Assembly (NCBI RefSeq): GCF_003205235.1
Contig: NZ_QJSM01000021.1
Coordinates: 1 to 64,000, forward strand
Origin: Thermoplasma sp. Kam2015
GTDB lineage: Archaea > Thermoplasmatota > Thermoplasmata > Thermoplasmatales > Thermoplasmataceae
Length of the DNA stretch: 64,000 nt
Direction: 5' to 3'
In this document: in pieces, positions 1-64,000 of the stretch
Layout of the letters: each line of letters begins with the position of its first letter
Position numbering within the stretch: the stretch's first letter is position 1
The notes under the pieces: model-generated
Databases searched by the model: none
The model's input: the letters and a program-made list of their open reading frames with translations, nothing else
Told to the model about the DNA's origin: nothing
Program-made: the position numbers and the translations under genes

Positions 1-193
1 CGCCCTGTAGTTTACCGCGAACTCCTTCTCGCCTCTCATCCACTTCAGATCGAGGTGGTAGGCTTCATGCCAGGGATCAGCCTATCATATTTGATCGAAG
101 ATCCGTCTGGGATGAATGATTCCGGCATCGAATCTTTCTATCTTTTTCAAAAGGAAAAAAAATGATCTCGATCCCAATGTACGTCAGTTCCAT

Positions 194-217
194 TCAGCTG
201 AAGCCTCGGATCTTCCT
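194..217 (-). repeat. IS605-type right-end remnant
   Basis: This 24-base segment matches 28523-28546 at 22 of 24 positions. It has the hairpin-like GAAGC/CTTC core seen downstream of tnpB genes in IS200/IS605 elements. Read on the minus strand, a short open frame resembling a tnpB 3' end leads into it. The surrounding 1-520 stretch has scattered coding-like fragments on the minus strand but no intact gene. Confidence 0.4.
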
Positions 218-522
218 TTCATCGAAGAGTCCTATGCTTATACGGACATAATTCGGACAGTCTTTATATCGTGATATCAGCAGACGTGCTTTTTGATCGC
301 ATTTATTCTACCTTCATCAGTTGAATCTTCTTGATGTTCCTGAATGCACTGTTGACGAAGCGCAACTACGTCTATAGATATTGGAAATTGAATTCGTATA
401 ACCATGGTATTCCTTCTTTGGTTTGATTAGCATGTTCTCTTTATCTATATAGAGCTTCACTTTGGTAGCTGCTATCAATTATTTTGGCAGGGATAGATAT
501 ATTCCTAAGTATTTCCGGTCAG

Positions 523-785
523 CTACTCCTCGCTAAAGCTCCTGGGCTTGCAGCTGAGAGGATCGAATGACCAAAAATGGCACCAGCCACAATAGGGTGG
601 CTGACGACAGCCCTGTTCCTGATGTTGAGGGAACTCTGCAGGAAGACCTTGTTGAAAAGCTTCTTATCAAAGGCTATTCTTGAGACAAAATTGGATGCTT
701 CATTGAATCTGATGAAAGTATCTATGAGTGTGTCTTTCTGTTATTCGTTTGGAAGCAATTTGATCTAAAGGGTTTTAAGAACAGT
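523..785 (-). pseudogene. TnpB (IS605 OrfB) N-terminal remnant
   Basis: Read on the minus strand, the conceptual product begins with a pattern like KTL-IKLLPNE-QKDTL and continues with FNEASNFVSRIAFDKK. This is the typical N-terminus of IS605-family TnpB (the RNA-guided nuclease family). In-frame stops interrupt it near 769 and 748. After about 55 codons the homology jumps directly into a terminal-type sequence at 523-560, related to the one at 28516-28546. The middle and C-terminal RuvC-like part is gone, so this is an internally deleted copy and not a working gene. The family assignment comes from motif memory only. Confidence 0.5.
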
Positions 786-921
786 ATAAATATATTCATT
801 CAATATATGAAAATGTCGCAATTCCTCTCCATCTTGAAGGATGGGCTTTCTTTCCAGAGGAAAATGTGAAGGCATTATTTTCTATCATCTGTTCCTTTTT
901 TCCTCCATGATTAGAACCGGC

Positions 922-1788
922 TTAATCGTAATTTCTTATTATGATCTCATCGATTGGGCCTCTCAAATTAGCCACCGAATTTATATTCCTTCTGGCCTTC
1001 ACTCTGAACATATTGAATCCAGAATACATATCTTCTATAAACGGTGTACCTGAATTGCTCTCCATTACGAAAACTTCCCTTTCTGACAGATCTAGAAAAG
1101 TATGAAAGAGATCTCTCTGATCATCTTCGCTGAAACCGCTGGGACTGTACGATGTAAAATTCGAAGACCCATTTATGGGCATATATGGGGGATCAAAATA
1201 GACGAAGTCATGACGAGACGCAGTCTTGACTGCTTCTCTATAATCCGCATTGAGTATCTGGGCTTTTTTGAGCACATCAGAAAGAGCGTAGATGTCACTG
1301 GCCATAGGTAGAGATGGATTTTCATATCTTCCAAACGGTACATTGAAGTCACCCCTGGAGTTCACTCTGTATAAACCATTGTATCCATGCCTGTTGAGAT
1401 ATATGAGTAGAGCGTACTTTTCTGGACAGCTTTCACGTTTCATCGAATTGTACTGTTCTCTTGCCACATAATAATCATCCTTGCTGTTTCTGAATCTCAA
1501 TGAGGACAGTGCGTTCGCAAGATCGTCTGGCCTGTCTCTGACCATTCGGTAAAGATCCATGAGATCTCCGTTGATATCTGAGATGACCGATTTTCTCAGA
1601 AGCCCACGATTTGAGAGCTCGATGAACAGCGCTCCTCCGCCAAAGAATGGTTCATAGTATGTATTGAAATTTTCTGGCACAGACCATACAAGATCAGAAA
1701 TGATCTGCCTCTTTCCTCCTGCCCATTTAAGTATAGGTCTGGCTCTATTGACCGCTTCGGTTCGGTGTGTGGAACAAAGATCTCGCAC
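922..1788 (-). CDS. D12-class DNA adenine N6-methyltransferase
   Basis: The 288-residue protein has the two hallmark motifs of D12-class (Dam-like) methylases. An AdoMet-binding motif I follows KWAGGKRQ (PFFGGG, residues 48-52), and the catalytic motif IV DPPY lies at 199-202. The order I then IV marks the alpha group, and the length is normal for Dam/DpnM-type enzymes. The start is a GTG; an ATG eight bases upstream is in another frame. No restriction endonuclease is adjacent, so it is probably an orphan methylase carried by the element to protect it from host restriction or mark its DNA. The target cannot be read from sequence; GATC is the most common target in this class. Confidence 0.9.
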   Translation of the reverse strand: MRDLCSTHRTEAVNRARPILKWAGGKRQIISDLVWSVPENFNTYYEPFFGGGALFIELSNRGLLRKSVISDINGDLMDLYRMVRDRPDDLANALSSLRFRNSKDDYYVAREQYNSMKRESCPEKYALLIYLNRHGYNGLYRVNSRGDFNVPFGRYENPSLPMASDIYALSDVLKKAQILNADYREAVKTASRHDFVYFDPPYMPINGSSNFTSYSPSGFSEDDQRDLFHTFLDLSEREVFVMESNSGTPFIEDMYSGFNMFRVKARRNINSVANLRGPIDEIIIRNYD

Positions 1789-1907
1789 GAATACATTTAT
1801 TTCTAGGATCTATTAAGTTTTCACTGATCCTCTATCTGATGACACGCAGATCGAAAGAATGGCCGCAGAAAGGCTAAAGAAAAAGACGGAATAAAATAAT
1901 AAGCATA

Positions 1908-2099
1908 TCAGGTGCTGGCTATATCAATGTCCTTTGATTCCCTTATCTTCGCTATGGTCATAAAGGCTATGATTATGAATATGATCGTAAACACCGGATA
2001 AAGGGGATATGATATTGTACCAAGAGCATCAGAGGCACCGGGATTTGCCAGTTTGGTTTGATTCACATCCGGTACCGGAGGCGGTGCTATGACCTCCAC
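1908..2099 (-). CDS. possible small membrane protein
   Basis: This 63-residue frame has a GTG start and no clear ribosome binding site. It has a proline-rich N-terminus and one predicted membrane segment of about 20 residues (YPVFTIIFIIIAFMTIAKI), followed by a charged tail. Its 5' end overlaps the opposite-strand small gene that starts at 2089. I do not recognise it. It could be a genuine single-span membrane protein or a chance frame. Confidence 0.3.
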   Translation of the reverse strand: MEVIAPPPVPDVNQTKLANPGASDALGTISYPLYPVFTIIFIIIAFMTIAKIRESKDIDIAST

Positions 2100-2226
2100 G
2101 TTTCTTAATTGTGGATTTAAGGTTGGCCTTAAAACAACCCAGATAGAGAAACTGATAAATCAATATAAGTTGGAATATGGGGTTCCGCCTGCTTCGTTTG
2201 GAGAACTTCTGGAGGTTCTGGAATGA
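2089..2226 (+). CDS. 45-residue protein, first gene of replication-type operon
   Basis: An ATG preceded by a strong GGAGG (2077-2081) with 7-base spacing opens a 45-codon frame ending in TGA. That stop overlaps the next start as ATGA. The product (MTSTFLNCGFKVGLKTTQIE, then a leucine- and glutamate-rich tail) is not recognised. The good ribosome binding site and the translational coupling with the next gene are the main support. It opens a chain of at least ten same-strand genes with 4-base or slightly longer overlaps, an arrangement typical of plasmid or viral operons. Confidence 0.6.
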   Translation: MTSTFLNCGFKVGLKTTQIEKLINQYKLEYGVPPASFGELLEVLE

Positions 2227-2357
2227 AAACAGTTGTACCTCCAAAGAATCAGAACCCGTTTCAGGGAATGTTCCGGGAGCTGAAGGAAGCTGACGGGGAT
2301 GACATAAGGAAATGCCTCAGGAGCATTCGCTTTGTTTTCAAGGGAATGAGGCCATGA
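2223..2357 (+). CDS. 44-residue basic protein
   Basis: This frame starts at the ATG of an ATGA overlap with the preceding gene and ends in another ATGA overlap with the next. The product is short and basic (MKTVVPPKNQNPFQGMFREL, then a charged helix containing RKCLRSIRFV). It has no recognised family. The double coupling to its neighbours supports real translation. Confidence 0.55.
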   Translation: MKTVVPPKNQNPFQGMFRELKEADGDDIRKCLRSIRFVFKGMRP

Positions 2358-2692
2358 TAACCCTTAGGGACAGTTCAATCCAGTCCAAGATCTCACTTCT
2401 ATTCCAGATGGAAAGGCCCTACACCATATCGGCCAATGATCCTGGGATAATGGATCTTGTTGATTACGACCTCTCGGAGGCAGAAAGACATCTTGAGATC
2501 TGGATGTCCAATCATCCAGATGACTGCTTGGTTGAAGGGAAGAATCCCCTGACCATCAGGATATATCCAACATTCTTTGAGGATCCTGAGCAGAAGCTGC
2601 AGAGGGATGCCCACAAGAAGAGGATGAGAAGGTTCAGGGAAGGCAGATGGCCTGAGCAGAGACCCTACAGGAGAGAGTGGCAATGGAAATGA
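2354..2692 (+). CDS. unknown 112-residue protein of the replication operon
   Basis: I chose the internal ATG at 2354 because it sits in an ATGA overlap with the previous stop. The frame is open further upstream to 2312, but that would overlap the preceding gene by more. The product begins MITLRDSSIQSKISLLFQME and has an acidic central part and a very basic C-terminus rich in R, K and W, which suggests nucleic-acid contact. No family is recognised. Its 3' end overlaps the next gene by about 10 bases. Confidence 0.65.
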   Translation: MITLRDSSIQSKISLLFQMERPYTISANDPGIMDLVDYDLSEAERHLEIWMSNHPDDCLVEGKNPLTIRIYPTFFEDPEQKLQRDAHKKRMRRFREGRWPEQRPYRREWQWK

Positions 2693-3075
2693 TTGAAATG
2701 TCCCGCCATAACCTCACCACCAGAATAAGGGAACTGCAGAGGGCGGAGATTCTCACAAAGAAGCTGAGGAAGCTGCCTACCGGATTCTATGATTCCGTAA
2801 AGAAGGTGATGTCAGAGATCGCAGAGGATGCAAGCAAAGCTCTAGAGAACAGGGACCTAGAAGGCTACCTGCATTTCAAGGAGGAAATGAATGCGCTTGA
2901 GAAGGGGTTCAGATGGTTCTTCCAGGTAAGGTGGGAGAAGATAGCCCTGTATTCCATGTATGACCTGAACCAGGAGGATCTGGCAGTGCTCAGCAGCTAT
3001 GAGAAGGCCGCAGTGCTGGAATTCAAGTCCGTATATGACAGGTTCTACAGCCAGTTCACCGGAGGTGATCAGTGA
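2683..3075 (+). CDS. helical protein, possibly GINS-like replication factor
   Basis: The 130-residue protein is almost wholly alpha-helical. Its N-terminal part (RELQRAEILTKKLRKLP, then GFYDSVKKVM) resembles the start of the A domain of archaeal GINS proteins (Gins51/Sld5 type), where a helix rich in E, R and L precedes an LPxxFY motif. A later R-W-E-K-I-A segment also fits. The start at ATG 2683 has an AGGAG eight bases upstream; a GTG at 2677 is possible. GINS proteins activate the MCM helicase. A GINS-like gene next to a candidate origin (3084-3249) would make sense in a replicon. This is a motif-level suggestion and could be plain helical similarity. Confidence 0.5.
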   Translation: MEMIEMSRHNLTTRIRELQRAEILTKKLRKLPTGFYDSVKKVMSEIAEDASKALENRDLEGYLHFKEEMNALEKGFRWFFQVRWEKIALYSMYDLNQEDLAVLSSYEKAAVLEFKSVYDRFYSQFTGGDQ

Positions 3076-3083
3076 TGACCTCT

Positions 3084-3249
3084 CTTAACAAGAAACTTGT
3101 TAAGCTTTCTCTTCTGACCAATCATCCACGGAAAGCCATAACGGCGGGTCAGGAAGATTCCTTATTAAGGAATCTCAAAATGGTGGTTTCGGCAAAACCA
3201 GTTATTTCCTTATTTTTCAGAATAAGATTAATAATTAATTTATTAATCT
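3084..3249 (+). repeat. cluster of five inverted repeats; candidate replication origin or control region
   Basis: Five inverted repeats follow one another between two operon genes. They are 3084-3104 (9-base perfect arms, CTTAACAAG), 3155-3175 (10-base arms around one T), 3184-3200 (6-base arms), 3209-3226 (6-base arms) and 3225-3249 (10-base perfect arms, AGATTAATAA, 5-base loop). A strongly AT-rich run follows (3226-3275) and then a pyrimidine-rich tract. The 87-codon frame over this region is not convincing. The cluster could be an origin or iteron region, or stacked transcription attenuators. Confidence 0.6.
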
Positions 3250-3331
3250 CATTTATTATTATTTATTATTACGTCTCTCTTTCTTCTTTCTCTATCTCTC
3301 ATGGGATGATTTTTCGGAGGAGGTATCTGCC

Positions 3332-4096
3332 ATGAAGACCAAGCCCACTACTATTGACAGGAAGGTGCCGCAGTCTGTGAGTCTGAGACTGAGCATCATC
3401 AAGAAGGCAAGGGAGAAGGGTCTCAACCTTGGTCCTCTGGTAGAGGAGGCCATAGAGCTTGCATGCGGGGAGGATCCTGAGGAGATTGAGCTCTCCAGGC
3501 TCCAAAAGGAGATTGCGGAAATGCAGGCAGAACTTGCCCCAAAGATGGCGAGGGCAAAATACCTAAAGGAATCGTTGCAGACCAAGAGGAGGCTGCAGAT
3601 CGACCTTTCAATCGAGAGGGACTGCCACGCCTGGTATCTCCGTTCCCTGGTGCAGTCCGGTGTGTTCAAGGTCGGAAGGATGGACAGCATTGACCCCGCT
3701 CCCATGATAATGGACGATATCAAGTCAGGGATCATCAGGGATTGCGAGGTAGATATTTCCGAGGGTAAAGCAAGGCTTACAGATAAGGCATCAGCGCAGA
3801 CAAGGAAGCGCCTCAGGCAGTTTCTCAGGGACCGGGGAAATAATCTCTCCGCAATACCCGCAAGGGAATGGGTTTCTCCAGATCTGGAAACTCTCCGGTC
3901 CACATATGGACTATCCCTCGATATTGAGGAATTCCAGGATGAATTCCTGAGGAATCAGTCCATAGGAGATCTTCCCTTGGATTTCTTTGCAAGGTTCCGG
4001 CCCGTCATCATCCAGGACAGGATAAAGTCAGAGGTCAAGGCAAGGATGGAACCAGAGTACAGAAACTTCGCGCTGGAGGCAGGAGGTGTGACATAA
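3332..4096 (+). CDS. ribbon-helix-helix protein with coiled coil; possible initiator or copy control
   Basis: An ATG with a strong GGAGGAGGT upstream opens a 254-residue protein. Residues 1-45 look like a ribbon-helix-helix DNA-binding domain: a short beta strand with SVSLRLSI, then helices with KKAREKGLNLGPLVEEAIE. Residues 50-90 form a charged coiled coil, and the C-terminal 150 residues are not recognised. Length is well above simple CopG-type repressors, so it may be an initiator or partition protein and not just a regulator. It lies directly downstream of the inverted-repeat cluster, a natural binding target. Its stop overlaps the next start (TAATG). Confidence 0.7.
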   Translation: MKTKPTTIDRKVPQSVSLRLSIIKKAREKGLNLGPLVEEAIELACGEDPEEIELSRLQKEIAEMQAELAPKMARAKYLKESLQTKRRLQIDLSIERDCHAWYLRSLVQSGVFKVGRMDSIDPAPMIMDDIKSGIIRDCEVDISEGKARLTDKASAQTRKRLRQFLRDRGNNLSAIPAREWVSPDLETLRSTYGLSLDIEEFQDEFLRNQSIGDLPLDFFARFRPVIIQDRIKSEVKARMEPEYRNFALEAGGVT

Positions 4097-4251
4097 TGGC
4101 AAAGAAGTGCAGTGCATGCGGAAAGCCCATTGATGTCTATGCTGGTAACTACGTCAATGCCTATGACGAAGCCTGGCAGATGAAATCCTATCATGCCGGG
4201 TGCTACAGGAAATTGATTCTTCAGTGCCCTGAAGGGGCTGATGCCCAATGA
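4096..4251 (+). CDS. small zinc-finger protein
   Basis: The 51-residue product starts in a TAATG overlap with the previous gene and ends in an ATGA overlap with the next. It contains CSAC near the N-terminus (Cys5, Cys8) and HAGC (His33, Cys36) further on, a CCHC-like metal site. A final Cys lies at residue 44. Such mini zinc fingers are common in archaeal plasmids and viruses as nucleic-acid-binding proteins. Its exact role is unknown. Confidence 0.65.
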   Translation: MAKKCSACGKPIDVYAGNYVNAYDEAWQMKSYHAGCYRKLILQCPEGADAQ

Positions 4252-4535
4252 TATCCCTCTTCACATTCTCTGACAACTGGATGGATCTCGCTGATACAGA
4301 TCCTGCTGCCTTCGTGGATGAGGTTGAACTGCGGTTCGTAATCACCCGGGATTTCAGGAACCTCATAGCACTCATTAGGGGTGGAGCAAAGGCCGATAAG
4401 TCGTTCCAGAAAACTAAGAACGGCATCAGGCCCGGCGACTGGATAGTGAGGCCATACTCGCCACACCTTGTGGAAGTGCTCAAGAAAGCGATTGAAAAGG
4501 GAAGATTAATACAAAGAGGGAGTAGAGAGGAATGA
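4248..4535 (+). CDS. unknown 95-residue protein
   Basis: The frame is coupled on both sides by ATGA-type overlaps. The protein begins MISLFTFSDNWMDLADTD and has a mixed alpha/beta character with a basic C-terminal helix. It has no metal motif, membrane segment or recognised family. Operon position is the only clue: it lies between two zinc-binding proteins and upstream of a nuclease-like gene. Confidence 0.6.
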   Translation: MISLFTFSDNWMDLADTDPAAFVDEVELRFVITRDFRNLIALIRGGAKADKSFQKTKNGIRPGDWIVRPYSPHLVEVLKKAIEKGRLIQRGSREE

Positions 4536-4756
4536 CCCTCGCGAAAGTAACCTGCCTTGCATGTGGTTGGACTTCAATGAAAAACTGCCTATTAGGATAT
4601 GAGGTTGAGAGGGAATTTTATATGAATTACAGACCCGAATGCCCATTATGTCAGCAGGACCCGGGATCATGGAAGATAGAAGAAATCATAGAGGTCAGGC
4701 TTCCCTTGACTGAAAATGAGAAAGACCTATTTTCACTAGCAGGAGGAGAGCCATGA
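4532..4756 (+). CDS. zinc-ribbon protein
   Basis: The 74-residue protein has two CxxC knuckles, CLAC at residues 8-11 and CPLC at about 37-40, the layout of a zinc ribbon. The C-terminal part is acidic. Start and stop both overlap neighbours by four bases. Family members bind nucleic acid or serve as small subunits; nothing more specific can be read. Confidence 0.65.
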   Translation: MTLAKVTCLACGWTSMKNCLLGYEVEREFYMNYRPECPLCQQDPGSWKIEEIIEVRLPLTENEKDLFSLAGGEP

Positions 4757-5160
4757 CATCTAAAGGTACAGCTGCAGAGGGAATACTCCTTAAGATGCTC
4801 CTCCAGAACGGTATCGAGGCAGAACATGGTTCTCCGTCAAGGCCGGGAGATATCATAGTGCCTCCGAATGTGATTATTGAGGTCAAGGACCCTAAGGGTC
4901 TATCATACAGCTTTAAGCAACACTCTGGAAAAGGAGAGGCCCAGTGGAAAGCCCTCAAATCCAAGAAAGAGAAATTCCAATGGCTGGAGATCTTCTATGT
5001 TATAAGATTTCAGAGAAGAATTTGGAAATATTTTGAATTTCCTGATAGTGCGGATCCACTCAAAATGAAGTTTGGTCTTCCAATTGAGCAATTTCTTGAA
5101 ATCATGAGGAATAAGCAACTTTCATTTGTCAATGAGGGGGTGGTTTACAATAGAAACTGA
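4753..5160 (+). CDS. Hjc-like PD-(D/E)XK nuclease
   Basis: This 135-residue protein has the layout of archaeal Holliday-junction resolvases and related PD-(D/E)XK nucleases. An N-terminal helix has a conserved glutamate (KGTAAEGILLKMLLQ), followed by a strand with RPGDIIV supplying the metal-binding Asp, and then IIEVKD with the E-x-K catalytic pair (about residues 42-46). The length matches Hjc (about 120-140 residues). AGGAGGAG lies just upstream of the ATG, which overlaps the previous stop. In a replicon it would resolve recombination or replication intermediates. It could instead be a restriction-type nuclease of the same fold. Confidence 0.7.
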   Translation: MTSKGTAAEGILLKMLLQNGIEAEHGSPSRPGDIIVPPNVIIEVKDPKGLSYSFKQHSGKGEAQWKALKSKKEKFQWLEIFYVIRFQRRIWKYFEFPDSADPLKMKFGLPIEQFLEIMRNKQLSFVNEGVVYNRN

Positions 5161-5410
5161 ACCGCAGTTATCAGAGGAATGGTCACTGATTATAGGGTTC
5201 TTGGAAAAACTCAGCAATAATAGGTCTACTGCACTTTCCAGGACCCCTGGAGAGATTGCAGAGGCCTTAGGACTTCCACAGCAGAAGGTCAGGGCAATCC
5301 TTGTTGAGATGTTCCACATGGGTATAGTTGAGAGGAGAACACGGGGCCTCAACAGGAAAGGTTATCCTGCCAGAAGTTTTTACCGTATCAACCGAAATAT
5401 GATAAGATGA
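5132..5410 (+). CDS. winged-helix transcription regulator
   Basis: The 92-residue protein carries a winged helix-turn-helix. After a short N-terminus come a helix with IIGFLEKLSNN, then TPGEIAEALGLPQQKVRAIL as the HTH, then a wing with GIVERRTRG and a basic tail. It overlaps the end of the nuclease gene by about 28 bases. A TTG at 5126 is an alternative start. It closes the plus-strand operon and probably regulates it or the divergent promoters nearby. MarR/ArsR-like folds cannot be told apart by eye. Confidence 0.7.
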   Translation: MRGWFTIETEPQLSEEWSLIIGFLEKLSNNRSTALSRTPGEIAEALGLPQQKVRAILVEMFHMGIVERRTRGLNRKGYPARSFYRINRNMIR

Positions 5411-5424
5411 GTAAATGGCTTAAG

Positions 5425-5454
5425 ATTTCACACCTGGACGTGACGAAGTGAAAT
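5425..5454. terminator. inverted repeat between convergent genes
   Basis: ATTTCAC (5425-5431) and GTGAAAT (5448-5454) form a perfect 7-base inverted repeat between the end of the plus-strand operon and the convergent minus-strand gene ending at 5529. It could act as a bidirectional terminator. No clear T-run follows. Confidence 0.35.
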
Positions 5455-5528
5455 GCTTTCTTCCATACATCAATTCATCCCGTGGCGTAAATCCGTGGTA
5501 CTCAAATTTTCCATGAAATCGTTTTTCG

Positions 5529-6395
5529 TCAAAAATTCTGGGTTTTTACGTACTTTAGTTCGAGTTCTATCCTTACTGCGTTGCTTGCACCTATTTTATA
5601 TTCTTCTCGTGACGTAAGAATATACAAGTTTATACCTTCAGCACCTTTTTTTAGATAATATTTCAGGTACTGGTCGTAAAAATAATTCAAACCTGTAATG
5701 TGGTTCTCTCCGCGTGCATACACTGAGACGCGTCTAACACTTCCTTGTTCTCTCCTTTGAAGCTCCTGAATAAATTTCAGGGCATCCATATCGTCATCTA
5801 TGAATATTGCTTCCGGGAAGTAATCAAGTATCTTTGTAATGGCCTCATCAGAGTGAAGTTCACTGCTGATCATCAACTGCATAGCAAAACCCTCAAGATA
5901 ACCCGATCTTGCCAGATTGTAAAACTTCTTGTTCATTGATTTCTTACGGCCGTTGAAAGCTGATTTCATAAGACTTTCTGCTTCCTCGTATTGAGCAGAG
6001 TCCTCAAGATTAATGATCTTGAACGCAATCTTTATTGAAGCAAGCTTATCTGGCTTCCACCCTACTTTTTTGAACAGTTCTATCTTGTTTCTTTGTGTGG
6101 GGATAAGCTTCTGGCTGGTGACAATGCTCAGGGATGGATCGAACTGAAGACCAATCTCTTGGTGATTTTCAATATCATCTTTGAGAGCGGTAAACATATC
6201 TTGAGCAGCTACTGGATCATAGTCCTTTGCTTCTTTGTAGATGTTAATGGTAATATTCTGGCCCTTCAGATGATCCACCCTGATATTGCGATCAGAAGTG
6301 TTGAAGTTAATATCAGGTTTGTCCGGTCTTACTGTAAGCCATTCTACACCTTTCTTCAATAAACTTACAAGTTTCGGCAGAAAACTAAGTGGCAT
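5529..6395 (-). CDS. unknown 288-residue protein
   Basis: This is a soluble, highly charged protein with no recognised family. The N-terminus is basic and amphipathic. The middle has helical stretches rich in E and K (for example EEAESLMKSAFNGRKKSMNK), and the C-terminal part has an acidic IDDDMDAL motif and ends in a beta-rich segment. Its codon use is more AT-rich than the replication operon. It is the second gene of a two-gene unit with the 75-residue protein upstream (8-base gap). A two-gene soluble pair at the edge of an element is a common toxin-antitoxin or defence layout, but nothing in the sequence proves that. Confidence 0.7.
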   Translation of the reverse strand: MPLSFLPKLVSLLKKGVEWLTVRPDKPDINFNTSDRNIRVDHLKGQNITINIYKEAKDYDPVAAQDMFTALKDDIENHQEIGLQFDPSLSIVTSQKLIPTQRNKIELFKKVGWKPDKLASIKIAFKIINLEDSAQYEEAESLMKSAFNGRKKSMNKKFYNLARSGYLEGFAMQLMISSELHSDEAITKILDYFPEAIFIDDDMDALKFIQELQRREQGSVRRVSVYARGENHITGLNYFYDQYLKYYLKKGAEGINLYILTSREEYKIGASNAVRIELELKYVKTQNF

Positions 6396-6403
6396 TGGTG
6401 GAG

Positions 6404-6631
6404 CTACTCTTCAATTAATTCTACTTCAGAAACATCGGTAATAAGAGCTAGAGATCCGGGCACAATGCCTTTGACATCGCTGACTTTTATACCAGTGGTA
6501 CCGTCAACAGATGCTGCCCTCCTGCCATCGACGTCCAGATATCCATTATCTGAAATAACAAATCCCATACTTTTAAGGATTTCCTCTTTCTCAAGACCCT
6601 CAATCCTAATCCACTGTTTTACAGTATCCAT
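6404..6631 (-). CDS. unknown 75-residue acidic protein
   Basis: The small protein begins MDTVKQWIRIEGLEKEEIL and has two beta-rich repeats with DGRRAAS and a very acidic C-terminus. A GGTGA lies upstream of the ATG. It is the first gene of a pair with the 288-residue protein and shares a divergent promoter region with the surface cassette. No family is recognised. Confidence 0.6.
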   Translation of the reverse strand: MDTVKQWIRIEGLEKEEILKSMGFVISDNGYLDVDGRRAASVDGTTGIKVSDVKGIVPGSLALITDVSEVELIEE

Positions 6632-6664
6632 TAATTCACCTTAATTTGGAATGTATCACTATTG

Positions 6665-6690
6665 TGTTACAGAGTAGTTAATCAGTAACA
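6665..6690. promoter_or_regulatory. inverted repeat in divergent promoter region
   Basis: TGTTAC (6665-6670) and GTAACA (6685-6690) form a perfect 6-base inverted repeat with 14 bases between arms. It lies between the minus-strand pair starting at 6631 and the plus-strand surface cassette. It is placed where an operator for the minus-strand promoter would be expected. Confidence 0.35.
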
Positions 6691-6770
6691 GTATTTATTT
6701 TTAATCACGGTTCTTCTTTTTGTCTTTATTTCCGATTCCTGATAACAGAACACTTAGATCCGATGTAAGA

Positions 6771-6883
6771 AATATATAAAGAACTTCGTCTTAACATTAA
6801 TCAGAGCTAATCGGGGAGCGGAAGCCATATTCGAATCCTGGTTAGCTTGGGTTTCCGTTTCTCCGGTTTGCGGAGGAAACCTC
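6771..6883 (+). promoter_or_regulatory. TATA box and structured leader that can hide the ribosome binding site
   Basis: An ATATATAAAG-like TATA box lies at about 6770-6780, which predicts a transcript start near 6805 and a leader of about 80 bases. Just before the ATG at 6884, GGTTTCC (6850-6856) can pair with GGAAACC (6875-6881), and TCCG with CGGA inside it. The Shine-Dalgarno sequence GGAGGAAA (6872-6879) falls inside the 3' arm. Most genes here are leaderless or short-leadered, so a leader that can mask the ribosome binding site suggests translational control of the surface cassette. Confidence 0.5.
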
Positions 6884-8083
6884 ATGTCAAAGAATTCCGC
6901 AAATAAGGTAAGGAAATCGGAAAAGAGATGGAGCAATCCCAACTGGTCATTAGGTGCAGTGATTGTTGCCCTCATAGGCACATTCCTTCTGCTTGTGTCG
7001 CTGCTGTCAAAGCCTCAGTTTGTCATAATGCATCACACTGTTGTGCTGACCCAGGGCATAGTTGCTCCCGCGGTCTTGATGGGCGCAATAGTCTGGGCGA
7101 TGGTTGAGTTCTTCACACCACCTGGAAGGTCAATTGAAGATCTCCTGGTGAGAATAATTCCTGCATTTATAATAGGTGCATTCATTGTCGGCCTTCTTGG
7201 TTATATGTTCAGCTTCGGGAAGTTCGTCATAGAGCCGGCATTCAACGGCAATCCCAACGCCCTCCTGTTCCTTGTCTCGGTGCTTGTCGCCGTTCTCGCC
7301 GTCACATGGAATGCGGCATGGTCACACAAGCATGGGTTCAGGGGGCAGAAATCTGGAAAGGCCTCTGTGCTCACAAGATCGGAATCCGGCACGTCCAAGG
7401 GTGCAAGGGGGATGCTCGCACTCCTGATCATATTCATTGTGGCAATGCTCATTGTGCCCATAGGTGCAGGCCTGGGAGGCCTGTTCCTCTCCGGCCATGA
7501 CAGTTCCCATGTGCTGCAGAATGAGAGCAGTGTTGTCTACATCACAGGAACATCAGGGCCTGTTCCATTCGGCCAGGTCAACGGCACTGCAACATTCGAT
7601 TTTCCATCGGCAACAGTGAACAATGTGACCACATATTCCCACACTGTTTATGTGGAGAGCAATCTCATACTGGCTGAGCTGAACAACTTTGCAGTGTCCA
7701 GGATAATGTTCTCAACAAAGGCGAAGGACTTCAACGTCACAATGGGCACAGGAACCAATGCAACGGATTTTGTACCTGTTTTCAACTCATCATCCGGGAA
7801 TTCTACATTCCTTTCACTTGCCATATCGCCAGCTCTGCTCACTGGAAACCAGTCCTCTCCTGTCACATTCGAGATACAGGCCAACGTCACATCAATGAGT
7901 CTGTCCATATCCGCATACGGCAACAACAGCCTTGTGACTGTCTTTGGACCGTATCCTGTCATGCAGATCTCATACATCATCGGGGCGGTGCTTCTCTTTG
8001 CCAGTGCATTCCTTGAGATATCTGTCCATGACATATCGCTGAACAGCACTCCTGTGGCACAGAAAGGAGGGAAGAGAGAATGA
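6884..8083 (+). CDS. polytopic membrane protein with glycosylated extracellular domain
   Basis: The 399-residue protein has a basic cytoplasmic N-terminus and four hydrophobic segments (about residues 22-42, 56-76, 88-108 and 124-144). A fifth follows at about 176-200 and a last one at 362-384. The region between 200 and 360 is Ser/Thr/Asn-rich with many N-x-S/T sequons, as expected for an archaeal S-layer-type extracellular domain. It opens a plus-strand cassette of surface proteins; its stop overlaps the next start (ATGA). No family is recognised. It may anchor or export the giant PKD protein downstream. Confidence 0.75.
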   Translation: MSKNSANKVRKSEKRWSNPNWSLGAVIVALIGTFLLLVSLLSKPQFVIMHHTVVLTQGIVAPAVLMGAIVWAMVEFFTPPGRSIEDLLVRIIPAFIIGAFIVGLLGYMFSFGKFVIEPAFNGNPNALLFLVSVLVAVLAVTWNAAWSHKHGFRGQKSGKASVLTRSESGTSKGARGMLALLIIFIVAMLIVPIGAGLGGLFLSGHDSSHVLQNESSVVYITGTSGPVPFGQVNGTATFDFPSATVNNVTTYSHTVYVESNLILAELNNFAVSRIMFSTKAKDFNVTMGTGTNATDFVPVFNSSSGNSTFLSLAISPALLTGNQSSPVTFEIQANVTSMSLSISAYGNNSLVTVFGPYPVMQISYIIGAVLLFASAFLEISVHDISLNSTPVAQKGGKRE

Positions 8084-8481
8084 TATCCATCAGAGGCACT
8101 CTGAAACAATTCACAGGAAGGGTGTCATGGGCCCTGAGGAAAATAAGGGCAGGAATCGCCTTTCCTGCACTTCTGATCCCATATGTCACCGGAACATCAT
8201 CCATAGGTTCCACAATATTCTCAGGCCTCTGGTCTGTCATACTGTCGCTGTTCAAGAGCATATCCGCCGGATTGGGGAGCATGTTCCAGCAGATGATGTC
8301 AGGATTCGGCCGGTCCGTAGTACTTATGTTTCAGTCATTCGGTTTCTCCATGACAGGATACGGCGTCTGGGCTCCAATGATGTTCGTTGTGGGCCTTGGC
8401 ACTGGAATACTGGTTGGATACCTGTTCTTCACATTCATAGATGCGGAGAAGGATGTGACAGGATTCGAGAACGACATATGA
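8080..8481 (+). CDS. small membrane protein (paralogue 1 of 3)
   Basis: This 133-residue protein has a basic N-terminus, a hydrophobic and glycine-rich middle (residues 25-75, rich in F, M, S), and a clear C-terminal membrane segment (APMMFVVGLGTGILVGYLFF) followed by a charged tail. Its C-terminal half aligns by eye with the next two frames (8495-8755 and 8756-9073): an aromatic segment, then a 22-residue membrane helix, then a D/K/R-rich tail. The start overlaps the previous stop. Function is unknown; tandem small membrane proteins often form assemblies. Confidence 0.7.
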   Translation: MISIRGTLKQFTGRVSWALRKIRAGIAFPALLIPYVTGTSSIGSTIFSGLWSVILSLFKSISAGLGSMFQQMMSGFGRSVVLMFQSFGFSMTGYGVWAPMMFVVGLGTGILVGYLFFTFIDAEKDVTGFENDI

Positions 8482-8494
8482 GGTGCACCATTGA

Positions 8495-8755
8495 ATGTCA
8501 TTCACATCATCCCTGCTGAACATCCTTCTTGGGTTCTTCCACTCGGTGACTTCGGCATTCTCGGCCGATCTGCAGTACGAGATGACTTGGTTCGGCTACA
8601 GGATAGGTATGATGTTCTATTTCTAGGGATCCTCCTTTACTGCACTGGGGGTGTGGATGCCAGCGGTGCTTGTGTCATCAATAGGCCTGACCATAGCAGG
8701 TCTTCTCCTAGTCTTTGTGTTCTTCGATTCCGCAAGGGATCTGGTGTGTGCATAG
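8495..8755 (+). pseudogene. small membrane protein (paralogue 2) with in-frame UAG
   Basis: A GAGGTG lies 10-15 bases before the ATG at 8495. The frame encodes MSFTSSLLNILLGFFHSVTS and continues to MMFYF, where a TAG occurs at 8624-8626. The frame then continues with GSSFTALGVWMP and a typical membrane helix up to TAG at 8753. The part after the internal TAG aligns with the C-terminal half of the preceding protein, so the frame is real on both sides. It is either a single nonsense mutation or a read-through codon. The final TAG is directly followed by ATG of the next frame (TAGATG). Confidence 0.65.
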
Positions 8756-9073
8756 ATGGCATGGTGGTAGTCTCCATGGTTGCCATGGAACTATCCGAAG
8801 GACCTTTCGAACTCATTCATGCAGCAGCTCCAGAATGGACTGCTGTACATCTTCTCAATGATCCTCCAGGCCATCCTCGGAGTCATATCCTCACTCTTCG
8901 GATTGATGATGGACGCATTCCAGTCGCTGGTCATGATGATGGTCCAGGCATCAGAATCCCTTGGTCCGTTCTCACTGCCGGTGTTCGTTATCGGGACAGC
9001 AGTGGTGATATGTGCGGGATATCTGGCATTCGCACTGGCAAAGGACACCCCTGTTGTGGGGGCATTCGTGTAG
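8756..9073 (+). pseudogene. small membrane protein (paralogue 3) with in-frame UAG at codon 5
   Basis: The frame starting at ATG 8756 reads MAWW, then TAG (8768-8770), then SPWLPWNYPKDLSNSF and continues to TAG at 9071. A restart at TTG 8780 would give a 97-residue protein. The C-terminal membrane helix (LPVFVIGTAVVICAGYLAFA) and charged tail match the two preceding paralogues. Frame 8495-9103 contains only TAG as internal stop until TGA at 9101, so amber read-through would fuse paralogues 2 and 3. Either the gene is decayed at its 5' end and uses the TTG, or UAG is sometimes decoded. Confidence 0.6.
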
Positions 9074-9080
9074 GTGATGC

Positions 9081-12000
9081 ATTCTGAAAATACCAAATCC
9101 TGAAGGAAGAACGCTGAACAGATCACAGAAAGCAGGAATTGCCCTGATATTCGTTTCAGTCATGATCCTGTCCGGTGTCGGGATAGCGGGATTCCAGGCG
9201 CTGAGCCACTGGGACCCCTCTAAAGGACATAATAACCGTCCCATCATCGGAATCAAGCCTGCTGACGTCTCCGCATCAAGTGGCGGTACAACAACTGTAT
9301 ATTATGGTCAGACTGTCTCATTTTCAACAGTATCCGGGAGATCCAGTTCCGCCACAAACGAGAATAAACAGACGTCCACCTCCGGATACCCGCCTCCTGA
9401 TTATCCACCCTACCCGAGCACACCAGGCTGGACTCTGGATGTCGGAGGTTCGTCAGTCGAATCAGGGACAGCATCAGCCAGCGGAGTCTCTTATGATCAG
9501 TGGTATACACAGAGTGAGCAGTACCTTATTGGAGGCTACGTTTACACTACTTACTCCTATTCGGAGACCTCATGGTCCGGTGCATACATATCTGGGGTCA
9601 CATACACGATTCCAAACTCAGGTGGATCATCAGGAGGAACCGATGAATCATGGTCTCTTTCCACCGATGGTGCATCCGCTTCCGGCACTCTTGATGTTTA
9701 CACACCCTATGCCACTATATCAGCAAGCACAACCACACCAGATGCCGGGCAGTCTGTATCATTCTCCTCAAGCCTGCCATCAGGCGTATCCTACTCATAC
9801 CAGTGGTACCTTAACGGCAATGCAGTCAGTGGGGCAACCGGTTCATCATACTCATTCACGCCTTCCTCTCCCGGATCATATTCTGTGTACCTTGAGGCAA
9901 CCGAGAACGGGTACAGTTTTTCATCAAACACAGTCACAATATCGGCAAACAGTGACCCATCCATATCCATCTCATCAAACAGGAACCCATCTGATGCCGG
10001 TCAGACTGTGGACTTCAGCACCTCTGTATCCGGAGGGACCGGATCGTACACAACTTACGGCTATGTCCTCTATGACGGCACATCCACATCGGATTCCCAG
10101 CTGGCATCCGGATCATCATCGTCATTCTCCTATACGTTCAGTTCTGCAGGGCAGTATCTCCTGCACTACTCCGTGACTGATTCCAACGGATATACTGCTT
10201 CGACCTCAATTACGCAGACAGTCAATACAGATCCCTCAGTTAGCATAGCCTCATCGCAGAACCCCACAGATTCAGGGAGGACAGTTGAGTTCACATCATC
10301 GGTGTCCGGAGGCACCCCGGGATACAGCTATTCCTGGTCAGTTGACGGAAATTCTTACAACACCAAGGATATCAATGTGTCATTCAGCTCATCCGGTTCA
10401 TACGGTGTCGACCTCACAGTGACTGATTCAGCAGGCTATTCCGTCTCACAGTCCATCACTGAAACGGTCAACTCTGATCCGACTGTATCTGCATCCTCAA
10501 ATGTCAGCAGTGCCGATGTTGGCTATCCAATAGAATTCTCCTCAACACCATCCGGCGGAACCGGATCATACAGCTACTCCTGGACACTCAACGGGCAGCA
10601 GGTGTCAACATCCCAGGACTTCTCATATTCCTTTGACCAGTCAGGATGATACACCCTCACAGTGACAATAACGGATTCAGTGGGAGTGCAGAGCAGCGCA
10701 TCTGTCACTGTGAACATCAATCCAAATCCCGCAGTCTCCATAAGCAGCAGCCAGAATCCAACCGATGTGGGGAATTCCGTGGCCTTTTCCTCATCTGAAT
10801 CCGGAGGCACGGGAACGGACACATATGTGTGGTACATCAACGGGGTTCAGGAATCAACGGCGTCATCATTCTCCTATTCATTCTCTTCATCAGGCATTTA
10901 TTATGTGAATGTCACTGTAACTGATTCCGATGGCCACACTGCACAATATTCCCTGAAGGAAACGGTCAACCCTGATCCTTCAGTTGTGATCCATGTTGTC
11001 CATAACCCCACCGATGCCGGCATATGGGCGAACTTCACCGCATCCATATCAGGTGGTACTCCAGAATACAGCTATTCCTGGACCATAAACGGTGAGACGC
11101 TCACATCAGCATATGTCAACTACACATTCACCTCACCAGGAACCTTCCCTGTATCCCTCACAGTTACGGATGGCAATGGGAATACCGCCTCCGCATCCGT
11201 GAATGAGGTGGTGAATCCTGATCCTTCAGTCTTAATAGATGCACAGTACACCACTGTTGATCAGGGCATCAACGACACATTCTATGCCGACATTTCAGGG
11301 GGCACATCCCCCTTCAATTACACCTGGTCAATGGGAAGCAGCATCATGAATTACTCCCAGCAGTTCCACATGAACTTCTCTGCCACTGGATCATATACGA
11401 TCAATCTGACCATTATTGATTCCCTGGGAGAGAAATCCACTGCATCATTCAAGGTAACTGTCATTGAGAAGCCCTCTGCCCTAATTGAGGGATCAAACAT
11501 AACGGATGTTTCCACAACTACCTACTGGGAAGGTTATGGATCATACGGGACAGCGCCATACAACTACTACTGGTTCATCAACGGGGTCAATACATCCACA
11601 GGCCTCTATCTTGAGTATTCCTTCCCATCTTCCGGGAAATACAATATCTCACTTCTCATAGACGACAGCCAGGGATCCAAGGCATATGCATACCTTGATG
11701 TCCAGGTTGAACCAAAACCATCGGTGAAGGCATCAGAATCCATTTCATCTACCGATGTTGGCATCCCAGTTAGATTCACATCATCATTGACGGGCGGAAC
11801 ACCTTTCTTCAACTACACATGGTCAGTCTCCGGAATCGGCATCGTCTGGTATCAGGCCAGTCTCACATACATATTCTCCCAGCCAGGATCGTATAACGTT
11901 TCCCTTTCGGTCACGGACGGATCAGGGAACAGGGCATCCTCATCTATCGGGATAAGAATCAATCCGCTTCCTCATGCCAGGATACTCCCGGAATACAGCA

Positions 12001-13251
12001 ACATCGATCCCAATGTTACCGATACATTCAACTCCAACATAACGGGAGGCACTCCCGGATTCCATTACAAATGGTACATCAACGGTACCGTGGAGGGGAA
12101 TGGCAGCTCCATATCATGGTCATTCAGCACTGCCGGAATATATCCCGTAAGGCTTGTGGTGACGGATTCCCAGGGCCAGACGGACTCATATTCCACTGAT
12201 ATAACTGTGGCCTCATATCCCAAGGCATCCATCATTTCATCATCATCCGATCTGGATGCAAACGTCAGCGACCAGTTCAGGGCATCAGGCTTCGGTGGCA
12301 TCGGCCCGTACGGGTATGAGTGGATCATTGCAGGACATGAATTCAGCAACTCCACAGTCAGCTATGCATTCCGGTCTCCAGGCAATTACTCAGTGCAGCT
12401 GATCATATCGGATTCATTCGGCAAGGATGCCGCCACATCAATAACGGTTGATGTGCATCCCGATCCCACAATATCCGTATTCTGGAAAGGAAAACCTGTT
12501 GTGTCCATCCCATTCAGCATGAATGCAAATATAACCGGTGGTATCTCCCCATACCAGATATCATGGATATTCCCATCAGGGCAGCATGAGACAGGCGCTG
12601 CCATTTCACATGTCTTTTCATCCTCCGGTCCGGATACATTCGAGGTTCAGGTCACAGACCACGGGGGTTACACAGAAACAAGGAACTTCACTGTGAACGT
12701 TGGCCTGTATGTTGCAATAGCAGCCAATCAGACTTCGGGTCTTGGTCCTCTGTCAGTGCAGTTCTCTTCCAGCGTTCTCGGGGGATCTGATTACGCATAC
12801 AACTGGTCATTTTCACCGAATCACTATTCCCTTGAGGCAAATCCGATCTACACATTCCCTGTTGGAAACTACACAGTTCACTTCTCGGTGACATCAGCAA
12901 ACGGTGCAACCGGCTATGCCAATATCAGCATCCAGAGCCTGCCGCCTCCAGTCCATTTCAATTATTCAACCGGCCTGAACATCACGCAGGCCTTCCACTT
13001 CCAGGCATTTCCAAACTGGGATGCAGCAGGACCATACAACATGTCATGGTCATTCCCCAATGGCCAGACCATCACAGGAATGAACATATCTTACAAATTT
13101 CCGGTCTACAATGAGCTCAATACAGTCATTGCAACCTTCTCTTATGGAAATGGGAAAACGTGGACCCAGTATCTCACGGTGAGGATGATACCAGCAGTGC
13201 GGGGATGCTTGGTGGGCTTTTGCTCATACTTCTCGGCATAGGGGTAATCTG
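9081..13251 (+). pseudogene. giant PKD-repeat surface protein, broken by one stop and one frameshift
   Basis: The frame encodes about 1360 residues. A basic N-terminus and signal or anchor helix (AGIALIFVSVMILSGVGIAG) are followed by a Ser/Thr/Pro/Gly-rich head and then about 14 PKD-type repeats of 80-85 residues. The repeats share a pattern of N-x-D-P-S-V, D-x-G, SGGT, Y-x-W, G-x-Y and V-T-D. The ATG at 9162 lies inside the signal helix, so translation probably starts upstream; only ATT (9081) or ATA are available. A TGA at 10647-10649 sits in repeat 4 where G-S-Y-T is expected (TCA to TGA). The frame-0 end (13241) lacks an anchor. Adding one G to the G-run at 13201-13204 restores a C-terminal membrane helix (GMLGGLLLILLGIGVI) ending at TGA 13251. 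PKD repeats are typical of archaeal S-layer and adhesion proteins. Confidence 0.8.
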
Positions 13252-13380
13252 ATTCACCAATCGACGAATTTTTTCCATCCAGGAGAGCTGAGATCTCACA
13301 CTCGAGGGTCTGTGAAATCTGGTGTCAATTGTGAAAGTGGTTCCCCGCAGAAGCCGTTCTGCCGTCGATTCGGCGAATGA
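13250..13380. repeat. imperfect inverted repeat flanking about 96 bases
   Basis: TGATTCACCAATCGACG (13250-13266) is repeated in inverted, slightly diverged form at 13363-13380 (CGTCGATTCGGCGAATGA). The arms differ at two positions and one gap. It lies between the end of the PKD gene and the convergent small zinc-ribbon gene. It could be a small non-autonomous element or a large terminator stem. Confidence 0.5.
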
Positions 13381-13383
13381 CGG

Positions 13384-13629
13384 TTAGATGTCAAAATCAA
13401 TTCCTTTCCGGGCGCAGAGTTCCTTTCTCCTATATGTCCAGGACATTCCACATCCTTCACAGTACAGGCCGATCTTAACCCATTTACTCTTTATTCCGTT
13501 CCTGTCAAGGACGTAAATGCCCCTCAGGTAATATTCCTTGCAGTTGGGACATGCTTGGTATGTCTTCCCGGTGTATCCTCGTCCCTGCTGCTTCCGTTTT
13601 CCGACTTTCAGTTGCAGTCCCGGTTCCAT
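13384..13629 (-). CDS. small zinc-ribbon protein
   Basis: The 81-residue protein has a basic N-terminus and two knuckles, CPNC (residues 27-30) and CEGC (57-60), which form a zinc ribbon. A further Cys lies in the basic C-terminal part. A TATAA-like element lies about 25-30 bases upstream of the ATG. It is probably a nucleic-acid-binding protein of the element. It is transcribed in the same direction as the regulator-like gene upstream. Confidence 0.6.
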   Translation of the reverse strand: MEPGLQLKVGKRKQQGRGYTGKTYQACPNCKEYYLRGIYVLDRNGIKSKWVKIGLYCEGCGMSWTYRRKELCARKGIDFDI

Positions 13630-13701
13630 GTCTCCCTATATGTGTACACGTTATAACCCTTGTGCTGTTTTGAATTGTAGCAACAACGGTTCATTTCAAA
13701 A

Positions 13702-14100
13702 TTAGTCAAAATACGCACATCTACGCCCCTTGTAATACTTTTCTAAATCCCTATAATCGGGTGGTGAATAATGGTATAATCCCAATTCATACAGTTTTCC
13801 GAGGGATCTGTAGAAAGATGAGGAGAAGCTGTTTGATGGCCACTCATTGGTTCTTGCCTTTCCCAATGAGGATGCCCTTATCTTTCTCAAGATTGCCACC
13901 TCATCTGGAGGTATATTCTCTTCCTTCAGCCATTTCTCAAATTCCTGCTCCGTGCTTACCTTATCCACCTTCCCTGCACGTTTGGCAAGTTTCCTTCTGA
14001 TGTCATCAATGGAAACAGCCGGATGCGCTGGATCCTTAGCCGCTAATTCCCATGCGGTTTGCAGTATCCCCCTTTCCATCTTTCCAAGTCCACAACTCAT
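13702..14100 (-). CDS. probable DNA-binding regulator
   Basis: The 132-residue helical protein begins MSCGLGKMERGILQTAWELA. It contains an HTH-like stretch (VSIDDIRRKLAKRAGKV) and a C-terminal segment with FYRSLGKLYELGLYHY that resembles the recognition part of a winged helix. A 9-base inverted repeat (GGTATAACA / TGTTATACC) brackets its promoter at 14111-14150. This suggests autoregulation. No specific family is recognised. Confidence 0.6.
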   Translation of the reverse strand: MSCGLGKMERGILQTAWELAAKDPAHPAVSIDDIRRKLAKRAGKVDKVSTEQEFEKWLKEENIPPDEVAILRKIRASSLGKARTNEWPSNSFSSSFYRSLGKLYELGLYHYSPPDYRDLEKYYKGRRCAYFD

Positions 14101-14110
14101 AGCTTCACCA

Positions 14111-14150
14111 GGTATAACATATAATTAATTTTGTCGTTAAGTGTTATACC
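14111..14150. promoter_or_regulatory. operator-like inverted repeat bracketing promoter
   Basis: GGTATAACA (14111-14119) and TGTTATACC (14142-14150) are perfect 9-base inverted arms. They surround an AT-rich core with a TATA-like sequence for the minus-strand regulator that starts at 14100. The half-site TGTTATACC is nearly repeated as TGTTATGCC at 22845-22853, at the start of the integrase remnant. Confidence 0.55.
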
Positions 14151-14419
14151 AACGTTTGAAAAGGATCGGGTCTCACATCACATCTTTTCATGGATTGTGG
14201 CTATAATCAGTCTTCAATCTTCTTCGAACGTACACAATACCTGGAATTGACCGACGAATAATCCCTGCCGATCGGAAAGCTCGCCCTATGAATTCTAAAT
14301 TGATGGGAGATAATATTTCCTTATTAGGACCCCATTGCTGGCAGTCTTTCACTACAGTAGTTTTTGTTTGGCAGTCGCTTTACATTCTCAGGGATCATTT
14401 ATTCTTAACTTGGGGAACT

Positions 14420-14839
14420 TCACTTCTTTTTGTTGCCTGAGAATGCCGAGGCGAGTGCAGCCGCTCCCAAAAGCACGATCCCACTTTTTATTAACCTACC
14501 AGCAATAAATTTATGGCCGCAGGCATCCTCAATTGCCCCGATTATAACATCAAGAGCCCCAACGAAGGAGATACCAAAAACCGCGCCGACAAGATCTTCT
14601 ACAGACTTAGTAATATCGGACCGAAGCTGAAGTTCTCCTGCTTGTTTAGCATATTTACAAACCTCTGCAAATTCTGGATCATTTCTAAGCTCGTCTGCTA
14701 TAGCGGCTCTCCCAACCTGCTTCACGTATTGTTCTAATGACCCATATCTTGACCACTGCATCCCCTTATTAGAGAAATACCAAGTTACTGATTCCGGACT
14801 GCTCATCTCTGAACCTTTGTTTATCTTCATATGGAACAT
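14420..14839 (-). CDS. unknown protein with hydrophobic C-terminus
   Basis: The 139-residue protein has a soluble N-terminal part with WYFSNKGMQWSRYGSLEQY, then a helical region. Two hydrophobic stretches rich in G, A and V follow (about 84-106 and 116-134), with a KKK end. An alternative start is the ATG a few codons in (MKINKGSEMS). It resembles no family I know. The C-terminal hydrophobic hairpin suggests membrane association. A gene-free stretch of about 260 bases separates it from the regulator at 13702. Confidence 0.5.
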   Translation of the reverse strand: MFHMKINKGSEMSSPESVTWYFSNKGMQWSRYGSLEQYVKQVGRAAIADELRNDPEFAEVCKYAKQAGELQLRSDITKSVEDLVGAVFGISFVGALDVIIGAIEDACGHKFIAGRLIKSGIVLLGAAALASAFSGNKKK

Positions 14840-15044
14840 AAATAAACCGATCGATGAACGACTTCCATTCTACAATTTAAGTTAACTTTTATCCCAAAAG
14901 ATAACAAGGTCTATAACCCTAGGTTATTCTATTTCAATGTAAACTTTAACTTTGTTGGGTTTTCCGTTTAAACAATCTAGTTTCCAATACTTAAGTTTTT
15001 GTCTGACAGTCGTCATATTTATCCTATGATGTAATTAATAGTCT

Positions 15045-16067
15045 ATGATCGATGTTGTCAGGAAGATCCTCAAAAAACCATGTGAAAACGTGTCTGCTAT
15101 TACAGAAGTGGATCTGTATTCAAAGAAGATAAATTTCCTGGAACATGCAATGCTTCTGGTGCAATCCGCAATATCCCATGAGGATCTCACTGACATTTCC
15201 ATGGACAATCATGTGAGCAAGTCACAGATATCAAAGCTTGATACCAGAAGACCTTACCAGGTCTTCTTAGAATTATTCTACGATCTGATATATCCATACA
15301 TAATGGCGCATAACTATGCTATGTACAGGAGATTCCTCAACATAATAGGCATTGACTCCACATTCATCCGCACAGCAATAAAGGAATCCGGGAAATACAG
15401 GCGACAGAAGACAGAGAGTGGCATAAAGATGCATCATGCTGCCGTAGTTTTTCCATTCACATTACCGATTGAATCACTGGTAACGCCGGCTAACCTGAAT
15501 GATTCACCAGGATTCGATGAAATCATTGGAAGCATTGATCCCGATCTCCTGAAAGGATCGATACTGACGTTCGATCTCGGCTATTATGATCTTGATCGAT
15601 TCATGGATCTCAAGAGCAGGAAAATAAGGTTCGTTACAAGAATAAAGAAGAATGCCAGTTATGAGGTTGTAAAGAAATATGCACATTCCAGGATTGTAAG
15701 GTTCCGCAATGGAGTGATCCTTAGACTGGTGAGCATTTACGTTGATGGAGAGCAGAAAGATTATCTCACAGACATAATGGATCTTCCTGACTTCTACATC
15801 CACTGTATATATTCACAAAGATGGAATATAGAGATATTCTTCCGCACGATGAAATCATATCTCAGGATAGATCATCTCATATCCAGGAATGTAAACGGCA
15901 TCCTGATACAGATATTCTCCGCACTGATAGCATATGTCATTCTGAGAATGATACAGGATATGATCTCCTGCAGAATGGGCATTCCAGACTTGATAAGGAT
16001 GATCAGGCATGGGATCGTTCTGCCTTTCAGGAAATCTGCAAAAGGCGGTTATCCAGTTAATATATAA
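15045..16067 (+). CDS. IS4-family DDE transposase
   Basis: The 340-residue protein shows all three catalytic acidic positions of IS4-type transposases. These are the first Asp in IIGIDSTF (about residue 106), the second Asp in LTFDLGYYD (about 178), and the Glu in YSQRWNIEIFFRTMKSYL (about 266) within the Y-(2)-R-(3)-E-(6)-K signature. Length is typical and the reading frame is intact, so the element may still be active, unlike most mobile remnants nearby. The N-terminal 90 residues are helical, as in the family. Confidence 0.9.
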   Translation: MIDVVRKILKKPCENVSAITEVDLYSKKINFLEHAMLLVQSAISHEDLTDISMDNHVSKSQISKLDTRRPYQVFLELFYDLIYPYIMAHNYAMYRRFLNIIGIDSTFIRTAIKESGKYRRQKTESGIKMHHAAVVFPFTLPIESLVTPANLNDSPGFDEIIGSIDPDLLKGSILTFDLGYYDLDRFMDLKSRKIRFVTRIKKNASYEVVKKYAHSRIVRFRNGVILRLVSIYVDGEQKDYLTDIMDLPDFYIHCIYSQRWNIEIFFRTMKSYLRIDHLISRNVNGILIQIFSALIAYVILRMIQDMISCRMGIPDLIRMIRHGIVLPFRKSAKGGYPVNI

Positions 16068-16083
16068 CTGAAATTGAACAGCC

Positions 16084-16107
16084 GGGTCTTCCCCCGAGGG
16101 AAGACCC
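16084..16107 (+). terminator. strong hairpin downstream of transposase
   Basis: GGGTCTTCCC (16084-16093) pairs perfectly with GGGAAGACCC (16098-16107) around a CCGA loop, 17 bases after the transposase stop. There is no long T-run after it. It may end the transposase transcript or protect its 3' end. Confidence 0.55.
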
Positions 16108-16287
16108 TTACTCCTCGATTCAAGAGCATATTATGATCAGCATTCCAAGAAATAAGCTTTTCCATGGATTTTCTATGGATTGGAAATGACGGGTACTAAC
16201 TTAAGAAACGGACCGCAATATTAAGTTCCGGAAACATGACATGAAAGTGGAAAATGCCAAGTAAAATCATTTATATATTGGAAACTA

Positions 16288-16413
16288 CTAAATTAAAGAT
16301 TTTTTAGGAAGAACAACGTAAAATGTTCTGCCATCCTGGGTCAAGCCTGAGTACGATTTGTAGCCCACCCATATTGGAGTCAGTGCTGGCATAACTTCAG
16401 TCTCAATCTTCAT
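16288..16413 (-). CDS. 41-residue unknown protein
   Basis: The short frame begins MKIETEVMPALTPIWVGYKS and continues with a beta-rich part ending in FYVVLPKKSLI before TAG. An ACTTATATTTG TATA-like box lies 5-15 bases before the ATG. The end (VVLPKK) resembles the C-terminal half of swapped-hairpin AbrB-like or transposon-encoded small proteins, but it is too short to assign. Its stop codon abuts the right end of the IS element. Confidence 0.4.
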   Translation of the reverse strand: MKIETEVMPALTPIWVGYKSYSGLTQDGRTFYVVLPKKSLI

Positions 16414-16451
16414 AGTCAAATATAAGTAGTGCCTATTTTAATTTAATCCAT

Positions 16452-17267
16452 TCATTGTATTGATAAATTAAGCGCCTCAGAAAATGCATTCGTCTCATTT
16501 CGTATAACTTGTATCGAAGAATAATTACTTTCCAGATAGGACGGGGAAAAACCATCTACTAATTGAGGACTAAAATATGGGCCGTTAATCAAGTAAGTTC
16601 CATTTGTTCCAGAGTATATGCATATAGAATTTATGTGTGCAGGGGCACCAATGAAGGCACTTGGTTTTTCATAGCCCAAAATAGGAACTTTTGTCGTGTA
16701 GTCAATCGCAGTTTGGTATATTCCTCCTGACACATCGTTTTGGAGCTCTTGAAGACCTGTTTCGATTAGATTCTTTGCCAAAATTGGAGTTCCAGAAACC
16801 GTTGCATTCATATACTGGTTATAGAGGTAGACTGGGTAAAATTTCACTGTATGTCCGTAAGCACTGAAGGTGAATGGACTAAATATTAGTCCTGGAGTAT
16901 TGGGAAAAACATCATTCGGATCTGACCTGTGGGTCGACACGCTCTTATTCAAATCTGTATATTTGCTTAGCATCCCATAGATGCCCCAAGAATAAGCTGC
17001 ACCTATTGGACAGCCGTACCAGGATATAAGAAAAATCCCATCCTGATAAGAAGAGAACAGATCGGTGTTAGATACTTTGACAAATTTCCCGGATGGTATG
17101 TCTTCAAGAATAATTGGTCCAGGGCTATTTTCTGCACTCTGGTGATAGTAAACGAAATACGACAGCGTGACCGTTACAACCAATGCTGTCAGAACCACTG
17201 AAAGAACTCTCAGCCATATTCTAAAGTGCTTACTTAAAAAATAATTAAAAAATTTTTTTGTTTTCAT
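16452..17267 (-). CDS. DUF929 membrane-anchored thioredoxin-like protein
   Basis: The 271-residue protein has a basic N-terminus and one membrane anchor (about residues 16-42, LRVLSVVLTALVVTVTLSYF), then an extracellular domain with several N-x-S/T sites. The segment ISWYGCPIGAAYSWGIYGML matches the core of DUF929 proteins, whose usual CPxC thioredoxin-like motif is CPIG here, with only the first Cys. Its start lies 12 bases after the stop of the Hint-domain protein, so the two are probably co-transcribed. DUF929 function is not established; a disulfide or thiol role on the cell surface is plausible. Confidence 0.7.
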   Translation of the reverse strand: MKTKKFFNYFLSKHFRIWLRVLSVVLTALVVTVTLSYFVYYHQSAENSPGPIILEDIPSGKFVKVSNTDLFSSYQDGIFLISWYGCPIGAAYSWGIYGMLSKYTDLNKSVSTHRSDPNDVFPNTPGLIFSPFTFSAYGHTVKFYPVYLYNQYMNATVSGTPILAKNLIETGLQELQNDVSGGIYQTAIDYTTKVPILGYEKPSAFIGAPAHINSICIYSGTNGTYLINGPYFSPQLVDGFSPSYLESNYSSIQVIRNETNAFSEALNLSIQ

Positions 17268-17279
17268 TTACAGCTGGAT

Positions 17280-19199
17280 CTAAGCTAGTTTCTTGTCCAA
17301 AAGCACACCGTTCGCTATGTAATCATTGAAAACTGCTGTGTGACCTCCATCTGTGAATTGCCTTGCTGTGACGACATCGTATACAGTGTAGTTTCCATTA
17401 TGCAAGGTTATGCTCGTTACCGGAATCCATGTGTTGTTTGCAGGATCAAAAACACTCATTCCATAGTTCACTTCTCCTAGAACCAACCATTCCGTTGTGC
17501 CATTAGCTAGCTTAACATAGACCGGTTGATCCCCCATCCCTGATATGTATATTTGGTTGTTCAGCTCCAGCACGTTTGAAACATTTGTTTCCGTTACACT
17601 CGAAACGGTTGACTGTATAAGACTACCATTTGAAGTATCATATGACAGGGTCTTCATTCCTGGTCGTAGATCCTGTACCGGGATTTGTGTTCCGTTAGCC
17701 AGAGTGATCTCTGTTCCTTTTAAAACACAGCCTCCGCCGCCTCCACCACCCGATCCTCCTGAACCAGAACTTACCTGATAGGCATATACTTCGACCCCCA
17801 ACATTGGCACACTTCCGGTGTAACCATTGGTCAGGTAATATTGAGAACCTGACAAAATTACATAAGTGTTGATATCGTAATTGGTTGGCGCGTCATATTG
17901 CACCATTCCATTGGATGAGGAAAAACCACTACCAAACTGCAATGTACCGAAAAGGAGTCCCACCACTGAGAGAGCCACTCCAACCGGGGGGGCAATAAAT
18001 GCCAGCAGAATTGCACCCAGACCTATTCCAAAGCTAATCCACGAACTGTCAGTGCTTGTATATTGCTCAACCAGTGCTTGTGAAGAAATCTGGTAATACT
18101 GTGATCCGATGTTACCGATGCCCTGTCCTGGTTGCCCGCTAGTTTCTTGCTGCCAGGTATTTAGGCCTTCTATGTTGCTTATGGAATCCGTTATTCCAAA
18201 TGCCGTACTGCTTTGGATATCACTTGAGGATCCTACGAGTTGCACGTTGACTATTCCTACATCATAGAAATATTCATCCATTGGATAAGCTCCATAACAA
18301 TCTACATACCATAGAGAATAGTTGGCGCCTTCCACTGACGCGTTGATGTAAGCGTAACCTGTGGAACCAGTGCTATAAGAATAGACCATCTCACCTGATT
18401 GGAAACTGTAAACGCTGCCTGAACTGGTCGAATATCCTGATCCGCCGGCATTGTACTGAGCACTTGAAGTGCTTCCAGGATTCAACGCAAATCCCACGTT
18501 GTAATTTAAAGTTGTCGAGGCACTTGCACTAATATAAGCTTCAGCGTTACCGTATATGTAGGCGAATGTCACTGGTATTTGTGTTATTGGTGTATAGTTT
18601 GCATAATCCTGTTCCCAATAAAAGTAAGCTCCATCGGGAATTATCGTTGGCAATGTGGAACTGTCAGTTACCACACTGGCTTGTGCCTGAGCGGCAGGCT
18701 TGCCAGTTGGAATCAGTCTGTGGCGTTTATCAAGCGGCATATGGATGGTAGCTCGGAAAGACTGCCCGTTTGAAATTTGTGCCATCGACATGTTTACAGA
18801 CCCGATTGACAGAAATGTTCCATTTGAATCATGGTAAGTTATCAATAACAACAAGTCAGGATGGCTGGCGGAATTTAACATGGCGCCCTGATATTCCACC
18901 CATTTGTTTACAAGGTTCCTAACTGGTGTTAGGTTCGTGACCGAAGCATATCCTCCTTCGTTTGTGTTAACTACGAATAGGTTTTCGGTCCCATATCCTT
19001 CATCAGGTGGCTTATACATAATTCCCTGCACCGAAGCATTTACTAGGGGAAAACCTTGTCCATCAAATACCTGGACACCTATAGACTGTGCCTGCTTAAA
19101 TGGGCCAACACCCTCCAATGCCATACCAGTAAGGGAAATGGCAAATGCAGATGTAACAACTATTGAGGCAATTATCACACTTTTTGCCTTATCAACCAT
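17280..19199 (-). CDS. secreted protein with C-terminal Hint (hedgehog/intein) domain
   Basis: I chose the ATG at 19199, giving 639 residues. It directly precedes a signal peptide (MVDKAKSVIIASIVVTSAFA) and has a TATA-like AAATATTTG about 26-33 bases upstream, so it is leaderless. The ectodomain is rich in S, T, Y, N and G, with a hydrophobic helix at about residues 385-415. A glycine linker (SGSGGSGGGGGGG) leads to Cys491, the start of a Hint domain of 149 residues. It shows block A (CVLKGTEITL, then PVQDLRPGMKTLSYD) and an F-like block (VYDVVTARQF, then YIANGVLLDKK). The terminal His-Asn of inteins and any C-extein are absent, as in hedgehog. The TxxH of block B appears as GMGDQ, so activity is uncertain. 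Confidence 0.75.
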   Translation of the reverse strand: MVDKAKSVIIASIVVTSAFAISLTGMALEGVGPFKQAQSIGVQVFDGQGFPLVNASVQGIMYKPPDEGYGTENLFVVNTNEGGYASVTNLTPVRNLVNKWVEYQGAMLNSASHPDLLLLITYHDSNGTFLSIGSVNMSMAQISNGQSFRATIHMPLDKRHRLIPTGKPAAQAQASVVTDSSTLPTIIPDGAYFYWEQDYANYTPITQIPVTFAYIYGNAEAYISASASTTLNYNVGFALNPGSTSSAQYNAGGSGYSTSSGSVYSFQSGEMVYSYSTGSTGYAYINASVEGANYSLWYVDCYGAYPMDEYFYDVGIVNVQLVGSSSDIQSSTAFGITDSISNIEGLNTWQQETSGQPGQGIGNIGSQYYQISSQALVEQYTSTDSSWISFGIGLGAILLAFIAPPVGVALSVVGLLFGTLQFGSGFSSSNGMVQYDAPTNYDINTYVILSGSQYYLTNGYTGSVPMLGVEVYAYQVSSGSGGSGGGGGGGCVLKGTEITLANGTQIPVQDLRPGMKTLSYDTSNGSLIQSTVSSVTETNVSNVLELNNQIYISGMGDQPVYVKLANGTTEWLVLGEVNYGMSVFDPANNTWIPVTSITLHNGNYTVYDVVTARQFTDGGHTAVFNDYIANGVLLDKKLA

Positions 19200-19273
19200 T
19201 ATAACAAAACAATATAACAAATATTTAATCTTTTCTTCTCTGTTTAACAAATATCCCTCAATCCGATGATCAG

Positions 19274-19519
19274 TTGATTGTTTCACAATTTCTGCACCCT
19301 AACCGTCAGTTCAGTGACCTCACCACCCTCGTTGCCCCCGGCATTGAGGACTACATAAAAAGCGTCACAAATTCGACGATTGACCCATATATGCGCATGA
19401 AGAGAAACAGGAGCAGAACGTTCTGGGAATTTGATGTATATTCTGATCTTGACATAGAGGATCTGGAACTACTGTTTGACGCCGCGTCCTCGGAGAGTGA
19501 TGGCAAGAAACCTACATAG
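19274..19519 (+). pseudogene. C-terminal fragment of unknown protein
   Basis: The frame (81 codons from a TTG) has coding-like composition and contains PGIEDYIKSVTNST and a charged RMKRNRSRTFWEF segment with an acidic end. The 5' side runs into the leader of the divergent Hint gene and lacks a start signal. It is probably the surviving 3' end of a longer gene upstream of the ArdC-like remnant. No family is recognised. Confidence 0.35.
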
Positions 19520-19663
19520 TCTTCGGATCCGCTGGGATGGCTTCTCAATGAGGCAAATACGGTAAGCCCTCTAACAACTAAACGTAAAACCCGCCTAGGT
19601 CAAAGCAATGAAGACAACGCAGTACTTATGTGAGCTATCATCTCCATCCGGACAAAAGGTGTC

Positions 19664-20603
19664 ATGAAAGATCAGAGACGTCGAGCTGGATTCAATAGGC
19701 CCTACGGCGAAGGACTACGAACAGGGGGTATGGAATGTCCTGGGATCCCTGTCCAGAATCACCAACGTGGACGAGATAATGCTGCACCTCAGGAGATACA
19801 GCGGCACCCTTGGGGATTATTCTGCATTCAACTCGATCCTTATAGCCACACAGAACCCCGATGCGACCATTGTCAGGTCAAGGGATGAATGGAAATATTT
19901 CGGCAGGACCGTTGGTGAGAACGCAAAACCCATCAGCATCCTGTATCCTGTTGGAGTACCCAGAAGGGACAGCCTGGGAAGGGTGAAGAAGTTCATTGAG
20001 GACAGAAAGGCAGAGGGATTGAGCGACGAGGCCATAGATCAGCTTGTCATGGAGAAGTTCAACCTTCAGGGCGGAGGCACTGCATTTGTCTTCTCCTTCG
20101 GCAAAGTATATGACATCTCTTAGACATCGCAGATACCGGGAAAGGAGAAACCTGTCGAGGAGGATGTCAAGGCCACTACCCTGTATAATACTTTGAAAAA
20201 GATTGCTAAAGACCATTATACCGTGGAAGAGGAAACAATAACGAATGGCGCACGTGGATACACAGCCCACTCTGGTGAAGGTCAGAAGATTGTCGTCATG
20301 AAGATACCAGGAGAGGATGTGAATGTTCTTCACACCCTTATACATGAGATGTCACATGCAAGGTTGGAGCATCTTTACAGGAAGGAGCTTCCAAGAGGCC
20401 TTGCAGAGAGTGAAGCTGAGTTGTCCACTTATCTTGTTGGCGCACACTTCGGATTTGACTTCAGGGAAGACTCAGCAGCATATATCAAGGGATGGCTGGA
20501 CAATGCCAGATCACAGGGCAAGGATCTTGGAAAGGAGAACCTGGATCGTGTATTGAACAATGCAAGATGGCTGATTAATGAGATAAATGGGAACTTTACT
20601 TAA
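19664..20603 (+). pseudogene. ArdC-like antirestriction protein with zincin domain, broken
   Basis: The conceptual product has an ArdC-type N-terminal domain (YSAFNSILIATQNPDAT, then WKYFGRTVGENAKPI, then FSFGKVYDIS). A C-terminal ImmA/IrrE-type metallopeptidase domain carries LHTLIHEMSHARLEH, an HExxH zinc site, with a Glu-rich third-ligand region after it. Two lesions are visible. One extra A just after the ATG (19664) shifts the frame; removing it gives MKIRDVELDSIGP. A TAG at 20121-20123 sits where Gln is expected in DIS-Q-T. Downstream the frame is open to TAA at 20601. ArdC proteins shield incoming single-stranded plasmid DNA from restriction, which fits a conjugative or mobile element. 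Confidence 0.75.
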
Positions 20604-20731
20604 TAAAAATGCAATGGGGGGTTGTCAATAAAAGTTCTAAAAGAAGAAATGTAAGCAATTTCAATTAGACTTTTTCCCTGACCCAATTTTGCATTAGAAT
20701 TAAAAATTCATAGAAAATAATAAGAAACAAA

Positions 20732-21961
20732 GTGTGTTACTATATTGTGTTTTCCAAGGTCATAGCATTGATAGTTGTTTTGACAGTTGCGACTGCAGGG
20801 ACTGGTTTGGCAGTAGCCTATCATGATGGTTTATTTTCATCAAACAATAGCCCTGAAACGCCTTTATCTGCTAAGCTACCGTCGAGCAACAATACATCAA
20901 GTTCGCAATCCAATAATACTAATTCTAGTACAAATAACCATAAAAAAGACAACGTAATTGTTAACAGCATTCAATCTTATTTTACGATATCAGATACTCA
21001 AGGAGTTAATGTTAACTTTTTAGAAATATATCATGGTTTTGGAATGATGGCTGGGAATTCGACCCAAGTAAATCTCAGCATAACAAACAATAATTTCTTC
21101 AATATAACATTAAATCACATTAATATTCAAAGTGACGGGTTCGATATAGAAAATGTTGCTCCTTTGCTTCCTACTTTCTTAAATTCATATTCTTCTAGAA
21201 ATATTACCTTACAAATTTTTGCTCAAAGTGGAATGAAGTCTTTTAATGGAAGCGTTCAAATCTATATTTTAGGAAATCGAACAACAAATATCAATGTATC
21301 TAATATCTCTATCAAGGAATTTGTAAATGACAATTTGAACAATTCAACCTCTATTCAAATAGTGCACCTTGCCGGTTTTAATTCAAGATCAGGCTCGACC
21401 ACAGATTATAATTTCACGGTTTATGACAACAACACTTATGCAATAAATGTTACACAAATATCAACTTATACCCCGGGGTTTTCTATTTACTCTACTTATC
21501 CACATTTACCGTTTGTTATAATGCCTAACAAGAATAGAACGCTAACTATGAATATCACTATTTCCGAAGATATGGCTGGATACCACTCAAATATAACGGT
21601 TAAAACGAATTCTACCTCAACCATAAATGTAACAATTACTTCGATAAAACCATATTTTGAAAACGATGCTTTTTTTGGCGTGCCTTCTATATTTGGCACT
21701 ATTAAATCAAATGGTGAAGCGGGAGATAATCTTACTATTCAAATTGGCCTCACGAAATCTTACGGAAATTGCGCTGAGATATCTGGATTTAAATCTAGTA
21801 CATCTGGTTTTACGGTCATTTCAGCAGGTCCATTCGGAGGAACGCTTCCATATTCCATATCAAATGAAGGAATCTGGTTCGTAATCAACATTCACGTTTC
21901 GAATTACATGGCAGGTTATACTGGTACAATTAGCATAGGTATAGATGATAATCAATGTTGA
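20732..21961 (+). CDS. secreted glycoprotein of unknown function
   Basis: The 409-residue protein has an N-terminal signal or anchor helix (FSKVIALIVVLTVATAGTGL) and a low-complexity linker of S, N and T. It then has beta-rich repeats resembling each other around 100-190, 200-300 and 310-400 (for example the related MAGNSTQV, MAGYHSNI and MAGYTGTI segments). It carries more than 20 N-x-S/T sequons. The gene is distinctly more AT-rich than its neighbours. The start is a GTG; a second GTG at 20747 is possible. It looks like an S-layer-associated or pilin-like surface protein specific to the element. Confidence 0.65.
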   Translation: MCYYIVFSKVIALIVVLTVATAGTGLAVAYHDGLFSSNNSPETPLSAKLPSSNNTSSSQSNNTNSSTNNHKKDNVIVNSIQSYFTISDTQGVNVNFLEIYHGFGMMAGNSTQVNLSITNNNFFNITLNHINIQSDGFDIENVAPLLPTFLNSYSSRNITLQIFAQSGMKSFNGSVQIYILGNRTTNINVSNISIKEFVNDNLNNSTSIQIVHLAGFNSRSGSTTDYNFTVYDNNTYAINVTQISTYTPGFSIYSTYPHLPFVIMPNKNRTLTMNITISEDMAGYHSNITVKTNSTSTINVTITSIKPYFENDAFFGVPSIFGTIKSNGEAGDNLTIQIGLTKSYGNCAEISGFKSSTSGFTVISAGPFGGTLPYSISNEGIWFVINIHVSNYMAGYTGTISIGIDDNQC

Positions 21962-21980
21962 CGGACTCTGGGACATAAGC

Positions 21981-22541
21981 CTATCCATTAACAAGCATCA
22001 GGTTGTGCAGCAACCCTTTGCAGAATCCTGACGTCTCAATACGATCTTTTCTCTTCTGGAATATCATTTGCCCTGTTGTTTTCTTGTCTGCAGAGAATCC
22101 TGCTTCAGAATTGCTTCTTCTGAAGTATTCCCTCAGATATGCAATGGGATCATTCATGAATCTTCTGATAATATCTCTCCAACGTTTGGGTCCCCTTATC
22201 CTGGAATTCTTCTTTGGAATAATGAATATTCTGGTATTTTCAGAGAAATCATCAAGTATGCTCTGTCCCGAGTAATATCTGTCCAGTCTTATGCTGTCAA
22301 GATCTATTCTCAGCCTCTGTATCATGTCAAGAGATTTCGAGTAAGCATCCTTCTCCGATCTGAGAGAAACGGCATAGCCAATGTACATGCGTGTGTTGAG
22401 ATCCATTAAGGCGAATGAATAGACGAACTGCCCTTTCTTGACAGATTCCCCATGGTTCTCCCTCATTGATCTGTAATGCTTTGTTACTGCGAGCGAATAA
22501 CCGGTTCCGTCACCCACAGCATCACATTTCGAAATCATCAT
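21981..22541 (-). pseudogene. truncated DDE transposase
   Basis: The 186-residue frame contains the catalytic core of an IS5/IS4-like transposase. It shows the first Asp in CDAVGDGTGYSL, the second in IRLDRYYSGQSIL, and the Glu in RRSNSEAGFSADKK. The N-terminal DNA-binding part expected in full-length members is missing and no coding continues upstream of 22541. It is therefore a 5'-truncated copy. It is clearly different from the transposase at 15045. Confidence 0.7.
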
Positions 22542-22710
22542 AAATTCATGATCTAAAATTTATTCCATAGGACACTAATATTATTCTCCGACCGATCTGT
22601 TATAGAGGGTATCTTTAATCGTAACTCTTGTAAGGTGATTTAAGGCATAATTGTGAAATTTTTACCGGTTCACAAATTGTAATTAAGTTTAACTTAGGCC
22701 AAGGTTATGG

Positions 22711-22737
22711 CATGTCAAAATGTTATATTTTGTCATG
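22711..22737. promoter_or_regulatory. operator-like inverted repeat
   Basis: CATGTCAAAAT (22711-22721) and ATTTTGTCATG (22727-22737) form 11-base arms with one mismatch around a 5-base loop. The site lies about 30 bases upstream of a good TATA box (TATATAA, 22764-22770). It probably controls the transcript that leads into the integrase remnant. Confidence 0.5.
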
Positions 22738-22763
22738 TCATCGGAAAGGGCCCTCGAGCGAGG

Positions 22764-22770
22764 TATATAA
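22764..22770 (+). promoter_or_regulatory. TATA box of integrase remnant
   Basis: TATATAA preceded by purine-rich AGGT predicts a transcript start near 22795. That is about 50 bases before the ATG at 22848. Confidence 0.45.
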
Positions 22771-22828
22771 AGAGGGAAAAAGATCTCTTTTCCATTGTCG
22801 ATGCCAATTGTAAGCAATATATTTAAGA

Positions 22829-22850
22829 CATAACATATTGTCATGTTATG
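22829..22850. promoter_or_regulatory. inverted repeat overlapping integrase start
   Basis: CATAACAT (22829-22836) and ATGTTATG (22843-22850) are perfect 8-base arms with a 6-base loop. The second arm contains the ATG of the integrase remnant. Its half-site resembles the one at 14142-14150. Confidence 0.5.
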
Positions 22851-23477
22851 CCTTTGCCTATCCCAAAGAGCATGATGATCCAGTCATCACTAAGGAATCT
22901 CTCAATTGATTTTTTCGCCGATGGGGAAGTCAATACTATTCTGAATGAGATTAACATGAAAATTGAAAGCGACAGGAGAAGATCTTCCTATCATAAGAGA
23001 TATCTTCTCCTGGCAAGCTTTCTGTAACGCACGTGAGGAAGGATTGATGAGGTTCTTCTCATCCGGTCTGCCGACATAAACCTATCAACAAATTCAGTCA
23101 GGATGAAGACGCTGAAGCAGGGGATGGACAAGAAAACCGGACTGAAGAAGGAGAAGTACAGGATAATACCGCTCCATCCGGTATTAAGAGATATGTACAT
23201 ACAGTATCCCATTGAGATGAACCTGAACTAGAAGTCCGAAGATCTTCTGTTTCACATGAGGAGATAGGTTGCTGATCTCTATTTCAAGAAGCTCCAAGAG
23301 AAGGTTGGAATCAGGATCCACGCGCACAAGTTCAGACACATATTCGCGGTGAAGGCCATAATGGATCAGATCTCTCTAAATGTGCTGCAACAATGGTTAG
23401 GGTATTCCTCTGTCTTCACGACATCCATATACACCCAGATAACGAGATGGACGCGTAGCCAGGTATCACACCGGTGA
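22848..23477 (+). pseudogene. tyrosine recombinase (integrase) catalytic domain, decayed
   Basis: One continuous frame encodes a tyrosine-recombinase catalytic domain with four in-frame stops: TAA and TGA near 23022-23034, and TAG near 23229 and 23265. The catalytic features remain: Arg in GRIDEVLLIRSADINL, HKFRH (H-x-x-R), LGYSS, and the Tyr nucleophile in FTTSIYTQIT. The N-terminal core-binding domain is absent. The frame runs through TRWTRSQVSHR to a TGA at 23475, where it already overlaps the reversed transporter gene. It is probably the element's own integrase, now inactive, and it sits at the right junction. Confidence 0.8.
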
Positions 23478-23784
23478 AGCCAGTTGAAAGACCGGATATG
23501 AGCAGCGTGATCAGAAGCATGTTTTTCCTCCCTATGCGATCACCGTAGTGCCCAAATACAAAGGCTCCCAGAGGCCTCAGGAGAAAACCCAGCGCAAACG
23601 TCAGCAGCGTCAGCAGTATTGACACGGCTCTGGAAACCGCTGGATAGAACACGGAGGAGATATATATTGCACCTGATGAGAAGATGAAGATACCGTACCA
23701 CTCCAGTATGGTTCCGGCCATTGAAGCTCCGATTATCTCATGCGGCGTATTTTTATGTTCCACCTTCGGTTCGATCATGATCAA
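23450..23784 (-). pseudogene. truncated MHS-family MFS transporter
   Basis: The fragment encodes about 110 N-terminal residues of a metabolite:H+ symporter. It has ASMAGTILEWYGIFIF in helix 1, LLRPLGAFVFGHYGDRIGRK as the loop 2-3 signature, and then LISGLSTGFTGVIPGYAS. Homology stops near 23450-23460, where the sequence becomes the reverse of the integrase remnant. The gene normally encodes 400-450 residues, so the remaining three quarters were separated by the insertion or deleted. It shares a divergent promoter region with hyuA. Confidence 0.8.
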
Positions 23785-23875
23785 ATATCATGTCATACGA
23801 TGTATATCTATGTTATTCAGATCAAGCGTCTGTCCAGCGGAGTAAATATTTATAGAAACTGAAGATCCACACCGC

Positions 23876-25888
23876 ATGAACGAAGCCCCTCTCTATATAG
23901 GTGTGGATATAGGTGGTACTTTCACTGATATAGTCATATTCGACTCAAAGTCAAATCGGATAAATATTCTTAAGACACCCAGCACACCGTCAAACCCGGA
24001 GAAGGCAGTCATAGACGGTCTCCTTTCCATGCATTTGGATCCAGAAAAGGTGAGGATGATAAACCATGCGAGCACGGTTGCAACCAACGCACTCCTCACC
24101 AGAACAGGCCTGACACCTTCCGCACTGATAACTAACAGGGGTTTCATCGACATCCTTGAGATTGGGAGGCAGAGGCGAGCCGAGATCTACAATCTCGATT
24201 TCCAGAGGCCGGATCCGCTCATAGCTAGAAGATACCGCTTTGGAGTTTCCGGACGGATAGACAGCTCTGGTAGGGTCATTGAAGATCTGAATGAAGAAGA
24301 GATATTAAGGATAAGGAAGAAGATTGAAGACTCGGGACTGAAAGGTGTGGCCATATCGCTGATCAATTCCTATCTGAATCCAGTCCATGAGGATAGGATA
24401 AAGGAGATCTTCAGCGATTTTGATGGCTACGTCTTCGCCTCTCATGAGGTAGATCCGCAGTATAGGGAATATGAGAGAACAAGCACAACCGTTGTGAACA
24501 CCGTTCTCTCTGGCATCGTCTCCTCATACCTGCGAAGGTTTCGCGAGGGATTGAAAAACGCTGGCTTCAGATCCGAGATATACATGATGGGATCAAATGG
24601 AGGGCTGAGCGCCATAGATTACGCAGAGAGATTACCCATATCCGTCATAGAATCCGGACCGTCTGCCGGAGTTATAGCATCAGCGAATTTCAGCAGGCTC
24701 CTTGGAGATGGGAAGGTCATAACATTCGATATGGGTGGGACGACTGCAAAGGCAGGAGTGGTTATCTCAGGGAGACCGGATCTGGCGTACGAATTCGAGG
24801 CGGCCGGAAAAACGCACAGCGGGAGATCCATCAAGGGAAGCGGCTATGCCGTGAGGTTCCCGTTCATCGATCTGGCTGAGGTTAGCGCCGGTGGAGGGAC
24901 GATCGCGTGGATCGATGAAGCTGGATCTCTGCGTGTCGGCCCGAAGAGTGCCGGATCAGATCCAGGTCCGGCGGCATATAACAGAGGGGGGAAGGACCCC
25001 ACGGTGACGGATGCAGATATAATTCTGGGCCGGCTCAATCCCCATCATCTGCTTGGCGGAAATATGAAAATATACAGGGATCTTGCCGAAAACGCGTTGA
25101 GCGTGAAGATCGCGAGGCCTCTGGGAATTGACACGATCGATGCGGCATCTGGCATAATCCGCATGATAAACAACGCCATGTCCAGAGCCATATCCATAGT
25201 GAGTGTTGAGAGGGGAAGAGACCCGCGTGGTTTCGTAATGTATGCATATGGAGGTGCAGGACCGCTGCATGCGGCAGAACTTGCAGCCGACCTTGGAATC
25301 GGTGAGATCATGGTTCCATCACATCCCGGTCTTTTCTCGGCCTATGGACTTCTGTCGGTGGATATGGTCAGAGATGTATCAATACCTTTCGTACCTAATT
25401 CAGACATTGGAAGCGCCTTCCAATCGCTTGAGAGGATCTCCATTGATAACATGGAAAAGGAGGGGCTTCACGATCCATTGATTGAACGATTCCTAGATAT
25501 CAGGTATGTAGGCCAGTCCTATGAAATAACTGTACCATACTCTGAGAATTATGAGGAAACGTTCAGAACGGAATATCGAAGGATCTACGGTTATGTCTCT
25601 TCAGATCCTCTGGAGATCGTCAGTCTCAGGATCAGGCTCACGATCAGGATGCCTAAGATCGGGCTCATAGAGCCAGAGAAAACGACTGACCAAGAGATCG
25701 TGGAGAGATCCGTCTATATTTCCGGAAAAATGCTAGATACGCCAGTCATGAGGTGGTCAACGGGACATGAAGGTTTCAGCGGCGGTGGGCCGTTCATAAT
25801 AGAGGGCTATGATTCAACCATATTTGTACCGCCTGGCTGGAAATTCAAATTTGACCGATATCTCAACGTGAGGATGGTGAGATCATGA
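23876..25888 (+). CDS. hyuA: hydantoinase/oxoprolinase subunit A
   Basis: The 670-residue protein begins with the ATP-binding phosphate-1 loop of the ASKHA fold (YIGVDIGGTFTDIVIF) and has the second ATP motif FDMGGTTAKAG at about residue 285. GGAGPLHAAELA lies in the C-terminal half, as in N-methylhydantoinase A and 5-oxoprolinase. Length matches the family (about 650-690). It acts with HyuB in ATP-dependent opening of cyclic amides; the exact substrate cannot be read. The stop overlaps the hyuB start by four bases. A TATA-like AAATATTTATAG lies about 28 bases before the ATG. Confidence 0.92.
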   Translation: MNEAPLYIGVDIGGTFTDIVIFDSKSNRINILKTPSTPSNPEKAVIDGLLSMHLDPEKVRMINHASTVATNALLTRTGLTPSALITNRGFIDILEIGRQRRAEIYNLDFQRPDPLIARRYRFGVSGRIDSSGRVIEDLNEEEILRIRKKIEDSGLKGVAISLINSYLNPVHEDRIKEIFSDFDGYVFASHEVDPQYREYERTSTTVVNTVLSGIVSSYLRRFREGLKNAGFRSEIYMMGSNGGLSAIDYAERLPISVIESGPSAGVIASANFSRLLGDGKVITFDMGGTTAKAGVVISGRPDLAYEFEAAGKTHSGRSIKGSGYAVRFPFIDLAEVSAGGGTIAWIDEAGSLRVGPKSAGSDPGPAAYNRGGKDPTVTDADIILGRLNPHHLLGGNMKIYRDLAENALSVKIARPLGIDTIDAASGIIRMINNAMSRAISIVSVERGRDPRGFVMYAYGGAGPLHAAELAADLGIGEIMVPSHPGLFSAYGLLSVDMVRDVSIPFVPNSDIGSAFQSLERISIDNMEKEGLHDPLIERFLDIRYVGQSYEITVPYSENYEETFRTEYRRIYGYVSSDPLEIVSLRIRLTIRMPKIGLIEPEKTTDQEIVERSVYISGKMLDTPVMRWSTGHEGFSGGGPFIIEGYDSTIFVPPGWKFKFDRYLNVRMVRS

Positions 25889-27564
25889 CAGATATGTTTA
25901 CCAAACAGATAATAGCCAGCTCGCTCTATTACGCCAGCGAGGAGATGGGCATCGCTCTTAGAAACTCTGCATATTCGCCCAACATAAAGGAGAGGATGGA
26001 TCACTCAGCCGCACTGTTTGATGAGAACGGATCACTCCTGGCTCAGGCAGAACACATACCGGTGCATCTGGGATCGCTACCATGGGGGCTGAAGAACACA
26101 CTCAAATATCTGTCAGATCATCACATAGACCTCAAGGAGGGCGATTCCGTCGTGGTGAACAACCCATATATATCTGGAACGCACCTCAACGACGTGACGG
26201 TCATCAGGCCAATATTCTACAGGGACGAGATAGTCGCATATTCTGCCAATAAGGCTCATCATTCTGATATAGGTGGAAAACTTCCAGGAAGCATAAACTT
26301 CGACGGCAGAACAATATTCGAAGAGGGAATAATACTTGATCCGGTATTTCTGATGAGAAATGATAGGTTCAACGAGGATCTCATATCAATTTTTTCATCG
26401 AATTCAAGAAATCCGTATGAACGCATCGGAGACATAAAGGCACAGGTTGCTGCAAATTACACTGGGGAGAGAAGGGTTCTGGAGATAATAGAAAGAAATG
26501 GCCTGGACGCCTTCAGGGAAGCAAGGTCATACTATCTGGAATATGCGGATCAACTGGCCAGAAGCAGAATGTCCGAGATACCGCATGGAACATATACTGC
26601 TGAGGACTATCTTGAAAAACCAGATGGAACCGATATAAGACTGAGGGTGACCATTAGAGTTTCCGGAGATCGTATAGGCGTGGATTACACTGGGACAGAT
26701 GAGCAGGTTGATGTCCCGCTGAATGCAGTGCTTGGTGTAACCATATCTGGCGTATACTATGTGTTTCGAACGCTAATGGGATCAGATATGCCTGTTAACG
26801 ATGGGACTTTCAGATTCCTCGACATCCATGTTCCTGACCGAACCGTGCTAAACCCCGTCTTCCCCGCACCCGTATCAGGCGGTAACGTTGAAACTAGCCA
26901 GAGAAATGCCGATCTAATATATCTTGCCCTGAGCAAGGCAATACCGGATCGTGTTCCTGCCGCATCTGGAGGTTCCATGAACAACATAATGATGGGTGGA
27001 TTTCATAACGGAAGATCATGGGCATTCTACGAAACCATAGGGGTCGGGCTTGGTGGAAAGCTTGGCAAAGACGGCACGGATGGAATACATGCAAACATGA
27101 CGAATACCATGAACACACCCATAGAGGAGATAGAGAGGACGATGCCTCTGATCATGAAGCGATATGAATTCAGGCAGAACAGTGCGGGCCTCGGAAAATT
27201 CAGGGGAGGGAGCGGAATAGTAAGATCATTCATGGTAAGCGATGGTGAGATCATCGTCACGGTGCTTTCAGAGAGGGAGAGACACAGACCCTGGGGGCTT
27301 CAGGGTGGCCTACCCGGTGCACCAACGGAGGTGAGGGTTTTCACCAGAGGAAGGTGGAGGAAGGGCAGCACAAAGGCCACATACTATCTAAAGCAGGGCG
27401 ATATCATAGAGATCAGAACTGCGGGTGGCGGTGGATACGGTAGACCGCATGATCGTGATAGGGAAAAGATTGAAGCGGATATCGCCTCAGGGCTGATAAC
27501 CAGAGGATACATTGAGAGAACCATAAGGTCCGTAGATCATCATAATATCTCACCGCCTGAATAA
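25885..27564 (+). CDS. hyuB: hydantoinase/oxoprolinase subunit B
   Basis: The 559-residue protein matches HyuB-type subunits in length and motifs. These are ALRNSAYSPNIKERMDHSAA near the N-terminus, VVNNPYISGTHLNDV, KAHHSDIGGKLPGSI, and the C-terminal GGGGYGRPHDRD signature. It is translationally coupled to hyuA and the two form the enzyme. Its last 25 bases overlap the convergent DUF5680 gene. Confidence 0.92.
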   Translation: MTDMFTKQIIASSLYYASEEMGIALRNSAYSPNIKERMDHSAALFDENGSLLAQAEHIPVHLGSLPWGLKNTLKYLSDHHIDLKEGDSVVVNNPYISGTHLNDVTVIRPIFYRDEIVAYSANKAHHSDIGGKLPGSINFDGRTIFEEGIILDPVFLMRNDRFNEDLISIFSSNSRNPYERIGDIKAQVAANYTGERRVLEIIERNGLDAFREARSYYLEYADQLARSRMSEIPHGTYTAEDYLEKPDGTDIRLRVTIRVSGDRIGVDYTGTDEQVDVPLNAVLGVTISGVYYVFRTLMGSDMPVNDGTFRFLDIHVPDRTVLNPVFPAPVSGGNVETSQRNADLIYLALSKAIPDRVPAASGGSMNNIMMGGFHNGRSWAFYETIGVGLGGKLGKDGTDGIHANMTNTMNTPIEEIERTMPLIMKRYEFRQNSAGLGKFRGGSGIVRSFMVSDGEIIVTVLSERERHRPWGLQGGLPGAPTEVRVFTRGRWRKGSTKATYYLKQGDIIEIRTAGGGGYGRPHDRDREKIEADIASGLITRGYIERTIRSVDHHNISPPE

Positions 27565-28046
27565 TGCAATTCGTATACGGTCTCTCCATCTATATCTATA
27601 TGCTCATACCCGATGAAATGATTTATATCGCCGGAGAAATCATTGCCATAAATATATACGCCCTGATCGCAGTACTTTGGCCCCCTGAACGGTGCCTCCC
27701 TTTGCACCAGAGACAGGCATTTTTTCAGAAAGGAATAGAGAGCGCCTACATCCTGATAATCCTCTAGTACTGCACCAGAATATACCATACCCCATACTGG
27801 CTTGCATGCATCAAACACCGTTTCAATTCCATTGAACGCCAGATCACCAAAATACACGTCTACATACTCATAATGGCCTTCAGCGTAATGCATTTCCTTG
27901 GAACCCGGTATTCTAACTGAGGTCTTTCCCTTGCCGGACGCATACGTTTCCTTCTTTGCTTTCACAACGAAATCGATGAGATCTTCTTCCCCCATACCAG
28001 TGTATACCGCCTTATGTAATAACCGTTTCAGCGAATCCAGATACAA
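27540..28046 (-). CDS. DUF5680 family protein
   Basis: The conserved core includes FVVKAKKETYASGKGK, YEYVDVYFGDLAF and CKPVWGMVYSGAV, the pattern of DUF5680 proteins, small soluble proteins of unknown function. The frame is open to 28199. That would overlap the divergent gene at 28116, so I placed the start at TTG 28046. An ATG at 27995, closer to the conserved domain, is also possible. It overlaps hyuB at the 3' end by 25 bases, convergently. Confidence 0.7.
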   Translation of the reverse strand: MYLDSLKRLLHKAVYTGMGEEDLIDFVVKAKKETYASGKGKTSVRIPGSKEMHYAEGHYEYVDVYFGDLAFNGIETVFDACKPVWGMVYSGAVLEDYQDVGALYSFLKKCLSLVQREAPFRGPKYCDQGVYIYGNDFSGDINHFIGYEHIDIDGETVYELHYSGGEIL

Positions 28047-28115
28047 TAATGAAGGGTGTATTGCCCACCACCGGGGAAATGATACATATTTATCGGATAA
28101 TAAATTTATAGTATC

Positions 28116-28460
28116 ATGGAAGTCCTTGATGACCTCTGCAGAAAGATCCTCATACACATATACAAATACGGTCCAGACAGTCCAAAATACATGGCACATA
28201 GATTGCTCGGCGCAAGTGGCTGGGCACCCACATATGATCAGGTAAAGCTGAAGGAAGCCTGCAAGAAGATGGAGAGCATGAAACTTCTGACCGTGTTCAA
28301 CGGCCCACTGAAAAGATCACCCACGTCATCTGTGAAACCGTGGATAAAGATAAAGGCAAGGGAAGTCAATTATAAGCCTGCTGGCATCTACTACGATCTC
28401 ACCAGAGAAGGCAAGAAAATAGCATCGCAACTCTACAAGGAGAACAGAGAAGAAGAATAG
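28116..28460 (+). CDS. DUF2250-like winged-helix protein
   Basis: The 114-residue protein has a winged helix. The segments LCRKILIHIYKYGPDSPKYM and KLKEACKKMESMKLLTVF followed by a C-terminal YYDLTREGKKIA wing match DUF2250-type archaeal regulators. It is transcribed away from the DUF5680 gene with overlapping 5' regions. Upstream, CTATAAATTTAT-like sequence around 28100 may serve as TATA box for one of the two. Confidence 0.7.
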   Translation: MEVLDDLCRKILIHIYKYGPDSPKYMAHRLLGASGWAPTYDQVKLKEACKKMESMKLLTVFNGPLKRSPTSSVKPWIKIKAREVNYKPAGIYYDLTREGKKIASQLYKENREEE

Positions 28461-28522
28461 CGATAGCCGAACCAGAATCCCGCCTGAAATATCATGCATC
28501 GTATATTCTCGTGATCTACTCC

Positions 28523-28690
28523 TCAGCTGAAGCTTCGGAGCTTCCTGCTTCAACGATCAAACTCGATCCCCCTACTGCCAGATCGCAGTTTCCCGTCATT
28601 GGAAACTTTCTTTCGGACCACGTCTGGAAGAAGGGTTACGGAGGTTGCGATCTCCACAGGCGTGTATTCGGATCTCATCGATCCCACTCA
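28523..28690 (-). pseudogene. TnpB C-terminal remnant with IS605 right-end hairpin
   Basis: On the minus strand the frame reads MRSEYTPVEIATSVTL and on to GSRGIEFDR before a stop at 28550, resembling the C-terminal tail of IS605-family TnpB. It is followed by a hairpin GAAGCT-TCGG-AGCTTC (28529-28544) and CTACTCCTC, the layout of the right end of such elements. The rest of tnpB is missing. Related ends occur at 194-217 and 523-545. The 28461-28847 gap holds nothing else that I can see. Confidence 0.55.
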
Positions 28691-28856
28691 AGTATCATCC
28701 ACTTGTTTATCGTGAATGATACAAAAGAATATGGTAAGACCATCTATAACTATTTCCATTGAGGGAAGTCCGTGTATCTCCTGTCCGAAGAAGGAGAATT
28801 ACTGTTCTCCCAAACTCCTAACTTTTTTATAAAATACATCGTTTATCGTGATTGAT

Positions 28857-29240
28857 ATGGAGGAATATGTGGATATTGTGAGCAGATACACGTTTGATGA
28901 AACAGTTTCCGCTTTAGACCGCATTATCCGTGATCGAAATCTGATCAGATTTGCGGTCTTTGATCACCGGATGAATGCCGAGAATATCGGCTTGCAGATG
29001 AATAACTGCATCGTCTTCGTCTTCGGCAATCCAGCCATAGGCACGATAATGATGCAAAGAGATCCGTCTCTTGGGATCGAACTGCCATCCAAAATTCTGA
29101 TATACGAGCTGGATCATAAGACCCATGTGAGATTCAGGCCTTTAAGCTGGAAATTCGATGATACTGCAGCGACGGAAGCCATGAATAAGCTGAATTCTGT
29201 TGTTGAAGCAATAGCGAGAGAATGCGCCGGTATGAAATGA
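28857..29240 (+). CDS. DUF302 family protein
   Basis: The 127-residue protein has the DUF302 pattern. RFAVFDHRMNAENIGLQMNN gives the conserved D-H and A-x-x-x-GL, VFVFGNPAIGTIMMQ follows, and ELPSKILIYEL comes last. DUF302 proteins are small alpha/beta domains of uncertain function. A strong TTTTTTATAAAATA TATA box lies about 25-30 bases before the ATG, so the transcript is nearly leaderless. A GTG at 28848 is an alternative. Confidence 0.8.
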   Translation: MEEYVDIVSRYTFDETVSALDRIIRDRNLIRFAVFDHRMNAENIGLQMNNCIVFVFGNPAIGTIMMQRDPSLGIELPSKILIYELDHKTHVRFRPLSWKFDDTAATEAMNKLNSVVEAIARECAGMK

Positions 29241-29266
29241 CACCTGGCCTGATCAGTCCCCGACGA

Positions 29267-29959
29267 TCATACCCTAGAGTAATGATGCAATGCATCGTGG
29301 CACATCATAATTTCACCGGCATACTTGAGAAATCTACCGTCAAAACTGAATTTCAGGAACTTTGATTCCACCCTGCTTGGAACGATCTCCATAAACTTTT
29401 TTGAAAAATCAGGATCGGTGGAAAAATTTGGATAGAAGCATTTCACATCGTCCCTCATTATGAGAAAGAGTATATGCGATCCATATCCTGATTTAGCCAG
29501 ACTCTCAAGAGTCTCTAAATGCTCAAGACCACGTCTGGTAGGCGCATCTGGAAACATCGCGATTCCATCTACATTCAGGGTACATCCCTTGACCTCTACA
29601 TATTCATCATCGTATCTGAAATCAATCCTCTTCCTTCCCACTTTAACCTCTGGTATTGCACCTTCTGGTAGAAAATGCCTCGCAATTTCAGAATGGATCC
29701 CGGAGTCAACAAGCACCATATTGCCCCGGTCAGAAGCAAATTCTATACGCCAGCTCATTCCAGATCCTTCTGCCTTTCTGATGAGAACCTCAGATCCAGG
29801 ATATATGAGATCCAGAAGCCTGCCCGGATCATGGAGATGCGCCATGTGAATCTCACCGTTCAAATCAATGCGTACTGCAAACCTATTTACTCTCTCAATG
29901 ACTCTGGCCCCCATAAGGTTGTCAAAGCGCCTCACTGGAAAGCCAATAGGCCTCTTCAT
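29267..29959 (-). CDS. sfsA: SfsA-family protein
   Basis: The 230-residue protein matches SfsA in length and motifs. It has RVNRFAVRIDLNGEIHMAHL with HDPGRLLDLIYPGSEV near the N-terminus (OB-like part). KRIDFRYDDEYVEVKGCTL, with nuclease-like D...E-x-K residues, follows, and then FPDAPTRRGLEHLETLESL. SfsA has a DNA-binding OB part and a PD-(D/E)XK-like C-terminal domain. Its cellular role is unclear despite the sugar-fermentation name. It is divergent from the channel gene at 30047. Confidence 0.88.
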   Translation of the reverse strand: MKRPIGFPVRRFDNLMGARVIERVNRFAVRIDLNGEIHMAHLHDPGRLLDLIYPGSEVLIRKAEGSGMSWRIEFASDRGNMVLVDSGIHSEIARHFLPEGAIPEVKVGRKRIDFRYDDEYVEVKGCTLNVDGIAMFPDAPTRRGLEHLETLESLAKSGYGSHILFLIMRDDVKCFYPNFSTDPDFSKKFMEIVPSRVESKFLKFSFDGRFLKYAGEIMMCHDALHHYSRV

Positions 29960-30046
29960 GAAAATATCTGTTTTCAGATCATCACCTTAGCGGAACGTTC
30001 TTTCAATCCGAATAAAAATATTAAGCATGCTGTCATCCGCTAATAG

Positions 30047-30904
30047 ATGGACGGTAAGAATCTCCGTGATGCCGTATTGATCGTTTTCATCATACTTGTC
30101 ATATCGATAGCGCTGTTCATAATCAAGCCGTCAGTGGATTTCCTCATAAAAACGTACATCAGCGAACTGGCGCCTTACACAGAATATGTGAACGGAGCAA
30201 TAGCAGCCATATTCGTCGGTGGAGGAGGCGTCCTTATACTCCATATCGTGAGGAAAAACATCGACAGGTACTTTTCAAAGAAGATGAACAGATCTGCACA
30301 GAACCTCATAGAGCTCATCGTGTCCTTCTTCATGTACGCTGTGATCCTAGCCATAATACTGACATCTCTGGGCATAAATCTGACAGGCGCACTTGTTGGC
30401 GGATCGGTTGGAGCCCTCATAATAGGTATAGCATTGCAGGGAATCTTTTCAAGCATCTTCTCCGGATTCGCTGTTACATCGGGCGGAGCCCTAAAGCCGG
30501 GTGATGTTGTGAACATGCAGTCATGGTTGTTCTCCGGTCCGATCACCGGCGAGGTCATGAAGATCTCCTATCTGTTCTCGGATATAAGAACGCAGAACGA
30601 CAATATAATAAAGATACCCAACTCAGCCTTCTTTGGCAACACTGTATTCGAAAACCTTGGAAAATATGATCGCTTCTCATACAGGCTTCAGGTATCGCTA
30701 CCATCGGATGTTTCCATATCGAAGATCGAGGAGAAACTCGGACTGCCTCAGGATGATACAAGATGGTATTTCACTGGATCGAACGGCAGTACGAATACGT
30801 TCACCGTAATGATGACCATGAAAGACATAACCGACATCAATGAGGCCATAGATAAGATAAACAGGGCATTCAATGATGCTTACTGGAAGGCAAAAACTGG
30901 ATGA
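30047..30904 (+). CDS. MscS-family mechanosensitive channel
   Basis: The 285-residue protein has three membrane segments (about 8-28, 46-68, 82-105). They are followed by the pore-lining helix rich in Gly and Ala (GALVGGSVGALIIGIALQGIF) and the MscS beta domain (SGGALKPGDVVNMQSW, then FSDIRTQNDNIIKIPNS). It is a small MscS-type channel that releases solutes on osmotic downshock, which matters for a wall-less cell. A TATA-like AAAATATTAAG lies about 25 bases before the ATG. Confidence 0.9.
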   Translation: MDGKNLRDAVLIVFIILVISIALFIIKPSVDFLIKTYISELAPYTEYVNGAIAAIFVGGGGVLILHIVRKNIDRYFSKKMNRSAQNLIELIVSFFMYAVILAIILTSLGINLTGALVGGSVGALIIGIALQGIFSSIFSGFAVTSGGALKPGDVVNMQSWLFSGPITGEVMKISYLFSDIRTQNDNIIKIPNSAFFGNTVFENLGKYDRFSYRLQVSLPSDVSISKIEEKLGLPQDDTRWYFTGSNGSTNTFTVMMTMKDITDINEAIDKINRAFNDAYWKAKTG

Positions 30905-30912
30905 ATATCACC

Positions 30913-31314
30913 CTACGTCCCTATCTCAGTCAGCATGTCCTTCAGGAAATTAGGAACTCTGGCGGGCTTCCCATCCTTTATAAACACATTGACGGTCTTT
31001 CCCCTGCTGTATACGTTTCCGTTCTTGTCTTCAATGCTGTAGCTGAAGTCGAAGCTTGTGTTTCCAATCCTTGATATCCATGTTCTTACGTATACCTCGT
31101 CTCCAAAGTGAACGGATCTTTCAAAGTCGATCTCAGCCCTTGCTATCACAATATTTACTGTGACTGGTTCTTCCGCCATGAAAAATTTTTTCATATAGTT
31201 GAGTCGGCCTATCTCGAAGTAAGTCAGAAACCTGGCGTTATTAACATGCCCCAGCAGATCGATATCGTCGTATCGAATCTGGATCGGAGTAACGTCCACA
31301 TATTCTGAGACCAT
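30913..31314 (-). CDS. hotdog-fold acyl-CoA thioesterase
   Basis: The 133-residue protein begins with the 4HBT-type motif IQIRYDDIDLLGHVNNARFL. The Asp and the HVNN stretch form the active site, followed by YFEIGRLNYM and the long helix and sheet of a hotdog fold. The family hydrolyses acyl-CoA thioesters; the substrate is unknown. It ends 8 bases after the convergent channel gene. Confidence 0.85.
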   Translation of the reverse strand: MVSEYVDVTPIQIRYDDIDLLGHVNNARFLTYFEIGRLNYMKKFFMAEEPVTVNIVIARAEIDFERSVHFGDEVYVRTWISRIGNTSFDFSYSIEDKNGNVYSRGKTVNVFIKDGKPARVPNFLKDMLTEIGT

Positions 31315-31344
31315 AAAGAAGCAATAACGTCTGATCTTTAATAT

Positions 31345-31638
31345 TTATTTTGAACTTTTTTCCTTTGCCTTCTGCGTTTTCTTTTCCACTGCAGGCGAAC
31401 TCTCTGATCTCTGAGAGACAGCATCGGACACAGCCTTCAGATCGTCACGTAGCTTTTCCACCTGCGCTTCTAGCATGCGTGCCATCTCATCTGGCAGATC
31501 GCTCAATTTCTTATCCATCTCAGCGTAATACTCCTTCAGGAGCGACGCGTCAGACATGGCTTCAAGCTTCTTCTGTATTTCATCTATTTTGCTGGATATT
31601 TCAGTCAGTTTATCCATTACATCCTTTTTGAATGACAC
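31345..31638 (-). CDS. coiled-coil protein
   Basis: The 97-residue protein is nearly all coiled coil (VMDKLTEISSKIDEIQKKLE, then KLRDDLKAVSDAV) with a Lys/Ser-rich tail. It has no catalytic motif. It lies downstream of the divergent MCM promoter region and upstream of the thioesterase, with a 30-base gap that suggests co-transcription. Its role is unknown. Confidence 0.7.
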   Translation of the reverse strand: MSFKKDVMDKLTEISSKIDEIQKKLEAMSDASLLKEYYAEMDKKLSDLPDEMARMLEAQVEKLRDDLKAVSDAVSQRSESSPAVEKKTQKAKEKSSK

Positions 31639-31820
31639 GATGTAAGAAACCTAGTACATATTTAAATTTTGGGATCGTGGAATTCAGCGATATGATAATG
31701 TATGACATAATAAAAATTGTTACATATTATCGTCTGTATGGCGATGAGGCGCAATGTCTGAAAATGTGTGACTCAAGGCGATCAAAACGCATAAGTATTT
31801 ATGACTCCATACGTAGTTGA

Positions 31821-33917
31821 ATGATATCATCGGAAGTTTCTGTGGACAGGGTTAAGGATCTGTGGAGGGATTTCTTCAGATCATATGGATATTCCGACGA
31901 GATAAACAGGATCCACCAGGAATATCCAGAGGTTAGGACCCTGTATGTATCGTTCAAGGATCTGGAGGACTTCAACTGGCAGTTTGCCGGATCGATACTC
32001 GTTTCGCCAGAAATATACCTGAAGGCAGGTGAGGAGGTTATACTGCAGGATTACCTGCTCGACAGGGTAACTCAGAGATTCAACATCTTCAACCTGAGGC
32101 TCAAGGATCTGGAGGAGAAGAACGTTGCATACCGCATACGCGATATCAGGAGCGCCAACATAGGGACGCTCATAAGCGTATCAGGGATAGTCAGGAAGAA
32201 CACAGAAGTCTTTCCAAAGCTCAAGAACGCCGCATTTGAATGCAGCAACTGCCATGGGCTAACGTACGTTGATCAGACCGAGAACAGGCTCAGCGAGCCT
32301 CAAATATGCGAGCACTGCGGCCTTTCAAAGGTAAAGGACAAAATATTCTTCAAGTTGAGGCCAAACCTTTCTGAATTCATAGACGTACAGAAGGTTGAGA
32401 TACAGGAGGATCCCGAGACCCTGGAAGGTGGATCACAGCCTCAGCGTATAACCATCATAACTGAGGATGATCTTGCTGGCCTGCTTTTTCCTGGAAACCG
32501 TGTCGTGGTGGATGGAATACTGAAGACTGAACAGCGCAGGCAAGGGAATATACCGCTGACAGAATTCTTCACCTATCTCTATGCCGTCAACATAAGGAAG
32601 GATGTAAAGGAGCTTGAGAGCGTGAAGATAACCGAGGAAGACAAGAAGAAGATCATTGAAATCTCGAAGAAGCCGGACATAATAAACGTAATATCAAGAT
32701 CCATAGCGCCTACGATTCACGGTCTGGACATGGTAAAGATGGCGCTTGCCCTTCAGATGTTCGGCGGCGTGCGCAAGGTTATGAAGGATGGGACCACGAT
32801 GCGTGGAGATATACATATACTCATGGTCGGAGATCCAGGTACAGCAAAATCACAGCTGCTGAAATACATGGCCGAGGTCTCACCCAGAGGCATATTCACA
32901 TTCGGGCGCGGTTCGAGTGCTGCAGGTCTGACTGCAGCTGCTGTCAGAGATGAATTTGGCGAGGGAAGATGGACGCTGGAAGCTGGCGCACTTGTTCTGG
33001 CAGATAACGGCTTCGTAGCCATCGATGAGCTTGACAAGATGGACGAACATGATACTGCGGCGATGCACGAGGCAATGGAGCAGCAAACTGTGACCATATC
33101 CAAGGCAGGGATAATGGCAACGCTCAAGGCACGTGCCTCGGTTCTGGCTGCGGCGAATCCCAAGTTCGGAAGATACGATCTCAACAGGAATCTGGCGGAA
33201 CAGATAAATTTTCCACTGCCCCTACTATCAAGGTTCGATGTGATATTCAAGATGGTAGATCAGCCGAACAAGGACAATGACAGCAGGCTGGCCGAGCACG
33301 TTCTCAAAGCGCACAGGATCGGCGAAATATACAGGAGCATAGAACACAGCGATACCGATGTGGAGATTGATGAGCGCGGGTTCGAGCCAGAAATAGATAA
33401 GGATACCCTGAGAAAGTATGTGGCATACGCAAGGAATAATATATTCCCTAGGCTCAGTGATGAGGCAATAGCAATTCTTCAGGATCAGTACGTTAAGACG
33501 AGGAGCATGACGCATGATGCGATACCCATAACAGTCAGACAGCTGGAATCAACTGTCAGGCTTGCTGAAGCTGCAGCAAGGGCAAGGCTTTCAACCATAG
33601 TCACCGTTGAGGATGCCCTGCTTGCCAAGAGGATCGTGGACTACTATCTAATGGACGTATCAATGGACAATGGAAAGATGGATATCGACATCATATATAC
33701 AGGTGCAAGCTCCAAGCAGAGGAATGATATGGAGACAGTACTGGACATCATAAAGCAGATAAAGGCAGAAAAGGGCGTGGCCGAAGTATCCGATGTGATA
33801 AACACCGCCATGAGCAGGGGCATGCAGCAGAAGAAGGCGGAGGAAGCGCTGCTCAAGCTCAAAAATGCAGGCCAGATATTCGAGAGATCCTATGGAAAGA
33901 TAGATGTGATAAGTTGA
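31821..33917 (+). CDS. mcm: replicative DNA helicase MCM
   Basis: The 698-residue protein is a complete archaeal MCM. The N-terminal domain has a C4 zinc finger (Cys141, 144, 163, 166). The AAA+ core has Walker A GDPGTAKSQ (about 336-344), Walker B LADNGFVAIDELDKM (about 393) and the arginine finger in LLSRFD (about 470). A winged helix follows at the C-terminus. It forms the hexameric 3'-5' helicase that unwinds DNA at replication forks. It appears leaderless, with AGTATTTATGA about 25 bases before the ATG. Its stop overlaps the DUF424 gene, which is usual in Thermoplasmata-like contexts only by inference. Confidence 0.97.
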   Translation: MISSEVSVDRVKDLWRDFFRSYGYSDEINRIHQEYPEVRTLYVSFKDLEDFNWQFAGSILVSPEIYLKAGEEVILQDYLLDRVTQRFNIFNLRLKDLEEKNVAYRIRDIRSANIGTLISVSGIVRKNTEVFPKLKNAAFECSNCHGLTYVDQTENRLSEPQICEHCGLSKVKDKIFFKLRPNLSEFIDVQKVEIQEDPETLEGGSQPQRITIITEDDLAGLLFPGNRVVVDGILKTEQRRQGNIPLTEFFTYLYAVNIRKDVKELESVKITEEDKKKIIEISKKPDIINVISRSIAPTIHGLDMVKMALALQMFGGVRKVMKDGTTMRGDIHILMVGDPGTAKSQLLKYMAEVSPRGIFTFGRGSSAAGLTAAAVRDEFGEGRWTLEAGALVLADNGFVAIDELDKMDEHDTAAMHEAMEQQTVTISKAGIMATLKARASVLAAANPKFGRYDLNRNLAEQINFPLPLLSRFDVIFKMVDQPNKDNDSRLAEHVLKAHRIGEIYRSIEHSDTDVEIDERGFEPEIDKDTLRKYVAYARNNIFPRLSDEAIAILQDQYVKTRSMTHDAIPITVRQLESTVRLAEAAARARLSTIVTVEDALLAKRIVDYYLMDVSMDNGKMDIDIIYTGASSKQRNDMETVLDIIKQIKAEKGVAEVSDVINTAMSRGMQQKKAEEALLKLKNAGQIFERSYGKIDVIS

Positions 33918-33925
33918 AGATCGTG

Positions 33926-34216
33926 ATGAAGATCAGCGAGGTACGCGGTGAGGTTTTACTTGCGGCGGCCGATGCTGATATCCTCGGAAAGAAATTCAGG
34001 GAGAAGAACCTGCATATAGAGATCTACCCGTCTTTCTATGGAGAGGTAAGGGTCACCGATGAGATGTTTCTATCATCACTCAATATGTGCACCATAGCTA
34101 ACCTCGTTGGCGAATACACGATTGGGTTGGCCATAGATGCCGGATTCATAGACCGAGAGAACATACTGTATATACAGAAGATCCCGTATGCACAGTATGC
34201 CAAGATATTCCAGTGA
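33926..34216 (+). CDS. DUF424 family protein
   Basis: The protein of about 96 residues shows the DUF424 pattern: ISEVRGEVLLAAADADILGK, then IEIYPSFYGE, then TIANLVGEYTIGLAIDAG and a final IPYAQYAKIF. DUF424 proteins are small conserved archaeal proteins, often next to translation or replication genes, with unproven function. The frame is open from TTG 33914; I chose ATG 33926 because the conserved domain starts there. Its stop overlaps the methyltransferase gene start. Confidence 0.82.
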   Translation: MKISEVRGEVLLAAADADILGKKFREKNLHIEIYPSFYGEVRVTDEMFLSSLNMCTIANLVGEYTIGLAIDAGFIDRENILYIQKIPYAQYAKIFQ

Positions 34217-34890
34217 TGGCGATGATGGCAAAGCATCAGGCGGTCAAGAAGATATTTGATGAAATATCAACCAAGTACGATCTTATCGATACAATAATAA
34301 GCCTGGGCCTGGATCAGCACTGGAGAAAGGTGCTCGTGAAGCATCTTGATCTCAGCAATGATCTGAGGTGCCTCGACTGTGGCGCTGGAAGCGGAAAGGT
34401 GACTGAGATGATATACTTTCAGTGCCATGGTTGTGACGTAACTGCATTGGACATAACGGACAGCATGTTCAACAGGGAGCTGAAAAAATATGTGAGATTT
34501 GTTGTATCCCCGGCAGAGAGACTGCCATTCGAGGATTCATCATTCGACAGGGTCTCATCCGCCTTCCTGACAAGAAATCTGGCTGATATAGATAGATATT
34601 TCTCAGAGGTCTACAGGGTTCTGAAGCGCGGTGGCATCTTCGTCAACATGGATATTTATAATCCAACCAGACCTGTGATATCTGAGCTCTTTGGAATCTA
34701 CTTTTATAGATTTGTTCCCTTCCTGGGAAACAGGGCGACTGGATCAAAGAATTACACATATCTTGCCAATACTGTCAGGTATTTTCACCGTCCGGAAGTC
34801 ATAACGCAGAAGCTTGTGGAAAAGGGATTTTCAGTACAGTCCATCGATCTCTTTTTCGGTGCGGTTTATCTTCATGTGGCGACTAAATGA
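34213..34890 (+). CDS. UbiE/MenG-like SAM-dependent methyltransferase
   Basis: The 225-residue protein has the UbiE layout. FDEISTKYDLIDTIISLGLD, HWRKVLVKHL, motif I CLDCGAGSGKVTEM (about 54-67), and FEDSSFDRVSSAFLTRNLAD as motif II are all present, with a C-terminal YFHRPEVITQKL region. Family members methylate the quinone ring in menaquinone synthesis, and Thermoplasma makes menaquinone-type quinones. It is coupled to the DUF424 gene by a 4-base overlap. Confidence 0.88.
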   Translation: MMAMMAKHQAVKKIFDEISTKYDLIDTIISLGLDQHWRKVLVKHLDLSNDLRCLDCGAGSGKVTEMIYFQCHGCDVTALDITDSMFNRELKKYVRFVVSPAERLPFEDSSFDRVSSAFLTRNLADIDRYFSEVYRVLKRGGIFVNMDIYNPTRPVISELFGIYFYRFVPFLGNRATGSKNYTYLANTVRYFHRPEVITQKLVEKGFSVQSIDLFFGAVYLHVATK

Positions 34891-34931
34891 GAAACGACGA
34901 TTGATCATGGACTTTAATTGATGTTCATATA

Positions 34932-34957
34932 ATATAAGCATAAATGCTTATATATTG
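34932..34957 (+). promoter_or_regulatory. trp operon promoter with operator-like inverted repeat
   Basis: ATATAAGCA (34932-34940) and TGCTTATAT (34945-34953) are perfect 9-base inverted arms around TAAA. They overlap the probable TATA box (CTTATATATT, 34948-34957) placed 20-25 bases before the first ATG at 34977. A repressor bound here would block TBP. The half-site ATAAGCA recurs upstream of the aldehyde dehydrogenase gene (about 40361-40367). Confidence 0.65.
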
Positions 34958-34976
34958 TGCATATATCACATTATTA

Positions 34977-35771
34977 ATGATTAAGAATATCAATATCGAT
35001 GGAAGATCCTCAGGCAGATCCACATCGAGGAATTTCGTGATGGTCCACTATTCATCCGATCACATATCCACATTCGATATACAGAGGGCATTTTCACCCA
35101 GCATAATCAGACATGAGCTGATATATCTGGACAGGCTGCAACTACCGCAAGATCTTTCGGCTATCATCAGCAGATACCGTCTTCGCTTTAGGGATGATGG
35201 AAGCGTGATCCGACTCGTTTCTGACGTACCCCTTGTGTTCTTCATTGCACTCTTTCAGGTCTATTATTCTTCACGTAATATAATAACCCTTTCTCACAAT
35301 GAAGACTGGATGAAATCCGTGACCCTGGCTTCCAATATGCTGGACAAGCGTCTCGAAATAATCGATGATTGCTCGAACAACGATCAGATACTGAGAAGAG
35401 CTATAGAGACCGGATCAAACATAATCGATCCGGTCATGCCAAATGCCAATGCACTCTATTTTAGATCCATAGGTTCGATAATCGAGAGACCGGAAGCATC
35501 CATAAGAAATATCATATTCGATTCTGGCGTTCCCGATTCGATCATACCGGTTCTCTCAACCACCATAGGGTCCGGAGGTTGCACAATAGCTGCGGAGGGC
35601 ACCCCAGATCCGGCAAAGATCCCAATCGCGGCAGGCACGATGTATGTGGACGGATTCATGATCGACGGTAATTACATAACAGATCCGGCTGTTGTCAGTG
35701 CAATAAGATACGGCAGGGTATCCATAAGGCATGACTTAGTTTCTGGAATAATAGCGGAACGTGATGCATGA
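34977..35771 (+). CDS. divergent PLP-fold type II protein in the trpB position
   Basis: The 264-residue protein occupies the place of trpB directly before trpA, with an ATGA overlap. It is far shorter than TrpB (about 390-450 residues). Features of PLP fold type II are visible: an asparagine-loop-like TLSHNEDWMKSVTLASNML and a glycine loop TTIGSGGCTIAAEG. The catalytic lysine motif expected about 30 residues before the asparagine loop is missing; that stretch reads VSDVPLVFFIALFQ. It may be a pseudoenzyme partner of TrpA, a decayed TrpB, or an unrelated protein. The start at ATG 34977 fits the promoter; an upstream start at 34944 is less likely. Confidence 0.6.
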   Translation: MIKNINIDGRSSGRSTSRNFVMVHYSSDHISTFDIQRAFSPSIIRHELIYLDRLQLPQDLSAIISRYRLRFRDDGSVIRLVSDVPLVFFIALFQVYYSSRNIITLSHNEDWMKSVTLASNMLDKRLEIIDDCSNNDQILRRAIETGSNIIDPVMPNANALYFRSIGSIIERPEASIRNIIFDSGVPDSIIPVLSTTIGSGGCTIAAEGTPDPAKIPIAAGTMYVDGFMIDGNYITDPAVVSAIRYGRVSIRHDLVSGIIAERDA

Positions 35772-36483
35772 TGAGGCCATTCGTCTACTTCACTCTAGGA
35801 TACAGATATGATACGATCAGACAGTTCATTCTGAAATCAGAGGGGTTTACGCCTTTGAGTTCGGCTTTCCCACAGAGAACCCTGTTTATGACGGCATGAA
35901 GCTGAGGAGAACGCACGATCCATCCTTGAACATGTATAGCGAAAATGAAAACGCCGAGGTGTTCAGAATGGCAGATGAACTGGGATCCAGAAAATATTCC
36001 CTGATGTATTATGAAGTCCTGAAATCTAGGGGAACACGGATCCTGGACTACCTGAACAGGAACGGATTCGACGGATCGATCATCCCAGATCTGATGATCG
36101 ATCATAGGGAGGCATTCTACGAAACTGTGGAACTGCTGAGGCAGTATTCTCTGGAATACGTTCCGTTCGTTACCCCGATAACCCCCACAAAGATTATGCA
36201 GGATCAGATATCAGCCGGAGGAGACTGGATCTATCAGGGAATGATGCCGGCCACAGGAGTACAGCTCCCCTACAGCATAGATACCATATATGAACATCTC
36301 AAGCCCTTCGCGGGCGGAAGACACATAGTTTATGGTTTTGGTATCAGAGATATGGAGACAATGAAGAAGCTGGCAAAATATGATGCATTTGGCATAGCCG
36401 TTGGTACAGCCGTTGTTGAGATGATCGATTCTGGGGATACTGTCTCATACAGATCCCTCGTTGATATGATTCTGGAGGCCTGA
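35768..36483 (+). pseudogene. trpA: tryptophan synthase alpha chain, frameshifted
   Basis: The ATG at 35768 overlaps the previous stop and encodes MMRPFVYFTLGYRYDTIRQF up to SEG. The downstream part continues in another frame as VYAFEFGFPTENPVYDG, which contains the conserved alpha-subunit active-site Glu region. GSIIPDLMIDHRE with the second catalytic Asp follows, and then GFGIRDMETM. The frames join at the G-run of 35847-35850; one more G would restore a normal protein of about 238 residues. It is a genuine single-base deletion, a sequencing error, or a recoding site. TrpA splits indole-3-glycerol phosphate to indole. Confidence 0.85.
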
Positions 36484-37457
36484 TGCAGATGTATTACAAT
36501 TTTCTTACTGGAAAGGCCATGAGCAGGACAGAGGCCTTTGATCTCATGAGATACATGGCATCCGTGGAATGCAGTGATGCGTACAGGGCTGCCGTCCTGT
36601 CCGTCCTTCGCATACGCGGCATCACCGAGGATGAGATCATGGGGTTCTATGATGCAATGCACAAATACAGCATAAAGAGCGAAGCATCGGACATCGTTGG
36701 AACCGGCGGCGATATGGCAAACACAATAAACGTTAGCACCGCTTCTGCAATCGTTGCGGCTTCCTATGGAATCAGAGTGGCAAAATTTGGTAATAGATCG
36801 GCCTCTGGCAGCCATGGATCAGCCGACTTCATGATGGAACTCGGATACCGTTTTCCAGAGACCGTAGGCGATGCACAGCATCTGCTCGATACCAGGGGCT
36901 TCGTGTTTCTTTACGCACCTAACTTCCTCAGGGAATTCGCCATGTTCTCAGCTGTTCGCAAGGCGCTGGGATTTCCCACAGTGCTGAATTTCCTTGGACC
37001 GCTGCTGAATCCTCTGGCACCAAGCAAAAGGGTGATAGGAACTGCTGATGGAACGATGATGGATCTCTATGCGAAGACAGCGTTGCGATCCGGCTTCGCT
37101 TCCATCATAGTGCACTCCGCGGATGGAATGGATGAGATAAGCCCGCTTTCGAAGGCAAGGATACTCAGGGTAAACGAGACGATAGAAGAGGAGTTTCTGG
37201 ATTCTCCTGGCATTGTGGGCAAGATCGAGGCGAGCAATATAGCATCCCCTGATCCAAGAAAGATCCAAGAATTAACACTCGCATCCATGGTGGGTGAAAA
37301 CCAGGATGGATCAAAGTTCATAGCTCTTAACACAGCGCCGCTTTTGGTGCTGAACGGTTTCGCCGATAGTATCACTGAAGCCTACGACCTCGCGTTGGAT
37401 CACGTGATGAGCGGCAAGCCGCAAAGATTTCTGGAGGAAATTCTGCATGAAAGTTAA
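36483..37457 (+). CDS. trpD: anthranilate phosphoribosyltransferase
   Basis: The 324-residue protein has the TrpD signatures: DIVGTGGDMANTINVSTAS (PRPP-binding glycine loop and following helix), KFGNRSASGSHGSADFM, and the C-terminal IVHSADGMDEISP region. It transfers phosphoribose to anthranilate, the second step of tryptophan synthesis. Length is typical. It starts inside the trpA stop (TGATG) and overlaps trpF by about 10 bases. Confidence 0.95.
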   Translation: MQMYYNFLTGKAMSRTEAFDLMRYMASVECSDAYRAAVLSVLRIRGITEDEIMGFYDAMHKYSIKSEASDIVGTGGDMANTINVSTASAIVAASYGIRVAKFGNRSASGSHGSADFMMELGYRFPETVGDAQHLLDTRGFVFLYAPNFLREFAMFSAVRKALGFPTVLNFLGPLLNPLAPSKRVIGTADGTMMDLYAKTALRSGFASIIVHSADGMDEISPLSKARILRVNETIEEEFLDSPGIVGKIEASNIASPDPRKIQELTLASMVGENQDGSKFIALNTAPLLVLNGFADSITEAYDLALDHVMSGKPQRFLEEILHES

Positions 37458-38031
37458 GATATGTGGTATTACGAACGTCGAGGATGCGATGATGGCGTAC
37501 GAGGCAGGTGCTGATATTATTGGATTCGTCTTCGATCAAAAGAGTCCAAGGCATGCCGATTATGAGGTACTCAGACAAGCCTCACGGGCAGGTCTGACCA
37601 TTTCCGCCGTTTACACTGACATCTCGTCCATATACTCTTCAGAGATGATGGAGGATTACGTCCAGATCCATTTTCCGCACGATGATTCGCTCATAGATTA
37701 TGTTCATGAACGAGGTGGCAGGGTGATATCCGTCATACGCTATGGACTCGAGGATCTTTCTAAGATATACGCCGATTATAAGAAGGCAGATATAATAATG
37801 GTGGAGCGTAAGCCCAAGATCTCAGAGGTGATCGACAGTGATGATTTTGATGGAAAGAAGCTTGGGTTTGCCGGAGGCATAGACCAAAACGATGTTCATA
37901 TGATCCTGAGGAGAAACCCTCTTCTGATCGATGTGAGTAGCTCTCTCGAATACGCCCCCGGAAGGAAGGACAGACATAAGATCATGGATTTCTTTGAAGC
38001 TCTGGGTGAATATTATGAAGATCATCGATGA
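37447..38031 (+). CDS. trpF: phosphoribosylanthranilate isomerase
   Basis: The 194-residue protein begins MKVKICGITNVEDAMMAYEA with the catalytic Cys in KICGIT. Its general acid Asp probably lies within SAVYTDISSIY, and a phosphate-binding GFAGGIDQNDV loop ends in LIDVSSSLEYAPGRKD. It catalyses the Amadori rearrangement in tryptophan synthesis. Length and barrel layout are normal. It is coupled to trpD and overlaps trpE. Confidence 0.93.
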   Translation: MKVKICGITNVEDAMMAYEAGADIIGFVFDQKSPRHADYEVLRQASRAGLTISAVYTDISSIYSSEMMEDYVQIHFPHDDSLIDYVHERGGRVISVIRYGLEDLSKIYADYKKADIIMVERKPKISEVIDSDDFDGKKLGFAGGIDQNDVHMILRRNPLLIDVSSSLEYAPGRKDRHKIMDFFEALGEYYEDHR

Positions 38032-39073
38032 ACTGGAGGAGTATAAGGATCACGAGTCCATAGCCTACTTCGCTTCCTTCCCAGACCGAGTTTCAGGTGA
38101 CGAATACGCCTTCATCGGTGGCCAAATGATAACGGATCCGCAGAGTATCTTTGATGGCCATCTGCGTCCCGTCGTGGTCACATACGATTTCGTCAATAGC
38201 ATATTCAGAACACAGGTGAAAAGATCAGGATGGCCAGAGCTCATCTCATTCGATCCAGAGACGATTTTGAAGAGAAAGATAACGAGACGTGGATCGATGA
38301 GAAAGAAGAACGTTGAAGACTTTTCTGATCCGGATCTTTCCAGAAAGATATCAGAGGTCAGGAAGCTGATCAGATCGGGGGAGATCCTTCAGGCCGTGAT
38401 ATCCAGGGAATTCGATATCTGCCTCGATCCATGGGAGAAGGTTCGTGAGTTCATCGATAACGATAGATCCAGATACGTGTTCTATTATAGAATTGGAAGA
38501 TATCAGATTCTTGGGAGTTCGCCCGAGAACCTTGTCACGGTGGTTGGCAACGAGGTTTTCACCGATCCCATAGCTGGAACAGTCCCGGCCACATGGGATT
38601 CATCCATATTAACGGGAAGCTATAAGGATGCCAACGAACACCGGATGCTGCTTGATCTGGCCAGAAATGACCTGAGCAAGTTCGCGGATATCGGATCTCT
38701 CAACGTATCAAGGGTTATGCAGATAGAGGAATTCACCTCGGTGAAACATCTTGTGAGCCAGGTAAGAGCCAGATTTTCCAACACCTCTCATCTCGATATA
38801 CTCAAGGCAATGTTCCCTGCGGGAACCGTATCCGGATCTCCCAAAGAACGTGCGATCGAGATAATAGATCGCTATGAAGAGACTCCACGTGGACCTTATG
38901 GAGGTGCCATTGGTATCACGATGGAATCCGCCATGGATCTTGCTCTGACCATAAGGAGTGCATATTCAGATGGGGCTGGCTTCAGAGTCAGGGCCGGCGC
39001 TGGCATAGTGAAGGATTCGGATCCTGATGCTGAGGTTCGTGAGATATATTCAAAGGCGAGGGCGGTCATTTGA
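38015..39073 (+). CDS. trpE: anthranilate synthase component I
   Basis: The protein of about 352 residues is the short chorismate-binding type. LGSSPENLVTV, DPIAGTVPATWD, then HRMLLDLARNDLSKF, then FPAGTVSGSPKERAIEIID and GPYGGAIGI are the conserved catalytic-domain motifs. It lacks the long N-terminal feedback domain of larger TrpE. The ATG at 38015 lies inside the end of trpF. With TrpG it makes anthranilate from chorismate. Confidence 0.94.
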   Translation: MKIIDELEEYKDHESIAYFASFPDRVSGDEYAFIGGQMITDPQSIFDGHLRPVVVTYDFVNSIFRTQVKRSGWPELISFDPETILKRKITRRGSMRKKNVEDFSDPDLSRKISEVRKLIRSGEILQAVISREFDICLDPWEKVREFIDNDRSRYVFYYRIGRYQILGSSPENLVTVVGNEVFTDPIAGTVPATWDSSILTGSYKDANEHRMLLDLARNDLSKFADIGSLNVSRVMQIEEFTSVKHLVSQVRARFSNTSHLDILKAMFPAGTVSGSPKERAIEIIDRYEETPRGPYGGAIGITMESAMDLALTIRSAYSDGAGFRVRAGAGIVKDSDPDAEVREIYSKARAVI

Positions 39074-39621
39074 TCATACTGATAATAAATAATCATGATT
39101 CATTCGTCTACAATCTCTTCTATTACATCCGTTCGATGGGGGTGAAGGTAGATGTGGTTGACAATGATAGCTGGGCCGATACTTCAAAGTACGATAGGAT
39201 AATTGTATCTCCTGGGCCTGGAACACCGCTCTCAAAGCGGGATGCCGGAAACATAATACATATGATCGAAAACTTCACCGGGCCGGTGCTAGGTGTGTGC
39301 TTCGGTCATCAGATACTGGCACACATGCTCGGATCTGGAATAGTAACGCTTGAAAGACCATATCATGGAGAGGTGGATGTTGTCAGGCATGGCGAAAGCC
39401 CGCTTTACGATGGCGTTCCGCCCGTATTCCATGCCATAAGATATCATTCTCTGGCAGTTGTACCAAGCGATGGCGTAGTTGTGGATGCTGTTTCGCAGAG
39501 CGATGGGACGGTTATGGGTTTCCATTCGCCTGACATGAGGATATTCGGAGTGCAGTTTCATCCTGAGAGCTATTTCACAGAATACGGGTTCAAAATAATA
39601 CACAACTTCGTGAGATTATGA
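39070..39621 (+). CDS. trpG: anthranilate synthase component II, glutamine amidotransferase
   Basis: The 183-residue class I amidotransferase has NNHDSFVYNLFYYIRSMG at the N-terminus and the nucleophile Cys in GVCFGHQILAHMLG. RYHSLAVVP and the catalytic His and Glu in GVQFHPESYFTEYG follow. It supplies ammonia to TrpE. Start and stop overlap neighbours by four bases. Confidence 0.95.
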   Translation: MIILIINNHDSFVYNLFYYIRSMGVKVDVVDNDSWADTSKYDRIIVSPGPGTPLSKRDAGNIIHMIENFTGPVLGVCFGHQILAHMLGSGIVTLERPYHGEVDVVRHGESPLYDGVPPVFHAIRYHSLAVVPSDGVVVDAVSQSDGTVMGFHSPDMRIFGVQFHPESYFTEYGFKIIHNFVRL

Positions 39622-40331
39622 ACGCAAAGGAAATACTTATGCGAAACAGGTTCAGGCGCTGCGATTTCAGCCGCATAAGGGATACTATAAGCCTCAAGAA
39701 GATCATAAAGGAACGTAATCTCCATGGAAAACTTGGGCTCATAGCTGAATACAAAAGGCGATCGCCTTCTGGTTTCAGCACGGATGAGGATATCCATTCC
39801 TATCTATCCTATGTGAGGTCTCACAGGATCTCGGGGTTAAGCATATTGAGCGAACCGATGTACTTTTCAGGATCCTTCGATGACGTGATCCTTGCTCACA
39901 GGCTGAACATTCCTGTACTGGTAAAGGATTTCACGCCTGATGATGAATTTGTCGTTCAAGCATACAATGCAGGCGGAGATGCTGTACTGGCAATACTGGA
40001 CTTCCTTGATTTTCAAACGGTAGAACGCATAGTTAAACGTGCACTGGATCTAGGCATGGACGTGATAGAGGAATACCACAGGCCGGATGCCATTAAGAGG
40101 TTCGTACCAGGGGAAAACGTTATACTGGGCCTGAACAGGCGCGATCTGAATAGTTTGAATATCGAAGAGGTCAGCACTCGCATTGATTATGACGTACAGA
40201 TACTCGAGAGCGGAATAAACATAACAAATGTCTCGCAAATTCCCAGGACATACAATGGATATCTTATCGGAACGTCAATACTAATGAGGGATGGAACCCT
40301 CGAATATCTTGAGCGAAACGGCCTGATCTAA
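39618..40331 (+). CDS. trpC: indole-3-glycerol phosphate synthase
   Basis: The 237-residue barrel protein has LGLIAEYKRRSPSG with the catalytic Glu-Tyr-Lys start, LNIPVLVKDFTPDD with the second Lys, and VILGLNRRDLNS and ESGINITN near the end. It closes the indole ring in tryptophan synthesis. It is slightly shorter than bacterial versions, as usual in archaea. It is the last gene of the operon. Confidence 0.94.
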   Translation: MNAKEILMRNRFRRCDFSRIRDTISLKKIIKERNLHGKLGLIAEYKRRSPSGFSTDEDIHSYLSYVRSHRISGLSILSEPMYFSGSFDDVILAHRLNIPVLVKDFTPDDEFVVQAYNAGGDAVLAILDFLDFQTVERIVKRALDLGMDVIEEYHRPDAIKRFVPGENVILGLNRRDLNSLNIEEVSTRIDYDVQILESGINITNVSQIPRTYNGYLIGTSILMRDGTLEYLERNGLI

Positions 40332-40424
40332 TCGACCGCAGGAATATTTGGATATATTTGCTATAAGCATTATTTATATAAAACGATAAAAAGCTTAAAT
40401 TAAGATGAAGCTCTATCCATAATC

Positions 40425-41906
40425 ATGGACACGAAACTTTACATAGATGGTGAGTGGGTTAACTCATCGTCAGGCAAGACTGTGGACAAGTACAGTCCGG
40501 TCACAGGGCAGGTCATAGGCAAATTTGAAGCAGCAACAAGGGATGATGTGGATAGGGCTATCGACGCAGCTGAAGATGCGTTCTGGTCCTGGAATGACCT
40601 TGGCTCTGTCGAAAGATCAAAGATACTATACAGAGCAAAGGAAATCATAGAACAGAAGAGAGGAGAACTGGAAAACATAATAATGGAGGAAAACGGAAAA
40701 CCTGTTAAGGAGGCCAAGGAGGAGGTTGACGGCGTTCTGGATCAAATACAATACTATGCTGAATGGGCAAGGAAACTCAACGGAGAGGTTGTTGAAGGGA
40801 CGTCGTCTCACAGGAAGATACTGCAGTACAAGGTGCCATACGGCATAGTGGTAGCTCTCACACCATGGAATTTCCCTGCTGGCATGGTTGCCAGAAAACT
40901 CGCGCCCGCGCTTTTGACTGGAAATACGATCATACTGAAGCCCAGCAGCGACACACCTGGTAGTGCAGAGTGGATAGTTAGAAAATTCGTAGAGGCTGGT
41001 ATTCCAAAAGGTGTTCTTAACTTCATAACGGGCAGGGGATCAGATATCGGTGATTACATAGTTGAGCACAAGAAGGTAAATTTGATCACGATGACCGGAT
41101 CGACATCAACTGGCCAGAGAATAATGCAGAAGGCTTCCGCAAATATGGCTAAGTTGATACTTGAGCTTGGCGGAAAGGCACCGTTCATGGTCTGGAAGGA
41201 TGCGGATATGGACAACGCACTGAAGACACTCCTCTGGGCCAAGTACTGGAATGCGGGACAGTCCTGCATTGCGGCTGAAAGACTATACGTCCATGAGGAT
41301 ATCTACGATAAGTTCATGAGCAGATTCGTTGAACTCAGCAAGAAGATCGCACTGGGAGATCCAAAGAACGCAGATATGGGGCCACTCATAAACAAGGGAG
41401 CTCTACAGGCCACCGCAGAAATAGTGGAGGAGGCCAAGCAGAGTGGTGCCAAGGTTCTGTTCGGAGGTACCCAGCCCAGCCTCAGCGGGCCCTATAAGAA
41501 TGGCTATTTCTTCCTCCCTACAATAATAGACAATGCTGACCAGAATTCAAAGATATTCCAGGAAGAGATATTCGCACCTGTGATAGGCGCGAGAAAGGTA
41601 TCCGATGTTGACGAGTTGTATAAGTTAGCCAATGACTCGAAGTACGGATTAGCATCCTATCTGTTCACCAAGGATCCAAATCTGATCTTCGAAGCCGCGG
41701 AGAGGATCAGGTTCGGAGAACTGTACGTTAACATGCCTGGACCTGAGGCATCACAGGGATACCATACAGGCTTCCGCATGACGGGGCAGGCAGGCGAAGG
41801 GAGCAAGTACGGAATATCGGAATATCTGAAATTGAAGAACATATACGTGGATTATTCCGGAAAGCCCCTTCACATAAATACTGTCAGGGACCACCTCTTC
41901 CAATGA
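40425..41906 (+). CDS. aldehyde dehydrogenase, probably D-glyceraldehyde dehydrogenase (NADP+)
   Basis: The 493-residue protein has the full aldehyde dehydrogenase signature. TPWNFPAGMVARKLAPAL leads to the cofactor site, TMTGSTSTGQRI follows, and the general base Glu lies in LELGGKAP (about 246). The nucleophile is in NAGQSCIAAERL (Cys about 280), with EEIFAPVIG as the C-terminal motif. In Thermoplasma an enzyme of this class oxidises D-glyceraldehyde to glycerate in the non-phosphorylative Entner-Doudoroff route; assignment here is by similarity and context. A TATA box (ATTTATATAAAA, 40371-40382) lies about 45 bases upstream. Its start is probably ATG 40425. Confidence 0.88.
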   Translation: MDTKLYIDGEWVNSSSGKTVDKYSPVTGQVIGKFEAATRDDVDRAIDAAEDAFWSWNDLGSVERSKILYRAKEIIEQKRGELENIIMEENGKPVKEAKEEVDGVLDQIQYYAEWARKLNGEVVEGTSSHRKILQYKVPYGIVVALTPWNFPAGMVARKLAPALLTGNTIILKPSSDTPGSAEWIVRKFVEAGIPKGVLNFITGRGSDIGDYIVEHKKVNLITMTGSTSTGQRIMQKASANMAKLILELGGKAPFMVWKDADMDNALKTLLWAKYWNAGQSCIAAERLYVHEDIYDKFMSRFVELSKKIALGDPKNADMGPLINKGALQATAEIVEEAKQSGAKVLFGGTQPSLSGPYKNGYFFLPTIIDNADQNSKIFQEEIFAPVIGARKVSDVDELYKLANDSKYGLASYLFTKDPNLIFEAAERIRFGELYVNMPGPEASQGYHTGFRMTGQAGEGSKYGISEYLKLKNIYVDYSGKPLHINTVRDHLFQ

Positions 41907-41937
41907 AAAATGAGTACATCGGACTCACGGCGAAACG

Positions 41938-41980
41938 AGCCTGGGGAAGCTCTCAATGAGTGACCCAGGCTTCATCTTTT
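41938..41980 (+). terminator. hairpin and T-rich tail after aldehyde dehydrogenase gene
   Basis: AGCCTGGG (41938-41945) pairs with CCCAGGCT (41964-41971), followed by TCATCTTTTTATA. It lies about 30 bases after the stop codon, in a gene-free stretch of about 220 bases before the transporter gene. Confidence 0.6.
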
Positions 41981-42124
41981 TATATATAAGGCTTTCCATA
42001 TCTCATGTTCTTATAGAGATGTTTGATGGATTTTTTTGACGTATTTTTCACAGAAACGTGTTTTTGAGATACTTTTTTTATAAAATATGAAAAAATTATT
42101 ATACGCATAACTTGATTATTAAAT

Positions 42125-43504
42125 ATGGATAGATCTGGTCAACTGGATGAATCCATAAGGAATCAGGCCATAAGCTACCTTATCGATAAATTTTCTTCCT
42201 CTGGAACCAAGATAGGATGGCTCATGATAGCCTCAATCTTCGTAGAGTCATGGGATCTTTATTCAATATCGTTCATACTGATCTTCCTCTCGAAGATATT
42301 CCATCCATCGGCGTTGCTGCTTGGACTTACCGCCGCCGGCACACAGGGAGGGGCCGTCATCGGAGCACTGCTTGGAGGCTGGCTCGCTGACAGGATCGGA
42401 AGAAGGAAGATCTTCCTGTCCACCATGGTTATATTCATGGTGGTGGGCCTTGCTCAGGCTTTCTCTCCTAATATGATCGTTCTCGCCGCTCTGAGGCTGA
42501 TACTCGGAGTTCCCCTGGGTATGGACGTTGCAAGTGGATACACATACATAATGGAGTACATGCAAAAGGGAAAAAGGGAGGTCATGGGGAACAGATGGCA
42601 GTTCATGTTCGCGGTCGGAGAGATATCGGCCATAGCGGCAGTTGCAATACTGCTTTATGCGGGTGTATCTCCACACATCCTGTGGAGGATTGTTCTAGGA
42701 GCGTCCGCCATACCAGCCCTTGTGATCTTCGTATTGAGATATAATCTTCCTGAAACTGCCATATGGTTGATCGAAAAGGGAAGATACGTCGAAGCAAAGA
42801 AGGTTACAAAGGAGATGTATGGAGATTCGCTGAGCATGCTCCCTGATCGTGATGAGGCCGTAGAAAAGGTTAAACTTTCAAGATTTTTAAGCGAGATCAG
42901 GAAAGACAGGATAAAGTGGAGAAGTTCGGTTTATGGCTGGATCGCCTGCTTTGCACAGAGCAGTGAATTTTCAACGTTTGCTTTCTACATCCCAGTGCTC
43001 TTCGTACTGCTTGGCGTATCAAGCATAATCGGAACTGATCTGATAACCCTGGGGATATATTTCGTCGCCATGATCTCTGGACTTGTGGGCCCTGCAATAC
43101 TTCCGAAGATAGGACAGAGAAGGCTCAGCATATATGGCTTCGGCATAGTTCTAATCGCTCTAATAATCGCCGCAATTGCCATATTTACGCATCTTCTGAT
43201 CATACTGCCATTCGTGGCTGCCTTGATGTTGTGGGGTCATTACTGGGATGCAGAAAACGTGATGACCATTCCATCAATGGTAGCCCCGCCCAAATATAAG
43301 GCAACATCTAGCGGCTTTGCGTATGTGTTTGTTAAGTTGCCAGCATTTCTTTCTATATTCCTATTTCCAGCCTTCTTCGACGCGATTGGAAAGGGGCCAG
43401 CAACACTCTTCACAGCCATATTTCCACTCATAGGGCTACTGTCTGCAATACTTATACTTCCAGAGGTGTATGGATACAAGGAGGTTCAGGCAACCCCGTC
43501 ATGA
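42125..43504 (+). CDS. MFS transporter, sugar/metabolite type
   Basis: The 459-residue protein has about 12 membrane segments and the MFS loop 2-3 motif GGWLADRIGRRKIFLS. RLILGVPLGMDVASGYTYIM follows in helix 4, then EYMQKGKREVMGNRWQFMF. It looks like a sugar- or organic-acid-proton symporter of the SP/AAHS type. Substrate is unknown. Two AT-rich TATA-like stretches lie within 50 bases of the ATG. Context (dehydrogenase upstream, aldehyde oxidoreductase downstream) suggests carbon uptake. Confidence 0.9.
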   Translation: MDRSGQLDESIRNQAISYLIDKFSSSGTKIGWLMIASIFVESWDLYSISFILIFLSKIFHPSALLLGLTAAGTQGGAVIGALLGGWLADRIGRRKIFLSTMVIFMVVGLAQAFSPNMIVLAALRLILGVPLGMDVASGYTYIMEYMQKGKREVMGNRWQFMFAVGEISAIAAVAILLYAGVSPHILWRIVLGASAIPALVIFVLRYNLPETAIWLIEKGRYVEAKKVTKEMYGDSLSMLPDRDEAVEKVKLSRFLSEIRKDRIKWRSSVYGWIACFAQSSEFSTFAFYIPVLFVLLGVSSIIGTDLITLGIYFVAMISGLVGPAILPKIGQRRLSIYGFGIVLIALIIAAIAIFTHLLIILPFVAALMLWGHYWDAENVMTIPSMVAPPKYKATSSGFAYVFVKLPAFLSIFLFPAFFDAIGKGPATLFTAIFPLIGLLSAILILPEVYGYKEVQATPS

Positions 43505-43535
43505 AAGACAAAATATTAATTTTTATTAAAAATTT

Positions 43536-45347
43536 TTATATCTTGTAAAAATCCAAACCCAGTTCCTTTATCTTTTCCTCTGTCGGGTATCCTCTGGTAT
43601 CCCAGCCGCGTGCCCTGTAATAGTCTTGCAGAAGCTTTGAGAGTGGAACGACGTTACCCTTCTTTGGGCCCTTTGGAATCGGAACGTTCAGGAAGCGATC
43701 TGGCAGCTTATCATCCTCTGGCTTTATTCCGGCCTTGAGATTAAAGAGACGTTCAAGGTTCCACACACGTTCGGCTGCCTTCATTATCTCGTCCTTCGTG
43801 TAATTGAAGCCGGTCACTGCATTTACAAGCTCTATGTAATCATCAAGATTCAGCGCAAACGACGGGAACTGACAGAGACCAGAACAGTCCATTACCTCGG
43901 TGAAATCCTGGATGTATTTCACCAGATCGGCCTTGCCCTCAAGCTGCAGTGGATCCTGCGTTGGCTCAACCCCAAGTATCTCGTTTGATATGGTGTATGC
44001 CCTCATATGTGATCCGCCTATGTTGCTAGTGGCATACTCCAGAGCCATGCCCCATACGCCTCTCGGATCGTATGCCGCGATCTCCTGCCCCTTGACGCTC
44101 ATGGATACGCTTTCATCACCGTACATCTTGGCAAGGCGATAGGAACCTTCAGCCAGCTTGTCCCCAAAGTCCTTTCTGTATCCTATCTTCGCTGTCATCT
44201 CGAGCACAGCCGATGTATTTCCGAACTTCGGCTTTGTCGGTCCCACGTCTTTGTCAGGTATCTTGCCCTTCTCATACAGCTCCATTGCAGCTGATATGGT
44301 AAGTCCTGCGCTTATGGTATCGTATCCGAGTCGATCCGCATTATCATTGGCCGCTATTATGGTGTAAAGATCATGAACGCCTGTATTCGGTCCAAGTGCC
44401 CATGTACTTTCATATTCTGGCCCCTCACTCTCCCTCTCATTGTACTTGACTACACGACCACAGCCTATTGGACATGCAAAGCATGGCTGATTGTGGATCA
44501 AATAGGTCTCAGCCAGCGTCTCACCGCTCACATCATCCGCAAGCGGATCGTCGCCAGAATCCGTTGCATTTCTGTTCGAATATATACCTGATCTGTTTAT
44601 TATGTTGGTGAGAACCTCGGTACCGAACTGAGTCAGACCCTGAGAGGTGACAGGGTTCTCCTTTATCTTCTTTAGCATCTTTGGGAGTGTTGCCTTGTAC
44701 ATTTCGGGATTGCCGATCGTCGGCATCTTCCCGCCGCCAGCCACGATCGCCTTGAGCTTCTTTGATCCCATGACCGCCCCAACACCATTTCTGCCTGCCG
44801 CCCTATGCTTGTCGTTCATTATCGATGCAAATTTAACCAGATTTTCACCGGCAGGGCCTATACAAGCCACGCTGACGTTTCCACCTATCCTACTGACGAG
44901 TATGTCTGTGGTTTCAAAGACATCCTTACCCCAGAGATCCGATGCATCTCTGAGTTCTGCTTTGCCCTTGTCCACAAATAGATACACTGGCTTGCTGGAT
45001 TTTCCCTTGAATATTATCATATCAAAGCCTGCATGCTTCAATTTTGCCCCAAAGTAGCCGCCTGAATTGCTTCTGGTTATGGTTCCAGTTAAAGGACTTT
45101 TCGTCACAGCCATATAACGTGCAGCCGTGGGTGCACTCGTTCCAGTAAGAGGCCCTGGCGCTATTATCAGCTCGTTATTTGGGTCGTAGGGATCTATCTT
45201 TGGATCAACCTCATCAACATAATATCTCGTGGCGAGTCCCTGCCCACCTATATAATCCCTGGCCCACTCCATGTTTGTATCCTCGATCTTCAGCGTGCCA
45301 CTGCCAAGATCGACCCTCAGAATCTTCCCCGTAAAACCTCCCACCAT
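43536..45347 (-). CDS. tungsten aldehyde:ferredoxin oxidoreductase
   Basis: The 603-residue protein matches the AOR family. The N-terminal domain has GGYFGAKLKHAGFDMIIFKG. The iron-sulfur ligands are CFACPIGC (Cys289, 292, 296) with a fourth Cys in MDCSGLCQF (about 490), and DPRGVWGMALEYATSNIGG contacts the tungstopterin. Enzymes of this family oxidise aldehydes to acids with reduction of ferredoxin. The substrate may be glyceraldehyde or amino-acid-derived aldehydes. It ends 31 bases after the convergent transporter gene. Confidence 0.93.
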   Translation of the reverse strand: MVGGFTGKILRVDLGSGTLKIEDTNMEWARDYIGGQGLATRYYVDEVDPKIDPYDPNNELIIAPGPLTGTSAPTAARYMAVTKSPLTGTITRSNSGGYFGAKLKHAGFDMIIFKGKSSKPVYLFVDKGKAELRDASDLWGKDVFETTDILVSRIGGNVSVACIGPAGENLVKFASIMNDKHRAAGRNGVGAVMGSKKLKAIVAGGGKMPTIGNPEMYKATLPKMLKKIKENPVTSQGLTQFGTEVLTNIINRSGIYSNRNATDSGDDPLADDVSGETLAETYLIHNQPCFACPIGCGRVVKYNERESEGPEYESTWALGPNTGVHDLYTIIAANDNADRLGYDTISAGLTISAAMELYEKGKIPDKDVGPTKPKFGNTSAVLEMTAKIGYRKDFGDKLAEGSYRLAKMYGDESVSMSVKGQEIAAYDPRGVWGMALEYATSNIGGSHMRAYTISNEILGVEPTQDPLQLEGKADLVKYIQDFTEVMDCSGLCQFPSFALNLDDYIELVNAVTGFNYTKDEIMKAAERVWNLERLFNLKAGIKPEDDKLPDRFLNVPIPKGPKKGNVVPLSKLLQDYYRARGWDTRGYPTEEKIKELGLDFYKI

Positions 45348-45475
45348 AACTATCGTATAATCAGTCTTTAAAAATATATAAATATTTTTAAATATATTTG
45401 AATTGCTCCTTTCTGATAATGCTTCAAAATTGAATGATCGATAATTTTTTATCGCGACATTCGTAATGTCCCTTT

Positions 45476-46639
45476 ATGAGGAACGTTATAGAAATAGTCA
45501 GGGATGCAGATAGATACAGATCCTCCGTCATAAATCTGCAGGCTTCTGAGAACGCCGTTAGTCCCAATGTGATAAGAGCCATCGGTTCTGATTTCGCGTC
45601 CAGATATTCTCATATTGAGAATGGCGTCAATGATTATGGTGGAACCAGGTTCGCAGAAGAGCTCGAAGATACAGTTTCAAGAAAAACCTCTGAACTGTTT
45701 GGCCTCAAACACGCAGAGGTAAGGCCCCTCAGTGGGCATATAGCTGCAATGACCGTTCTTGCAGCTCTGGTGCGGAGAGGGGAGAGCGTAATGAAGATAC
45801 CTGAATCCGTCGGCGGATACACCGGATATTCAGGAAACTATCTACCGAAGATGATGAACTTCAAGTCCTATGATATACCCGTGACCGCTGATGGTTTTGT
45901 TGATTACGATGGCCTCGCTAAGCAGGCCGAATACATAAGGCCCAAGATGATACTGCTCGGACAGTCCATCTTCGTTAAATCATATGATATGGCCAGAATC
46001 AGGGAGGTATGTGATCAGAATTCGTGCATCATAGGATACGATGCTTCCCATGTGATGGGCCTGATAGCTGGAGGCGAATTCCAGAAGGATTTGAAGAAGG
46101 CCGATATAATTTTCGGTTCTACGCATAAGACTTTCTTCGGACCTCAGGGAGGTCTGATTCTCACCGATGACGACGACCTGTACAGGCGCGTTGAGGAAAA
46201 CATAACCTGGAAGACCATGGACAACTATAATATCGCCAGGATGGCAGGAGTGGGCGTTGCAATAGAGGAGATGATGAAGTATGGCAGGGAGTATGCACCG
46301 CGCGTGATCAGAAATGCCAGAAATCTTGCCAAAGCCTTGGATGAACACATACATATCAAGTACGGTCCATGGTACACCGAATCCCATCAGATACTCATGG
46401 AACCTGGCTGGCTTTCATCCCATGGCTATGATTTTGTAAGATTCAGCCGAGTGATGGAAGATAACGGTATAATAGTCGACAGAATAGGAAGAATAGGGAC
46501 TGCCGAGATAACAAGGATGGGGGTTGATGATGTTGATGAACTGGCGGCCATGATGATAGATGCCTTCAAGGGAGTCGATGTGAAAGATAGGGTTAATAAA
46601 TTCGTACGCAATATGAAAATGAGGTACTATGAAAGTTAG
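45476..46639 (+). CDS. SHMT-like PLP enzyme
   Basis: The 387-residue protein has the fold-type I layout of serine hydroxymethyltransferase. NLQASENAVSPNVIRAI and RYSHIENGVNDYGGT lie near the N-terminus. The PLP-contacting Asp-x-Ser-His is in GYDASHVMGLI, and the Schiff-base lysine is in GSTHKTFFGPQGG (about 222). Its N-terminal and C-terminal parts are shorter and more divergent than true GlyA (about 420-430 residues). It may be the organism's SHMT or a related aldolase. The CBS gene begins 11 bases before its stop. Confidence 0.82.
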   Translation: MRNVIEIVRDADRYRSSVINLQASENAVSPNVIRAIGSDFASRYSHIENGVNDYGGTRFAEELEDTVSRKTSELFGLKHAEVRPLSGHIAAMTVLAALVRRGESVMKIPESVGGYTGYSGNYLPKMMNFKSYDIPVTADGFVDYDGLAKQAEYIRPKMILLGQSIFVKSYDMARIREVCDQNSCIIGYDASHVMGLIAGGEFQKDLKKADIIFGSTHKTFFGPQGGLILTDDDDLYRRVEENITWKTMDNYNIARMAGVGVAIEEMMKYGREYAPRVIRNARNLAKALDEHIHIKYGPWYTESHQILMEPGWLSSHGYDFVRFSRVMEDNGIIVDRIGRIGTAEITRMGVDDVDELAAMMIDAFKGVDVKDRVNKFVRNMKMRYYES

Positions 46640-47717
46640 CGAACTGATGACCACGGACCCCATAACTGTGAGCATTGAAGACACGTTCTCTAAGGTGATG
46701 TCCAAGATGAACGAAACCGGCATACACCAGCTCCCCGTAATGGATGGGGATCGCTATGCCGGCATGATAACCTATTCGGATCTGCTGAAGAAGAGAAGCA
46801 TACAGGTTAAATCAAAGATATCGAACTATGCAATAAGCACACCGACGCTCGACGCAGATGATGACGTCCTTGAAGCCGTGCGCCTGATAAAAGACACTGG
46901 ATTATCCGCTATTCCCGTGTTCCAGAAGGGCAAGCTCGTGGGGATAATTTCAAGGACAGACATAATAAAGAATCTTCCGCAGATCGTGGATGTCAAGGAT
47001 GTGCGAATATTCCAGATCATGAGCTCTGATCCAGTCTATGTCTACGAGGATGACGGAATAGAGGAGGCATTCGACAGCATGAGAATGCTCAACGAGGTCG
47101 AAATACCTGTGGCCAGCAGGGACGACAAACTGTCAGGCATAATCAGACTGAACAGCATCCTGAACATACTGTACAGGCATAAGGAGAAGATCAAGTATGG
47201 AGGATACGGTGAGAAGGAGCCCATAAACATTGCCTGCAAATCGCTGATGGATCCGCCTGTGAGCGTGGACAGGTATGCCGGCATTGAGGAGACCGTCAAG
47301 CTAATGATGCAGTACAGCCTGCACATAATGCCAGTGACAGACTCCGGAAAAATTGTGGGTATAGTGGATTTCAGCGATCTCATAAACATGATAAAGACAG
47401 AGAGCAAGGAGGGTATACTCATAGAGATAAGTGGCCTGGACATATACGATGAGGATCTGTACGATATAGCCTTTGAGCTCTCACAGCGCTTCCTTGAGAA
47501 ATTCTCCAGGATGACAGATGTGTCCCAGGGAAAGCTTCTGATCCACGTTATGAAATACAAGACCCAGGGGTCCACCAAATACAGTATAAGAACTAGGATA
47601 TCTGCTCCGCCACTGTTCCTCGTCCAGAATGGATCTGGTTGGAATTTCGCGGAGGTTCTCGGCGAGATATTCGACAGATATGAAGAGAGACTTAAGAAGA
47701 TAAAGGAGAAGCAGTGA
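46629..47717 (+). CDS. protein with four CBS domains and C-terminal HPF-like domain
   Basis: The 362-residue protein contains two tandem CBS pairs: residues about 4-58, 68-122, 130-185 and 200-258, each with the pattern MTTDPITVS, AIPVFQKGKLVGIISRTDI and the like. CBS pairs bind adenine nucleotides. The C-terminal 100 residues (ISGLDIYDEDLYDIAFELSQ, then KYKTQGSTKYSIRTRI) resemble a ribosome-hibernation (HPF-like) domain seen fused to CBS domains in other archaea. It may sense energy state and act on ribosomes. The start overlaps the end of the SHMT-like gene. Confidence 0.85.
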   Translation: MKVSELMTTDPITVSIEDTFSKVMSKMNETGIHQLPVMDGDRYAGMITYSDLLKKRSIQVKSKISNYAISTPTLDADDDVLEAVRLIKDTGLSAIPVFQKGKLVGIISRTDIIKNLPQIVDVKDVRIFQIMSSDPVYVYEDDGIEEAFDSMRMLNEVEIPVASRDDKLSGIIRLNSILNILYRHKEKIKYGGYGEKEPINIACKSLMDPPVSVDRYAGIEETVKLMMQYSLHIMPVTDSGKIVGIVDFSDLINMIKTESKEGILIEISGLDIYDEDLYDIAFELSQRFLEKFSRMTDVSQGKLLIHVMKYKTQGSTKYSIRTRISAPPLFLVQNGSGWNFAEVLGEIFDRYEERLKKIKEKQ

Positions 47718-47801
47718 AAATGCTGTCTTCTCCAGTTGATTCTGTTCTTCATATTTCAAATATTCGCGTTCAAGTGTATGATGTTTTTAAGGGGGTATGA
47801 T

Positions 47802-49184
47802 ATGGGAGGAGAATTTATTGACCGCATAATGGAATACGCTGGACAGAGATCTAAATATGCAGATGTTAGGTACATGGAGACCGAAGGCAGAGGTGCAGTG
47901 ATCAGGAACGGAGAATTTGACGAATCGGTCTATGCCAATGACAGTGGATATGCCATTCGGGTTCTCAATGATTCCATAGCGATGGCGTATACGGATTCCG
48001 AGGACTGGGAGAGGATAAAGAGCATAATCGACGACGCCGTATCCAGATCCAAAAAGCCCGGCAAAAATAAGATATACCATGGGAAGGCAGAAAAAGCCAG
48101 CTGGTCAGAGATAGGTAATGATCGGGTACAGGATCACAGCCTGGAGGATATGATCAATATCTTGAAGGAAGCAGATTCAGTGGCCGCTGATGGATCCAGC
48201 GTCAGGATCAGTGCACTTTCAGACAGATACGTGCATCAGATATACGAGAATACAGATGGATCGCGCGTTGAGGGAACGTACTCAAGAATCTTCTTCAACT
48301 ATCTGATCGGCGTTTCCGAGAACGACAGATACGAACAGTCTTCGGAGGAATTCGGATGGACAGGAGGCTATGAGATCTTCGATTTTCCATACATTTCTGA
48401 GTCCATGAGAAACGATGTATCCAACCTCAGAGAGATCATACTGGCACCTTCCGTTGAACCCGGAAATTTCGATGTTATAGTTGGCCCTGAGATATCAGGA
48501 ATAGTTGCGCATGAGAGCGCAGGACATCCGACCGAATACGATCGTATATCCGGGAGGGAGGCTGCGCTAGCCGGAGAATCGTTTCTCACAGGTAAGAGGT
48601 TTCCGTACAGGATAGGATCGGACAAGGTGAGCGTTATAGACGATCCGACGATAAAGGGTTCTTATGGATATTATCAGTACGATGATGAGGGCGTGCATGC
48701 GAGGAAGAGATATCTCTACAGAAACGGATTCACGTCCGAATTCCTGCTGAACAGGGAGAGCGCATCATGGATAGGAACAGAAAGCAACGGATCCGGTCGA
48801 TCCTCAGCATGGGATATGGAACCTCTGGCGCGCATGAGCACAACGTACATCGAGCCAGGCGATTACTCCTTTGAAGAACTGTTCGAGGATGTGCACAGGG
48901 GGATATACATTAAATCGTTCACCGAATGGAACATCGACGATATTAGGTTCAATGAACGTTACGTGGGCAAGGAAGCATATTACATAGAGAACGGAGATAT
49001 ACGCGGCAGAGTCAGGCGTCCTGTAATCGAGACAAACACCATAAAATTCTATTCCGCAGTTGATGCGGTGGGCAAGGATCTGCGTTTCAGCGCCGGCATA
49101 TGCGGAAAGGGCGATCCGGAGCAGGGGGTTGAGGTTTGGATGGGCGGCCCGCACATGAGACTTAGAAACATGAGGATAAAGTGA
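47802..49184 (+). CDS. tldD: TldD metalloprotease
   Basis: I chose ATG 47802 (MGGEFIDRIMEYAGQRSKYA) because AAGGGGGT lies upstream and the family starts there. The protein of about 460 residues carries the TldD zinc motif in GIVAHESAGHPTEYD (HExxxH), followed by RIGSDKVSVIDDP and the C-terminal GKGDPEQGVEVWMGGP signature. With TldE it forms a peptidase that degrades unfolded peptides and matures microcin-like peptides in bacteria. Its stop overlaps the tldE start. Confidence 0.92.
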   Translation: MGGEFIDRIMEYAGQRSKYADVRYMETEGRGAVIRNGEFDESVYANDSGYAIRVLNDSIAMAYTDSEDWERIKSIIDDAVSRSKKPGKNKIYHGKAEKASWSEIGNDRVQDHSLEDMINILKEADSVAADGSSVRISALSDRYVHQIYENTDGSRVEGTYSRIFFNYLIGVSENDRYEQSSEEFGWTGGYEIFDFPYISESMRNDVSNLREIILAPSVEPGNFDVIVGPEISGIVAHESAGHPTEYDRISGREAALAGESFLTGKRFPYRIGSDKVSVIDDPTIKGSYGYYQYDDEGVHARKRYLYRNGFTSEFLLNRESASWIGTESNGSGRSSAWDMEPLARMSTTYIEPGDYSFEELFEDVHRGIYIKSFTEWNIDDIRFNERYVGKEAYYIENGDIRGRVRRPVIETNTIKFYSAVDAVGKDLRFSAGICGKGDPEQGVEVWMGGPHMRLRNMRIK

Positions 49185-50476
49185 TGACCATGTTCGATCT
49201 GGATAAGGTATCAGGTTGTCTTGAGAAAAGGTTCGATGAGTTTTCCGTGATCATGTTCACAAACCACGACGAACAGATCAGGTTTTCCAATGGCAGCAGG
49301 GATCTTCATAATATATGGGAAGAATCCGTATTGAACGTCTTTGTTGCTAGAGGAAAGAGAACGATCATGACCACCATAAAGGAGGGATCCGATCTCGAAA
49401 AATCCATTGAGGAACTGTCAAAGAGGCTGGATCAGGCGCCAGAGAATCCATTGTTTTACGGTATAAATGACAGAAGACAGAATTATGCGATCTCAGACTC
49501 CTCAGACATGGCTCTTGACGCCGATGATCTTGCAGATCAGGCTATAAATGGCGCAGTGGATGCCGGATCTGAAAGAATGGCCGGATTAGTTTATGCCATG
49601 CGATCTAGGGTTGAGATCGCCACAAGATACAACAGAGGAAACTACAATTCCCTTGGTGTAGAAGCCGTTGTCCGATCCTTCAAGAACGATAGATCTGGTC
49701 AGGCCTGCGGACACAGTGGCATCGGAGGAAAGCTCGACGCCTACGCCATCGGAAGAAGATCAGCAGAGGGTATCCGAAATGTGGAGAAGCATGAAGGCAG
49801 AGAGGGACGCTACGACGTGATACTGGCTCCAATGGCTGCCGGCAACATATTGACCTCAGGATCCTACGCATTCTCCGCACATACCGTGATCTCGGGTCTC
49901 AGCTATCTTAAGGATATGATCGGAAAACAGGTCGCTTCGCCGATCGTTTCCATATACGATGATCCAACCGATACGATGGGAATGGCCTATCGTTTCTTCG
50001 ATGAGGAAGGTACAGCCACAAAACGTGTTCCCATAATCGATCGTGGATCTCTGAAAACATATCTGCACTCAACATCCACAGCCAGGTACATGAACACCGA
50101 AACGACCGGAAATGCTGGCATTATCTCCCCCGAAGCATGGCAGATAGAGATGTCTGCAGGTGATCGAACACTTGACGAGATGATATCAGATATGCATGAA
50201 GGTCTGATGATAATGAATAGCTGGTATCTTCGTTTCCAGGACTACAGAAATGGAGTATTCTCAACTGTGCCCAGGGATGGGGTTTACTACATCAGAAACG
50301 GAGAGATAAAGGAGTACTGGGATGGCATAAGGATCAGCGATTCTATGCCATCCATATTGAAAAATATATCTGCGCTTTCGAGGGAAAGTGAGTATGTAAG
50401 GTGGTGGAATGAAATATTTCCGTCAAGATTTCCATATATGATTGTCAGTGGGCTGAACGTAACAAAGTCCTACTGA
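49184..50476 (+). CDS. tldE: TldE/PmbA subunit
   Basis: The 430-residue protein is the paralogous partner of TldD: RMAGLVYAMRSRVEIATRYN, HSGIGGKLDAYAIGRRSAEG, ILAPMAAGNILTSGSYAF in place of the metal motif, and TSTARYMNTETTGNAG. TldE lacks the HExxxH and is inactive alone. It is coupled to tldD. An ATG at 49184 or GTG at 49181 can serve as start. Confidence 0.9.
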   Translation: MTMFDLDKVSGCLEKRFDEFSVIMFTNHDEQIRFSNGSRDLHNIWEESVLNVFVARGKRTIMTTIKEGSDLEKSIEELSKRLDQAPENPLFYGINDRRQNYAISDSSDMALDADDLADQAINGAVDAGSERMAGLVYAMRSRVEIATRYNRGNYNSLGVEAVVRSFKNDRSGQACGHSGIGGKLDAYAIGRRSAEGIRNVEKHEGREGRYDVILAPMAAGNILTSGSYAFSAHTVISGLSYLKDMIGKQVASPIVSIYDDPTDTMGMAYRFFDEEGTATKRVPIIDRGSLKTYLHSTSTARYMNTETTGNAGIISPEAWQIEMSAGDRTLDEMISDMHEGLMIMNSWYLRFQDYRNGVFSTVPRDGVYYIRNGEIKEYWDGIRISDSMPSILKNISALSRESEYVRWWNEIFPSRFPYMIVSGLNVTKSY

Positions 50477-50530
50477 CAATTTTTTGCATTTTGAGGAATA
50501 AGTTTTAAGCATAGTCAGCGATCCTTTCTC

Positions 50531-52873
50531 ATGGAAGTAGAGAAGTACGATCTCACGTTGGATTTTGATATCAATAAGAGAACGTTCAATGGAACTGAAA
50601 CCATAACCGCAGGGCCGGGTGAAATCGTTCTGGATGCCGTAGGCCTGCAGATCAACTGGATGAAGGTAAATGGTAAGGATGCTTCATATTCCTATGATGG
50701 CCAGATCGTCAGGGCTCAGGGCGAAGATCAACCACAGAAGATAGAAATATCGTTCTCCGGAAAGGTATCAGATTCGTTGTCTGGCATATATTATGCTGGA
50801 AAGGAGAACGGTATGATAACGACACACTTCGAGGCCACCGATGCCAGGCGTATGTTTCCCTGCGTCGATCACCCCGCCTACAAGGCAGTGTTTTCCATAA
50901 CAGCGGTCATAGATAAGGAGTACGATGCCATATCCAACATGCCTCCAAAGCGTGTGGAGGTATCAGACAGGAAGGTGATCGAGTTCCAGGATACACCAAG
51001 GATGTCAACGTATCTACTATACATAGGTGTTGGGAAGTTCAGGTACGAGTATGAGAAGTACAGGGACATCGATCTGATACTCGCATCGCTCAAGGAGATA
51101 AGATCGAAATATCCGCTTGAGATAGCGAAGAGATCCATAGAATTCTACGAGAAATACTTCGGCATACCCTACGCACTGCCGAAGATGCACCTGATCTCAG
51201 TGCCGGAGTTCGGTGCAGGTGCAATGGAGAACTGGGGCGCGATAACGTTCAGGGAGATATACATGGATCTCGCCGAGGATTCTGCCATAACGGTGAAGAG
51301 AAATTCAGCAAACGTGATAGCTCATGAGATCGCGCACCAGTGGTTCGGCGATCTGGTCACGATGAAGTGGTGGAACGATCTGTGGCTCAATGAGAGCTTC
51401 GCTACGTTCATGTCCTACAAGACCATGGACAGCATCTTTCCCGAATGGTCATTCTGGGGCGACTTCTTTGTTAGCAGAACGTCAGGAGCACTTCGGTCAG
51501 ATTCACTGAAGAACACCCATCCAATCGAGGTTGACGTCAAGGATCCAGATGAGATATCGCAGATATTCGATGAGATAAGCTATGGAAAGGGTGCATCCAT
51601 ACTCCGCATGATAGAGGATTATACTGGAAGCGAGGAGTTCAGGAAGGGCATAGCGAAGTATCTAAACGATCATAAGTACGGAAACGCTGAGGGTTCAGAT
51701 CTCTGGACTGCAATAGAGGAAGTGTCCGGTAAACCTGTGAAGAGGGTCATGGAGTACTGGATAAAGAATCCGGGATACCCGGTCATAGAGGCAAGGTCAG
51801 AAGGCAAGAAGATCGTGCTGATCCAGAGACGCTTCCTTCTTGACGGAGATGAGGAAAGTGCATGGCCGATACCTGTAAACATCAAAAGAGGCCACGGCGT
51901 TGAAAAGATTCTTGTCGAAGGCAGGACAGAGATCGAAAAGGAAGACTTCATAAAGATCAACGCCGATAGCACCGGATTCTACAGAGTTCTGTACGACGAC
52001 AGAACTTTCAGTACCGTTATCGATCACTACGCTGACCTTTCTCCGCTGGATCGCGTGGGCATGGTTGACGATCTCTTTGCCTTCCTTCTATCAGGAACGA
52101 TAGATCCGGATACATACAGGGAAAGAATACGGAACTTTTTCAATGACGATGATCATAACGTAATAACATCGATAGTGAGCCAGATGGAGTACCTGCACAT
52201 GCTGACGCACGCCTTCGACGATGAAGCCAGATCATTCTGCAGATCCAGGCTTGAGTATCTGATCGGGAAGGAAGACGAGAACCTCAGAATAGCCCTTGGA
52301 CGTGTATCTAGGTTGTATGTGATAGTGGATGAGTCCTATGCTGAGGAGATGTCGAAGCAGTTCAAGGATCTGGATTCTGCTGACCCTGAGATGAGGAATT
52401 CTATAGCAACTGCCTATGCCCTTGTCACGGGGGATCTGAAGGGACTTCTGGAGAAATTCAGATCCATAGACAGGGACGAGGATCGCGTGCGTATAATATC
52501 TGCCTTCGGCAAACTGAAATCATCAACCGATCTCTCAACCATCTATGGAATGATAGAGAAGACGGAGATAAAGAAACAGGATATGATAACATTCTTCAGC
52601 TCTGCGATGGAGACTCTGCCTGGCCGTGAATTCCTCTTTGCGAACCTGGACAGGATAATAAGGCTTGTCATAAGGTACTTCACTGGAAACCGCACGGCAT
52701 CAAGAACCGTAGAGATGATGCTGCCTGTGATAGGCCTGGATCATCCAGAGGCCGAGGATATAATGAGGAACATAGGATCAAGGAACATAAGCATGGGCCT
52801 GGCAAAGGGCACAGAGCTGTTGAATATTAACAGGAAGCTCCTCGAGAGACTCAAGCAATCAGGTTCAAAATAA
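50531..52873 (+). CDS. tricorn protease interacting factor F3 (M1 aminopeptidase)
   Basis: The 780-residue protein is an M1-family zinc aminopeptidase. It has [10 protein letters not shown] (about 230-239), the zinc motif [10 protein letters not shown] (about 266-275) with the third ligand Glu in NESFATF 18 residues later, and a catalytic Tyr in [12 protein letters not shown]. The length and motifs fit the tricorn-interacting factors F2/F3 of Thermoplasma, which trim tricorn products to amino acids; 780 residues fits F3. It follows tldD/tldE, so several peptidases are clustered. A TTTTAAGCATA sequence about 25 bases before the ATG suggests a leaderless transcript. Confidence 0.92.
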
Positions 52874-52930
52874 TATAATTTCATCTTCATTTATTTCTTA
52901 AATAAGAACACTTAAAATGGAATCAGTGGA

Positions 52931-54577
52931 TCATTCCAGCTTTTCTCGCAGTATTGATGTCACATATCCCTTTATCTGTGAAAACATTAGCTTTGGTGGC
53001 ATCGGGCGCTCATCTGCATAAACAACAGCATCGAGCACTGCAGGGCCACTGATCCTGAGAAATTCATCCACAGCCTCTTCTATCCTTTCTGGATCCTCAA
53101 CCCTTATCCCCGTTATACCCATAGCCTCGGCGATCTTGGAAAAGTCTGGATTCATAAGATCCACGCCCCATTCTGGGTATCCCATAACCTCCTCCTCAAA
53201 CTTTATCATTCCAAGCTTTGAATTGTTGTATACAACCACTTTTACCGGCCTAGAATATTTCTTCGCAGTTATGAGCTCCATCATTGTCATTGCAAAGCTC
53301 CCATCGCCGGTGATCGCTATGACCTGCCTGTCGGTTGCGAACGAAGCACCCACTGCACCCGGTATGCCAACGCCCATTGTACCAAGCCAGGGAGACAGCA
53401 GAAAGGTTCGCCCCTGACCGCCATTAATATGTCTTATGGACCAGACCGTCACGTTCCCTGTGTCAACAATGAAAACAGCATCCTTCTCCGCCTTCTTCGA
53501 TATCACGCTCGTGAGAAATTCAGGTTTTATGGGCTTTGACCTGTCAGATTCAAGCTTTTCCATGTTTGCAATCCAGTCCTGTTTCTCTGCCGTCATATCT
53601 GTGTAGAATTTTTCCTTCTTTTCTGAAGGCTTAACCTGACTGAGAAAATCAGAAACCGTACAGTGATAGGCCAGATCAACATGGACTCTCTTACCTATGT
53701 TTGACGGATCTATATCCACCTGAATCACCTTCGCTTTTTCATTTATGAAGGAAACATATGGAAATATTGTTCCGAGAAGGATGACGAGATCCGCCTTCTT
53801 CATGGCCTCCACTGAGGGCTTTGTGCCCAGCAGACCAAGTGGCCCCATTACCTTTGGATCCTCGTCGCTGACGAGCCCCTTGGCATTCACGCTGTATATC
53901 ACCGGAGCGCCTATCTTTTCGGCAAATTCATTCAGGCGACCGGTCTCCCCGATGACACCCCTGCCCATGAATATCAGCGGCCTCTTGCTGCCGTTTATCA
54001 TATCTTCTGCTGGTTTTGGATCTATGACAAAGCGCGGATTATCCCTGAAATTATTGTCTATGGATCCGATCTCGGCATTCATTCTCAATACATCTACCGG
54101 TAGCGTTATGTGTGATACACCACGCTTGCTGACGCTCTCGCGGAAAGCTCTATTAATGATGTAGAACGCAGATTCAGGATTGACAATCTGTGCATTGAAA
54201 ACAGAAACATCCTCAAAAAGCCTGTTAAGATCAACTTCCTGAAAATAATCATGATAGATGAGATCAGATTCAACCTGTCCTGTCAGGGCTATGACAGGCA
54301 CCCTGCTCATCTTGGCTTCATATAGGCCATTTAGAAGATGTATTGAACCTGGGCCAGATGTACCCATGCATACTGTCAGCTGGCCGGTCAGTTTTGCCTC
54401 AAATGCCGCCTCAAGTGCTGCGCCCTCCTCATGTCTTGTCTGCACGAATTCTATCTTGTCCTGCATTCTCAGAGCATCCACCAGCGGGTTAATGGAGTCG
54501 CCAGGTATTCCATATATCCTTTTTACGCCAAGTTCAGCCAGTGTCTTTATTATCACTTCCGCAACCGTGTTCGCCAT
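52931..54577 (-). CDS. pyruvate-oxidase/acetolactate-synthase-like TPP enzyme
   Basis: The 548-residue protein has the three-domain TPP-enzyme layout. The cofactor-activating Glu is in VQTRHEEGAALEAAFEAKLT (about 50), the central nucleotide-type domain includes KRPLIFMGRGVIG, and the TPP-binding motif ITGDGSFAMTMMEL with YNNSKLGMI lies at about 425-455. It is most like PoxB-type pyruvate oxidase. It could also make acetolactate, though no regulatory subunit is adjacent. It is convergent with the F3 gene. Confidence 0.85.
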   Translation of the reverse strand: MANTVAEVIIKTLAELGVKRIYGIPGDSINPLVDALRMQDKIEFVQTRHEEGAALEAAFEAKLTGQLTVCMGTSGPGSIHLLNGLYEAKMSRVPVIALTGQVESDLIYHDYFQEVDLNRLFEDVSVFNAQIVNPESAFYIINRAFRESVSKRGVSHITLPVDVLRMNAEIGSIDNNFRDNPRFVIDPKPAEDMINGSKRPLIFMGRGVIGETGRLNEFAEKIGAPVIYSVNAKGLVSDEDPKVMGPLGLLGTKPSVEAMKKADLVILLGTIFPYVSFINEKAKVIQVDIDPSNIGKRVHVDLAYHCTVSDFLSQVKPSEKKEKFYTDMTAEKQDWIANMEKLESDRSKPIKPEFLTSVISKKAEKDAVFIVDTGNVTVWSIRHINGGQGRTFLLSPWLGTMGVGIPGAVGASFATDRQVIAITGDGSFAMTMMELITAKKYSRPVKVVVYNNSKLGMIKFEEEVMGYPEWGVDLMNPDFSKIAEAMGITGIRVEDPERIEEAVDEFLRISGPAVLDAVVYADERPMPPKLMFSQIKGYVTSILREKLE

Positions 54578-54807
54578 GTGGAATGATCATACCTCATCAT
54601 ATATAACGTTGATGAAAAATATTTCACTTCAACAACAAGATATAAAAAACTTAGAATTAATGAAGAAAAATAACCGGTTAATATTAACTTAGGAACGAAT
54701 TTTCGGGTTTCATTGGAAAAACACCAACATAAATCCGATACAATATCTGAATGGGCGTAGTGTTACTCCACGTTATATATAACATATTTTAAATGATATC
54801 AAAAAAA

Positions 54808-55017
54808 TCAGTAAAGCCGTGATTGGAGATCGCTGCCCTCTGTAAATATATCCGGAGCAAGATCGAATATATCGTATATCGGCTTTTTCTTCTTTCCTAT
54901 GGGATATGCCGTCTTGTAATTCATGCACAGTGTGCACGGAGTGGCATAGGATGAGAAATGACACATTCCGTCTTCGTAGTAGAGGCACATCTCAATACTG
55001 CTTTTCTCTCTCGCCAT
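54808..55017 (-). CDS. small cysteine-rich protein
   Basis: Starting at ATG 55017, inside the end of the glucokinase gene, the frame gives 69 residues. Four cysteines lie within 24 residues: CLYYEDGMCHFSSYATPCTLC. They form a compact metal or iron-sulfur site pattern C-x7-C-x8-C-x2-C. The C-terminal half is charged. The 26-base overlap with the kinase gene suggests co-translation. An open frame continues upstream to 55071 but would lie deeper in the kinase gene. Confidence 0.6.
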   Translation of the reverse strand: MAREKSSIEMCLYYEDGMCHFSSYATPCTLCMNYKTAYPIGKKKKPIYDIFDLAPDIFTEGSDLQSRLY

Positions 55018-55966
55018 GCATCTCCATCTCCGTGTACAGAGGAACCGATATCGCTGCAAGATCCGATCCATTTTCCAGGCCAGGAACTATCTTAAATGGC
55101 CTGTACATGCTCTTAAACTCCTCCTTCACCGCATCATTCAGCGGATCAAATAGATCCTTGCCAGCTTTCGAAATGCCTCCGCCTATTATCACCAGTTCTG
55201 GATCCAGTGTATTTATTATGTTAACGAGACCGACTGCAAGATAATATATGGTCTCCTCAAGCATAAGCTGGGAGAACATGTCACCTTGCCTCTTGCCTTC
55301 AAACACCTTCTCCGCAGTTATCTCGTTGGGCTTCAACTTGGAAAAGAAATCCGAGTCCCTAACTGCACGCAGGTTTTCAATGACTCTTCTAGCTATGGCC
55401 TTACCGCCGGCAAGCGCCTCAAGGCATCCACGCCTTCCGCATCCGCAGGTTGGGCCATTGACCATGATCACGTTGTGCCCTATCTCACCAGCCATCCCAT
55501 GGGCACCGCGGTAAAGTTTTCCATTGATGAATATGCCTCCGCCGATTCCAGTACTCAACGTCATATAGACGAAGTTGTCCACATTCTTACCTGAACCAAA
55601 AAGACGCTCAGCTATTGCCGCCGCCTGTGCATCATTTTCCAGAAAAGTATCGGTCTTGTAATAGTCCTGAATTGGTTCAACTATGTTGAAATTGCTCAAA
55701 CCAAATATGTTCGGTGAGGCTATGACCACGCCTCTGCTCCGATCTACAGGCCCGGCGAATATGATGCCTATCAGATCTGGTTTATCAACATGGGCTTTTT
55801 TTAGTGCGGCATCGCCCATTGTTATCATCTCTTCGATCAGTCTCTTTTTTCCCAGATGCTTTACAGTGGGCATTCTGACGTTTGAAAGTATTTTGCCTGA
55901 ATCGTTACCTACAACAGTTGATATCTTTGTACCACCAACATCATATCCAAGAATATTCAACGACAC
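54992..55966 (-). CDS. ROK-family glucokinase
   Basis: The 324-residue protein has the ROK features: ILGYDVGGTKISTVVGND as ATP loop, AAIAERLFGSG, YMTLSTGIGGGIFINGKLYR, and the zinc-binding CGCGRRGCLEALAGG at about 175-190. VIIGGGISKAG lies near the C-terminus. It phosphorylates glucose (or a related hexose) with ATP. The start is the ATG at 55966. It probably forms an operon with the cysteine-rich protein downstream. Confidence 0.9.
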   Translation of the reverse strand: MSLNILGYDVGGTKISTVVGNDSGKILSNVRMPTVKHLGKKRLIEEMITMGDAALKKAHVDKPDLIGIIFAGPVDRSRGVVIASPNIFGLSNFNIVEPIQDYYKTDTFLENDAQAAAIAERLFGSGKNVDNFVYMTLSTGIGGGIFINGKLYRGAHGMAGEIGHNVIMVNGPTCGCGRRGCLEALAGGKAIARRVIENLRAVRDSDFFSKLKPNEITAEKVFEGKRQGDMFSQLMLEETIYYLAVGLVNIINTLDPELVIIGGGISKAGKDLFDPLNDAVKEEFKSMYRPFKIVPGLENGSDLAAISVPLYTEMEMHGEREKQY

Positions 55967-56029
55967 GTTACTTACATTTTAATTTCATTTATAAGGGTAT
56001 TGACATTGTTTCCTCTGCCCATATATACC

Positions 56030-57112
56030 TCATATATCTCCAATGTTGTATCGATCGACGCGCCCTGACTGTATCAGAAGATCAAGAAGAACAAACGAAG
56101 TCAGACATTCTATCACCGGAACGGCCCTTATGGCAACGCATGGATCATGCCTGCCCTTAACCGTTATCATGGATGGTTCGCCTTTCTCCAAGTTGACGGT
56201 TTTCTGCGGTTTATGTATTGATGGTGTTGGCTTGATGGCAACCGAGAATCTTATGGGCATTCCATTTGTTATGCCACCTAGTATACCTCCGTTATGATTG
56301 GTTGTCGTCATAATCTTTCCGTCAACGATTTCAAAGGGATCGTTTGCTTCCGATCCAAGCATTGTGGCCATTCTGAAGCCATCTCCGAACTCTATACCTT
56401 TCACAGCTGGTATCGAGAAGATGGCATGCGATATGGCACTCTCAACGGAATCAAAGAACGGTTCTCCCACGCCTCCCGGAAAGTTCTCTATGACCGTATC
56501 TATTCTACCGCCCACGCTGTCTCCCTCTTTCATGACCCTCATTATGAGATCATGGGCCTTCGCATCGCATTCAGCATCTGGCATTCTTGTCTCAAAGTCA
56601 TAGACGTCACCGGTGATCCTATCGCATTCGACGTTTCCTATAGATCTCATATAGCTCTTCACCTTTATGCCAGTGTTTTCAAGATAGGCCTTGGCTATGG
56701 AGCCAGCCGCAACGATCGGTGCGGTCATTCTACCGGACAGGAAACCACCGCCCTCGTAATTTCTGAATTTACCGTATTTCAGAAACAACGTGTAGTCGCT
56801 GTGGCCTGGCCTGGGATTGTCCTTCAGCTCTTGATAATAAGAGGATATTACGTTGGTGTTCCTTATGAGGATCGTTATCGGACTTCCATCGGTATATCCT
56901 TCATGGAGGCCGGACACTATCTCAACTCTATCCTCCTCCTTCCTCTGTGACGTCAGGATGCCTGATCCTGGTCTGCGATAATCCATATACCGCTGTATGT
57001 AATCAAACGGTACCTTGAACCCGACCGGAAATCCATCTATCATCGCCCCTACAAGATCACCGTGAGATGAACCAAATATGGAAAGTCTGAGGATATTACC
57101 TATACTGAACAT
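56030..57112 (-). CDS. aroC: chorismate synthase
   Basis: The 360-residue protein shows all three chorismate synthase signatures: [18 protein letters not shown] near the N-terminus, [19 protein letters not shown], and [20 protein letters not shown] followed by [34 protein letters not shown] lies near the end. It converts EPSP to chorismate with reduced FMN and feeds the trp operon. The stop is 63 bases from the glucokinase start, same direction. Confidence 0.96.
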
Positions 57113-57191
57113 GCTTTCATCCTCAGGAAGACCTGATCGATAGGATCAGCATTCAACCTGATATGGCAAATGATAGCATATCTATATATAT

Positions 57192-57764
57192 TCATTTTCT
57201 AAAGTGGTTCTTCACGGATTCGCTCAGTATAAGGGATCCTATTGTCAGAACGCGTTCCTCTTTTACAAGGACGGCTGACATGGAAGCATTCTTGATCTCG
57301 ACGCTGAAACAATCAAACTCCCCAAGGCCAAGAAAATCGCAGAGAAGGCTCTTTATCGGATATGCATGGCTAACGATTATATAGCTGCCATCGTAATCGC
57401 TAACAAGCGATCGCATCCTCCTAACGTGAGATTCCCAGGGTTCCATCTCCAGTTCTTCCCTTGTACCGTACGGGATCTCCGTTATTCTGCTGTTATTATA
57501 GGGCCCAAATTCAGATTCTCTAGCGCGTTCATCCTTCACTATGGATAATCCTGTAGCAGATGCTATTATCTGAGCGCTCTGATAAGCACGGAGTATAGGG
57601 CTTGATATTATACCATCAAAATCAAGTTCCGCCAGTTGAGCTGCAGTTCTCTGAACCTGAAATACGCCATTCTCCGTTAGCGGATAGCGATCCTCATCGG
57701 TGGATATTATACCGTAAACATTTGTCTCGCTTTCTCCGTGCCTGACAAGAATGGCTTTTTCCAT
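57192..57764 (-). CDS. histidine phosphatase / phosphoglycerate mutase family
   Basis: The 190-residue protein begins MEKAILVRHGESETNVYGII with the RHG catalytic His motif. It contains SPILRAYQSAQIIASATG, RESEFGPYNNSR and YIIVSHAYPIKSLL with the second His. Members include cofactor-dependent phosphoglycerate mutases and broad phosphatases; length alone does not decide. It ends 79 bases before the aroC start, same direction. Confidence 0.88.
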   Translation of the reverse strand: MEKAILVRHGESETNVYGIISTDEDRYPLTENGVFQVQRTAAQLAELDFDGIISSPILRAYQSAQIIASATGLSIVKDERARESEFGPYNNSRITEIPYGTREELEMEPWESHVRRMRSLVSDYDGSYIIVSHAYPIKSLLCDFLGLGEFDCFSVEIKNASMSAVLVKEERVLTIGSLILSESVKNHFRK

Positions 57765-57990
57765 TGGAGCATGATATCTTTTTCAATTATTATCTTTTTG
57801 AGCTGATCGCGGTGATCGTGATCTGAAAATAGAGATGGTGTCAGAAAAACGAAGGAAGCATAATTGCGGGATCTAAAAAATAGGTTTATGGCAGATCTAG
57901 GTTCATAATATGGGTTTATACGGAATTATCAATTAATTCATATATTTCCTTTTTCAGGATAGAGTTTTTAATATGCTTAAAAGTACCACA

Positions 57991-58749
57991 TCAAAGCGGA
58001 AATTTGGTTATTCCACCATCTACAGGTATATTTGCACCGTTGATATACGAGGATCTGTCTGAGAGGAGGAATTCAACGACCTCACCTATCTCCTCCGGCT
58101 CAGCCACCCTGCGAAGTGGAACGTCTCCGCTCAGTCTCCGCATACCCTCTGCCCGATCTATGCTATTTTTGATAACGTCGCGCAATCTATCGGTATTTAC
58201 ATAGCCTTGAGATATCGTATTTATTCTCACACCGAATTTTGATACCTCGAGTGAAATATTCTTTGCGAGTGATACCACTGCAGATCGGATCGATGATGAT
58301 AGTGAAAAACCTTCCATGGGTTCTCTTACAGTCATCGAAGTCACGTACACGATGGATCCACCCTTCAGCCTTATCATATCCTTCAGCGCTTCCCTTGTAA
58401 GTCTTATCGTAGACATCAGAATCATATCTAAAGCGTATTTCCAGTCATCTTCGCTTAGATCCAGAAACGAGGCGACTCTTGGATCACCATAATTGACTAC
58501 AAGATTTTCTATGCTTCCATAGATCTCGCGATGTTTTTCTAACACCTTCCCTATATCTTCGGATCTTGAAAGATCCGCACCAATTGTCACCGGCTCATTC
58601 CCATACTTGCTTTTCAATACATTCTTAACGGCCTGAAGCTTATTTTCGTCTCTTGAAAAAAGCGTCATTTTGTATCCACATCTTGCAAGTACCTCAGCGA
58701 TGCCTTTTCCAATTCCGCTGGACGCTGCAGAGACTATCACATTTGGCAT
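57991..58749 (-). CDS. short-chain dehydrogenase-like protein with altered active site
   Basis: The 252-residue protein has the SDR dinucleotide loop VIVSAASSGIGKGIAEVLAR, NLVVNYGDPRVASF at the NNAG position and the C-terminal PVDGGITKFP. The catalytic Ser is present (VYVTSMTVREP), but the Y-x-x-x-K motif is replaced by S-x-x-x-R in LSSSIRSAVVSLAKN. It may use another mechanism, or be a non-catalytic member. The function is unknown. A related deviation occurs in some archaeal SDRs, by memory only. Confidence 0.82.
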   Translation of the reverse strand: MPNVIVSAASSGIGKGIAEVLARCGYKMTLFSRDENKLQAVKNVLKSKYGNEPVTIGADLSRSEDIGKVLEKHREIYGSIENLVVNYGDPRVASFLDLSEDDWKYALDMILMSTIRLTREALKDMIRLKGGSIVYVTSMTVREPMEGFSLSSSIRSAVVSLAKNISLEVSKFGVRINTISQGYVNTDRLRDVIKNSIDRAEGMRRLSGDVPLRRVAEPEEIGEVVEFLLSDRSSYINGANIPVDGGITKFPL

Positions 58750-58883
58750 AATCTGTTTAACATGCCATCATATTATTAAATTTGCTCGTTTCATTCGTAT
58801 GTAAATTTTATGACAAAAAACCATATGGAAATTTTTCAAATTATTTGATCTTAAATAGATAATCCACCACATGAGACATTATA

Positions 58884-59693
58884 TCATGAATCATATGTGA
58901 ATTCCCATATCAACATTGAGGAAGATGGTGTAAATGGAAGATCCTTCGAGATATCCTTCCGTACATAGAACATGATCCGACCGTTCAGCTTTCTATTTTC
59001 ATCTATGAAAGATGCGACGTCGTCGCTATCGTTAATAACGAAATCTATACCTCCTTCATATGAATCAAAATATATTAAATTAGCCGAATCCACTATGAAA
59101 TTGTTTCTGTAGGATTCGTATATGTGATACATGTGCTCAGAACATATGTATTTCCAATCAACTAGAACGCATCTGTATCTGCCAGAATACTCAGCTATAG
59201 ATGGAACGATGTTTATGTTGGTTCCCTCTCTATTTTCGAAGGTGTAAACTTCGTACTCATCGATAGGATGGAAGCCTAGTTTTTTGACTAGATTGAGGGA
59301 GGGGGTATTCCATGAATATACTGCCGATCTTAGTCTTTTAGCCTTATCCCTAAGAAAATCCATCGTTTCTTGCATTATTCTCAGCCCGTATTTAGCCCCT
59401 CTGTGTTCAGGATCCACCCTCAATCCGCCAAGCATGATCGATCCATCAGACAGTTTATCAAAATGGATCGTGGCAACAGGTGAACCATCAACCCTGAGAA
59501 CATATACCGAACCTTCCTCAACCCATTTCTCTATAATTTTATCGACATAGTCCTCCATTGTACCTGTGTTTCCGATGGTTCTGTAAAGATCGTTATAATA
59601 TCCGACTCTCCACGTATTGGATGTGAATCGCTTTATCTCATCAACATCTGAATGTGTACCTCGATCAAATACGACATGTTTGGACATGTGCAA
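58884..59693 (-). CDS. GNAT-family N-acetyltransferase
   Basis: The 269-residue protein has an N-terminal GNAT domain. GSPVATIHFDKLSDGSIMLG, RVDPEHRGAKYGLRIMQETM (the acetyl-CoA R-x-x-G-x-G/A-type loop) and SLNLVKKLGFHPIDEYEVYTF mark it. The C-terminal 110 residues are of unknown fold with Tyr/Ser-rich strands, longer than a single GNAT domain. The acceptor substrate is unknown. The start may be the ATG at 59693 or one two codons later. Confidence 0.85.
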   Translation of the reverse strand: MHMSKHVVFDRGTHSDVDEIKRFTSNTWRVGYYNDLYRTIGNTGTMEDYVDKIIEKWVEEGSVYVLRVDGSPVATIHFDKLSDGSIMLGGLRVDPEHRGAKYGLRIMQETMDFLRDKAKRLRSAVYSWNTPSLNLVKKLGFHPIDEYEVYTFENREGTNINIVPSIAEYSGRYRCVLVDWKYICSEHMYHIYESYRNNFIVDSANLIYFDSYEGGIDFVINDSDDVASFIDENRKLNGRIMFYVRKDISKDLPFTPSSSMLIWEFTYDS

Positions 59694-60179
59694 CCCCCAT
59701 CATTTGGCAATAGAGAAGCATTACTCAGATGAAATGCCTAAAATCATCATTTCATTCGTTATCAATATTCTATCATTTATGTTTTTCTTTCTTTAATATC
59801 AGCATCAATCATTAGACCACATTCATTATGGCTTTTTATGGGATCAAGATCTATCTTATTTCTGTATTAAAAGCACTTCTATACCGTCCTATCTAAGGAA
59901 AACTGTTATATTCCATCGTGTATAAGTGAAATATAGGGTGTTCCACTTCAAAATCTTTCAGGTAGTCGTTCAGTATGTAATTTGAACTTCTAAGAATAGT
60001 TTCTCCTACAAATATCCTGGGCGCCATATAACTAATCATATGAATGAACCGGATGCGATAAGTCTTCTATCAAATGTGTTTGATCTCATTGTAATGATTG
60101 AATATGTTATGTATCAGAAAAGATGAACATGGCACCACAACCTACGAGTTACTCATATACTATATCACGATTATCCCAT
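59694..60179. other. gene-free stretch before tRNA gene
   Basis: I see no intact gene here. A short coding-like frame on the minus strand (60040 downward, MISYMAPRIFVGE) is broken by a frameshift. A CATATACTATAT sequence at 60154-60165 is a probable TATA element of the tRNA gene. The rest is AT-rich without clear repeats. Confidence 0.5.
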
Positions 60180-60253
60180 GGGCCTGTGAGGTAGCCAGGA
60201 TATCCCATCGGCCCTCGGAGCCGACAACCCGGGTTCAAATCCCGGCAGGCCCG
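60180..60253 (+). tRNA. tRNA, probably Arg (anticodon TCG)
   Basis: A 74-base cloverleaf fits: acceptor GGGCCTG/CAGGCCC (7 perfect pairs) and discriminator G. The anticodon stem is TCGGC/GCCGA with loop CCTCGGA, and the T arm is CCGGG-TTCAAAT-CCCGG. The CCA end is not encoded. The anticodon reads TCG, as in archaeal tRNA-Arg, and the body resembles archaeal Arg tRNAs. Position 33 is C where U is almost universal. The D stem (AGGT/TCCC) pairs poorly, with an A10/C25 mismatch. These deviations leave open a degenerate copy. Confidence 0.8.
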
Positions 60254-60826
60254 CCTTCAATGCACTCTTGGATACACCTAAGCTGAGTCTTCGAACTTCC
60301 TTTCAGTGAAAAATTCTATCCACACGCGTATATTACGGAAGAGCCCAATATCGTGATGTACACGGGCTTGGTTTCGATCTATACAAGCCCTATTCCTATA
60401 AATCTTGCAAAGTATCTGCTGAATATTTCCATGGGAAATAGCTCATATATACCTTTCCAAAAAGTCCAATTTTTCAAACATTGCACAAACGATCATTTTT
60501 CAATAATTTATCTTCAAGCATTTCCTCAACATATGCGGATTATGTCTATCATTAGAAGTAAATAATTTTTCACCAGTCGATTCAACTATTCTATCGATGT
60601 TTTGTAAGGGAATACAGATTCTCCTCATTCTCTGCAGGATACTATCTCATGAATAAAATAGCAGACTTATGAATTATTCTTCTCACTGGTAAATATCACC
60701 GATATTTCTCAACGTTATTCAAAATTAAAATTCACAGTTGGCTGCTATTATTTCAATTTATATTTTATATGATCAGCATATTACATAACGGAAAGGAAAA
60801 GTATAGAAAATGCATCTGATCGTCGT
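60254..60826. other. gene-free AT-rich stretch
   Basis: No convincing gene is present. A 70-codon frame at 60353-60565 has no ribosome binding site, no protein-like composition and no neighbours in an operon. An AT-rich promoter region for the SDR gene at 60827 lies at about 60750-60800 (TATATTTTATATGA). Confidence 0.5.
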
Positions 60827-61603
60827 ATGTACAAGGATCTAAACGGAAAGACTGTATTGATCACTGGAGGTACGAGAGGCATTGGAAAAGCTATAGTAGA
60901 TAGATTCAGGCTAGAGAAATGCAACGTCATTTCATTTTCAATAGATGATCCAGAGGAAGAAGACAATGGTGTAATGTATCTAAAGGGTGACGTCTCAAAT
61001 CATAATGATGTTAGGCTTTCCGTGAACAAAGTTACAGAGAAATTCGGAAAGATAGACGTCCTAGTTAACAACGCTGGGATTGAGGAATACGCCCCTTTGG
61101 ATATGACTGACGAAAAGATGTGGAACCGTATAATGAGCGTCAATGTGAATGGCGTATACAACGTTTCAAGAGAGGTTATAAAAGTTATGAAGGTCAATGG
61201 CAGAGGAAGTATAGTCAATATTTCTTCCGTACAGGCCAACATCGTAACGAAGAATGCTGCTGCCTATGTAACATCTAAACATGCAATAATCGGCATAACG
61301 AAGAGTATAGCACTTGATTATGCCCCAATAATAAGATGCAATGCAGTTCTTCCAGCAACAATAGATACGCCGCTTGTTGATAAGGCAGCTAAACTGGAGG
61401 TGGGTGATGATCCGGTCAAAATAAAAAAGAAAAAGGAGGAGTGGGGCAGATCACATCCAATGCTTAGAATCGGAAAGCCTGAAGAAGTGGCCAATGCAGT
61501 GGCATTCCTTGCATCAGATGAGGCATCATTCATAACAGGCGTGTCTTTGCTTGTAGATGGTGGTTTAAGCATAAAAGCACCTATAAGTACTCCAGACGTT
61601 TAA
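60827..61603 (+). CDS. short-chain dehydrogenase, probable sugar dehydrogenase
   Basis: The 258-residue classical SDR has LITGGTRGIGKAIVDRF, VNNAGIEEYAPL, the catalytic Ser in IVNISSVQANIV and the active-site Tyr and Lys in AAYVTSKHAIIGITKSI. A C-terminal DGGLSIKAPIS follows. Thermoplasma has several related aldose dehydrogenases (D-aldohexose, L-rhamnose types). The neighbouring convergent mannonate-dehydratase-like gene and TrmB regulator suggest oxidation of a sugar or sugar acid. Exact substrate unknown. Confidence 0.88.
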   Translation: MYKDLNGKTVLITGGTRGIGKAIVDRFRLEKCNVISFSIDDPEEEDNGVMYLKGDVSNHNDVRLSVNKVTEKFGKIDVLVNNAGIEEYAPLDMTDEKMWNRIMSVNVNGVYNVSREVIKVMKVNGRGSIVNISSVQANIVTKNAAAYVTSKHAIIGITKSIALDYAPIIRCNAVLPATIDTPLVDKAAKLEVGDDPVKIKKKKEEWGRSHPMLRIGKPEEVANAVAFLASDEASFITGVSLLVDGGLSIKAPISTPDV

Positions 61604-61737
61604 ATATCACCTCGATCCCGATTTCACCTTAATTTTTTAACAACAAATAAAATAGTATAATGGCGTAAAAAAAGTATTATAAATTATCTATAGGATGAAA
61701 CTTCAGACTAAATAGAGGTAGAAAATATAATCATGAT

Positions 61738-62754
61738 TCAACTGAGAGAATTCACAGCATCGCGTAGTCCATTTATGTATCCTATAGCGTAGAGACGGCC
61801 GAGATACGAATAACCTGGCACGGTTGCATCATCTGAAGATAGAGTGGGCACGTGATCAACGCGCATAATCCCATCAAAATCCACATCGTTATATGCCCTC
61901 ATGCATTCATAAGCATCTGTTTTGCCGTGCCCTATGAGTGTCTCTGTAAAATTGTTCTTGTCCCCAACTACATCTCTGAAGTGCACAAAGGCTATCCTCC
62001 TGTTGAAATGCCTTATGACGGCTGGCAGATTATCCGTCATCAGCGTGAAATTACCCTGACATAGCGCTATGCCATTGTACCCGCTTCTATTTAGTTCTAA
62101 GAGCTTATCATATGCCTCTATCGTGTTCATTATTCTAGGGATGCCCATCAGATCAGGTATTGGAGGATCATCAGGGTGCATGGCCAGTTTAACATCATTT
62201 TCCTCAGCAATAGGAATTATGAAATCAAGAAATTCCTTAAGATTCTTCCACAGATCCGATCTTTCTATTCGGATACGATATTTTTCAGCATTTTCAACGT
62301 CGCTGTATCTGAAACCTGAAACTTTGCCAAATTCGCTGTTGATGTGCGTCGACGTTCGCACCCATCCGATCCCCGCCATCCAATTGTAGCACCACAGATT
62401 TATACCGAGCTTTCCGAAATTTTCCATCATATGAGCGATATGATCCATATCCTCTTCCTTGCCATTAAGGCCCAGTTTTATCCTTTCCATTGGTGGATTA
62501 TCTTCTATGGCCACAAGACTAAAGCCACTATCGGAAAGCATGTTCTTATATTTCAAAAGCGAAAGGTATCCCCATGGCTCATCTTCGCTGTGCATCCTCC
62601 AGTCGCTGAACCATCTCGGCAGAACGCCGACGGCATGCTTCACACCTATCTGTTTCAACATTTCCCAGTACCTATTCGGTCTATCTTCAGTGAGCATCTC
62701 GGCGATATCAAAATCAAGCATGATCAAGAATCTCAGAGGCTTATTAATATGCAT
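61738..62754 (-). CDS. mannonate dehydratase (UxuA-like)
   Basis: The protein of about 338 residues belongs to the UxuA-type TIM-barrel family. It has VKLAMHPDDPPIPDLMGIPR with the metal-binding His and Asp, ALCQGNFTLM, IAFVHFRDVVGDKNNFTET with a further His, and GIMRVDHVPTL near the end. UxuA removes water from D-mannonate to give 2-keto-3-deoxygluconate, the entry compound of the Entner-Doudoroff pathway. The frame is open to 62784, and an ATG at 62754 or 62721 is plausible. Related aldonate specificity is possible. Confidence 0.8.
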   Translation of the reverse strand: MHINKPLRFLIMLDFDIAEMLTEDRPNRYWEMLKQIGVKHAVGVLPRWFSDWRMHSEDEPWGYLSLLKYKNMLSDSGFSLVAIEDNPPMERIKLGLNGKEEDMDHIAHMMENFGKLGINLWCYNWMAGIGWVRTSTHINSEFGKVSGFRYSDVENAEKYRIRIERSDLWKNLKEFLDFIIPIAEENDVKLAMHPDDPPIPDLMGIPRIMNTIEAYDKLLELNRSGYNGIALCQGNFTLMTDNLPAVIRHFNRRIAFVHFRDVVGDKNNFTETLIGHGKTDAYECMRAYNDVDFDGIMRVDHVPTLSSDDATVPGYSYLGRLYAIGYINGLRDAVNSLS

Positions 62755-62928
62755 AGGGTGCAGCGATAACTTTGAATTGCACATTCCATCAAATTAACAC
62801 CAGATTTCTTGAGAGAGCTTGCAACTCGATTTAGAAAAACATTAATTTTCATGATCCAATGACCTTAGATTTATCAATGAACCATAATATTTGATGCATC
62901 TAAACTTATTTATCTGTTTTTCAATAAC

Positions 62929-63945
62929 ATGGTAATGGAAAATGACATATTCTCCGGTCTCTCAAAATTCGGGCTTTCTCCATACGAGATCAGGATATAC
63001 GAGGTACTGGTGCTAAAGGGACCGATGAGTTCAACCGAGGTAGTGAAACTCACCGGTATACCGCAGCCCAGAGTATACGATCTCTTTAACTCTCTTATCA
63101 AAAAGGGTTTCATAGAGGAGAGCATGGGAAAGAAAAAGATATACAAGGCCATACCAGTATCGCAGGTTTTGAAGCGAGAAAAAGACTGGCTTGATTCCTA
63201 TTCCCTTAACCTTCAGCGTTATGTTGAGAATAAGAAGATGTACCCTGACAGATATTCTACCTTCCTTTCGCTTGTGGAAGGTTATGACGGCATAATACAG
63301 AAGATGCAAAGCATGATCAATGAAGCAGAGAATGAGATCATAATTTCTTTATCCAGCCATAAATTCTATGATCTGAAAGAATACCTGCAAAGAGCCTCAA
63401 GTCGTGGAGTCACCGTGGCGGTACTTGTCTTTACTGATGAGGACGTTCAGTTTGAAGGGCAGGCCATAGTCAGAACGATACACGGAAAGCCAACTGAAAT
63501 GGTTATCTCTGACAGAAGATCATGTATCATAAGCGTGGAGGCGGAGAAGGGCAACAGTGAATACGCGCTTTACTTCGAAGAGGATAATTTTATTCACGTT
63601 ATGTCATATTATTTTAATCAGTCTCTCTGGAGTGTGTCAAGGATAGTCAAAAATTTCTATATCGCACGAGAGATAAAATTTTGCAATATATGGCTTACAT
63701 GCGATGCAATAGATTTCATGTTCTCAAGAGGAATAAAACTGGATGCTGAAGTGGAAGGCTTCTACCATGACGACAGAAGGACGATCAAAGGTGAAATTAT
63801 CAAGACCGAGAGGATCCCATTTGTTAGAAATACATTTTACATCAAGAGTGGAGATAAAACTTATTCAGTAGGTGGAAAGACTGCAACCCTGGAGGATATC
63901 AAGATGATAAATGTGAAACTTCATCCCTCAATACTACAACAATGA
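62929..63945 (+). CDS. TrmB-family transcription regulator
   Basis: The 338-residue protein has an N-terminal winged helix (FGLSPYEIRIYEVLVLKGPM, then VVKLTGIPQPRVYDLFNSLIKKGF). It is followed by the TrmB-type sensor: an EIIISLSSHKFYDLKEYLQR segment of the phospholipase-D-like fold and a beta-rich C-terminal domain with SGDKTYSVGGKTA that binds sugars in relatives. It is divergent from the mannonate-dehydratase-like gene and probably controls it and the nearby dehydrogenase in response to a sugar. ATG 62935 is an alternative start. Confidence 0.9.
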   Translation: MVMENDIFSGLSKFGLSPYEIRIYEVLVLKGPMSSTEVVKLTGIPQPRVYDLFNSLIKKGFIEESMGKKKIYKAIPVSQVLKREKDWLDSYSLNLQRYVENKKMYPDRYSTFLSLVEGYDGIIQKMQSMINEAENEIIISLSSHKFYDLKEYLQRASSRGVTVAVLVFTDEDVQFEGQAIVRTIHGKPTEMVISDRRSCIISVEAEKGNSEYALYFEEDNFIHVMSYYFNQSLWSVSRIVKNFYIAREIKFCNIWLTCDAIDFMFSRGIKLDAEVEGFYHDDRRTIKGEIIKTERIPFVRNTFYIKSGDKTYSVGGKTATLEDIKMINVKLHPSILQQ

Positions 63946-64000
63946 GTATCTGTGATTCAGGAAATTTTAAGTATATCAGGAAAATGAATTTCAATGTTTC

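Follow-up and report, generated by a model that had tools for sequence, protein, structure and literature searches.

A predicted C-terminal Hint domain without the block B histidine in an exported Thermoplasma protein and its archaeal relatives

The Hint gene and its surroundings

The stretch of DNA analysed here, 64,000 nucleotides in length (‘the window’), carries on its minus strand a gene (positions 17280..19199, with its ATG at 19199) for a 639-residue protein that has recognisable homologues and appears to be exported. The protein begins with a hydrophobic segment (residues 8-26; 19122..19178, minus strand) that, judged by hydropathy, would act as a signal peptide or signal anchor, and continues into an N-terminal part that is poor in charges and rich in Ser, Thr, Asn and Gln. 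This part contains a further hydrophobic segment (residues 397-415; 17955..18011, minus strand) that is also found in four homologues (L044, L046, L047 and L048); its AlphaFold model reaches a pLDDT of 40, and a search of the PDB with a profile of the N-terminal part returned no match. A Ser/Gly linker (SSGSGGSGGGGGGG, residues 477-490; 17730..17771, minus strand) then leads to Gly490 (position -1), after which the last 149 residues (491-639; 17283..17729, minus strand) make up a domain that is assigned to the Hint superfamily by profile and predicted fold. Three of its codons, all on the minus strand, are central to what follows: those of Cys491, residue 1 of the domain (17727..17729), of Gln558, at the position of the ‘block B’ histidine within the motif GMGDQP (17526..17528), and of Asp608, at position F4 of ‘block F’ (17376..17378). 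Block F itself reads VYD...DYIANGVLLD, and the protein ends in LLDK in place of VHN, with neither a final His-Asn nor a C-extein. Translation of the open reading frame thus agrees in every coordinate with a sequence-only reading of this DNA, which had placed a 149-residue domain at Cys491 after a Gly-rich linker.

The same reading had pointed to a DUF929 gene with a CPIG cysteine only 12 bases downstream, and this too holds: the neighbouring open reading frame (16452..17267, minus strand) encodes a 271-residue protein with an N-terminal transmembrane segment and a lone thioredoxin-like cysteine, Cys86, which matches PF06053 at an E-value of 3e-54 (184 bits, against a cut-off of 24.6). The CPIG cysteine is kept in 28 of 29 DUF929 homologues. 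The family has been placed in the thioredoxin clan (PMC3091736), and the secretome of Picrophilus includes it (PMC8345856). The suggestion that the two genes form a system, however, fared poorly as a general rule when other archaea were surveyed, since DUF929 lies beside Hint at 3 of 54 loci (the window, G093 and the broken copy of G044), all with hosts of the window's type, and is present in 90 of 300 genomes of the class, commonly without an adjoining Hint gene. DUF929 was therefore rejected as a general partner of Hint, the pairing being local; in the window's lineage it may serve as an accessory protein with a thiol.

A commoner neighbour than DUF929 is an unnamed family of extracytoplasmic proteins of about 240 residues, with a single transmembrane segment and the ending LxGLxxPV, which adjoins about 20 Hint genes (loci L059, L060, L061, L064-L069, L115, L121, L122, L125, L128, L133 and L135). 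The family evolves rapidly, is present at some places in tandem copies and at others by itself, has no match over cut-off in Pfam, and is represented in the window's own genome by one match (E 1e-3). It was likewise rejected as an obligate partner because it also occurs without Hint; its association is with a single class of host protein and not with Hint itself.

Several other features of these neighbourhoods were recorded. Within the window, the Hint-DUF929 region lies between a DDE transposase and a second, truncated transposase (15045-16067 and 21981-22541), which suggests a mobile or rearranged stretch, and broken-looking open reading frames at 19767-20603, with a weak match to a zincin (MPTase-PolyVal), may be what is left of an ArdC-like gene from a mobile element. 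Two adjacent genes at 9162-13241 encode proteins with many PKD repeats that are probably surface proteins. In another genome, a Hint gene (L056:1-9082) stands beside conjugation genes (a TraG/AAA_10 P-loop ATPase and a weak PrgI match).

Identity, conserved residues and spread of the domain

Searches of Pfam, NCBIfam and the PDB with the domain as a single sequence give matches below threshold: the Pfam Hint profile, whose cut-off is 29.7 bits, gives 11.6-14.3, and over Hint, Vint, Hint_2 and Intein_splicing the scores range from 11.6 to 15.4 bits against curated cut-offs of 27-35.8. Individual relatives also match Intein_splicing, Vint, PT-HINT and Hint_2 weakly. Despite these scores, the resemblance goes beyond chance, because a profile built from 18 homologues (profile A1) matches solved Hint structures at E-values from 6.6e-11 to 1e-8 and the predicted fold does so at 1.9e-9. 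The best profile match is the BIL domain of C. thermocellum (2lwy, 6.6e-11), in an alignment that sets the Asp-Gln-Pro of the present domain upon the Asp-His-Pro of 2lwy; the profile also matches Tetrahymena BIL2 and inteins, among them that of Pho RadA (1.2e-8). An AlphaFold model built from ten homologues (pLDDT 85, pTM 0.81) returns only Hint structures among its top Foldseek matches, with BIL2 the best (1.9e-9, TM 0.77) and the Ssp DnaB intein, 2lwy and hedgehog 1at0 (1e-5) also present. By homologue profile and model, then, the domain is a real Hint domain with a histidine-free site, in the ‘hog-like’ architecture that the sequence-only reading had proposed: a secreted N-terminal part, a Gly, a Cys at position 1 and the Hint domain at the C-terminus.

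The domain belongs to a clade of about 50 proteins, mostly from Thermoplasmata, in which it is fused to various exported parts (the ‘Q-type’ Hint clade). Counts were made in 55 aligned sequences, 49 of which cover position 1. That position holds Cys in 44, Ser in 4 and Tyr in 1 (46, 2 and 1 in a second alignment), which gives a Cys or Ser nucleophile in 48 of the 49 and bears out an expectation of strong conservation; the Tyr belongs to a single relative, L048. Position -1 is Gly in 37 of the 49 and another residue in 12. In 16 clade proteins Cys1 is the sole cysteine of the open reading frame, so that no disulfide can form within the molecule. F4 is Asp in 45 of 53 sequences, few sequences have a block F histidine, other residues (mostly L-D-x-K) stand in place of the final His-Asn, and the Hint domain ends within five residues of the C-terminus in 43 of 49.

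At the block B histidine position, the 55 clade sequences carry Gln in 53 cases, Glu in two and His in none, as against His in all 27 Hint domains of a comparison set drawn from related archaea outside the clade (which also keep the penultimate His in 19 cases and the last Asn in 22, and have C-terminal flanks). Members of the clade thus share the change as a derived trait that has become fixed. The altered motif GMGDQ that had been noticed in the window, and taken as a sign that activity may be lost or altered, is confirmed as such, but it is not damage to a single copy: the change is fixed throughout the clade, and the domain has YN00 estimates of dN/dS of 0.14 and 0.19 against its two nearest homologues (L044 and L045, respectively), for which the N-terminal part gives 0.17 and 0.24. 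With the more distant L046, identity is 74% in the Hint domain and 35% in the host part, and these values together indicate that the domain is under constraint. Decaying loci occur as well: the Hint gene of G044 is split by a transposase, a copy in G077 contains a stop, and G101, which belongs to the same genus, retains just the N-terminal part, as a pseudogene.

A search of 117 genomes of the order gave Hint matches in 23, and a profile search of the class matched 64 of 400, the weakest being relatives of the ‘HN-type’ discussed below; viral contigs were searched and yielded no relative. Carriers with a name comprise metagenome bins of Thermoplasmata, an archaeon of the Thermoplasmatales and a single cell of the Thermoproteota; for most carriers an acid habitat is presumed. 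A quick tree, in which several forks lack resolution, divides the clade into three subfamilies and separates it from HN-type Hint domains at an SH-aLRT of 99. The Thermoproteota sequence (L082:3-677) is nested among those of Thermoplasmata, and this placement in the sequence tree suggests that a window-type Hint domain moved between phyla.

The hosts of the module include S53 pro-kumamolisin peptidases (L051, L129), CarboxypepD_reg proteins (L050, L119) and repeat proteins; internal hydrophobic segments occur in many hosts. Two homologues of the window's N-terminal part (L072 and L073) end where the linker would start and lack Hint altogether, which argues that the domain is an add-on. A single Q-type domain (L123:3014-5800) is followed by a long tail, of 322 residues, in what is either a fusion or an effect of assembly.

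Possible processing in acid and its alternatives

Since the classical site has lost its histidines and no Asn step remains, the only reactions left to these domains would be those at the N-terminal junction, namely an N-S shift followed by attack of water or another nucleophile. A route of this kind may be outlined as follows. On export into a warm and strongly acid exterior, Cys1 would take over the carbonyl of Gly490 in an N-to-S acyl shift; the resulting thioester would then either be hydrolysed by water, releasing the N-terminal part, or react with a nucleophile at the surface (a lipid, sugar or amine), attaching that part covalently through its Gly-rich end. The outside acid would protonate the leaving amine, making histidine unnecessary as a general acid, Gln would replace His in holding the strained Gly-Cys bond, and the precursor would stay latent as long as it is in the cytoplasm, at near-neutral pH.

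Many Thermoplasmatales live in warm surroundings. The Thermoplasmatales are inhabitants of strong acid (PMC10354927), and Macmillan and colleagues observed unaided Gly-Cys N-to-S transfer at 60 C and pH 2-5.8, as well as hydrolysis across Gly-Cys at pH 1 (PMC3277902); it is on this combination of chemistry and habitat that acid-assisted processing is favoured. BIL2 provides a precedent for a Hint domain that passes its N-terminal part onto other proteins (PMC8616854). Against such processing stands the Ssp DnaB intein, in which Friedel et al. found that, with Gly at -1, loss of the block B histidine abolished the N-S shift, although the substitution in that test was His to Ala and the conditions were other than those of an acid habitat (PMC6333167); a missing histidine with Gly(-1) is the very combination carried by most clade members. 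The absence of Gly(-1) from 12 of the 49 hosts, and the single Tyr at position 1, also speak against it. On balance, the chance that the C-terminal Hint domain, once exported to acid, forms a Gly-Cys thioester and then releases or transfers the N-terminal part seems to us about even, and the domain may cut surface proteins or anchor them to lipid, as had been proposed. The wider notion of a whole histidine-free, acid-triggered Hint family, with Gln in place of the catalytic His, the environment as its proton source and hedgehog-like anchoring or release of many surface proteins as its outcome, is put forward tentatively, at clearly less than even chances.

The conserved thiol might instead be the whole point of the module, if a non-cleaving Hint domain served as a structural cap at the C-terminus and its lone Cys1, on a flexible Gly linker, as a handle that joins the protein to a further thiol at the surface, in a dimer or in a mixed disulfide with a thioredoxin-like partner (for example DUF929). 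The loss of all three catalytic histidines and of the Asn, the 16 proteins in which Cys1 is the sole cysteine, and the conserved lone thioredoxin-like cysteine of the window's DUF929 neighbour would all suit such a role. Four members, however, carry at position 1 a Ser that can form no disulfide but could undergo an N-O shift, the conserved Gly(-1) and Asp at F4 would be superfluous for a handle, and nearly all other Hint loci are without DUF929; this explanation is accordingly rated as rather unlikely.

That the domain is a decayed intein-like (BIL) domain which has lost its function and is retained only because the gene ends with it is an improbable alternative: lost catalytic residues, the broken copies of G044, G077 and G101 and the Tyr of L048 are what decay would leave behind, but dN/dS lies well below 1, the Hint domain evolves more slowly than its host part, Gln558 is almost invariant (as is Cys1 across the three subfamilies), and the module has been reused on unrelated hosts. 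Slightly less probable still is a system of antagonism comparable to the bacterial polymorphic toxins with HINT domains, in which Hint would free the N-terminal part as a membrane-active effector and an adjacent single-TM protein would confer immunity. The internal hydrophobic segments of many hosts, the fast-evolving 240-residue family at about 20 loci (sometimes in tandem, elsewhere alone), and a patchy distribution with transposases, and with conjugation genes near L056, are compatible with such a system. S53 peptidases and repeat proteins are nevertheless among the hosts, no toxin domain was found, Hint stands at the C-terminus in the clade when in toxin systems the toxin comes after it, and the 240-residue family is nearly missing from the window's genome.

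The block B histidine is regarded as indispensable to the chemistry of Hint domains. A clade that lacks this residue, while keeping its nucleophile under purifying selection, offers a natural experiment on the way in which these domains activate peptide bonds. If acid-assisted processing is true, it would provide wall-less acidophilic archaea with a candidate means of displaying surface proteins covalently or of releasing them, comparable to the processing by hedgehog or archaeosortase, and could lead to a cleavage tag that is switched by acid. The Q-type clade is apparently undescribed so far; in the collection of papers searched, none combines ‘hint domain’ with ‘Thermoplasmat’.

Comparison with known systems

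The Hog domain of hedgehog proteins (1at0, TM 0.66-0.69 with the window's fold) shares with the clade a secreted N-terminal part, a Gly-Cys junction and a Hint domain on the C-terminal side without a C-extein. The clade differs in being archaeal, in the change of its block B His to Gln, in N-terminal parts unrelated to Hedge, and in having no sterol-recognition region (most members end 0-5 residues after Hint); because of that last difference it does not belong to the Hog family proper. BIL domains sit in variable proteins and mostly catalyse cleavage, splicing less. They provide the closest matches both by profile (2lwy) and by fold (Tetrahymena BIL2, 6y75), but both of these have the block B His, which the clade has lost. 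Type A, moreover, requires a C-terminal His-Asn and has a C-terminal flank, neither of which the clade retains, and type B, in whose definition (PMC7765530) the C-terminal motif alone of the intein motifs is absent, does not accommodate it either, since the block B His is gone as well.

Inteins need both exteins, a final His-Asn and a +1 nucleophile, whereas the clade has no C-extein. The Tko CDC21-1 intein does achieve activation without a block B His, for which a Lys compensates (PMC7765530); this and other inteins without that histidine are isolated cases, in contrast to the fixed replacement by Gln in the clade. HN-type Hint domains of other Thermoplasmatota (L136-L138, L221-L239) are of the same profile family, and some follow the same Gly-rich linker, but they keep TxxH and usually His-Asn intact and are situated mid-way along large proteins, frequently as tandem domains; two or three occur per protein in L221, L222, L223, L224, L228 and L239, and several matches fall within one open frame of 2927 residues in G497. 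Read from its sequences, the Q-type clade stands apart by defining features from Hog, intein and BIL alike, while of the features of the Hint superfamily as a whole it has the similarity in fold and profile and the nucleophile at position 1, without the TxxH of block B.
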